Of a DNA stretch of 64,000 nt, positions 1 through 64,000 are shown one piece after another. Location: contig NC_092562.1 in the NCBI RefSeq assembly GCF_037975245.1, forward strand, positions 16,610,521-16,674,520, written 5' to 3'. Source of the stretch: Apostichopus japonicus (lineage: Eukaryota; Echinodermata; Holothuroidea; Aspidochirotida; Stichopodidae). Each line of letters opens with the position of its first letter. Within the stretch, counting starts at the first letter, position 1. The notes under the pieces are model-generated. The model saw only the letters and a program-made list of their open reading frames with translations. It had not been told where the DNA came from and did not search any database. A program made the translations under genes and the position numbers.

Positions 1-2477
1 AAATATAAACTCAAATAAATGAAAATTTATCAAACATGCGATGTCATATTCATATTTATTTATAATTTATATGAAAGGTTCCATAATAGAGGTTGCTGGA
101 ACAATTAATCACAATATAAACTTTGTTCTAGGAGCATGTAACTCTCCTATGTAATTAATATGTAAGCAATATCTACCATATTGAATTGAAACTGTCTGAG
201 TAAATAAAAAATGTGTCAATAGTTAACTGATTATTCAAATTTTCATTTCATTCTCAGTTTACAAAAAAACAAAGTTCATGCATGCTTTCTTTAGCCAGAA
301 ACATGTAGAGCCAGTTTATTGGACCCTGGGCAGAATTTTGTCAATTGGCTCACTCTTTCACTCTTCATTTCTCCATTCTGTAAACATAGTAAGACAAAGA
401 AAGAAAAAAAACACTCCAGTGTCTCCTCCATACTTCCTGGGGCTCCCTAAAGACCCTTTGCATGTAGCCCTGTCTGACCCCCTTCTTCCCTCTAGCAAGG
501 CCTGCCTGTAGAGTAACTTTCAGCTCTTGATAAAATCAAATTAGGGATGTTGACTGTTTGACCTTCTTCGGTTAGAGACTGCCAAGAGTAGTTTGCATAC
601 TACTCTGATAATGCAAGATAACACTATTACCCAGATTACAAATATACAGGCTGCCACACCCTGGCATATACGGAACAAATATAGTTGTGGCTATGCTAAT
701 AGTCGGTCATTCCAATAGTTGGTCATGCCACTGGGCCTACCGCCGCAGATCAAGAATGTGACAGCCCTTGATACTCAAAATACCGAATGTTAAGCAACAA
801 AAGGCATAACCTTACCTACTGAATAATGATGAGGAGGCACTTCCTAATATGGCAAGAAGTAACTATGTATACACTCTATTACAGTGTGTATTGAGGGGGG
901 GGGGGGGCGTTAATCATTAACTCGATTTCTGATCACATGACTGCAGGTTCTTGGTATACAGAATAGACGGTTCTGAAAGTGTTTTATTCTCACTATGGGA
1001 AAAGGTATCACAAATAAATAGTGTGAGCAGATCGTTATGAAATAAATGTAGGGGCCTATATACTTTTGTTCGGCACGTTGATTCAGAAGTGCAATATATA
1101 TCCCCATACGTTTCAAGTTGAGAAGTCGTTTCTCGTGTTCAGTTCTTATATTGACAACAGTTTATTTACTGATCATGATTCACAGTTCAGTTTAAGATAT
1201 GCCCTATTTCCTTAAGAGTTTAAGAAATATTAGTATAGTATATATCATGCCGCCGCCTAGCTTCCTCGGGCCCTATACTTTCTTTCCCAAACAGAACTTC
1301 AATTTTCAGTATCGTGATCGATGGTACCTACCCAGCAAACACAAAAAAAAATGTTTTTAAAACGTTTCGTCTTTTGTTTTGATAACGTTATTTGTGGTGT
1401 AATAAATATGTCACGAAAACGTTTTCAGGCTATTTTTTCAAAACATTTTTTCGTTAAAACATTAATATAACATTAATATCTCATAAAAACGTTATGCCGA
1501 CGTTTTTATAACACCAAATTTAATGTTATAAAAAACATATTTAAGAGGCTCTTTTAAGAATGTTCAAGTTCCTCCCATTCACAGGAAACTATCAATTTCC
1601 GCATGTCTTTGCATTTAGCGTTGTAACTCATGTATTCAATTGGCGGATATATGCATATATCCGTCCTTCCATGGAAGGCTACCCCCCCCCCCCCCTCCCC
1701 GTTTTGAAGTTGTCGCACTCCATAGATTGTACGCTACAAACATACTAACAATTTCCTAATGCACGCTTGCCGGCACCCATCACTTTTCGCTAAGGCTTTT
1801 ACAATGGTCATGATCTATACCAATACGCGGCCACCTCTCAACCGTACAAATCCTCAGTGGGATGGATTGGCCGTTCTGCCTAGTTTAAACTTTTCACTCA
1901 TTTTCTCCTGTTATGATTGTTTGTTTTCTTTCTTTGCATTGGTTGAACCTACTATTAATTTCAATCTTTGGTAACTTTTGAAATTAGAGCGAGTCTCCTT
2001 TCACCTCCCCATTCTCGCCCGCCCTCCACAGTGGCACAACCATTAATTACTTAGTTATTGTCATCACAAAGGAGTCGACGCCAATACCAGCACTTCCAAA
2101 CGATTCCAAACTAAGTTGGTTAGCTACAAATTATGATCAGGGACGCAAACACGTTTCTTCGGGAGAGGGTGATCAAATCAACTTGGAGGGCTCACCGCGA
2201 TCCCCCCCCCCCCACACAAACATATCATAGTGGGAGTATACCATAAAATATGTACTATAGTATTGTGCGTTACAGCGTGCAGGACGGTTGGGAATTTAAG
2301 TTTTCAAATGTTGAAAATGTAGCACCATATGCACAGATCTGAGCTCCGAGCATTCAAGTTTGCCGTAACCACAAATTTCTTTAGACCCCTTTCCTTGAAT
2401 GACATAACAAATATCCTCCCCTATCGCTCAGTAAAAAAAGTGATGGGGGTGGGGGGGTGAGCCTTGGAAATGATTAC
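1..2477. other. Intergenic, no gene recognised
   Basis: AT-rich DNA with short open frames that show no family resemblance, no splice-flanked exon and no RNA gene that I can see. It contains homopolymer G or C runs near 896-907, 1681-1695 and 2203-2213, and the AACGTT-rich repeat listed separately. Confidence 0.5.
1325..1556. repeat. AACGTT-rich dispersed-repeat-like block
   Basis: About 230 bp in which AACGTT or close variants recur on both strands (for example near 1361, 1385, 1420, 1490 and 1500), separated by A/T tracts. The mixed orientation gives a self-complementary, foldback-like composition. No coding frame runs through it. It looks like a decayed palindromic MITE; clear ends or target duplications were not found. 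Confidence 0.45.
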
Positions 2478-2940
2478 CAGGCGCGTATCCAGGATTTTCT
2501 AACCCGGGGGGCGCGAATTACTATCTAAGCGGAGCGCCACCATCGGTTGGCGCGCAGCGTACAAGAAATTTTCTGGTTTTGATACCACCCAGATCACCGG
2601 AAATGGCACTTCTCGGGCTTGAAAATGACCAACCAGATGTGCACTTTTGCCTGAGAACCAAGTATTTCCTAATAGTTTTTTTTCATCCATAACCTTTTTG
2701 AAGATTGTCACCAGCCACACATCATGTTCGACCTCATCGCATGTCCTGTGGATCATTGCTTTTGTAGGTGATTCTACGTCGCGGCCCACAATATCCGTCA
2801 GCCCCACTTTTCAAGGTTTTAAGCCCATTATTTGTTCAGAATTTGAAAATTCACGTTTCTCGTGATTAAACTCAATTCAAAACATACCCATAATGTTGCA
2901 CAAAATTTCATCTATGGACAACCAATATAGAAAAACCCAA

Positions 2941-3594
2941 GGGCGGCAGAAGCACTTTTAATCTGGGGGGGGGGGGGGGGCACCGACATCAAAGGGCACT
3001 TTGCAGATATTCGATTGGACTGATGCAGCCTTATATTTAGTACCATTTATAACTCTTATTGTATTTATCTTATTTGCGTATACACATCACTCCATCAACG
3101 CCCCCCCCCCCCGGCCCCCTCAAGGAAAATATGCATGCTAGCACTGCAATATCCAACAATGTGCAAATTAGGAAACATGGAACAAGTTTTCTTTTGAGAC
3201 AAAATGAGGTGAAATTATGCTAGTTGCTAATGTAGGAATCTTCCGAGTTAGAATTTATTTCTTGTTAATATCTTAACAATTTTTTTTCCATTCGAAATAG
3301 CTTTGAGTTTGACCCACAGAAATTCATTAGAAAGTCAGAGGCGTAGCCAGGATTTGCAAAGTTGTATGCACGACTATCTGAGCGGAGCGCCACCATCGGT
3401 TGGCGCGGAGCGTGCAAGAATTTTTTGGGTTTTACAAACCCCTCAGATGGCCGGAAACGGCCCTTCCCGAGTGTTCATTCTGGCCTCTTGCTAACTTGAG
3501 ACACCTAAATTTTTATGTAGAAAAAGGGCACATTTTTAACCTGAGGAAAAGTGAGGGGGGCACGTGCCCCCTGTGCCCCCCGGTTCCGCCGCCC
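2941..3594. mobile_element. 654-bp insertion with GGGCGGC inverted ends
   Basis: It begins GGGCGGCAGAAG and ends with the inverse of GGGCGGCGGAACC. Copy 2 of R1 runs straight through the corresponding point (about 25577), which marks this block as an insertion. Its interior contains long G and C runs and a segment at about 3340-3560 related to the start of R1 (GCGTAGCCAGGATTT, then the AGCGGAGCGCCACCAT block), so it is itself composite. No protein-coding content was seen. Flanking sequence is slightly rearranged relative to the empty site, so the target duplication length is uncertain. Confidence 0.55.
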
Positions 3595-4203
3595 TCCTTG
3601 AACCCCTAACAGACCGGTCAATATTGCACGAGTAGAGGGACGTGTGATGAAGAATGTGGGTCAGAAATTTTCAAAAATTCAGACACAATTAATTTCTTGG
3701 TGTACAAATATTAAAACCTCTTATAACGGCTATTATAAAACTTGGTTGAAGGAAATGAAAATATAGCAGATATTTCCGAAACCGAACAATACACACATAG
3801 GCGTAGGAGGCGGGGGGGGGGGGGTGGGGACTGCAGCCCCCAATTCGCCATTACTAATGTAAAAGAGAGTTTTAACATAATTGGACCTCGATGATTTTCT
3901 CCAACTACATAAGACATTTCGTTGTTTACATTAGCATCCCGCGGTATACTGAGCAACTTTCACGGACCGTAAGGTACACGATGGCATCTGATGTAATAAC
4001 CGATGCTTGCTTATGTGATATTGACATTAACATGTTGGAATTTTTGGTTATTTTTTCGGGCAAGTCGGACAATTTTGAGGCTGTTCATCCTGGAACGCCA
4101 TTTTCATGCTCACTGATATGATGTGATATCTGTCTGCTGTTTGCTTTACAAATTCGAACCGGCGCGTAGCAAGAAATTTGCCAAGGAAAGGGCGAAGCCT
4201 GTA

Positions 4204-4356
4204 TAGGCCATCAGCTGAAGCTCAAAATGTGGCTGTAAAATCAGTTTCGTTCCAGCAACACCGGGTCTAGACTTTTAATGCATTTTTGGGTAGTTTAATG
4301 CATCACAAACATTATATCAAAAGTTCTCCAAAAAATTTCCTGCAGTATTTTTGTAA
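4204..4356 (+). repeat. Left terminal inverted repeat of the 4.1-kb element
   Basis: It pairs with 8166-8321. Identical blocks include TAGGCCATCAGCTGAAG, TTTCGTTCCAGCAAC, CGGGTCTA, CAAAAGTTCTCCA and TTTCCTGCAGT. A gap of about 9 bp and an A/T-rich diverged stretch separate the blocks. Confidence 0.75.
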
Positions 4357-6064
4357 GAAACCCTTGAAATTGGGTATGTTATGTAGACATTACGTGCTAC
4401 GATGCTATGTATTAGGAACACATGTGCTAACGTTAGATTTGGTACAGTGGTGCATACATACCACTCTTTTCTTATATGTTTAATTACGACTGATATATTT
4501 TTTTTTGTATAATAGTTGGGTCAGGGTTACAAGAATGGTGGAAGAGGATTCTGGTCTAAGGGTCAGTGAGGGTTGTTTTCAGGCATTACAAGTTGTGCCC
4601 CCCCCCCCTCCATTTTTGCCAAAATGGTAAAAAATCACATTTTCAACTTTGAAATATGAAATACAATTTTTGCACATTATAACTTAAGGGTTTTAATTAT
4701 AAAAATGTACCACTTTTAATAAACTCAGATATAATGCTTTGTAATAAATCAAATATTTTTAGATTTTCCCCCTATGTTATGAATACATTTCGTCTGTGCA
4801 TGTATGCGTAAATATACACATATAATGAAAAGTTCCTCTCCATAATTGTTACACTCCCCATCCAAACTGTTTTACAAATGCGACCCCCTCTCCCTCTACT
4901 TTACATGTAGCTAAATCCCTAGTTACAATGAGATGTACCAATGCCCCAAGACCAGTGAGCTATTTCTTTTGTATAAATCAATATATAAGTTGGCACACTA
5001 AGACGTCATGGCATATCGTAGATGTGAAATAAAGTTATAGTCGGTATATATCCGTTACCTTAGTACTCTTTCTACAGTCTTCTGCAAAACTAGGTACTTT
5101 CTCCTTGTTACTGAAACGACATGTTCATAATTCGTATTCCTGCAAAAAGAGTTTCCAAGGGAGTTAACGCATAAAAGAAAAGATCGACAAGGTTTCGAAT
5201 GGTATTTTGAATAATAATAGTTCTATATTCTACAAATAATATGAATAATAAAGGTGAATGGTACAAATAAGTGAATAACGAAGACAGTTAACTTAAGCCC
5301 CAGATATAAAGAAATAATGTATCTATTAAGACTGGGTCGATACACTCAATGGTGTAGTAGAGCTGGGCCTTTGCGATGATTCAAGATACAGGTTCTTCAT
5401 CAAAAGGCGCGGCGCGGAATTAATAAGTGATTAAAAGTTCATCCAAGGACAGTTGTACTAGTCTTAACAGTATCCACTTCAATTCACTGCATGGAAGTCA
5501 GATATGGTATGGAAAAGGGAAAGTCTATTCCGTAGTAGAGGTGAAGACAATTAGATGAAATAAAAGTCACTAAAGACTTGAATATCCTTCAGTCAAAACT
5601 TGAACAGATGCACAGAACATATTAACAATATGAATAAAACAGGTAACGAAATGTTACGGCAAACAATAAAGAACCGTGATATTGGAACAGGGTCAGGGGC
5701 GATGGTTAAAACCTTTGACTGGTTTCAGGACGCGGTATTTGCGTCATCGCCATCAGTAAATGTAGTTGTGAATATGCAAGAGGTAAAGCATGCCCATAAC
5801 ACCCTCCTCCCCCCTTCCCATCCCCTCTCAAAAAAAGTGTGATTTGAAGAAAATGTGGATATTTATCAAAGGTGTCTGGTAGGTAGGGTAATCTATGTAA
5901 AACTACTAATAGCTAAAATGAATATATGAATAAGATCATGTTTTCTGGTTCCTTTAAACTCTGGGGAACAAAATAATGACAACATGACTTTGAAAAAGTT
6001 AACCCTCTTCACAAACTTCAAACTTTAATAAAATTTCAGACTAAGATATCAAGATTTAACACCA

Positions 6065-8018
6065 TCACAGTTCATCCTCCAAATCATCTTCCCCTGCATC
6101 AACAATCTCAACATCTTCTTGGAAGTTGCTGCAATTTCTATATTTACATAGGTCTGTACACGGTAGTTGTGCATTCATTCAGGAACATCTTCCTTTAAGA
6201 CATTTGCCGACTCTACAGCTACTGCTGACACACTGAAGCAAAGCATCTGGGTCAGGTGGCTTCGTCATCCAAGTGATTATTAGGTCATCATTTTCAAGTT
6301 TCCATCCATGTCCCTCTGGTGAGAGTGCATCAATCCTTTGCTGCAATGCCCTACTGTGAATAGCAGCCTGGTTGGTGCAGCGCTTAACATGCTGGATCAG
6401 AGCATCTTTTGTTGGTGGTAAACTCTGCTCTGAGGAGGAGATGAACAGAACACCTTGTACCATGAAATTGGATATTTTTGAGTCTCACATTTTATGATGG
6501 GGTACCAATATAATTACAATTCAGCTAGAAATATGTTGCAAATTTCTTTAATAATTTCAATGGAAAGATTAACCTGATATTGCATCTCAAAGCGTTTAGA
6601 GAATTTTTTAATTTTCCTTGGGGGAGGACCCCCATATTCCAAAAGTCCTAGATCCACCCCTGAACACTCAATGAACCACACATTGAAGAGAGTACTTTAC
6701 CTTTCAAGATCTGTATGTCTTCCTTGTCAAGAATTGTATCTAGTTTCTTCAACATAGAGAGTGGTACCTCACTTCAATGGCAACACGGTCTTTTCCTCTA
6801 ATATTCATAAAATCTGGGCTCATCTTTTTTCCGCTCTGCTGCTTGTCGAAGCAATACCTTAATAAAATGAAATAAAAAAAGCAAATTGTTTTGCATTTTC
6901 TGTTGATCAAAATGTAAGTTTCAACAAATAAGAACTAAGACAATTTTATTTATATACCATGTGATCTGCTCATCTTCTATGGACAAACAAAGACACATTC
7001 AAATTTTGCAAACCAGTGTCATGCAAAAAAGAATTAAAACAGGCTTTTTTTTGACAGTACAGTACATTATCTCTTAATGTTATGGTTTAAATTATACAAT
7101 GGTAGATTATATCTGTTACTAATAATAAAGGAGACAGATACTTGTTCATTTTGGTAAAGCTAGACAGGCTGACCATAAGACCTTGCAAACCTAACCTTAT
7201 TGCACCTTTGTTACACTTATTTTTCTAACTAATATAATATCTCTATCATTCAAATAAAGGGCCACAGTAAGAAAACTATGAAGCCTGTATTTAACACTTA
7301 GGCTAGTGCCCCAGATGGAGAATTTGAAACAAATTTCCGTTCCTACCACCTTATAACAAAACAAATCAGATGACCATGCCACTAATTATATTATGTTCAG
7401 GTCCAACACTGTGCCCTTTGACTTGGATTCTATCCCTCAAGAGCTACTGATCTTGCATTATGCAACTTCTCTGAACACTTCAACTATGCCACAGAAGTAC
7501 AAGTAGAGTCGTGTAGTATGCTTAGGCTTACCTCCATCGAAAGTCTCTGCATGCTGCAGCTTGTCCTGCACCCGTTTGCAACGCCGAGTAATGTATTGTT
7601 TCTTTTCCCACATATAATAAATTGAACCGGCAATACACCAGAGCTTCTGCTTGGTTTCCTCGATCTTTTCCGTCAATTCTTCGTTTAAAATCATAAGTTG
7701 TCTCCTCTGGTACTGTCCGTTTTCTTGCAGCAATGTGCTTGCTATCAATGAACCGCCTGTAACACTTATCATGGAACCCCATCATACTATGCTGTTGAAC
7801 ACACGCTTGATCGTAGTAGGCCATGGAGTAATCAGTAGTACGGCGATATCACTGTCTCCGCCGCTGAGATTAAGCCGATCTTTAGCGCAGGAAGTAACTT
7901 TAGTCCATCGTTTATTCGTCAGTGCCTTGACTGCTTCAAATTTTACAGATTCAATGTGGACTGAGCACTGTAGATTTCCGTGTGTCGGAGACTGACTAGC
8001 GCCCGTGGGAGCCGCCAT
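6065..8018 (-). pseudogene. Broken transposon gene, Academ-like, minus strand
   Basis: Three coding remnants are visible. (1) 8018-7532 starts with an ATG (MAAPTGAS), reads LQCSVHIESVKFEAVKAL, then shifts frame near 7824 into FHDKCYRRFIDSKHIAARKR and again near 7700 into LWCIAGSIYYMWEKKQYI. It ends at a good donor (GGAG|GTAAGC). (2) About 6860-6704 has NIRGKDRVAIEVRYHS, with frame breaks on both sides, and a GTAAAG donor. (3) 6463-6065 reads SEQSLPPTKDALIQHVKRCT, GHGWKLENDDLIITWM and a Cys-rich tail with LPCTDLCKYRNCSN, ending in an acidic EDDLEDEL. In part 3 an in-frame TGA (6179-6181) sits where the tail pattern expects a cysteine. The set matches, from memory, a large multicopy family of marine animals with CxxC, YHxxCY and PPT-type motifs that also has a PIN/XPG-like domain; that middle is absent here. 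Calling it a pseudogene is well supported by the frame breaks; the family name is less certain. Confidence 0.65.
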
Positions 8019-8165
8019 GTTTGTTGTTTTCTACAAAGATTGCACACAGAACTCATGGCTCATTGGACAATTCATATCACATGGTACAGATATCTCACTG
8101 GCGCACAACTTTTGAACGTAAAACGGCAGGTTTCTTAACATACGCAATAAAAATATAGTTCGATC

Positions 8166-8321
8166 TTTCGAGCGGAATTGCAAAAAAACTGCAGGAAAGT
8201 ACATGGAGAACTTTTGGATCATTAATCTTAGTTAATTTATGTATTCAATGCTGTAGAGAAATTTTAGACCCGCAGTTGCTGGAACGAAACAAGCGAATTT
8301 CGACCTTCAGCTGATGGCCTA
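8166..8321 (-). repeat. Right terminal inverted repeat of the 4.1-kb element
   Basis: Inverse of 4204-4356, in the same order of blocks. The putative start codon of the internal gene lies about 150 bp inside it, the usual arrangement for a DNA transposon gene. Confidence 0.75.
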
Positions 8322-8889
8322 GTAAGCAAATTATCTAAGCGTAGCTCCTCCATTAGTTGGCGCGAAGCGTATAAGAAAATTTTGGCTGAAAATGCCTCCC
8401 AGATCGCTGGAAATGGCACTACCCAGGACCATTTGTTGGCGCGAAGCGTACAAGCAAATTTTGGCCGAAAATGCCTCCCAGATCGCTGGAAATGACACTT
8501 CCCAGGCCTTGTAAGTTGCATCTAAGCACTTTCTATTTTGAAATTACTAGAGATATCATAAAAAAAATATGCTGATGGGGGGGGGGGCAGTCGCCCCCTT
8601 CCCGAAATTTGTCATGTTCCCCGACGACACGTACGGTCGAGTTCGAGACCAGCCACAGTTGGTTTCATAGCACAATTCTACAATTGATTAAGGCGTATAT
8701 ACACACACACGCTTTATGATAGACCATATATAGAATATATAGATCATGAGTGAGAGAAGAAAAATGGAAACGTCAACATTGAGTTGTCGGTGTAAGGGGT
8801 AGGGTGAGGCACACGCCTCTTCCGAAGTCCTTGATCCGTCACTGGCTACCCTGTGTATATAATAGGGATCAGCGCTGTAATAATGTCAC

Positions 8890-9047
8890 TGTTCCTCTTT
8901 CTCTTCCCGGTTTCTTGGCGTTTTTCTTTAACTCCCTCCTTTTCTCTCTTTCTTCTTTTTCTTTTCCCTTCCTTCCTCTCCTCCTCCTCTTTTTCCCCCT
9001 CTTTTTTCCTTTTTTCTTCTCTTTTTTTTCTCTCCTCTTTTTCTTAC
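8890..9047 (+). repeat. Pyrimidine-rich tract in R1
   Basis: About 150 bp that is almost pure C/T on the plus strand, ending in CTTACCCGGGGG. The same tract is at 26812-26972 in R1 copy 2, so it belongs to the repeat. It produces long low-complexity frames on both strands that are not genes. Confidence 0.7.
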
Positions 9048-9091
9048 CCGGGGGGCGCGCGCCCCCAACGCCCCCCCTGGATACGCACCTG

Positions 9092-10399
9092 TTATAACGA
9101 GCCCGGCGATAGAAAGGTACTGGGGTTATCTTGATGCCGTATTTTATGCTTCTTCAGGAGACGTCTCGAACGGAAGATAGAAGAAAACAATGAGTTCTCA
9201 GAAAAACAAATTTGACAAGATCGGATTTGATTAATGATTCGGTATAATTTCTTCTCTGTCGATTCTCTTACAAGTAAAACAAAATTACAATGATTTGACT
9301 CCGTAAATTACGCAATTCGAAGGGGTGATGAAATGGTGACGAAGTGAAGAACTTGCAGGGACATGCCGCATTTTATACATTACTCTACCGAAAATCCCTC
9401 TGCGCATAATCAGAAGGCAGCCAATAACCTGCTCATCCTACATTAGCTAACAATATAAAAATCATTGGATAAATGACTGATCTGCCCTGATTGGTTGGGA
9501 GTTTGGAAGTCCACCCTTTTCTATGGAAACTTCCATACCACGTGAGAAGAACCTTCTCGAATGTGCCACGCACAGACACATCGAATCTATTTTGGGAAAA
9601 GGCCCTGTGAGGCTGTGACATGATTCAATAAGATAGTTAAAACTTCACGTGGGAAAACTGAATCCTCGACCTATATAAATAAATATGTAAGGGGCCTGTA
9701 CGGTGTCTCGATGGAGTTTTCGGGAACATCAAAGAGATGGTATCACTATTTCATAACAATAGGTGTAAACAAATATGACAAAGTATCACAAGACGCAACA
9801 CACGTACTGGCAAGCAACGTATAATCATTTCCATTTACAAGTCAGAAGCATTGAACCATGGAGCTATGTTTATAGCGCCATATGATTGAACCTATTCACA
9901 CACACTTCCCTAGCAGTATCAGTGAGCTAGTGTTATTCCTATGTTAAATCGCAAAAATCAGAATCGAAGACCACCAGCACCAAGCGTACAGTAATAATCA
10001 CTTGAGACGCAGCAGTTTTCAGCAGCTGTTTTTTTTTTGCAGTGTTGCAGGCTACTAGTACTAGTAGTACCCTACTATTCTTGGCTTCGTGTAAATTTGT
10101 TGGGGTATAACGTACGTAAACTTCAATTAATATGCCTTTCTAACTTAATCCTATGCTGCTACTTGCTAGGCAGTGTTGCAGAGGTGAACTAGCTACAGTT
10201 ACAGTTCTGTTATAGGGAGTTGAGCTAAATTTGGGTTTTGTCTATAACTTGACAATAATTAAAGGCTTGGCCTCTAAGCCATGGCCTATATTATTATTAT
10301 TATTATTATTAGCCAATGTTGACCTTGCATGAGCCTTGGTTTATGTCATACATTAGGCCTATACACTACAGTATATAGCCAAATATTAATTCATACGAA
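9092..10399. other. Intergenic, no gene recognised
   Basis: No exon with splice signals, no conserved frame and no RNA gene seen. Short simple-sequence stretches occur, such as CTACTAGTACTAGTAGTACC near 10052 and an ATT run near 10289-10309. A non-coding first exon of the downstream P450 could lie here or in the following 1.5 kb, because the first coding exon is preceded by a splice acceptor. Confidence 0.4.
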
Positions 10400-10590
10400 G
10401 TGGATATATAGCCGTCAGACGGTTCCCGATTCCAGTTTACTATTTAGCCGTCACTTAAAAATTTTTAATTTTTTTAAAAAATTTTTTTTTTAATTTTTTT
10501 TTTAAATTTTTTTTTGTTTTTTGGGGTATGTTTTGAAGTGACGGCTAAATAGTAAACTGGAATCGGGAACCGTCTGATGGCTATATCCAC
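10400..10590. mobile_element. Foldback element with ~55-bp arms
   Basis: The left arm 10400-10456 and right arm 10536-10590 are inverse copies that differ only by a 2-bp TA unit and one base near the outer end. Key blocks are GACGGTTCCCGATTCCAG and TAGCCGTCACTT. The spacer is an 80-bp A/T tract. The element is bracketed by TAATTCATACGAA (left) and TAATTCATATGAA (right), a 13-bp direct repeat with one mismatch that may be a target duplication. There is no coding content. Confidence 0.75.
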
Positions 10591-11067
10591 TGCCTAATTC
10601 ATATGAAAGTTTGATAGGAACTTATAGATTATGCAAGATTCATGATGTCTTCTTAGCCTATGCTAAGTAAGGGTACCATGCATGTTTTTTTTATCTGAAA
10701 AAAAAGAGCCAACTAGGGGGAGGAGGATAAATTGTGACGACCGTCTTTCATATGTGGGGGAATACGATACTGTTCTTGAAAGGAACTGGACATGATGATA
10801 TGAAATTGGTTGAATCAAACTTCAACTCAACAAAGAAATTGCCATAGGCATATACATAATGCCGTGTAAGAACAGACCAGTTGAAGGGCTATCTATTATT
10901 GTTGGCAGTTAATTGCCTTTCTCTGGTGAAATTGGTAGAAATTTAATGAGAAGAAGAAACGTCCGGAGAAAGCTGGATGTATGGTAGAGTTCTGTACATA
11001 TAAAAATGTTTGCTTAGATTGCTGTCTAGTATGTGAATTAATTGTTATGATGATTTTTATTATTTAT

Positions 11068-11659
11068 CATAGGCGTAGGAGGCGGGGGGCTGCAGCCCCC
11101 TCCCCAACCAAAATTTTTGGTGAAAATTCGGGAAATATGCTGAGAATTTTTCGGGCACCTACTGAAAGAAGAAAAATTTGCAGTTGTGTTTTTCAATTTT
11201 TGTGTGAAATTTCGGGCAATATGCTGAGAATTTTTCGGGCAACTACTGAAAAAAGAAAAATTTGCAGTGTGTTTTCAATTTTTTATGTGAAAATTCGGGC
11301 AATATGCTGAAAAATTTTCGGGCACCTACTGAAAGAAGAGTAATTTGCAATGTGTAAAACTGATATTGTTATTATCGTTATTATTGTAACGACTTCCCCA
11401 ATAATTAAAACCAATATGGAAGGGTAATAACACGGAAAATACAGCGAAAACTTTTCGCGCGATCCGCGCGCGTTCAACACCTTAAAGTGCATACGGTATC
11501 ATATAGTATTCAACGGTTAGTGGCATGTGATGTAATAACCGATGAAATGCCTATATGATATGCACATTGACATGTTGACGCGCGAAAATGTGGTTATAAT
11601 TTTCGGGCAAGTCGTTAAAGCCCCCCCCCCCCATCAAATTAGGCTCCTATACGCCTATG
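11068..11659. mobile_element. 592-bp non-autonomous hAT-like element
   Basis: Ends read CATAGGCGTA on the left and the inverse (TACGCCTATG) on the right. The element is flanked by a perfect 8-bp direct repeat, TTATTTAT, at 11060-11067 and 11660-11667, the size typical of the hAT superfamily. Inside is a three-copy tandem repeat of about 83 bp (starts near 11122, 11205 and 11289) around the motif TTCGGGCAATATGCTGAGAA, then the segment that recurs near 24420-24620 and 26080-26200. No transposase is encoded. An open frame at 10981-11310 is a chance reading of the repeat. Confidence 0.8.
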
Positions 11660-12093
11660 TTATTTATTACTATTATTTTATTATTATTATAATTGTTAAA
11701 ATTAACATTCGTATATGAACCTATTATCAATTATATACATGTAGTGATGTTACCATGGAAAAGAAGCATGCTGTAACATTGTCAGAAGCAAACCTGATAT
11801 TTATGCTTTATAAATAGTACAATATGTCTCTGTGCTAAATGAAGTAGTACTGGGTAACAGAAATTTGCTAGTCTACTTTTTTTTATCCATTTTAAAGCCA
11901 AAATATGCCCTGGCAGATTTCATATGTGGGAATACAGATCAAGCATGCATGCTGGAGTGAACAAGCTGTTGTGTGTGCGATGGTAATTATAGGTGGCATT
12001 AAATATGAATGCATCCTTGTTTTTGATGACACTAGTTGCATTTTTTCCCTTTTTTTTTAGTAAAGTAACCCAGCTCAAACCTTAATTGTCATT

Positions 12094-15000
12094 ATGACGT
12101 TTGACAGTGCAGTGGTCGCTAATTCCACATCTTTAGCTCTTGTAACCATAACAACAGCACTGGTTGGAATTTGGATATGGAGTAAACAGAAACCAACCAA
12201 GGACTTCCCACCTGGACCAAAAGGATGGCCTCTTGTTGGCAATATCATAGGTAAGGGCAGATAAATTGGTTGATATACTGTACGTGGCATGAATACATTA
12301 ATGCTTCAAGAAGGGCAGTATTAAACAATTTCTGACAGAAGCTGTTCAAACAAATTTCCTTTGAGTTTTCTGCACAACAAAATGGCACCTATGTTTATTT
12401 GTGATTCTGTTCCAGGCCTATTTTACATGTTCCTTAAAATTAAAGGCATTGAAAACTCTCCCCAAACCGTGTGCAGCCATATGAATAAGTTAACTTCTGT
12501 TGCTTGCAAGTGACGTATTGTTCGTGTCGCTACAAAATGCAGACAGTAATGAAACGTGATCCATTGTTATCTTTGAGATGTCCATCGCTGTATCGTTTAT
12601 ACACTTTGCTATGGGTATTGACCGCAGCTGTATGTACTGACTGTACACTAGTGTCTAATTACCGATGGTAGTAGCAAGCTGTGTGTGTATTTTCCGGGAT
12701 CGATGGTGGTGTCTAACACTTCTGATATTACACCTCATTCAAAACGAGGTCAGATTACCGGCATTAGACGTTTCTTTTTGCGCGAGTCTTCACACCCTTT
12801 AACTTTCTGTAGTTGTCTAACATCTCGGTTGGTTCGGTTTTCTCACAGATCTTGCACGTAATGAGAAGCCTGCCTCTGTTGCCTTCATGGAGTATGCTAA
12901 GGAGTATGGAGATATATTTTCCATAAGAGTAGGTCAGAGGTGGGTTGTAGTCCTGAATGGTGCAGCTACAATTAAGGAAGCTCTCCTGAAGAAGGGTGTG
13001 GAGTTTGCTAACAGACCAACCAGTTATACTGGTAAGTCTATTTTTTTAGTTCAAAAAGTATAATCACTTTTTGCTTTTGACAACATTTATAACCTAGGCT
13101 AGCGTTGATGGACCTCTTACTTTGGGATATTTGGATAAGTCATAGTCATTACTAGCTAGAGACCTGAGGTTGTTCTTGGTCAGCAGAAGAAAAGGAATGT
13201 AGAAATCCTGAAATGCAAACACAATCTTTCAAGTTAGCTTGTCTTGTACTGTATTTTCAGTAGATTCATAGTATCTAAAAATGGTAATTGGTCACTTTTG
13301 GTTAACAGAGATCAAATTGTGAAAACATTTTGCTATCTCAAATGAGACTTCTTGGACTGCAGGTACAAAAACAAATTCAAATAAAGATAAAGCATTCATA
13401 CTTTTACGGTAACTTCCTTTCCTGTTTAGGTGACTTATTCTCAGAAGGTGGCCGGGATATTATCTTTGGCCAATATTCTCCATCTTGGAAGCTACACAGA
13501 AAACTTGCCTTTTCTGCTTTCAGGTAAATTTCTTCAAAACCTATTTTGTAATTGCAAGAGTCTCTCAACAGACATAATAAGTAATTATCTATTAACAAAG
13601 CAACCTTTTCATATGAGAATCTTACCTTTCTGCAAAGTCGTCAAACTTATCTGTCAAGCTCTCAGAGCTGGCTGCATGCTTTTTTTTTTTTATAAATGCC
13701 TGAATTAGGGTGTTACTAAAACGAATGACAATAACAATATATAATTACTAGGTAGTTTCGAATACATATATTTATTCACAGGTGGGAAATCCAGAATAAG
13801 GGGAAATTTCCCTAGCCCTGTTCCTTATCCTTAAATGAATGAAATCAAGTACAACTTCTTACAGAATGTCTTCTTGATGCATGAAAAAAAGAAACTGCTA
13901 AATCCAACAAATGGAAACAGTTAAAGGCATGCGCACACAATCATCACGAGATGAACAGTGGTAACACATGGCCGCTAACAGACCATCCGTGGGGTGGTGT
14001 ATAAGTCATTACCAAGAATTGTATGAACTGATAAGGATCCTGGAATGTTCAGTAAGAGACATTAATGTTAGCAATGTCACACTATGAATATTGCTTTAGG
14101 CTCATAGTAAAGAAAAGTCAAATTGATGTTACTTACTCTTTTATGTTCACTTTCAATGACCTTTCCAATGTTTCAGGAATTTGGCTACTGGTGACAACAA
14201 GAGATTTGAGAAGCTGGTTTATTCCATCGTTCCTGGCCTCACAGCGAACTTGGACTCCAAACTGTCGGAACCGTTTGACCCACGACCAATCCTTGCATCG
14301 TCCATCTATAATATTCTGACAAGTTTGTGCTTTGGCAAACAGTGAGTTGAGAATGTACAATATTGGATGTAATGTGATACTATATAGTGTCATCTCTCAG
14401 TTTTGTATCACACCACAATAATTCTTTATATCAGTGAGACAGATGTTGCAGGAGTGAATGGAGGATTTTAAAGAGGAGGGTATGAGATCCTGATTTCATT
14501 GAAGCTGACTCCAATGTGGAAGGTGTGTGGGTCTTATGTGGGAGGTTCGTGGGTCTGAGGAACTGAAAACATAACATGTTAAAGGAAATGAAGACTCGCC
14601 CCAAACCGCGTGCGGCCATCTGAAATAGTTAACTTTCCGTTGCTTGCAAGTGACGTTTTGTTCGTGTCGCTACAAAATGCAGACAGTAATGAAACTTGAT
14701 ACCTTGTTATCTTTAGCTGGACCTGAGATGTCCATCGCTGTATTGTTTGTACACTGTGCTGTGGATATTGACCACAGCTGTATGTACTGACTATACACTA
14801 GTGTCACTTATTACCGATGGTAGTAGCAAGCTGCATGTGTGTGTGTATTTTCTGCGATCGATGGTGTTGCCTAACACTTCTGTTACACCTCATTCGGAAC
14901 TAGGTCAGATTACCGGCATTAGACATTTCTTTTTGCGCGAGTCTTCACACCCTTTAGGTGATACATTCTGAGGTATATTTAGAATATAAAAATTAGGAAT

Positions 15001-18000
15001 ATAATATGGGCTACACACACGGTTGTGCTTATAACTACTTTTAACTTTTTGTATGGGGTTGAAAAGGTGTGGGGGTGTACACTCCACCCCCCTGGATCAG
15101 CACCTATGTTGGTAATACAGAATGATTTAAAAAAAAATAGTGTTGTAGCAAATGCTATATACATGCATAGTGCATAGTTGTAAAGAATGTCTAGCTGTAC
15201 ACAGGATAGGTTAGTTCAGCATTATGATATAAAACAACATATATTAAATGGTAAATCAGTTGTGTTATTTATGTAATATTTCTAAAGTACATTATATTGT
15301 TTCAACATTAACATATATTCCCCCTCCCCCACTTTCCCATTGACACACGTAAGAAGGTTTATTTATGCTGTTATAGAGTGGTAATTTTTCTAAAGTACAT
15401 TATATTGTTTCAACATTAACATATATTCCCCCTCCCCCACTTTCCCATTGACACACGTAAGAAGGTTTATTTATGCTGTTATAGAGTGGTAATTCTTCTA
15501 AAGTACATTATATTGTTTCAACATTAACATATATTCCCCCTCCCCCATTTTCCCATTGACACACATAAGAAGGGTGTTTAATGCTTCCATATTACCACAT
15601 ATTAATTTATGCTGTTTTAGAGTGGTACCACTTCATACATGCTAGAAACAAGAAGAGGATTAAGAGTTTCCTAAAATATTGCGCAAATGTATTTTGCTTA
15701 GACTGTGATATTCTTGTAAGTAAGGTTAATGTTGCAGCCCGAAATTATTCTGTTAGACTTGCAAAAATAAACTTGCCTGCTAAGATCATCCTCTACATTG
15801 TAAACTGACCTCTCTGTGCAATAACACAAAATACAATTTCAGAAATCCTCAACTCACTCCAAGTTTTAGAATCACACTTTTTAGAAATTCCTTCATTTAC
15901 AGAGCGGCAATTTTAACCCAAAATGGAGTTTTACAACCCTTATTTTAATCATCTGAAGTATTTTAATATTCAATATTGATATCTTTAGTATACTTTAATA
16001 TTTTCAAATTTGACCTCTAACTAATCACTGTAATTATATGTGAAATCAAAATGTTCAGAGAGGATTAACTTCATACTGAGCAAATCATATATTTCAATGA
16101 ATCACAACACCAACTGGCTTTCTGGATGATGTTCCGTGTCTTAATTGTTTCTGGTTTCTAGGTATGAATTTGATAGTCCAGAGCTAACCAGGATAATGTA
16201 TCTTAGTAAAGAAGCGAATGAAATTGGTGGAAGTGGTCTTCTTGCTGACTACATACCAATCTTCAAATATGTTCCTACACCTGGTCAGAGAAAACTGGAA
16301 GCTTTGTTTAAAGAGTTCTTGGGCTTCATCAGCCAAGAATTGGAGGAACACCATGAGAAGTATGATGGGGGTAGGTAGAGCTCTATGATGTATATGGCTG
16401 CAAATAGGAGGGGCTGGTAGTGGGTGCATATCTCGCTGGCAACACAAGGGGTGGGGTGGGGTGTGTTCGGATGGGGGGGGGGGAAGGCATAAAGGAAGTG
16501 TCAGGAGAATCACAGCATGACAGATTGGACGAGCCACTCATTACTACACTGACCTCAATGCCGTCTCATAGATCATTGGATCCGTGACCTATTTTTAATT
16601 GGCACTCTCCATTTGTGCCAACTAATATTAATTAATTTGCACAATCCTGTTGGTTCTCTGATTTACTTGGGCGAACCAAACTAATATAATAAATTTAATT
16701 AATTTGCACCATCCCATTAATTCTCTCATTTACACAGGCGAACCAAACTAATATTAATTAATTTGCATCATCCCGTTAATTCTCTGATTTACACAGGCGA
16801 ACCCAAGGATTTCATAGAGATGCTCTTTCAGTCTCGACAAGAAATCAAAGACGAAGGCAAAGAAGATATGAACTTGATAACAGAAACCCATATCAGACAG
16901 ACAGTATTAGATGTATTCAGTGGTAAGGAGTCATTCCCTAAACCAAAGTTAACTGTTTCCAATCGAAGGTAACACATTTGTAAAGGTTGTAGGGTTCTGC
17001 ATGATGGTGGTAAAATATTCATGCTAATGACACTTCAACAATGAGCTATTTACTTGTAAAACTGGATATTGCCCCCAACATGACATATTCAGCTTTCTCA
17101 GGCATATATGTAGCTGTGTTGCAATGTAAAATAACTGTCTTCCAAGCAAATATTATGACAATTATTATTTAATACTTGTTATGCTTAACTGCACATTTTA
17201 GCATTAAAAAGGCATTTGGAATAGTAGCTTTGCAAATTCCATGTACAGTCCAAACTCAACTTAAGAATTGGCAAATTTAATAATCTAATGGTAATGTTAG
17301 TAATTAATAGTTAGTATTTGCTGTTGAGGTTTATCTGTTCATTATCTGTGCACCTTTTCAGCTGGAACGGATACGTCCATTACTATGCATTTTTTTGTGG
17401 GGGGGGGGGGGGCGGGAGATATAATTATGCACATGTAATCTTTAAGTAACATCAGAAGATAAAAGGAATAACATAAACAATATTAAAATCAATCTTTCAT
17501 TTGGCGTTCATCATTTTGATGTTGCCAGACGCTTTTTAATGTACACTAAATATTCTTATGCAGTGAAGTAGCCAAGAGTTTCATTTAGAATTATCAGACA
17601 GATTTTATATTCTGTGTCTTGTAAATGTTATCAACGACTTCATTTCCTCAAAATTTTAGCTGGTACGGATACGTCCATTTTTACCATGCATTGGTGTGTT
17701 GGACTGATGGTTCAATATCCAGAGGTGCAAGCCAAAGTAGCCGAAGAAGTGGATCGTGTCGTGGGAAGAGATAGGCTGCCCTCACTGAATGACCGTGAGG
17801 AGCTAGTGTACACCACAGCAACCCTGTACGAGGTTATGCGGTACAGTACCATAACTCCTTTAGCCATGCCACATGCTACGTTGACGGACGTAGAGTTTGG
17901 TAAGCACTTAACCTAGCTATGCTATATATGACACTGTAGCTGAATAGTGGTTAGAAATTAGATTAAAGAAAGATCTACCAACCAACTGCAGTTTGTACTT

Positions 18001-20476
18001 TCACTAATGAAGGAAGACAAAAGTGACGTGTATGCTCAAAGGGTGTGAAGACTCGCGCAAAAAGAAACGTCTAATGCCGGTAATTTGACCTAGGTTCGAA
18101 TGAGGTGTAACAGAAGTGTTTAACACCACCATCAAGCCTAGAAAATACACACACAGCTTGCTACCGTCGGTCATTAGACACTATAGTGTGCAGTCAGTAC
18201 ATACAGCTGCGGTCAATACCCACAGCACACGAACGAAACGTCACTTGAAAGCAACAGAAAGTTAACTTTTTTAGATGGCCGCACGCGGTTTGGGGCGAGT
18301 CTTCAATGCCTTTAAATAAGCCTTAGACTAGTTTATCAAATTAAAGGCATATATGTTTTTAGATTATTGACATGCTTGATAAGCCTTTTTAATTCACATT
18401 CCTGCTTCACAGGTGTATAAATCTTTCTTTTTATAATAATTTCCAGGTGGTTATACCATCCCTAAAGATACTTGGGTTTTAGTGAACATCTACTCCATGC
18501 ACTTTGAGGAAAAACTCTGGGATGAACCTAACAAATTCACACCAGGTAAGGTTAGAATTAAACTTCCTTTAATAGTGAGTATGGTGACATTAGATTAACA
18601 GATGGTGTCCCCAGGCATGCGACCTTTCCCTTTAATGGGTATGTCGCCACCAGCTAGGCACTCTGTCTTTCCCTTTAATTGTTCAGTATGGTGTCACAGA
18701 TTCTGAGCAAGTTACATTTTTTGATTCCTTGCCGAAGGCAGATGGAATCTATGCAATGGTGATGGCATGTGTGTGTGTCTGTGCGTGTATGTGACACTTG
18801 CTCGTAAACACTCTTAACTTCAGAAGGATGACTGGGGTACTGTACATTTCACATTTGGTATGTAGGTTCCCCTTAGGTAGAACTGGTTTGGGAATGTTTT
18901 TGGTCTCGGTCAAAGGTTATTCGTGGTCAGCACGGCTCACAGTCTGAAAACATTGTTCACACAATATCTCAGGAAGTAGAAGTTGCAGGAAGTTCAAACG
19001 TGGTGTGTTGCTTGCTGTTGGTGAGTAGATGATCTGTAGTGTTAATCATGAATGGCAAAGGTCAGCAGAGGGAAAAAGTGTGAAAATCTTGTAAACATGA
19101 TATCTCAAGGAGGGTCGTCTATGCAGTTCTCTTATTTGTCAAGTTGATTTCATGTAATTAATTTAGCAAACTCTATTGATTGTGGTGGAGGTCAAAGGTC
19201 ATTTGAGTATATGAAAAGTGCTATATCTCCAGAACCAGAACATGAAAGGAGCTCACATGTGGTATGATAGCCTTGTGTGTTGTATAGTTTGTACACAATT
19301 TGATGTAGGTCAGAGTTCATTTAAGGTCACGATGTGTCAAAACTTGAACACTATGTAAATACGATATTTCCAGATAGAAAATGCAGTAGCTGGTATGTAT
19401 GGCTTTGGCTTCTCTGTAATTAGTACAAGAACCCTATTGTTTTTGGTGATGGGTACAGGTCATTTGGGTTCAGCAGAGGTTACACTCTGGAAATTTTAAA
19501 CATGGCATCATAAGATGTCATATTGGCATATGACTTTCCTAAAATGAGTACAAAAGTGCAGTAATTTGTTGTGAAGGTGAAAGGTCATTTGAGGTCAGCA
19601 AGGGGGAAAGTGTATACCTTGGAGGCAATGTTGGTGGATAATTTTGTTTTCAAGTTGAGACTCCTTATTTGCTTCAAGTCAATGGTTAATCCTAGCAGAA
19701 TTCAACCACTCAATCAGTTGCTCTATATATATTAGGTGATTCCTTTACAGTATAAACTTACAAGGCAAAGAATCACTAAGCCTGCTAGTTCATGCTAAAG
19801 AAAATTGTGACATCACTGATTAAAGTTACTTTTCGTAAAGTCTCGATCAAGGGTATACATTTACATAGGAGCTGCACAGTCTAAGTTGCACAAGGGAAGT
19901 AAAAAAAAAATTGTGCTTGGTCATTGAGAGTGTTAACCCACCTTTGAAAAGAAAAAAATTATCATTGTATAAATGTCAAAAATGTGTAAATGAATTTGAC
20001 ACCATTTCTGCAGCATCAGTTTACCAACTGGATAAGTCTACCCAAGTCAGGAGAAGACTTTGCATATTTTCAACCTTATGTTACTGTTACTTGTCATTTA
20101 GCCTCTGAAGAAGATCCTGCTAGGATCGAAACGTCAGGCCAACTTACTTTTACTCACTTATGCACTGTTGTATTGCAAAATATTGATGTGTTGTACTGTT
20201 GTTTCTCTCTTTGCAATGACAGAACATTTCCTGGATGAGAGCGGAAAGGTTCGTCTCCACCCAGAAGGTTTCATGCCTTTCTCTACCGGACGCCGTGTCT
20301 GCATCGGTGAATCGGTTGCCAAGGCAGAGCTCTTCCTCATCTTTGCGTGGTTGTGCCAGCATTACAAGTTCAGCAAACCAACCGGGCGGGAAGAGAAAGA
20401 TTTTGCAGAAGGAAATCCCCAGGCTATAGTGAATATGATGAAAGACATTGAGGTTGTTGTAGAAAAACGCTTTTAA
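12094..20476 (+). CDS. Cytochrome P450, clan 2 (CYP1/2/17/21-like), 9 exons
   Basis: Predicted microsomal haem monooxygenase of 508 residues. Coding exons: 12094-12250, 12849-13031, 13430-13523, 14177-14341, 16162-16370, 16797-16922, 17660-17899, 18447-18545, 20223-20476. All introns are GT-AG and the phases join exactly. Motifs in order: a hydrophobic N-terminal anchor (about 13-29), the PPGPKGWPLVGN hinge (39-50), WKLHR in helix C (133-137), AGTDTS in helix I (312-317), EVMR of the ExxR motif (369-372), PEHF (424-427), and the haem loop FSTGRRVCIG (444-453) with Cys451 as ligand. The alanine-proline-rich SRS5 region (TPLAMPHAT) resembles CYP1/CYP17-type enzymes, but substrate and subfamily cannot be told from sequence alone. 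The ATG is 33 nt after a strong acceptor (pyrimidines then AG at 12059-12060), so at least one upstream non-coding exon is expected. No frame break is seen. Introns contain TTAA elements, tandem repeats and a partial exon copy listed separately. Confidence 0.96.
12444..12798 (+). mobile_element. TTAA MITE copy 1, P450 intron 1
   Basis: 355 bp flanked by TTAA at 12440-12443 and 12799-12802. Its ends are AGGCATTGAAAACTC and the inverse of AGGGTGTGAAGACTC, imperfect inverted repeats. It is highly similar to the copies at 14583-14953 and 18040-18311. TTAA duplications fit piggyBac-type or Kolobok-type transposases acting in trans. It ends about 50 bp before the exon 2 acceptor. Confidence 0.8.
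14583..14953 (+). mobile_element. TTAA MITE copy 2, P450 intron 4
   Basis: 371 bp, same orientation as copy 1, flanked by TTAA (14579-14582) and a mutated TTAG (14954-14957). It shares blocks such as TTGCTTGCAAGTGACGT, GCTACAAAATGCAGACAGT and TTTCTTTTTGCGCGAGTCTT with copy 1. No coding frame. Confidence 0.8.
15281..15604 (+). repeat. Tandem 108-bp repeat, 3 copies, P450 intron 4
   Basis: The block TCTAAAGTACATTATATTG recurs at 15281, 15389 and 15497, a constant period of 108 bp. The copies differ by only a few bases over most of their length, and the third diverges near its end. Each unit has a CCCCCTCCCCCA pyrimidine run. Confidence 0.85.
16617..16796 (+). repeat. Triplicated 3' splice region before P450 exon 6
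   Basis: Three tandem copies (about 16617-16670, 16671-16737, 16738-16796) of a 54-67 bp unit with ACTAATATTAATTAATTTGC and TCTCTGATTTACACAG. The unit also includes the first bases of exon 6 (GCGAACC). Copy 3 ends at the real acceptor. Copy 2 ends in an equally good TTTACACAG at 16736-16737. Copy 1 has lost the AG (TTTACTTGG). Confidence 0.85.
17355..17410 (+). pseudogene. Dead partial copy of P450 exon 7 start
   Basis: CTTTTCAG followed by CTGGAACGGATACGTCCATT, almost identical to the real acceptor and exon 7 start at 17652-17680. In the spliced frame it reads AGTDTSITMHFFVGG, which is the helix I oxygen-binding motif with a codon missing, and then dissolves into a T run and a G run. About 300 bp upstream of exon 7. 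Confidence 0.75.
18040..18311 (-). mobile_element. TTAA MITE copy 3, P450 intron 7
   Basis: 272 bp in the opposite orientation to copies 1 and 2, flanked by TCAA (18036-18039, mutated) and TTAA (18312-18315). It is shorter through internal deletion. Its TGCGGTCAATACCCACAGCA block is the inverse of the matching block in copy 1. Confidence 0.8.
18720..19640 (+). repeat. Diverged repeats with AGGTCA half-sites, intron 8
   Basis: At least five loosely repeated segments of roughly 110-190 bp, each with a variant of GGTCAAAGGTCATTTGAGGTCA (near 18905, 19189, 19309, 19460 and 19575) and a phrase about TATCTCNAGAAN. A further member lies outside the gene at about 21545-21640, so this is a dispersed family and not P450-specific. 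Confidence 0.6.
19189..19201 (+). promoter_or_regulatory. Perfect DR1 motif in P450 intron 8
   Basis: AGGTCAAAGGTCA is two AGGTCA half-sites spaced by one base, the consensus bound by RXR, HNF4, COUP and PPAR-type nuclear receptors. It is inside the repeat family above, so the match may be an incidental property of the repeat. No evidence of function can be seen in sequence alone. Confidence 0.3.
20081..20155 (+). repeat. Hairpin-bearing dispersed repeat, copy in P450 intron 8
   Basis: A conserved 70-bp core, TTACTGTTACTTGTCATTTAG, then CTGAAGAA, then the hairpin GATCCTGCTAGGATC, then GAAACGTCAGGCCAACT. The same core is at 48954-49032 in another gene. The hairpin flanked by CTGAAGA and GAAAC is reminiscent of segments in Penelope-like elements, but I could not establish the family. 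Confidence 0.6.
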
Positions 20477-20486
20477 ATGCACAAGA

Positions 20487-20492
20487 AATAAA
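20487..20492 (+). terminator. AATAAA poly(A) signal after the P450
   Basis: First AATAAA, 11 nt behind the stop codon. Another is at 20890-20895. The very short spacing makes the second or a later one at least as likely to be the main site. Confidence 0.4.
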
Positions 20493-22526
20493 ATGGTTCT
20501 GGGTTCACTTCCTTGAATGAATATATATAAACATTATAGAACGCATAAAATCAACTTATAAACCTCTCCCCGAAAAAAAAGCAACCCATGTGGTTCTGAA
20601 GTGAGGGATTGCCTTTATTTTTTAAATTAAATTTGGTTTGTTTTAGTAGCTCTATGTCATTGTGAAGGTTTTTTTTTTCATCTTTTTGAGTAAACTATTT
20701 TTCATACTTGAGTAGCTTAATTAATAACTTAAGATACTAAATTGCAAGACAAATAGTATGTAATGTTGAATGAAATGAATTAATTTAAATTTTTCATCAT
20801 TTTGAATAAACTATTTTGAATATTTTGAGTTGCTTTATTGATAACTAAAGATACTAAATTGCAAGGCAAATAGTATATATGTTATGTTGAATAAAATCAA
20901 TTAATTTAATTTTTAAGGAGGTGAATTGTCATTTGTGTAATTATTTTCCTTTCCCTTTTTTAAGGGGGGGGGGGTGGGAATGTTGATGCATTTACTTTGT
21001 ATCAGATGGTTAGAATTTTGTGAGAAAATAGTTGTGCGACTTTTATACAACAGCAGAACTATTTATTGATATGTGCGTAACATATTGTCTTCTTCAAGTT
21101 TGTACAACGCAGCAAACCATGAATGAGCCGGTTACAATGTAAATGTTCAGAATTTAAAAAAAAATTAACGTACCAATATACTTTTCAGAAAGGCTCAAAA
21201 AGTTCCCACCGTCCCAAACTTCAACCCGAAAAGAATTTAGTGCATCATTGGTAATAAAATATTCCATATGACAAAACAGTAAGTGAGCAGTTACTGAGAT
21301 CCACCTGCACAAATTAATTCATAAGCATATGCAGATACCCTTCATCTTGCTCCCCTCCCCTCCCACCCCACTCCCCCTTAGCCTGCTACACCATGAGAAA
21401 CTAATATCATAACCTGCATTGAAAGCATTACCCAGTAAGCTATGAAATGTGGGGTGGCGTACGGGGCTAGGCCTTTCCATTGCTAGGATATTCATGATAG
21501 TCATGCAACCATTCAACCGAGAGGTGCAACCATTCAACATTCTCTGGTGGAGGTCGAAGGTCATTTACAGTCAACAAGAGGCAAAACCTGAAACCCAGCT
21601 TGTAAATATTGATATCTCAAGAATAAAACTGGTGAGGAAAATGTCTTCTTTGGCTTGCATCCTTGTAATATTTGCTGGAGTACAAGGTTCCTAACGTTTA
21701 TCAGTTAAGCCTGACATCAAAAGCTGAAGACAGTTTCAAAAACAGACAGAGGTGTTCCATTCAGAAATTGGCTATTTTAATGCCAGTGTTTAATTTTTCA
21801 TATGAGGCAAGTAACCACTGGGTGAGCTGTCATTCAGGTTTTATTTTCCATTTATTCAATGGATCATACCATAAATGAAAATATATCATCCATTCAATGT
21901 ATACTGTTATGTTAACGATGAAGTATGAGGATCAGAATTGTTCAAAGAAAGACAGTACTCTTCTATAAAGTCTCACAGAAATGTATTTGAAGTGAGCATT
22001 TGGGAAGGCAGGCTGCCAAGAGACCGGAGCCTGTATTATAATATGCAGTATATACATATCTTATGTGATGGTAATAATGGTATTTATACGCTATAAAATG
22101 TAGTTTAGTTGGACGTATAGTATAATAACATTATGTACACATTTTTTTTAAAGATATGTAATAAATACTATCTCGAATTACGAACGAATTACTTGGATTT
22201 GCATTTATAATGAACTGATAATTAAACATAAAGGCAGAGATGCAAGAAAGTGAAAACTGCATCATTGTATTTTAATTAAGAAGATTAGTGTTGGTCACAA
22301 AGGGAGGGGATTGGATAATCAATGTAGTTGTTAACCGTATAGATAATGCACATAGCAGGCCGACTCAATTTGTAATTTATTTTTACACAATACTAGTCAC
22401 ACCCCCCCCCCACGTCCACCCACCAATCAGATCCCACTATGCTTTTATCTCTCAACTACATGCCCTGAGAACTGCTATGGAGTGTATTTTGATTTTTATC
22501 TCCATTTTTATTGTTTCTATGCAGCC
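20493..22526. other. P450 3' UTR and intergenic DNA, no gene recognised
   Basis: AT-rich sequence with an imperfect duplication (20690-20770 against 20805-20885, both containing AAACTATTTT and GATACTAAATTGCAAG). A copy of the intron 8 repeat family is at about 21545-21640. Open frames at 21319-21878 and 22288-22593 have no protein character. Confidence 0.45.
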
Positions 22527-23846
22527 TGTGCACCTTAGCACCCTGTGGACGGGTGGCCCCCTGGACGCTTCAGTGCACTGTTGTGCACCTTAGCACCCTG
22601 TGGACGGGTGGCCTCCTGGACGCTTCAGTGCACTGTTGTGCACCTTAGCACCATGTGGACGGGTGGCCCCCTGGACGCTTCAGTGCACTGTTGTGCACCT
22701 TAGCACCCTGTGGACGGGTGGCCTCCTGGACGCTTCAGTGCACTGTTGTGCACCTTAGCACCATGTGGACGGGTGGCCCCCTGGACGCTTCAGTGCACTG
22801 TTGTGCACCTTAGCACCCTGTGGACGGGTGGCCTCCTGGACGCTTCAGTGCACTGTTGTGCACCTTAGCACCCTGTGGACGGGTGGCCTCCTGGACGCTT
22901 CAGTGCACTGTTGTGCACCTTAGCACCATGTGGACGGGTGGCCCCCTGGACGCTTCAGTGCACTGTTGTGCACCTTAGCACCCTGTGGACGGGTGGCCTC
23001 CTGGACGCTTCAGTGCACTGTTGTGCACCTTAGCACCATGTGGACGGGTGGCCCCCTGGACGCTTCAGTGCACTGTTGTGCACCTTAGCACCCTGTGGAC
23101 GGGTGGCCTCCTGGACGCTTCAGTGCACTGTTGTGCACCTTAGCACCATGTGGACGGGTGGCCCCCTGGACGCTTCAGTGCACTGTTGTGCACCTTAGCA
23201 CCCTGTGGACGGGTGGCCTCCTGGACGCTTCAGTGCACTGTTGTGCACCTTAGCACCATGTGGACGGGTGGCCCCCTGGACGCTTCAGTGCACTGTTGTG
23301 CACCTTAGCACCCTGTGGACGGGTGGCCTCCTGGACGCTTCAGTGCACTGTTGTGCACCTTAGCACCATGTGGACGGGTGGCCCCCTGGACGCTTCAGTG
23401 CACTGTTGTGCACCTTAGCACCCTGTGGACGGGTGGCCTCCTGGACGCTTCAGTGCACTGTTGTGCACCTTAGCACCATGTGGACGGGTGGCCCCCTGGA
23501 CGCTTCAGTGCACTGTTGTGCACCTTAGCACCCTGTGGACGGATGGCCCCCTGGACGCTTCATTGCACTGTTGTGCACCTTAGCACCCTGTGGACGGGTG
23601 GCCCCCTGGACGCTTCAGTGCACTGCTGTGCACCTTAGCACCCTGTGGACGGGTGGCCCCCTGGACGCTTCATTGCACTGTTGTGCACCTTAGCACCCTG
23701 TTGACGGATGGCCTCCTGGACGCTTCAGTGCACTGTTGTGCACCTTAGCACCCTGTGGACGGGTGGCCCCCTGGACGCTTCAGTGCACTGTTGTGCACCT
23801 TAGCACCCTGTGGACGGATGGCCCCCTGGACGCTTCAGTGCACTTT
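22527..23846 (+). repeat. 55-bp minisatellite, 24 copies
   Basis: Units start TGTGCACCTTAGCACC and end CTTCAGTGCACTGT, with the first at 22527 and the last at 23792, a spacing of exactly 23 x 55 bp. Copies 2-18 alternate between two types: CCCTG with GGCCTCC, and CCATG with GGCCCCC. This makes 110-bp dimers, with one break where copies 6 and 7 are both the first type. Copies 19-24 are more varied (GGATGG, CATTGCAC, TTGACGG). 55 is not a multiple of 3 and TAG occurs in every unit, so no long frame exists. G+C content is far above the surroundings. Confidence 0.97.
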
Positions 23847-25115
23847 AGTACACACAAACCTTGAGTACATGCGCACTTTGGTACCCTATAGCTGTGTACC
23901 CCACAAAACAATACAGTAAACTACAGTACACCACAGGACACTACACCACAGTACACAGTAGCTTTGATCAATTGCGCGATACAGGAAGGTACAAAATACA
24001 TATAAATTGTAGCAGGAATGTTGAGATTAGGCGAAAGCTGTTATGACTTCAAAATTAAAGTAAACAACCTCACCCAAACTATCCTTAAAATTTAATAAGA
24101 TATCAAAACTTAATTTTTTTTTTACTTCACTGGATAAAACCATAACAATCTCATTTTATTAGTAGTTAAATGATGGTTTGTGTGTGTGTGCGTGTGTTAT
24201 TGTTTTGCTTTTGATTGATGTTTTGTTTGTTCTTGTGTGCATTTTTTTCTATAGGTTCAAAGCATGCACTATCATAGGCGTATGAGGCGGGGGCTGGGGG
24301 TGCGGGGAGCTGCAGCCCCCAACCAAACAAATTTGTGGAAATTCGGGCAATATGCTGAGAATTTTTCGTGCACCTACAGAAAGAAAAATAATTTGCAATG
24401 TGTTTTTCAATGGTTAAACTGATATAATTATCATCATTATTATTGTAACGACTTACCCAATAATTGTAACCAATATGGAAGGGTAATAACACGGCAAATG
24501 ATTGTATGTTATTGGCATGCGATGTAACAACCTATGTATGCCTGTATGATATGTACATTAACATGTTGAACGCGCGCGAAATTTTGGTTATATTTTTCGG
24601 GCAAGTCGTAACAGCCCCCCCCCCCCAAATCAAATTTGCTGGTACAGCTATTTTTCTTATTGAAGTCTTACATCCTGCTCAGTGGTCCTCCCCCCCCCCC
24701 CCTAAAAACAAACCTTAAACATCAAACGGTGATTTCTGTGGCATACTTAGACCAGGGAGACTATTAAAATACTGGTTGCTGACCTGCTGTTGGCAAGATA
24801 ATAAAATTACAGTGCAGGGGATGAAAGCAGGAGAGTAGGCTAGTATACAGCTCTAAAATAATCCTTGAATTTCGGACAGGGAACTTCGTTGTTTTGACCA
24901 TGGAGGTAAAAACTGTTTTTACCTCCATGTTTGGACAGGGTTGAACTTGCTAACAAACATGTTTTCCGTAAAGTTTACTATTTAGTGTACCTAATATGGG
25001 AATTAATGCAACTATCATAGCCAAAGAACATTATAATCACTTCGTGTAATTTTGAATGTGAATTGCTTTGCACTTCCCGACTAAAGGTCGGATTTATTGA
25101 AAGCATATATACGCA
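23847..25115. other. Intergenic with hAT-like fragment and a short palindrome
   Basis: No gene seen. 24271-24640 is a truncated relative of the element at 11068-11659: CATAGGCGTATGAGGCGGGG, TTCGGGCAATATGCTGAGAA, then the CGGGCAAGTCGT block; the right terminus is missing. At 24899-24929 a perfect 14-bp stem with a 3-bp loop (CATGGAGGTAAAAA / TTTTTACCTCCATG) stands alone. Confidence 0.5.
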
Positions 25116-27014
25116 CCGGCGTATCCAGGATTTTCTTACCCGGGGGTGCGAATTACTATCTAAGCGGAGCGCCACCATAAGTTGGTGCGCAGCGTACAAG
25201 AACATTTCTGGTGTTTATACCCCCCAGATCACCGGAAATGACACTTCTCGGACTTGAAAATGACAAACCAGATGTGCACTTTTGCCTGAGAACCAAGTAT
25301 TTCCCAATAGTTTTTTTTCCCATCCATAACCTTTTTGAAGATTGTCACCAGTCACACATCATGTTCGACCTCATCGCATGTCCTGTGGATCATTGCATTT
25401 GTAGGTGATTCTACGTAACGGCCCACCGTGAATACCCGACAGCCCCACTTTTCAAGGTTTTCAGCCCATTATTTGTTCAGAATTTGAAAATTCCCATTTC
25501 TCGTGAATAAACTCACTTCAAAACATACCCATAATGTTGCAAAAAATGTCATCTATGGACAACCAATATAGAAAACCTCCTTCAACCCCTAATAGACCGG
25601 TCAAAATTACACGAGTAGAGGGAAGTATGATGAGGAAATTTTCGAAAATTCAGACACAGTTAATTTATTGGTTCACAAATATTAAAACCTCCTATAACGG
25701 CTATTATAAAACTTGGTTGAAGGAAATAAAAAAAAATAGCAGATATTTCCGAAACCAAGCAATACACACGTAGGAGGCGGGGGGGAGGGGCTGCAGCCCC
25801 TCCAACCAAATATTTTGTTCCTGAAAATTAGGGCAATATACTGTGAATTTTTCGGGCACCTACTGAAAGAAAAAAAAATTGCAATGATGTAGCTAAAGGA
25901 AATGAATATTTTATAAAATATCTCCTTGATAATTAAAATAAAGTTCTAAGCTTGGCCGACTAATTCGCCATTACTAATGTAAAAGAGAATTTGACATAAT
26001 TGGACCTCCATGCTTTTTCTCCATCACATAAGACATTTCGACTGCGCAACTTCCACGGACCGTTCGGTACACCATGGCATGCGATGTAATAACTGATGCT
26101 TGCTTATATGATATTGACATGTTGAACGCGCGCGAAGCGCGCGAAAAATTTGGTTATATTTTTCGGGCAAGTCGTTACAGCCCCCCAAATCAAATTTGGC
26201 TCCTACGCCTTTGACTACACACATCGACAGTTTTGAGGCTGTTCAGGAGCCGCCATTTTCATGCTGCACTGAAATGATGTGATATCTGCTGTTTGCTATA
26301 CAAATTCGAACAGGCGCGTAGCGAAGAATTTGCCAAGGGAGGGGCGAAGCCTGTAGGCAAACTATCTAAGCGTAGCGCAGCGCCACCATAAGTTGGCGCG
26401 AAGCGTACAAGAAAATTTTGGCTGAAAATGCCTTCCAGATCGCTGGAAATGGCACTACCCAGGCCTTGTAAGTTGCATCTAAGCATTTTCTATTTTGAAA
26501 TTACTAGCGATATCATAAAAAAATATGCCCGGGGGGGGCGATCTCCCCCTTCCCGAAATGCGTCATGTTCCCCGACGACATAGCACAATTGTTTAAGGCG
26601 TCCATACACATACAGGCGTTATGATAGACCATAATATAGTATACATATAGATACATTAGTGAGAGAGGAAAAATGGAAACGTCAAAAATGGAGTTGTTGG
26701 TGTATGGGGTAGGCCGGGTGAGGCGCACGCCCCTTCCGAAATCCTCGATCCGTCACTGGATACCCGGCCATGTGTATATAATAGGGATCAGCGCTGTAAT
26801 GATGTCACTGTTCCTCTTTCTCTTCCCGGTGTCTTGGCGTTTTTCTTTTACTCCCTCCTTTTTCTCTCTTTCTTCTTTTTCTTTTCCCTTCCTTCCTCTC
26901 CTCTTCCTCTTTTCCCCCCTCTTTTTCGCTTTTTTCTTCTCTTTTTTTCTCTCCTCTTTTCCTTACCCGGGGGTCGCGCGCCCCCAACGCCCCCCCCCCC
27001 TGGATACGCGCCTG
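25116..27014 (+). mobile_element. R1 repeat, copy 2, without the large insertions
   Basis: The left end reads CCGGCGTATCCAGG and the right end is the inverse of CAGGCGCGTATCCAGG. It is collinear with copy 1 (2478-9091) over about 1.9 kb. It holds a 25768-26208 block related to the 592-bp hAT-like element, the pyrimidine tract at 26812-26972, and the empty GTA site at 26353-26355. Open frames at 26673-27082 and on the other strand follow the pyrimidine tract and are not genes. Confidence 0.75.
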
Positions 27015-27318
27015 ATACGGTTTACTGTCGCTTTCAAATTCTTGGAAGCGCCGGACTGTTTCGAAATGACGTAATACCTTAAATCCAAAATCGACAATTC
27101 ATTCTCACCATGTGCGCCGTATAGCAGTTTATGGTGTGGCCATACATAATAAACCAATAACGTTGCTATGCTCCGATCCAGTACGTACAAGTTCGACTGG
27201 ACGATATATCACTAGTAGTATACTACGTTCGATCGCATTACACACTCACAGTCATACATTTCCCTGTCACTACTTTCTCTCGTTGCAACTCAACTGAGCT
27301 GAAGATCACTTATACAAA
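27015..27318 (+). promoter_or_regulatory. Thioredoxin 5' region and leader
   Basis: About 300 bp between the end of an R1 element and the thioredoxin ATG. The last 80 bp are pyrimidine-rich (CATTTCCCTGTCACTACTTTCTCTCG, abbreviated as 27257-27282) and may hold the initiator. No clear TATA box is seen at a fitting distance, so the start is not fixed. The core promoter must lie very close to, or partly inside, the transposon edge unless an upstream exon exists. Confidence 0.35.
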
Positions 27319-30300
27319 ATGGGAGTCAAGCAGATAGCGAATATGGTAAGATTTGGCACGAATTATATATAGTTTGCCTAGCTAATTTCTGCGGGTTAAA
27401 GACAGAAAACATGGTTGGGTGAGATTGGCGATACCTGACTTTTTCTGAAGTTAGCCAGTACTAGCCTAGCCTAGGCAGGTAACTTACGTGTAATGACAGA
27501 CAAAGTTGGAATCAGACTAAGCAAACGTTAGGACTGACAATTTTAGCCTAAAGTTATACTTCTAGGCCATAGTCTAATGCTAGTTACTAGTTAGTGTATA
27601 ACAATGATTACAGGCCTAGATTTTTCCAATGTTAGTCATTTAGGACTTAAGTTGGAAGAATGCATTGCGAAAACAGGTGCCAAAACACATATTTTTACGA
27701 ATTTTACCAACGTAACCATGTGAGAGCTGTAAGGGGTTTTACTTTCATTATAAGTATAAAGTTCTTACAACTTATCAAATTTCAGGGTTTCATTTTGTTT
27801 ATTTCACTTATTTTCTTTTTTACAATTAGGCCTAGGCCTACATCTACAATAATGAATTATACCAATGTCAAAGAAAGAAAAAAAGCATGGAAAATCTTGC
27901 TTTTCTAAATATTAATTTATGAGCTTGTAAAGTTGCTGTGATATACAAAAACGGTCGTCTTTCACGGCCAATATAAACTCAAAACTCGTCACGTCAAAAA
28001 AATCTGATTATTTTTTCTAGAAGACATATAGTACCACCCTGTTAGTACAAAATATTTCTGGAGGATATTTTGCCTTATATGTTAATGAAATATCTTCAAA
28101 GTTTGGTACTTTAACAAAAACCTGTTTTGCTATTCCGGTACATGTTTTTGAGCGTGGGTATTGTACTTCAAGGTCATTCAGTTCAATACTGTGAAGATTT
28201 CAATGTCATTTAAACACCTAATATTTGAAATGTAATACACTTAATTAAAAGACTGTACTATAAAACGTATGTCAATCAATACATTAGTACTGTACATGTT
28301 AGTGTTTACACGGGTCCAAAAATCGGGAACCGGGTACCCGAGGGCCGTTACCCGTTGGGTATCCGGGTACCCGGAAAAAAAATTTGTTTACCCTCGTGTA
28401 TCACGATTTTCAAGAAATTACATATTGGATGCTGTAATAAATGCATTATATTCTCTACTGACAATGTTTTTATGTTCAAATACGTAGGTGTAAGATCAGG
28501 TATTAAACCTCCCTCAATAATTTTTATTTGCTTCTGTTTCTTTCATTAACTTGTTAATAAATAAATTATTTAATTATAATTAGCATTACTACTAACATCG
28601 CACTGCCGCCGCTGCTTATGCTAGCTCGTGCACGTGTATTGGATCAAACCATATAGATATCCAATTTAGCTCTTAAACAGTTGTTAATACTACTAGGATG
28701 GTGACTTCGAAGTTCGCCCACTTAAGACTTAAAACACCCCAAAACTAAATCTTCTGGTATAAATCATTTGAAAATATACTTCATACGGTGGGAGAATTTT
28801 GTTATAGTACGATACACGGCCAAACTTTCTTTCCTGCAAACTGTTTTCACGTTGTTTTCCAAGAAAATTCTTCGTGATTGTGGAACTGGTATTTCTTGCT
28901 AGAGTATTGCGAATTTCGGCCACGCAACCTACAGTGTAGCGCTGGTAAAAATTGGTGGCGCTGTTGCTCTTTCAGTAATTATAACAGACTTCATAGATTT
29001 TCATCATTTTATTGACAAATATGTAAGTAATTTCTTGCACACGGGTCATTTTGGAGAGAAAATAATTGTAGCTTCGTACTTTTTGGTGAAATTTGGCTCT
29101 TCCTGTAGGTTTTCATGGTGAAAATCGTGTATTTCTTAGGGTGCCCGAACTTCGCAGTATGGCGAACTTCGCAATACTGACTATACTACTATCTATTATG
29201 CAGGCCCAAAGTTCTCATTAGCCGCGAGATTGCGCGATTCGCGCAATTTGATCGCTTTTGGAATTATAAACGATTAGCAAAAAGCCACTTGCGATTACTA
29301 TTTTTTAGTTATCCCGTCTATAATCCATAAACATCACGTAAAATTCCTTGTCAGCCTTTCCTTTTTTTAAATAAATGAATGAATAGATAATAATTTCTTC
29401 CACATGGTAGCCTAACACCACATTAAGTCAATGAGAAATCTAGCTAAGCCTAACCATCTGTTTATTTGCTGGAGATGTGACGCAGTTATAAGACATCCAT
29501 GGAATACTTTCGTAATTGCTGTTACGTTCGACCACATGGTTGCCTAACACCACACTAAGTCAATGGGGGCAGTCTAGCCTAGCCATCTGTTTATTAGCTG
29601 AAATTGTGACGTAGTTATAAGATATCTATGGAAAGCTTTCGTTATTGCTGTTATCTTCGGACACATGGTAGCTTAACAACACACTAAGTCTTTGGGAAAT
29701 CAGCCTAACCATCGGTTTGCATTTTTTTTTAAACAATCACACTTTGCGTAGGCCTATGATTCGGGTAATAAATTAGGAACCGGGTAGTATCGCGTCGAAC
29801 GGGCCCCTCGTTATTGCTGTTTTCTTCGACCACATTGTAGCCTAACACCACACTAAGTCAATGGGAAATCTACCTAACCGTCGGTTTGCCAATTTTTTTA
29901 ATTTTTTAATTTTTTAAATCACACTTTGCTTAGGATTCGGGTAATAAATTAGGAACCGGGTAGTATCACGTCGGGCGGGTACCCGGGTACCCGGATAACC
30001 CGTGCAAACACTAGTACATGTAAAGAGTGTATTATAAAAAAGTTTGGTTAGTTGCAGGAGTTTTCCAGACTTCGTTAAATATATTTATCTACAGTTTTCA
30101 AAGCTTGCTAACGGGGAGATCAACTAAGTCATCTGTTTTGTTTTATAACATTAAGTGCATAATCTAGCTTTTATACTGTGCATTCTAAGGGGTTTTGCGT
30201 GGGTGGGGGGATGGGGAGGTTTGGTGAGTTTAGGCTCAATCATTATGGGGCCTTGAAAGTCTCCAGACCACAGGTGTAAAATATATTTCCTGTTTTAGAT

Positions 30301-33300
30301 GCAAAATGCACTCATGTAAGCCTTTGTAAGGAAGAACTGCATCTCCTGCCGTGCTTGCATTTCTGGACACTTTAAAACTTCAGCTGTTTTCAGATTGCCG
30401 GAAATATGTTTTGTCTTCGTCAGAGGTGTATGGTGCAATGAAATACGAGCATTCTTTAATAGCTTTTTGCAAGTAACAAGTGACTCCTCAAGAGAAATAT
30501 ATTCCACTTGTTGCTTGCTTTACCCATACACCATGGTATTCAAAAGTATTTGTAATGAGAAATATTGTAGGTCACACCATGGTCACACTCACAAATAGTA
30601 CTTATCATGAAATAGGTGGCAAAATTGCAGATATTTTATAAATACAATAAAAAATGAGAACTTGGTTTTGACAATCCCTTAATATGGATGAAGGCAAGTG
30701 TATGTAAGTTCTGCCAACATATGTATATACTGTAAATGTGTCATGTGTGGAGAAATTTCTTTCTGCTGTCAATGTTATTTGTACAGTAGATCAGGTGTAT
30801 ATTTTGTAACTGTACATCCCGGTGATACCCAGAAAAAATGCTTAGTCACCATAGAGGCTGTATGAACGTATGACCTGTGTGATTGCTGTCTCATCACTGC
30901 TCAAGGATATACTTGAACAGGAACTTTAATATGTGGCACTGGTATCAAGGTACAGTTTACTTTACTGTAGTAGTGACCGAGCTTGTCAGTGTTGTAATAC
31001 ACAGACCTGTCTTAATCTTGAAGTAATACAGTTCTGTATAAACAGTGGGAAGTATGTCTTGATCTTTGTAATTGATGATGATAAACTTCTTAGTAACAGT
31101 GATTACTGTACAGTATTTACATTCTTCAAAGAGATATGGTGTGTGTGTGTTTGGGGGGGGAGGGGGGAGTGTGGGGGGACTGAGGGAAAGAGAGAGGATT
31201 GTCATTGCAGAGCATTTGGTAGTTTCAATCTGTTACTCAAAAACAGATTTGACACAGGTTTCGTTTGTGTTTCTCTGGTATTGGTTGCTTGCTTGCTTTA
31301 CGTACACACTGTGCGTTAAAAGGATTGTCTGGTGGCCCAAAGAAGTTACCTTAAAAAATAGTAAATAATTTTCCAAACATGTTGTCAAAGTATGAGAACG
31401 CTAATGTTGCGTTTGACAGAGAAACGATTTTTTAATCGTTATGGATAGACATTTCAAATATGATTTGAACAGTACAATACGTGACGTCAGCTCTGCCATA
31501 GCAGATTGCGTCATAACCCACCCTCCGCTCAGTACCTATACGGTAATCACAACAAAAACAGCGTGTGTATACAGATAAATTTCTTCCTTAATTTCCGGTG
31601 AAATTTCTTAAAAATTAGATATGTTTTCAAAAACTCCTTAAGCCACCATGTACTTGAGCGGTGGTTCCGTGGTCTTTGTGTAACACAAGGTAAATTTTAA
31701 CAGCAGGCTCTTCGTTGTTTATACATCGCGGTATCCAGCTCCAGCGCGAAGAATGTTCGCGTGTATAGGCTACCCTAACGTTTACAATCGGACAGTTCTG
31801 CGATGACATCGATCCCGCCAAGTTTCATCTTTCGGTTTAACGATTACTTTATAAGTTTCCTTTTACTTTTAATTTGATCCGTGAATTTTATTTCAGCGAG
31901 TTCGAAGAACAGTTAATGAACTGTGGTTTGAGTGTGAGTGTACTATGTGTAACGCTATACAAGTACACCAACTGAGCATCGTAGTATATACGTTCGCGAG
32001 TATGTACGTTATATATATGAGGCAATTCAATGTGCTTACACGTGAGTTAATTTGCTGCGGAATTGGGAGTGCTAACTTCAAGTCGCCTGTTTTGCCTATC
32101 TGCAAGCACTACGTCAAACACCATATTGAAGCGTTCGAACAAACGGTACTTTTGGTGAGAAACTGGTGAATTTGAAAACCAGATTTCTACAAGAAGAAAA
32201 TGTCGAATGGGGACAATTTTTACATGGTTAGAAAGAGAAAAATAATAACTACAAGGACAATGTATCAAAATCTTCCACCAGACAATTCCTTTAAGTGTGA
32301 ATTTTTACTCTATAGTGTTATGATTAGTGGTAAATGCTTACAGTACATAAGGATACAATTCATATTGTAGTATTTAGCATACCAGCTATATATTGAACTG
32401 TACAACAACACAATGTACCATTATAACTTCTCAATACTGTTTGGTTTACTTACTTACTGCAGTTGCTCTTGTTACAAAGCTGTTAAATACCATTTATACC
32501 CCTTACCAAGGTCAGGCCTTACAGTCGAAGTATGATGCACAATACTTGGCTGTACAATACAGTTGAAAATATTAGCTCTCCTTTACAATACATGTACAAT
32601 ATATATAGCTGGCAAATGTATAAGACATACATACATGGCCGCACATATGAAATACATAAAGAATTACAGTAAAAGGGTTACACTGTGCCATTACAGTTGA
32701 AATATTATATCTCCTGTACATACATGCAATTCATATCGCTGGCACATATATTATAATACATACATACATGGTACATGTATATAACATATAGTACTACAGT
32801 ACTATAGAGTATACAGTAGAAGCTCTTCTAACAATGAGATACTGTGCAGTATTACTGTACAGTGCTAAAGGAAGGGATTTATTTAGTGTTCCAATGTTGT
32901 GTAGCAATGTGGATTTTTATGAAAATTTGGGATGCCATTACCAGATAAATGATTCCCTGGTATAGCAGTTTGCGTCACAGAATAGTTATTATTCCCCAGT
33001 GATAAAGTACAGTGACTGTATCATACACAGAACTTTAGTCTTAAAGAACATTTATATTCAAAATGATAGAGCGCCATATAGCAATATACCGTACTAACAA
33101 GGAAGTGTGTATCATTGTCTGAAATTATTTGGAGAAAGTTACTGTAATTTGCACATGTAATGCCTGTTTTCAGCAAATTTAAGTTAAGTGTAACTTAGTA
33201 AGCTAGGCCTAGTTGAGTTGGATATATATATATATATATATATATGGCTGAAACTGTGGAACAGAGCACAAACAATGTAAATGCTTGTATCTTAATTATT

Positions 33301-36300
33301 TAGATTACGAGTGCTATTATTCCCTCATATATGCTATTAAATGGTTTGTTTCTGTCGAACCATCTACAGGCTGAATTGGACGCTGCTTTGAAAGAGGCTG
33401 GTGACAAACTGGTGATTGTGGATTTCTACGCTGAATGGTGTGGTCCGTGCAAGAGGATCGCTCCAGACATTAAGGTAAGTTCTTATAAGTTTGAGCAAAC
33501 CAGGATTTTGCTTGAGCAATTTTGGCAGTTCAGGGAATAAATTTAGTGTTTCATTTTGGAGAAGCAGTTTTTGAAGGGTCTGAAGTGATAACATGTTATG
33601 ATTCCTGTGTACAGTTACAAATACTGCTAGATAGGTCTCTGCGCTTGTATACAGTCTATAGCAACTTGTCCATTTTGCACAGCATTCGTGTTGCCATATC
33701 GGATAAATTATTTCCTGCGGTGATGTCTGAAGGCATAGTACCTCTTGGTACATCTGAAATATAAGTGTACAGTAATACTATAGATATTTACAAAAGGTCT
33801 ACAAAGAGTGTGATTATTGTACAAGTCTGTATTTGTAAAATTGGCAAAACTGCATGGGTGTGATCAACCTCTTTGCATGAATGCTCACAAATTCCAGATC
33901 AGATCCATCAATTGCGATGTCCATTTCAGAGGAGGATTCTTATCTCGCAATAGCAATCAACATTGTACGTTGAAGTCGTGAACGGCTGGGGAACACTTGA
34001 TCCCGAGATCTCTGGTTAGCGACCCCGGTCAATTCCACTTAAACACAGTGTGACTCAAGTCTTGAATTATGCGGCTTTGCTGTACGTCTGTCGTAGTAAC
34101 TACAGTAGCTAATTGATTTGTAAACAATCTTCATGAATCATGACCTTTACGTGTTTGCATAATACTCCTTCATGTTGACCCTCCGCCCATTCTCAAATGT
34201 TGAATGTGTCGGCGCTTGGCTTTGTTACATGATACCCAAGCGCGAAAGTCATATCCTGATCCCTGTTGCATCCTCCAATGTGATTAAGGCCTCTGTATTA
34301 TACCTTGGCATGGATTGATCTAGTAGCCATCTTAGTTGATTGGAAGGCATCATGGTGGGGTGTGGCACCAAAGGAGCACCCATAAGATGATACACATGTG
34401 ATTGTACATTGTTATATCTGTAGTCCCAAGATATTCAAGTCTGTATGTATCATTTAAACTGTAAATAGAATCATATATGATTCTGTATTAACTGCAATAG
34501 TGCAGTACAGTGCTGCCAGATTAAAGTTTCTGTAGAATAATGTCATGGTGCACCCAGGGCAGTTCCACGAGTACCCGTACGGTATGTCACGTGTCAGGCC
34601 GCATGTATAATTCTGTTTTTCTTTCTTTCTTTTCCAAAGAAACTTGCTGAAGAACATACCGACGTTGTCTTTCTCAAAGTCGATGTAGATGAAGCAGAAG
34701 TAAGTCCATACTCTTTTAAGCCATCCTCCAATATCGGCTCGTTATAAAAAACATGTCGAAATGGTCAATCAGCCTATAACAAAATTATGGTAGAGAATAT
34801 CGATCTGTTTCCGTTTTCAAGATCTTTACCTTTCAATCAAAGTGTTTTAATAATACTTCATTCCTCTCTTACCTGTCTCCCATACATATGCACTCTAGTC
34901 TTGCCAAGCCGAAGAACTGGTGACGTTCTTGCTCTGGACCACCGATTACCCTGACTTCTTACAATTCAGAAGCCTTACACATAAATTTACCAGATTATCA
35001 TCCATTCATTTGAAGATATTTACCTATCAAAACAAAGCAAGTGTTCTGTAAGACCCTCCCTTCCCCCCCCCCCCCCCCAAAAAAAACAACTCAGACTGTA
35101 TGAGGACATTTTTTCCTCAGTTCCAGGCCTACGAGTGAACTTTTTAGCACTGTACTCCCTCTACGGCTAAATTTTCAAAGGAATGAAAGTGACAAATGAC
35201 CTGATGAAATTTAAATTAAATGTGCTTTATCATACCTGTATGTGCTTGACTTGATACTTTGATCTGTTGTTATATCTAGGATGTCGCAGCAGCTAAGGGA
35301 ATTGAAGCAATGCCGACATTCCACTTCTACAAATCTGGAGATAAGGTAAGAAACTGTTCAATAATCCTTCGGCGGTAGAGTCAACGAATATGATCAAAGT
35401 TGAAGTCTTGTCCAAACATTCTTTGTTTGGTAAACCCTCTTTTCACCTCGATAATCTAGGCGACCCTCTCTGCGGGGGAATGTTGTGGTCTGGGAATGTG
35501 GGCCTACTGGCAGGAGGCATGCCCCCCCCTCACATTTTGAGTTATCCAGTAGTTTTGCAACTTTTGGAGTAAGTGATGTTCAAGAGGTTTCCACTTTTTT
35601 TCACAAAATATTGGCAATGTGCTTGCTCGCCTCCAAATTTTTGGCAACCCCCAGTTTGAAATACTCAGTTAATTCTTTAGATCATAACCACAAGAGAAAC
35701 ATGATTTTGATCATCATTTCCTGGTTACCCAATCAAGATTATGAGAGTGAACCATGATCTTGCTCGCAACCACATAAGAGGATTAGGATCTGGGTGCCAT
35801 CAGATCATATAACAATCTCAACAATCCCATGTGAACACACTGTTGATAGCTTGCTCCCCTTGATACAGTGCAGTTTGCCACTTAATAATATATGTAGTCG
35901 GAATGTTAGCACATTCCATGAAATAATTGCTTCCTGTACGTATGTTTGACCTTTATTTTTCTATCGATACCCTTGAATTGATTTTTGATAGCTTCCCTTG
36001 AAACTGAAACAGTTTGCGACTTTATAACATAGTTGGAATGTGACATAATTTCTTTCTGTATGTTGACCTTCCTCTTTCGATTGCAAGAAAGGAACAATTA
36101 AGATTCTAAATATTTTAAAAGAAGAAGAAAAAATTCCTAAGCTGTTAGTCATGATGCTAACTGTAGCCCAGAAATTTTGAGGTAAAAAGTCCAAATTTTG
36201 TGGCAGAAAGTCAATTCAATGTCCCCTACGGGCCACTGTATGACGCCGCCAATTCAGGATGAATTATTATCAAACCCACTGGGTCCCTTTCTTCTATTGT

Positions 36301-36384
36301 CTGTTTTGTTTGTCTTTTCAGGTAGTTGAGTTTACAGGAGCTAACTTAGAACAACTGAAGAAACATTTGGACGAGCTGAAGTAA
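27319..36384 (+). CDS. TXN: Thioredoxin, 5 exons
   Basis: Cytosolic disulfide reductase that receives electrons from thioredoxin reductase and reduces proteins such as ribonucleotide reductase and peroxiredoxin. Exons: 27319-27345, 33370-33474, 34640-34699, 35280-35345, 36322-36384. Every intron is GT-AG and phase 0, giving 106 residues, the usual animal length. The first exon supplies only MGVKQIANM, matching the short first coding exon of animal thioredoxins. The WCGPC active site is at 32-36, the buried Asp at 27, the cis-proline in MPT at 76, and FTGAN near the end. No extra N-terminal targeting peptide is present, which argues against the mitochondrial form. The 6-kb intron 1 contains a hAT element and a TTAA element; the frame is intact. 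The 3' UTR likely extends to an AATAAA at 37677. Confidence 0.96.
28300..30013. mobile_element. 1.7-kb non-autonomous hAT element in thioredoxin intron 1
   Basis: The left end is TAGTGTTTACACGGGT and the right end is the inverse of TAGTGTTTGCACGGGT. The flanking 8-bp duplication GTACATGT (28292-28299 and 30014-30021) is perfect. Subterminal regions are rich in GGGTACCCGG motifs. Inside are four tandem units of about 130-170 bp starting CACATGGTAGCCTAAC at 29401, 29533, 29662 and 29831, and a second copy of the right subterminal segment (GGAACCGGGTAGTATCGCG) at about 29777. No transposase frame is seen. TIR and target duplication size fit the hAT superfamily. Confidence 0.9.
31320..32290. mobile_element. 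971-bp TTAA element in thioredoxin intron 1
   Basis: Flanked by TTAA at 31316-31319 and 32291-32294. Inward-reading ends are AAGGATTGTCTGGTGG and AGGAATTGTCTGGTGG. No transposase is visible inside. Overlapping short frames on both strands (31627-32268) show no family. The end sequence differs from the MITEs in the P450, so this is a second TTAA family. A related solo right end is near 52087-52103 (CCACCAGACTGTTCCTTTAA). Confidence 0.8.
33221..33246. repeat. (TA)n microsatellite
   Basis: About 12 TA units in thioredoxin intron 1, 125 bp before exon 2. Confidence 0.8.
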
Positions 36385-36950
36385 TTGTCTTGACATATTC
36401 CTGAAGTGCACCAAACCTTCTCCTATGGGTTCGGTAAACTATGAGGTGGCAATAGTTATGAGACCGCCCTCTTTTTTCCACATCTTGTATATTTCACTGG
36501 AATTTTGTTTTAGTTGTTCTTCCATGTAGTCTAAGAATTGGGTTTATGAGAGGATATTCATTCCTATATTTTTCAACATATTGTTTTAGATTCTTTACTC
36601 TCTCATGACTGTAGAGTGTGTAGGTTCAGCCAATGAGAACACGACTAACCTTGATTGCCATGGAAACTACCTTTCCCGCTCTTTTCTGTTTTAGTTGTAC
36701 GTTGAGCCGGTGTGCTTTTCTGATTTACTGTTGGATTGTTAACCTAGTCGAAATTGGTAGCATACCCTTATCAAGTCAATTTTATGAATGAATTTTGAAA
36801 ATCTTTTTTTTCTATTTGATGACGTACTGTAAATGTAGTCATGAGTTTGCTCATAAGATCAGGGTCGGACCGTGACAACGCTGTTTATGGGGTTACCTTT
36901 TGTGACTTTGTTATTCTACAATGGGGAAGCTTGGTGTTACTCATGAAGAT

Positions 36951-36987
36951 ACAGACAGACAGACAGACAGACAGGCAGACAGACAGA
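36951..36987 (+). repeat. (ACAG)n microsatellite
   Basis: About nine ACAG units with one GCAG interruption, in the probable thioredoxin 3' UTR. Confidence 0.85.
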
Positions 36988-37676
36988 CTTCGGTCTTGAA
37001 ATAATGTTATGCAAGTTTTAAATGACTCTTTATTCCTTTTATAAAGCATGAACCAGGGTTAGATTTTAATTATCCTATCACTTGGCAGCTGGCTGCATCA
37101 CTCCAGTAACGAAAAAATTGAGGTCTTTCATCTTACTCCATCTTCTCTGATGGACAGTAACACAAAAACTTATTTAAGTTTTGGGCAGCCGTACAAATAT
37201 TAGTTACCTACTATAACATTTCATCAAAAACTTCTTTCGTTTCTTTGCTTTGTATCTTTGGTAAAAATTCCTGTCGTTGAATTCGGAATGTGTTCTTGTT
37301 TGATAAATGCCATTGTTATATATGTGCCTCCTAGCGGAATTCTCAAAGCCAAAGCAAGATTATATTCTTTGCTTAGATTATAATGAAGTATTGTTCCATA
37401 TGTTCTTAGTCTTCGATATCGAATCTCCGTTCGTAAACATCAGACGTCCCAGGCTTTCAATATGGAATTTTTATCTGACAAGTGTCAGCTCTATTAAAGT
37501 ATATCGATTCTTATCAAATTATATCAAATTTTAAGGAAAAAAGGCCATGTTCAGTCTTCTATGTATACTTCTCGTTCTTGTTATGGACTCCCTGTTTAAT
37601 ATGCAATCATGTTAAGAAACGAATAATTCAGTTACTATAGACATGTAGTTACATCTGTCCTTTGATCATGCCTGCC

Positions 37677-37682
37677 AATAAA
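37677..37682 (+). terminator. Candidate thioredoxin poly(A) signal
   Basis: AATAAA about 1.3 kb behind the stop codon in otherwise gene-free DNA. Long 3' UTRs are common for animal thioredoxins, but no transcript evidence is available. Confidence 0.35.
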
Positions 37683-40600
37683 TTTGAATGGAAGATGCAG
37701 GCTTGCATCAGAAAAGTCTTGTCGCAAGTCTGTCTTGGTGGCGAGCATGCGAGCGATTGTACGAAAAATATCTCCATAGCGAAGATCACAACAGTTGTTG
37801 GATATTTCATTAACAGGGTGTTACTTTGAACGAGCCATGCTGTAATCATTGTTTCAACTAATCATGTTTTATTTTAGTCCTTGTTAATTTTAACGCAGCT
37901 GAGAAAGAGGTGTTGAATTGAGTCTTATCGAAAGTTAAGACTCCTCGATATGAATAAGTGGAGACTCTGGTCTCAAATTTTCCTTTTTTCTTTCATTTTT
38001 CCCTTCAAATTATGCAGGATTTCAAACAATTATTGAAAAGGTTCGGTCTCCAAAGATAAAAATTGTGATAATTTTGTTCAGAGGTATGGTAAGAATCCCC
38101 TTAAAGGAGAAGGACAAAACTAGTCGCCATTGACAACAAAAAAACACAACCCTTTGCGGCTCTTGGATAACTCAATATCCCGGCTTCCAAGGTGATTTTG
38201 GTATTCTGTGGAGTAGGTTCCGGTAGAGCTTTGTAGGCAATCGTTTCATTTTGAATAAAAGGAATAGATCAACTAAGCACATCCTACCTTAACATCCACA
38301 GTATGAAAACAGGAAAAAGCAAATTAATTTCATGGATATAATTTTGTTCATGTCCCTCGTAGGCGATGGCAATAAAATGATTAAACGGGGATGGCCAACT
38401 CTTATCTTGGAAATCATGCCGTTTTATTTCAATGCTAGCCCTTTGTCTCATTTCATTTAAGGCCAAGTTGGTTAAGTACTCTGTCACACCTTCATCCCTG
38501 TGAATTATTTCAAAACAGGTGGTCGCTCTTTCAAACATTTGTTTTCATTCGTGGTGGAAATCTGATTGAAGATAAAACATGTAGAGACCAATTGACCATT
38601 TTGTAGGAAAAGAAAAATGTGTGTTTTGGAATACCTTGATCATTGTTATTATCTTGAAAATGATACCAGCCAATGATGTCCATGGATTATTGGTTCAGTT
38701 AAAATCCTGCCATCCCTCATTCTCTATTTCCAGTGTAACATAGGCTTTAGCCTGCCACATTTGTGTATCCCAGCTTTCTTTGTGAAGTTTCAAATATTAG
38801 TATATTGATAGTTAGAAAACCACTGTGCCTTTTTAAAAATGATCTGTTTTAATCCACAAATTTGCAATCACCCCCATTCTATTTGGGCTACCCTTAAGTA
38901 CTTTAGTATAAAGTCAATATTGTAAGATTTGAGTTTTATGCTGGATATTATGGTATTTTTCTACTCAGAAACACCCATTGGGATCATGTTATTCTTCAGA
39001 ATTAAAATTAAATCATAAAGTAACACAAGTCCTTTTGCTTCATATTTTTGGTTACCAATCTCTGTCATTGGTTGTTTCTCAGGGAAGAGGTTTAAATAGA
39101 AACAAATGTACTTTTTTCCTCTGATGGAGTGCTGTATGTTCTATTTCATTGATAAAGGAATTACTCAGAACAATACAATGGGATTAAAAGCAGTGAATTG
39201 TTTTGTTTTTCTGTGTTATCTTTCATAGTCACCTTTGTGAGTCAAATATCCTCCAAATCATGCAATTGCTTGATACTTTGAATCCTTACCCCTTTTGGTC
39301 CCCATCCTTCCCTTCCCCTCCACCCCTAACCCCCTTCCTCTCCTGGAACCTTTCCCCTCCAGAGCTCAACCACCTCAAAGGTGAATGTGAGGCAAAATAA
39401 AACCAATTAAACCAGGAAGTTAAGTAGTTGTGCTTAAACATGGCATTGTTATTTGGAGCAATGAAGACAGGGGCTTGGGCTACCCAGAGCAGTCAATTAA
39501 TTACCGGAATAAAAGTTTGCCACCTAAGCCGTTTTATTTTTGAAAATGTCTTTTTGCCCTCGGCACTTCAAGAAGGTCAAATTTTGGTCACCAGGAGTGA
39601 CTGGAAACCTTGAGACATGGTATCTCAAAAGTAGAAGAATTAATTCTTCCTTCCTCCGATTGATGTTGCGGAGACGTCCAGGGTCACGGGATATGGGGAC
39701 AGGAGGGGCTGGGCAATTGTGAAGTTGTCTTCACCGTACGAATGACCCCTGATCATGCTAATGAATTTCGCAGTCTCCACATGCAGTAATATTCAAGTCT
39801 ACGTAATGTAACGATATACAGAGCAGATATATCCTACTTGCTCTTTGAAGGCCTAAACTGGTCTGAAAAGATCCTCACATTCCCCAATTTTCGTACCTAC
39901 TTCCATTTGTGAAATTTCACTAAACCCAATGCATGTTTTACAAGATGTTGATAAAAGATGTTCTCTAGTACTCCTGTTGTAATTTTTGGTAAATTTCCTG
40001 TTCATTTCGGCGGATTGATATAGATTCTAGGGAAGTACAGAAGTGTATCACTTTTGACACTTCTATGATGTCATACAGATATGTGACTTTGAAAAAACGT
40101 TGGCGATAAATGACGTCATAAATATTACGTAACTGAACTACGTCTGCTAAACCGCTGAACTTCTGCAATCAGACATTTTTAGTCCCCGACCTCGGAGTCG
40201 TTCGAAAAGCAGTGAATGGTTTGATGCTTCACTAGGTACGACACATTTACAAAGACACAATTGAACTATAGGTTCATTAAAGGCCTAGTACATTCCCCTC
40301 TAAAACAGTTCAGACACACAAAGTGACGGTCTTATATGCTTTACAATGATATGCGTTGTTCATAACGTGTAGGCTTTGGCATACATTACCACTAGCCTAA
40401 CTAACCTAGGTCAGACCTAATCTAAGTTAGTAACTTTGTAATAAAGTTATGAGAACTCTATGCATATTGAAATAATGAGGCATTTCCAAAATCCTGTGTC
40501 TTTGCAGTATGCATGGAAAACGGATGTTAGCCTATGGGCCTAACTTTAGGGAATACCACTGTAGGCCTGAATTAATCTAACTTGGACTGAGCTCAAGCAA

Positions 40601-42033
40601 TGCCACACAGTTATTGCATCAAACGAACATGGTTTTGTGAACAATGACTGCTGTGTATTTGTTTAGCAGTTCAGTCATACTTTCAAAACAAATAGTGATG
40701 CGGCTCTGGATAAATAATTCCCTGGTAGCCACTGTGGCCTAGATAATGTAGGTCCACTGTATGCCCTATATCATTCTTGTAAGTTAGATTTAGATACTTG
40801 GTTCAAAAGGAATTTATTCAAGACCCATTCTAACCAAGGAAGTATGCCTTGTCCTTCTTACACTGTATGGCATACACTGTATCCATGTTTAGGGACATTT
40901 GTGACAGTGATAATGAAGTCAAACATGCCTAGCCTCATCAAAAATAAGCATATGATAGTTCGTTTTACAATGATTCAGACCTGTCAACCTGTTTGACCCC
41001 AAAATAGGGAGAATAACATTTTTTCAGGGCCAAAAAAGAGGGAGAACTAGGGGGAAATAGGGAGGTTGGTAATTTTCAACTGAAATGATATAAATACTCC
41101 TAAATAAGTATAGTCTACTTATGCAATACAGTGAGAGAATCATCCAATCAGTGTTTCTTGTTGTAGTTTAATTTACAGCAGCTCGCTTCGCTTTCTACAG
41201 GGTTTCTTCAGTAGGCTTCCATTTGAAACAGGGAACAGTGGACTCTGGGTACTGTGACTTCTTGGCTAGTATGCTAGATAGAGTCCCATCAAGCTTGAGA
41301 CTTAACTGACTATCTGTCTTGTTCTTGCGAACTACACTGAATATGGTTGATTGAATGTAACCATTTGTGATATCATAACAGTAAAATTTCTTCCAAAGCT
41401 TAACTTTGCTATTATAATCGAATCAATTTATCCTGGAACATGATACATAGGAATAATACTGTCAAATTTCTCTGTGTTTTCAAATTTTGACCAAATGCAA
41501 TTTTTCTTTAACAATATTTTTTTTCCTCTTTGATTAAGTGAGTTAAATAAAAAAATATTAAAAATCACCAGATCAGCATTCACTAAGCATCACCAAATCT
41601 GACGATTGAATATCTTCAAAGTGCTAAAAGGATTGTGTTTTTGACCTAAAGACCTAAATATGTGCAAATTTCATATTTGTTTTTATTAAGCAGTCAACTT
41701 TAGCCAATGCAGTATCCCTTTAAGACCTGTTTAAAAAATGTGTGGTGGGTTTTCTGCCTAAGAGTAATTTGGCCTAAAAGTTGCACTATGATCACTTCAA
41801 CCCTTTCTTGCAATGATTATGCGTGCTACAACTGTGTGGAATAGAATGCCATATCTTTGTTCATAAATAAACCTTACCTTTGAAAACGATAGAAACCACG
41901 ATAGAAGAAAAACAAAAAGTAGGTTACAGTGCAGAACATTGATAGAATATATAGTAATTAGATCTAGCTGTAATTGAAGAGCTCTGTATTCTGTCATGGT
42001 TCTACAACTTTCCATTTGGTTTTCCTTCTTCAG
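37683..42033. other. Intergenic, possible AOPEP leader exon near 40160-40235
   Basis: No coding exon recognised. Because the first AOPEP coding exon is preceded by an acceptor at 42032-42033, a non-coding first exon is expected. One candidate ends at a CACTAG|GTACGA donor at 40235, in a stretch richer in CG dinucleotides than its surroundings. A low-copy repeat-like segment at about 40975-41070 has CAGACCTGTCAACCTG and AGGGAGAA-type runs. Confidence 0.35.
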
Positions 42034-42043
42034 AAATTCACAG

Positions 42044-50265
<8,222 letters not shown>

Positions 50266-51547
50266 ATGGTTGCATTGATCAATAGGACATTCCATCTGCC
50301 AGCAGATCACTCACGATGTTAGGTTCACTTGATAGTGGCTTCACCAAGGGGTGGCCTGGGGGGGGCACGTGCCCTCCCCAAAAAAATCCTGCACCCCCAG
50401 GTGCCCCCCCAGAAGTGATTTGTAACAACAAAATGTTTTTATTCAAAGGACGAAACGTATCATGTTCTTCAGTAAAACTTCTGTCCACCGACCATCAAAA
50501 TAATCAGTTGTTTTCTCACTAACAAGGTCACAGTTACCCGGTGTGAATCGCTATTGCTTAAACTTCACTACTACCCTGCATGAATTTCAAGTTCAATACT
50601 TTTAATTAAAACATTATCAAGGCAAAAGGGTTAACTTCCAGTTTTATAAAACTTTTTTATCCGCCTCAATTAAAAACATAAATATCGGACAGATTAAGCC
50701 ACAAAAATTCTTGACATAAAGTTACTTCAAGTTGCAAAATATAGCACCAGATTGCATCTAAGGACCCTTTATTATCAAAAATTTCTCAAATGGGAGGGTG
50801 ACACCCCCTCCCCTTAGACCCCTCCTCAAGGACAGCATTCACAAATAAACATTGTACCCCCTAGTTGAGTGCTGTCCCCCCCCCCCAGATTGAAAGGTCT
50901 GGCGATGCCACTGTCTGTAGAAACCCTGTAACTGATTCTTTCCCAATAATCTAATAATAAACTAATCCTTATTAGTCCAAAAACAGCTCTAGCCCCAAGT
51001 CTTATATGCAAAGAGCTCTATAGGCTAATCTTGCAAGTATTGCAAACACAAAAAAGCTTTGGATAAAATTTAGCATATTTTCTAACCCTGAACGGATGGC
51101 ATAGTTTTGGACCTTGACTTGGCACGTTAGTCTGCCTAGTTCCCTTAGATACCAACTTAGCGCTACCTTGTGCACAGAGCAAAATAATTGTACCATGAAA
51201 CTAAACGTAGTTTTATATTGAACTAAAAACTAAAAGATTTTGAATCAATTTGACCTTAATACAAAGTGGATGCCTTGCAAAATAATGTCTTACAGTATGA
51301 GTATTTATGCAATTACATGTTTTATTCTGTTTTATACAACACCTAATTGTATTCTGGTCATTTGATTGGTCAATTGCTCGTTGATTGCATGCAAAATCCG
51401 CTCTATTCCACTCTATGAAATAGAACCATGGGTTATACTTTTTGGTAGCACTTTTTTCAATGGTAAGAGTGCAGAGAAACCTGTCTGTGCAAAACAATCT
51501 GTTGCATGAGTGCATTTTACCCATCTTAATATAATATGTTGTATAAA
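50266..51547. other. AOPEP 3' UTR and intergenic DNA
   Basis: No gene recognised. AATAAA at 50844-50849 is a candidate AOPEP poly(A) signal. 50345-50415 has a GGGGGGGCACGTGCCC palindromic block related to the 654-bp insertion at 2941-3594. Confidence 0.4.
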
Positions 51548-51689
51548 ACAAATAATGAGTGGTTTCCATTTGTTGAAAGATGTAATTTGTTCCATTCAAC
51601 TCGGCTGCGCCTCGTTGAATGGAACATTCCATCTTTCAACTCATGAAATATTTGCACTATTGCACGAATGGAAACCATTCATTATTTGT
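51548..51689. mobile_element. Foldback MITE
   Basis: Outer arms ACAAATAATGAGTGGTTTCC (51548) and its inverse (to 51689), and inner arms GTTGAAAGATG...GTTCCATTCAAC (51572-51600) against GTTGAATGGAAC...CATCTTTCAAC (51613-51640), around a small loop TCGGCTGCGCCTC. The right arm has about 27 extra bases between the two blocks. No coding potential. Confidence 0.75.
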
Positions 51690-53311
51690 ATAATAATTCT
51701 GAAGTGACTCATGGTGGCTCATGGTGACTTGTACAAGTCAACTAATGACATGAGTGGTGACTCAGGCAGACTTTTGGAATTGCCTAAATGCTTGACTTGA
51801 GTGCTTTGAAAACAAGCCTGGTTAGACCTTCAAGAATACTTGGGCAGCCTATATCTTAGTAACGACTTGACTTGTGACAGCTGGTGGCTTCACTTGACTT
51901 GAGATTTGACTCAAGCGTGACTTAAATTACAACACTGTCGGACACATTTTATGAAGCTTCACCAAATTTCAGAAATAAAAATGAAGTCATATCTTTGCCA
52001 TGAAGGAGTATGCTATATGAAAAAAAAAATGCATACAATTTGACACGGTCAGGTCTGTTTATTTCAAATGGTCATGTTGGACCACCAGACTGTTCCTTTA
52101 ATTTAATGGTTTAAATTATTTCGTTGGCATATAGCCTTGCTATCTTTTGTAATTGGATATCAACTGTTCCGATCATGTAAAACTTGCTATTGGTATTCTT
52201 TGTATACCAGTAAAAGCCAATTTTAATTAATTTACCTCTTCTTTATGTAGAATGCTACCAGGTATCAAATAGTTCTTGCATTTCCTCCAGTACTTTTGAA
52301 AGTTTTTTATCAATTTTTTTTCCAAGACAATAGTGATGTTCATTAATAAGGATCGACCATGTATTATTTTCTACATATTTGAAAGTATAAACGCTGCAGC
52401 AATCAAACCATTTAACCAGCATTTATGCACTACTCTTAAATAGTGACCATCATATGGCCAAGCTTGTACATGTCTGAAATATTCCATGTTTTTTTTCATT
52501 TTTTTTCATGTGCAATTGATAAAATTTCCTGATTTGCTGTAAGACTGCATTAAGTAAAGCAACTGAATGTATTAAACTTCGTAGGACACTTTTTATGCCA
52601 TATTGATCACAATTTTAAAAATCACTTGAATATAGGTAAGATATTGATAAGATAGTTAATTAACCTGATCAGCTAATTTCTGCCTTTAGTATGTTCCTGG
52701 ATATTGAGACCAATCCAAAAATAAGTCAATATAATCATTAAAATAATAATAATATTTTATTTAAGTAATTTGCTACACCAAATATGTAGTTTTTATTTCC
52801 ACCACAACATGCATGACACTAGAAGGCTTTAAAACAAAACATTATAGGAAGGAGTCATAATGAAGAAGTCATTAACAAAATTGAAAATTTTTTAAGAAAA
52901 ACTAAAATACATTGAAAGAAGTGTTGTGATAGGTAATTTCAAGTTTTGATTGAATTAAAAGAATACAATTGATACTAGGAAAAAAAATCTATTTTTATAA
53001 TATTATTATTATGCTTTTAATAGGACAGTATTAAATGTAAATATTTCCAATGCAATGATACTGTACCTCTGTTTTTCTACTGAGTAGATGAAATAATGTG
53101 TATATAGATGACGTAACTCGTAAACGCATTACAGGTGGGGGGAGGGGTGGGGCGATGATCATATGAATAAAATAATGCCATTGCTGGTATACAAGTACTC
53201 AGTGTGGTTGCATGTCATGTTTTTGTTTGGGCTAATAGATATGATGTATCTATTATAAAGGATAGCTTGACAATTGAAAAGTATTGATTACCATATCCAA
53301 CATCATTACAT

Positions 53312-53375
53312 AAACACCACCATGGTGATTTATAACACCACAGTGGTGATTTTTAACACCAACATGTTGATTTGT
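53312..53375 (+). repeat. Three 24-bp units, each with a palindromic core
   Basis: Units AACACCACCATGGTGATTT, AACACCACAGTGGTGATTT and AACACCAACATGTTGATTT follow each other. The cores CACCATGGTG, CACCACAGTGGTG and CAACATGTTG differ yet each stays self-complementary. Confidence 0.65.
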
Positions 53376-53689
53376 GTTTCATAACCAAATTTCACTTTCC
53401 CTCATATCCACTCTGTGTGCAATGGTGAAGAGGTGTAGCAACTGCTGCTTCATTGAACCAGCACCTCCCCTCTCCCCCCCTCCCCCAAGAGTGAGCTATT
53501 GAGCCAGGGGTTTGTTCATGTTGTTGCATGAGAAATTGAATACCAAAATGTCCTAAGCCTATTTATTTCAGGAACAGCTGTTTTCTCCTACTTGACCCCA
53601 TTCAACCAACTGTATCGTGTACTTATCACATTTAAGGCATAGCATTAACAGTGCTTTTTAGATGAAGTAACGTTGAAGGGCACTACTGT

Positions 53690-53790
53690 ACCTCTCTACC
53701 TTGAACTGGGGCACCATCTCCCTACCTTGAACTGGGGCACCATCTCCCTACTTTGAACTGGGGCACCGTCTCTCTACCTTGAACTTGAAA
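53690..53790 (+). repeat. 26-bp minisatellite, about 4 copies
   Basis: The unit CTACCTTGAACTGGGGCACC plus ATCTCC recurs at a 26-bp spacing with few substitutions. Confidence 0.85.
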
Positions 53791-56700
53791 TAAAGGCTTC
53801 AGTCCAGATTCCGACATACAAAGTAGGCTAGGTACATCTAATAGTATGTTGAAAGTTATAGTAGGTCTCGGCTTGTGCTGCTCGCTTGCTTTTATATTAA
53901 ACCACCTCTTTCAATTTGAAGCACCTGTTGAAAACTGAAATGAAAGATATTTAACAGAATGGGACACTTCCCTGTTCACAAATATTTCAGCTGGTTTTTG
54001 AAGTTAATGCAGATGTCAACCAGCTTGTAAATTTTTAAATCTTATATCCAAGTTACATCTTACTTCTATATTATCAAAGCAAAGATCCCCCCCCCCCCTG
54101 CTAAAATTGTCATTCTAAAGTTGAGTTCAACAGCAATTTATTAGCATTTTGGTTTTTTCTTCTGGACCAAATTTGTTAATAAATTGCCACAGGCAAGGTT
54201 TGTTACGACCAATTTTTGGGTGGATATGGCCATTAAAAGACCAGAGTGGGACCCAATGGTGATTAACTTAGTACTCAAAGAACAGTACAAATATGAAGAG
54301 ATTGGGTCTGTTCAGCATTATCAATTTATTTGTTCGTTTATGTGATGATTACTTTGTATATTAAACAAGTTTTTAAAATCTTCTACCAATCTTATCCTAA
54401 CATGCACAAGCAAAACTGTAGAAGCAAATATAACAGTATTGGTTAATACTTGGTTAGGTATTATAAGGTACTGTGACAACATTGTACCATTACTCCATGT
54501 GAACTTCCCGTAGAAATAGCTGTATACGAGTGCCAACTGAGAGTGACAGAAAAGTAACTGAAGAATGTTTAAAACTGCCTAAACATAAAGCATGTTTTTT
54601 TATTAATGAATGTACAAATAGATCTTTGAAAAAAACCTCCAGAAATGTACATTTGAAAGCAGATACAATTGAATACATTTATAAAGTCTTAAATTTATGA
54701 TTGAAATAAAATTCACAGCAGAAATGATTACAGAGAGCATTGGTTTATAAATGACATTCAAAATATTTAAAGACAGGAATGGAATGTTTTTCTTCTTTAT
54801 CATTGGACTAGTTGTTTATATATTTCTTTTCATATTGTCTTGTTAAAGTTTATTGGCATTCTGCAAAAACAAAACACTGCTTCCAAGTTAGAATGATTTT
54901 AATACACACTTAAAATATTTAAAACCAATCTGCTGTTAATCCCCTTATCCCTTTGCTTGAATCTTCCACCCCCACCCCACCACCATAACATCAGGCCTTT
55001 GCAAATTGGTGAGCCCAAAGTTTATTTAGGACCATATGATGAAAACTATAAAAGAATTGACAACCCTCCCCATTTGACCTAGTCTTTAAATCAGAGCTTT
55101 ATTCTAACAACCTGCATTAGACCTACATATCAAACCATTTATCCTGCATCCAACCTGCACTTCAAATCATTTATCCTGCATACAACCTGCACTTCAAAAT
55201 CATTTAATTATTTAAGAACTATTCTAACCAACCGCTTATTCAAATTTTCATAGCTTGCCATTTTCTTTAAAAAAAAAAAATGTTAAAAAGCAGATTTAAA
55301 AATGTGGCTAAAATATCAAGAAGATTTTATGCTGATAAAATATCTCAAGTTAACAGTGAACCGTTCTACTTGCGTAGGGTGAGTAAGAAACAGAAAAGCT
55401 TGAAAATATTTCCAACCGGAAGGTGTGAAAACCAAATGCATGAGAAAGGTATCCCATTATGCTATGTCTCAAAGAATCCTGTGATCCACAACCCATTGTT
55501 GGTTTGCACTGTACTGTAACATTGCACATACAAATGCTATTTGTCTCTATAATGATGTTAAAACAACTACCACAGTTGTTACCAATTATCCAGTACAAAG
55601 CATTCCAATCTATCATTGATAGCATTTATTGCAAGTCTGGCCAATTGGCTGATTGGATTATCCAAACCGCATCTCCTGTGTGTTCAGCAACCAGCCGGAA
55701 TTTTAGTAGCACAAGGTACAACATCATACACAAATGCTTTGACTTCTGTAAATAAGTTCCACAAAAACCATGTCATTATCTTATTAATTTTAAATCTGGA
55801 CATAAAACCAATCATTAAAAGCAGAGCTAAAAGTGAAAAGAAAAAAGATAAGAAAATGAAACTCACAGGAACTAACTTTTGCTAAAATCGTTGAATTTTA
55901 CATCGAAAAAGTGTTTCCTCATCTTTGAGTATTAAAAATTACAAACTTGTGCATCTATATGCACAATTTATGCATGAACCAACACCTACCCTAGCTTTAC
56001 AAACCTTACCTACACATTTTAAAAACTTTATCAAAACAAAAATATTTAAAGTATCTATTTGAAATTCTCTCTAAAACCTTTTTTATTATACAGAAGAGTG
56101 ATTAAAATCCATGTGTTTCACTTATTTATCAACATAAAACAAAAACCAAAAAATGGAGGGGGGGGGAGGGAAGTAAAATATCCATACAATTTATGATCTA
56201 AAAAATGGTTAATTTCAAAAATAGTTTTTTTTTTGTGATTCAAATTTGTACAAAAAGAATGTAATTGACGACAAAGCCATAATTTCTGCAGAGAAAATAT
56301 TTTGGTGAAGAGAAATGAAAAGAATAGAGCAGTTAACAAATATTTAAAACAAAGAGACCAAAAAAAAAAAGGCAGTTGAGGGAGAAAGTGAAACGAGGAG
56401 TTAAAAACTAATAGCGACCTTTGACCTACGTGTAAAGAAGTGATCGAAAAAGGTTAAGAAAGTGTAGTAATAAAAATCTTATTTTGAAAATTAAAATTTT
56501 AGTTAAGTTTATTAGACTTCCCACAGATGTATCATGATCAAAACCAAAGTTTATCCTTCCCATTAAGTAGGGGCTGGGATTAATCCACAAACTTCTCTTC
56601 AAGAACTAATTTCTAAAGCCATGACACATTATAAATAAATTTTATTCAGAAGTTGATTTGGAGGAAAACATTACCTGGCAAACATATGTCTATTCTTGAA

Positions 56701-59700
56701 GCAATAACAAGGGGAAATGGTTACTCTTAAGGTATTGTTTATTCATTTAGCAGAATTATAAACAAACAAACACCTGTCACAACAAACTAATCACACAACA
56801 CAATCAAGAATTGCGGGTAGACTCAAACCCAGCTCGGAATCTCCCTGAAAGAAACAGATTTTTCTTTGGTTCACTGGAAATGATGTCCTTTGTTGAAAAT
56901 TGGTTAATTTTCACACTAGCTAATGTAAACAAAAACAACCCAAAAGTACATATTTCTGCAATTAAGTAAATAGAACTCTAAAAATACATGTCATTAAATA
57001 GAAGATAAAGGATATACTAGATAAATCAAACAGTCATGTCATGTTTAGTGAACACTACTGAAATTTTGTGGATGCCCATTTAAAAGAATTTAAAGAATTC
57101 ATTGAAGGAAAAAAAAAATATGAAGTTCAAGCTACATTAAGTATTGGTCAATTAATACACTGCTCTAATTTTCTAACACTTGTTGGAGCTGAAAATTTGG
57201 CTGCACTGAAAATTTGAAACACAACAAATTTTTATCCATTTTCTCACATGCGTAGATCTCTTTACAATAGAAATTGTAGAAACCAACTTTAGTGCAAAAC
57301 ATCCTAATGTTAGCGAGTAATAGAGTACGACTGACCGGATTTAAGTTTGTTGTAAATTATCCAAGCTTCATAACCAGAACAATTTGATTGCACCAGACTA
57401 GTGATGTTTAATTCCTCACATGAACTTGTAACATTACCAGACTGGTCATGCTTCAGAACTGAAAGTGTCATGGCACCTAGACAGGTGATTCCACAGAACA
57501 TTACCCCGACCCCCCCTCTCCGAACTAACTAATGTGAGGAGGGCAGAAGACAAGTCAATCTACGATATTTCAATCTCTTGCAATATGAAGCAACTCAGAA
57601 TAGAGAAGTCAATTGAAAACAAACCCCCCCTCTCCCCCCCCCCCCCAAAAAAAATTGGAAAAACAAACTTATCCCACTTTAAGATCTGTGACCCTGATTA
57701 TCCTCATTAACCTACTTCTATCTTTTCTTCTATTTATTTATTTTCTTTAACTATCACTTTCTCACGGATAAGCTTAAACTAGCAACGTACAAAGAACACC
57801 AAGAAATAACCTCGCACGACCAACGTCCATATAAAAATACTTGTTCAACGCTACTATAATAGTCTTTATCTTTTAATCGTTATTATTATAATTATAAAAA
57901 AAAAAAAAAAAAGTGAAAAAGAAGTAAGAAAGGCACAGATTTGGCTGAATACTACAGTACTAAAACTTCAGTCTATATATTCCTGAGTGCCAGAGAAAAG
58001 CTTGACAACAATTAGAGTGAAGTTACCACAGCAACAACCTTCGCCTCATGACAGAAGATTAGAAGGGGGGTCTGTGATGCTCCTCAGAGAAACCCCTCTT
58101 CACCATATATCCAATCGGCAAACATTTATTGAATTTTCCTTCATAATACATATATTAATGCTGATGGCAAACACTGGTGCAAATAACAGATATGAATATT
58201 CATATTAACACATATCAGCAAGCTGGAAGTATCAGGAAAGTCTTTGACCAAGCAAAAATCCAGCCTATTTACTCCCTGATGTGTCGCCCGTTTGCCAAGC
58301 TGTGAATTTTAAACAAATTCCAAAAAAGGAAGAAAAAAAACCTTTTACTTTACATTTAGCATAGCACAGAAAGTAGAAGTCATAGTGGATGTAAGGATCC
58401 ACACTGATGCATTGTGAGAGATGAAACCACTCATCAAAGTCCTGTTTGTTCTACTGTAAGGTGTGGATTTATCACATGATGGTTGATTGTTGAGGAATAG
58501 GTTTGGCCGATTTGATCAAAAGTGATTTTGCCGATGAACGAAACTCCTTAGTTGCCAGTACCGCTTGTCACAAAAGCGACGAGACTGTGCCAGGTTCATT
58601 GGCATTGGAGGTCAAATAAAGGTCAAATTTTGTGAAGTTGCATTTCTGTAAGATCTACCGTAAAGCACTGGCTCTAGTCGAATGAATACGCTGGCTCGAT
58701 CTAAAAATGCAAAGAAAAGAAAATATGAAAATGAAAAAGAAAATATTCAATTTCAAAATGGAAACTTTTGGAAAACTTTGGGTGAGAAAAGTTTGTGAGA
58801 TTTGATATACTATATTTAATTTCCCCTTGAAAGGATGATTTTATACCTACAGGCAGAAACTGCACTGGTGATAAAAGTAGTTTAATATAAAGTAAACAGA
58901 ATCGGTTTTTGAGTACATAAAATGTTTCTAAATTGTAAAAACCTTTTTCCATATATTGACTCTGAGGTACATGTGTGGGTTGCTCCTATGAGGGATTGCC
59001 CTGTGCATTAGTAACATTCTTAGAAGCAACACAAAGCACTGGTTCTAACTGAATACATGTTGGCATTAATAGTGGGTGAAGCAGTAAACCTACAGTGCAT
59101 TTATGGTGAAGACAACAATTTGTTATGTTTCCCTGTTATTTCATGAATGTATTCTGGCAGCAGTGCTGTGAGACAAAATAAACATGGCTTTGGTTCTTTT
59201 CATTCTTTCACTTTTTATTACCAAAATAGACAGAACAAAATAAAGTCTGCAATTTAAATGAAAACACAACGTGTGCAATTGATCTACTGGGTAATTTTAA
59301 TCAATTTCAAGAACACCGTATTACCATATTCTTTCACCCCTCCCCCTCCCCACCCCCCACACTGACACACAAAGTGACAATAATATCTGTCTGAAATTAA
59401 TGATAATTTCATTCCTCACGTTGACCTGCACAACAATTACACCAAATAATGCAAACCAAGACAAAGCCATGCAGAAGACAAAACAATACAATAGCAAGTG
59501 ATATGTGACTAAAAGTCAGAGTTAAGACAAAATCTTACAGTAAATTTTAAGCACCGCCGCCTTTTCTTTGCTACATATTTTCATGCAGGTTAGATTGCTA
59601 TCCGGGTAAAATTATAAAGTAGATTTATCTGGGAAAAGGCATGCAAGGATGGAAACCATGGTAACAAACAACGAAGACCACACAAGTCATGGGGGAAAAG

Positions 59701-59847
59701 AGGACAATATTAGATGCTGGGAAGTAGTATAACAAGGGCTTCTTGCAGGGTTTCTCATTGAAAATGGCTCAATACATGTACAGATGGTGAAAACAATAGG
59801 AAACAAATGTGAACCAAATAAGGAAAGAGAAATGAAGGTATTGGTTT

Positions 59848-62800
59848 TTAAGGGCAAATGTCAGAAAACTCCCCACTGGTTCCTAAATCAGTGTGAATGT
59901 TCAGAGAAAGGCTGGTTGGGATTTCAATCGGCACCTGTCTCATAGAGAAAGGCTTCACGCTCTTCATATCAGGATCGATGGAAGAGAATAGGGTGAGGTC
60001 TCGGAATACTTTCAATGCTAGAGAGGGGAACCCAAAACACACTCTCAGAATCATTGTCACAAGAAGAATCTACTGCTTCAAATGTCAACAAGCCTGACAC
60101 AGGTATATATTATCACAGGTCACATTTGCTGGTTTCTAATCAGGGTCTTAATCCTTGAATCAAAATACCTCAAGGACCAATTATTCTTGAATACATGGGT
60201 ACTTGAATACATGGGAGGCTGATAAATTACTCAAGAAATCAACGGATAATAAATAAATAAATGGAACAAACAAACAAACAGACAAGATTGAGCGGCAACA
60301 AAATGTGAACTGTTAAATAAAATGTGAAATAAGACAAAACTGCAAACTTGGTAAAAAGTGATAGAATTGCGGAAAAGAAAATGAAACGATAAGAAAGAGA
60401 GAAAAAACAAAACACAGAACAAACCGGAACTAATAGATTGCACATGCTACGACTGTATATTTATTTTGTAGGGAATTAGGAAACGAAAATCAAAGGTTTG
60501 CTTATTTTGTAAACAGTGTGTTAGGTGATTGCGAGTCCCACGGCTTAAACTCACCCATCTCTCAGTTTGTGTCTGAGAAATCGAGTTGTTTGTCTCGAAC
60601 TAAAAAGCTGTTCAACAATCTGAAACGAATTGTATCACGGATATCAAAGTCTTGTCAAAAAAAAAAAAAAAAAATCAATTTTCAATCACCAGGACTAAAC
60701 TTTTCATAAGTTTTGTTTGATTTTTGGAGCGACAAAGGGGATAGGGGAGGGAGGTCAGAGAGATTGTTCTACAACTATTTCTTATTCTTGAAGAGCTATA
60801 AGCTTCTCTGGTGAAGACAAAATGTTTTAGTGTCACAAATAATTGTTATTTCTGTTGATTTCTTTATATTCAGTCAGTAAAACAAATTTCTGAAACGAAT
60901 TGTATCACGGATATCAAAGTCTTGTCAAAAAAAAAAAAAAAAAAAAAAAAAAATCAATTTTCAATCACCAGGACTAAACTTTTCAAAAGTTTTGTTTGAT
61001 TTTTGGAGCGACAAAGGGGATAGGGGAGGGTGGTCAGAGAGATTGTTCTACAACTATTTCTTATTCTGGAAGAGCTATAAGCTTCTCTGGTGAAGACAAA
61101 ATGTTTTAGTGTCACAAATAATTGTTATTTCTGTTGATTTCTCTATATTCAATCAGTAAAAAAAATTTCTGAAACGAATTGTATCACGGATATCAAAGTC
61201 TCGTCAAAAAAAAAACAAAAAACAAAAATCAATTTTCAATCACCAGGACTAAACTTTTAATAAGTTTTCTTTGATTTTTGGAGCGACAAAGGGGATAGGG
61301 GAGGGTGGTCAGAGAGATTGTTCTACAACTATTTCTTATTCTTGAAGAGCTATAAGCTTCTCTGGTGAAGACAAAATGTTTTAGTGTCACAAATAATTGT
61401 TATTTCTGTTGATTTCTTTATAATCAAACAGTAAAAAATTCTTAATGCTTTTCCCCTTTTTGCCATTTCCAACTAGCCCCCCACCCCCCCCCCCCCCAAA
61501 CTCACCACCATCTTGAATCTTCCCCAATAACATTCCAAGCATACAAAATATGACCATCTCAAAGAGTACCTATTGTACCAAATTTGGTTCAGAGCATTGT
61601 AATTATTTGTGCTGTGTCTTAGTTTCAATACTACCCTGGTCATCATTTCTGGTATACAGTATCCATTCAAGGATTCATTTTTAGGGTTCCTCAAATTTCA
61701 GTCTCTCGATTTTACATAACAATCACATTTATTTTCCCACAATTGAAGAAGCAACTTTGACAGGTAAAGATGAATGATTGCAATAAAAGTTCAGTTGAAT
61801 TCCCTTGGTTGGGATTTTTTCAGAGAAGACATTGTGAGATACATCGATATGAAAAGAAAAAGCTGTGAATTGTAAATTTTCAAAACACGATAAAGATCAT
61901 GCCCCCTCCCCCCCCCCAATGATAAAACAACAAAGTGACCAGGTATTGCCCTAAAATGGTCGAGAAACTGATTGTTTAACTTTGGTGGAAAAAACAAGCG
62001 TAACAATTTGATTGAATACCGAAAAAACAACAACGATAGCGTAGAATAAACAATGGTTTTAATGGATTAATTAGTCAAAGTTGTAGTACTTGTTTTTCAA
62101 AGTTGAACTTACTGGGGTGTCAGTACTGCGGTGCACAGAGGAAGAAGGACTGTAGTACTCCTCGGCAGTATAATTGGAAGCGAAGCCCGTACTGCTGTAT
62201 GGTGAGTGAAAGGTACTTGCAAAACATTAAGGTGCACAGTCAAACACACACACAAAACGACGACATGATTTACATATGCAATAGGAGAGAAAAGGAGTAC
62301 ACACATGCACGACAAGAAAGAGCTCTGGGAATATCTCGACAGGGTCACAAATTATGGACTGGTCATTCCATTAAAATGCACAAAACATTCAAAGTACATT
62401 AATGTTACTTTAATCATGCAATGCACACAGAGATGGTGAGCAGAGTGTTCTAATATAATCAAGTATTTCAGTAACCAGGATTCTTTCATTATATTCCAAT
62501 CCATTTATCATATACCGGTGCTTTTTCTCACACTCCAAAATTTTACCAAATTTCTCAAAAGTCATTTAAACCATCTCTAGAGTTATACACAATTTTAGTG
62601 AATAAACTTGAGCACAGCCATTTCCAGGTGAACGAGTATGTTCCTCTCGAGGTTAACGAGTATGTTCCTCTCAAGGTTGATGAGTACATGCCTCTATTTT
62701 AGAAGATGGAAATAGGATTGGAGTTACCATGTACGGAAAAGGAATGAAAGAAGAACAGGGCTCTGTAACATTCCTTGAATTTGGTACCAGTTTGGTAATG

Positions 62801-63432
62801 TTTGCACAGACTTTTTGGCTGACTGTACGATACCTTGGTATATTATTCTGTTCTATTGATAACATATTCTCTATTGTCTGGTTTGATATCGAATTAAAGA
62901 CAGAGAGTAAGTAAACAAGATAGAAGGATTCAAGGGGGGGGGGGGTATAGCAAAAGAGACCAAGAAATTTAACGAAAACATACAATTAAAGAGGCTGCAT
63001 TATTAATTACCTTAAAGGACCTTCCATTCTACACTGGACTCGATAGGTTTTCACTCATGTGACCAAATCCACAGTTACCCAAACATGCTATTAGCATATT
63101 ACTCCAGTAACCTTTCGGCTAGACTTGAATAGGCACAATAGGCTGAATGTATTACTGAATTATACCAAACAATCTTGTCCCATGGTAGGAATCAGCATGG
63201 ATTTAACAACATGCGGCTATAGCATTCGGGGGGGGGGGGGGGGATGGGTTTGGAAGAGGTAAGGGAGGTTGTTTCGCTGTTCAGATATGGGTAGTGTGTT
63301 TACCTTTTCAGAGGGGACGTGGTGGGTGTAGCAACGTGCCGAGGGCTCCTTCTGATACCGACCAGACTGGAGGATACCTTGGTGCTCTTGAGGGGGGACG
63401 AGGGTCCAGCCGCACTGGAAGAGGATATCCTG
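59848..63432 (-). CDS. Ser-rich protein of unknown family, 3' part only
   Basis: Partial minus-strand gene inferred from splice-flanked open exons; the 5' part is beyond the right edge. Exon A 63432-63304 encodes RISSSSAAGPSSPLKSTK and SPRHVATPTTSPLK and ends AAAAG|GTAAAC. Exon B 62194-62113 continues in the matching phase with STGFASNYTAEEYYSP and SSSVHRSTDTP, followed by GTAAGT. A possible 45-nt exon C (60599-60555, FETNNSISQTQTERW, donor GTGAGT) and a terminal exon D 60017-59848 (VFRDLTLFSSIDPDMKSV, VPIEIPTSLSLNIHTDLG, stop TAA) follow. The C-to-D join is out of phase, so C is wrong or an exon between is missed. Exon composition (Ser, Pro, Thr, basic) suggests a disordered, phosphorylatable region; no domain or homologue is recognised. 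A minus-strand AATAAA at 59219-59214 could end the transcript. Confidence 0.45.
60619..61437 (+). repeat. Tandem 270-279 bp repeat, 3 copies
   Basis: Units starting TCTGAAACGAATTGTATCAC at 60619, 60889 and 61168, nearly identical apart from the length and composition of an internal A tract (about 17, 27 and an interrupted run). Other constant blocks: GGAGCGACAAAGGGGATAGG and GCTTCTCTGGTGAAGACAAA. It lies in an intron of the minus-strand gene and begins about 20 bp from candidate exon C. Confidence 0.92.
61438..62112. other. Intron-like sequence, no feature recognised
   Basis: AT-rich with two C runs (about 61480-61498 and 61903-61918). No splice-flanked exon was found on either strand. Confidence 0.4.
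62195..63303. other. Probable intron of the minus-strand gene
   Basis: Lies between exons A and B. It holds a duplicated phrase (AACGAGTATGTTCCTCTC at about 62632 and 62653) and G runs at 62934-62945 and 63228-63243. No additional exon supported. Confidence 0.4.
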
Positions 63433-64000
63433 CTACAAAACAGAAACATACAAACAATATGTCAGCATAATAGATGACACAATAGCACAAACCAGCATCT
63501 GTCACATCATGGAATGCCAAATGTGACTAAATTAAGTTGAAAACCAATTCTATAGAATATTGTTGAAGAAAATACAAATTCAACAGCTATCAGTCTACAA
63601 TATGTAAGCTGAATTAACACTTACCCAGGAAGGATAACTAATACAAACAAACTTTCAGATCCAAAAAGAGAGAATAATATTGGTAAATTTACAGGGCATT
63701 GGAGGTATTAAAGAAAATAATGAAAACATTTAAATAGTTTTCTCGCAGAATCTACAGTAGTTCTACTGTACAACTAGTAGTTTGGTTCAGACTTTAGTCC
63801 TAAATATTCTTCATTAAAGGTCTACGGGCACCTATGAACGACACTTACCTAATCGCTCTGATAGGCATTAGAAATCATGGAATTAAACTCCCATCAAAAT
63901 CCATTCAAGATTGACCATTTTACAAGTCCCCCTTTCCTTAATTCTAGTTTTATTTATGAATGAACATAAGCTAATTATGCACAGTGATGATATAAAGAGA
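63433..64000. other. Right edge, probable intron, nothing recognised
   Basis: AT-rich sequence upstream of exon A of the minus-strand gene. No exon, repeat or RNA gene supported. Confidence 0.4.

Follow-up and report, generated by a model that had tools for sequence, protein, structure and literature searches.

The 4.1-kb element and its boundaries in the window

The window, a 64,000-nucleotide stretch of the Apostichopus japonicus genome, contains a 4,118-bp element at positions 4204-8321, with its gene remnant on the minus strand and its limits defined by its ends, a target-site duplication, an empty site and further copies in the genome. The element opens with TAGGCCATCAGCTGAAG and closes with the reverse complement of TAGGCCATCAGCTGAAG, and in local alignment these 17 identical base pairs continue into imperfect inverted similarity out to about 150 bp (left end 4204-4356, plus strand; right end 8178-8321, minus strand). 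The inverted ends of about 150 bp described in the earlier note were recovered, identical over the outermost 17 bp and imperfect over the remainder, and the GTA that it had placed on both sides of the element is present at 4201-4203 and 8322-8324. Allowing up to 3 mismatches, the 17-mer occurs in only two places within the 64-kb window, which are the two ends of the element, while shuffled versions of the window gave a mean of 0.16 occurrences, with two or more in 3 of 100 shuffles.

The element interrupts one of two copies of a host repeat. Aligning copy 1 (2478-9091) with copy 2 (25116-27014) by blastn showed that copy 1 is split by the element and that copy 2 is empty, carrying a single GTA at 26353-26355 without insertion, in agreement with the natural empty site proposed before. 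As TA is found both at the end of the flank and at the start of the element, a single site leaves the boundary ambiguous by one to two bases. This ambiguity, between a TA and a GTA duplication, was settled by the copies elsewhere in the genome, which confirmed the boundaries. The two host repeat copies show about 7-16% divergence in the aligned blocks. By eye, the host repeat has inverted ends of its own, resembling CAGGCGCGTATCC, and its copy 2 may have ATACG on both flanks, a match that copy 1 does not show. Elsewhere in the window, a tandem array with a 55-bp period lies at 22527-23844, its shifted copies being about 96-98.5% alike, and open frames on the plus strand at 41996-49460 resemble exons of an aminopeptidase gene.

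Copies across the genome and decay of the gene

The host assembly (671.6 Mb in 35 contigs) was searched for further copies. The left 197 bp of the element, used as query, gave 265 candidates; the 40 that were scored are without exception 99-100% identical. The exact 17-mer was found 112 times in forward and 120 times in reverse orientation genome-wide, while the control pattern, the 17-mer read backwards, was found in neither orientation. Of these 232 exact ends, the first 100 in the list comprise 39 convergent pairs and 22 unpaired ends, with 36 of the 39 pairs spaced by 3.8-4.6 kb and the others by 1.4, 7.7 and 11.6 kb. In viral contigs (L001-L004) the 17-mer also has matches, but these cover just 17-18 bases and are probably due to chance; protein searches of viral contigs confirmed no relative.

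Besides the window copy, 20 copies were read whole and 8 more at both ends. One of them, L013, was not counted towards the duplications, as it shares its flanks with L005; the two copies (G000:C23 near 7746795 and 8036904) lie 290 kb apart with the same 12-base flanks, which is a segmental or assembly duplication. The 3-bp duplication that the earlier note had read from the single insertion held up on inspection of the flanks in 27 of 28 independent insertions, window included. These duplications lie outside the TA...TA ends and vary in sequence (GTA, GTT, CAA, GGT, CCT and others), and the one exception, L024, shows only a 2-bp match. A weak target preference is seen as a C two bases left of the duplication center in 15 of 27. 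Two further copies on contig C8 (G000:C8 33933941-33938531 and 34895864-34900454) are both exactly 4,591 bp long and sit 0.96 Mb apart, and both have a C-terminal remnant without a stop.

The 21 whole copies (the window copy plus L013-L032) differ from their majority consensus by 0.34-1.04%, with the window copy at 0.85%, and they sort into a few linked subfamilies. With about 7-16% between its two copies, the host repeat long predates the spread of the 4.1-kb family. The gene is already broken in the consensus of these 21 copies, its coding remnants lying in differing frames. In the window, on the minus strand, a frameshifted N-terminal first coding part is found at 7531-8018, where a full-length relative (described below) has a single open frame of 181 aa; a second frameshifted part lies at 6752-6857, with a corresponding tblastn match in that relative; and a TGA stop at 6179-6181, shared by all 21 whole copies, occupies a cysteine position of a CXC-like domain. 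Searching the genome with the C-terminal remnant, 150 of 336 candidates were scored, and 109 of the 150 were 91% or more identical across 112 or more of the 121 residues. Among these 109 near-complete matches, 100 have at least one TGA, 8 have no stop and 1 has TAG only, and the longest open frame around a match is 173 aa. A broken consensus combined with such short frames indicates that the amplified form, as far as it has been read, makes no complete transposase. The multi-exon, cysteine-rich gene suggested in the earlier note is thus right in kind, but the window copy carries a decayed remnant without the catalytic core and, beyond what that note had foreseen, represents a defunct, internally deleted member of a large and young family. 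We considered reading the TGA as selenocysteine and rejected it: in the full-length relative the TGA stands further upstream in the frame, where the 4.1-kb remnant has glycine, and by eye a second relative, P0001, has cysteines throughout its CXC domain.

A full-length relative and its encoded protein

The full-length relative is 8,354 bp long (G000:C16, minus strand; L053, L055), has the same 17-bp ends and is flanked by an ATA duplication. By blastn, the window copy matches it on the minus strand in three long blocks: 6627-8321 corresponds to relative positions 1-1717 (85.1%), 5805-6461 to 6805-7462 (89.3%; this block contains the C-terminal coding remnant at 6068-6461) and 4204-5104 to 7457-8354 (83.7%). 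Between the first two, 165 bp of filler (6462-6626) stand where the relative has 5,087 bp (1718-6804) holding the core and the nuclease region, and between the second and third lies a 700-bp segment (5105-5804) without counterpart in the relative. The outer 160 bp of the relative agree with the 4.1-kb consensus in 156 of 160 and 150 of 160 columns, compared with 84-90% for the three long blocks, and from these nearly unchanged outer ends we infer that both were kept for one transposase.

The 1,164-aa frame of the relative (P0002) was compared with two remoter relatives, P0001 (from L054; 46% identical to P0002) and an open 1,466-aa frame in L059, all three being large proteins in which XPG/FEN-like nuclease motifs accompany a putative transposase core. 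L059 matches the relative in three separate places, so the gene probably consists of several exons. The L059 contig (JAJRVU010000273.1), whose 1,466-aa frame is uninterrupted and open at its 5' end, is filed in a Planctomycetota bin and probably represents eukaryotic contamination of that bin. By eye, a frame resembling reverse transcriptase (L057) lies beside the L054 element.

In P0001 the C-terminal CXC domain, of tesmin/TSO1-like type, clears the Pfam cut-off (25.3 versus 23.5 bits), and the protein matches LIN54 in PDB with an E-value of 0.00059; with 10.0 bits in L059 and 9.1 bits in the window remnant, the same CXC model stays below cut-off there, and Pfam on fragments of the window copy gave nothing above cut-off. 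A chromatin assembly factor, the best PDB match of the window's C-terminal remnant (E 0.0054, with LIN54 at 0.13), was set aside as a presumed match of composition. In the middle of the protein, matches below the Pfam cut-off point weakly to DUF6589 (E 0.003 in L059 and 0.1 in P0002), a family of unknown function whose name does not occur in the papers searched. Pfam recognized no transposase family in the relatives, and listed neither a helicase nor a Harbinger family for them; no Pfam family was listed for L058, which is a close copy of L054.

Toward the C-terminus, seven acidic positions are invariant in the three proteins and follow by eye the XPG/FEN order, one of them being D where FEN-1 has E; we take their roles and order to be those of XPG/FEN nucleases. 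The nuclease of AcademX elements is of XPG type. Searching PDB with a three-sequence profile of this region returned five distinct sequences at E ≤10, all of the XPG/FEN family, with E-values short of usual significance (GEN1 0.26, EXO1 0.74-0.77). Against four FEN-1 proteins, the profile compared in local mode reached a score of 23.87 (P 0.022), which 2 of 300 column shuffles attained (mean 15.2; reversed alignment 15.98); a comparison with one FEN-1 alone yielded P 0.15, and global profile comparison with FEN-1 was empty (P 0.92). Whole-protein PDB searches of the relatives listed no XPG/FEN chain at E ≤10, Pfam XPG_I matched at other loci only, and a single-sequence structure model of the L059 nuclease region was unusable (mean pLDDT 37.1). 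The nuclease assignment is putative.

A TGA closes the P0002 frame before the CXC domain is reached. Searching the genome with P0002, where 40 of 507 candidates were scored, returned the relative itself at 100%, a next match by score of 44% and partial matches of at most 50%, so that one core-bearing copy of the 4.1-kb family stands among the scored candidates, a number that is not a census. No intact source copy was seen among the core-bearing copies read (n = 1, with the TGA before the CXC domain). Another locus (G000:C8:38717451), absent from the P0002 list, is 82% identical in the C-terminal remnant and has a 293-aa frame with one TAA. Frames of 1,551-1,572 aa are found at eight other loci, on G000:C8, C9, C15, C18, C19 and C20, with 31-44% identity; in seven the matched stretch contains no stop, and some score equally. 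These features suggest recently active full-length elements.

Classification and mobilization of the family

PIF/Harbinger elements make 3-bp duplications of the TWA type and encode a Harbinger transposase; by contrast, the duplications here vary in sequence. Other lineages were compared through published descriptions. In PMC10045372, AcademX is described with 3-4 bp duplications and a nuclease, and AcademH with 9-10 bp duplications and a helicase. The 4.1-kb family resembles AcademX as described there in its 3-bp duplications (ATA in the 8,354-bp relative) and in the nuclease motifs encoded by the element, although the window copy itself has lost both core and nuclease; with AcademH it would have the superfamily name in common, but differs in duplication length (3 bp against 9-10 bp) and in the helicase of that group, for which the relatives gave no Pfam family. 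IS3EU has the same TA...TA ends (PMC10045372), but its duplications are given as 6 bp (PMC10045372 and PMC12730594). According to PMC12730594, EnSpm/CACTA ends are CAC...GTG and PlavakaB ends are CATCA...TGATG, whereas the copies read here have TAGGCC...GGCCTA, with TAGGC and GCCTA in every copy and CATCA lying 5 bases inside rather than terminal. The other superfamilies compared differ in ends or duplication length except Zator, which, compared by description, agrees in its 3-bp duplication length (PMC10045372).

Based on duplication length and nuclease motifs, and with AcademX known here by description, the family is most likely Academ-like, of the AcademX type. The Academ assignment of the earlier note accordingly gains from the 3-bp duplications and the relative with nuclease motifs, both of which fit AcademX as outlined in PMC10045372, but it stays unproven with nuclease statistics that are modest. 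It is unlikely, though worth weighing, that the same non-autonomous burst belongs to another or undescribed superfamily having 3-bp duplications, a nuclease-like region and a CXC domain: the core yields only sub-threshold Pfam matches, to DUF6589, and none to a transposase family, while the comparison with Academ is by description alone; however, duplication length and nuclease together agree with that AcademX description, and neither AcademH with its 9-10 bp duplications and helicase nor IS3EU with its 6 bp fits.

We consider it probable that the copies stem from a recent burst in which an Academ-like family of AcademX type, a cut-and-paste DNA transposon that is non-autonomous and internally deleted, was moved in trans. 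An ancestor of about 8.4 kb would have lost about 5.1 kb holding the transposase core and nuclease region, with the shortened form retaining both ends and being multiplied by a transposase made elsewhere in the genome. As suggested by the ends and the duplications, this transposase would bind the inverted ends, excise the element and reinsert it with a 3-bp stagger, and the nuclease may trim ends or flaps. Maize Ds is an internally deleted non-autonomous element that has kept its ends, lost its core and grown into a family larger than its source. The 4.1-kb family is alike in all three respects, but Ds belongs to another superfamily, and in the present family a single deletion form prevails among the copies read, with gene remnants retained.

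Which transposase mobilizes the family today bears on this scheme. We think it improbable that the enzyme is supplied by some remoter family, one whose long frame is uninterrupted, instead of by the closest relative. The 1,551-1,572-aa frames at eight loci, seven free of stops in the matched stretch, would supply such a source, and the closest core copy read stops early; however, the cores of those loci are just 31-44% identical, the closest relative has ends that hardly differ from the 4.1-kb consensus, and the L056-L054-L057 stretch, which represents the P0001 family, has no pair of 17-bp ends at up to 4 mismatches (one forward occurrence at 4 mismatches, none in reverse). A more specific proposal, which we offer as doubtful, is that transposase, FEN-type nuclease and CXC DNA-binding domain form one polypeptide whose nuclease trims ends at excision or insertion, and that it multiplied the dead 4.1-kb derivative to about 100 copies while core-bearing copies of the same family dwindled to very few and perhaps to a single one, with a frame stopping before the CXC domain. 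Spread by segmental duplication instead of transposition is very improbable, as it would suit the L005/L013 pair with its common flanks and the pair of 4,591-bp copies on C8 (judged from position and length only) but is refuted for the 28 insertions read by their different flanks, 27 of them with 3-bp duplications, and is opposed by the empty site inside the window.

To our knowledge, few DNA transposons of the Academ-like group have been characterized experimentally. In this one assembly, a young and homogeneous set of substrate copies whose ends are defined is joined by an empty site, a full-length relative and eight long-frame loci, and with this material at hand, both mobilization in trans and the purpose of the nuclease become directly testable.
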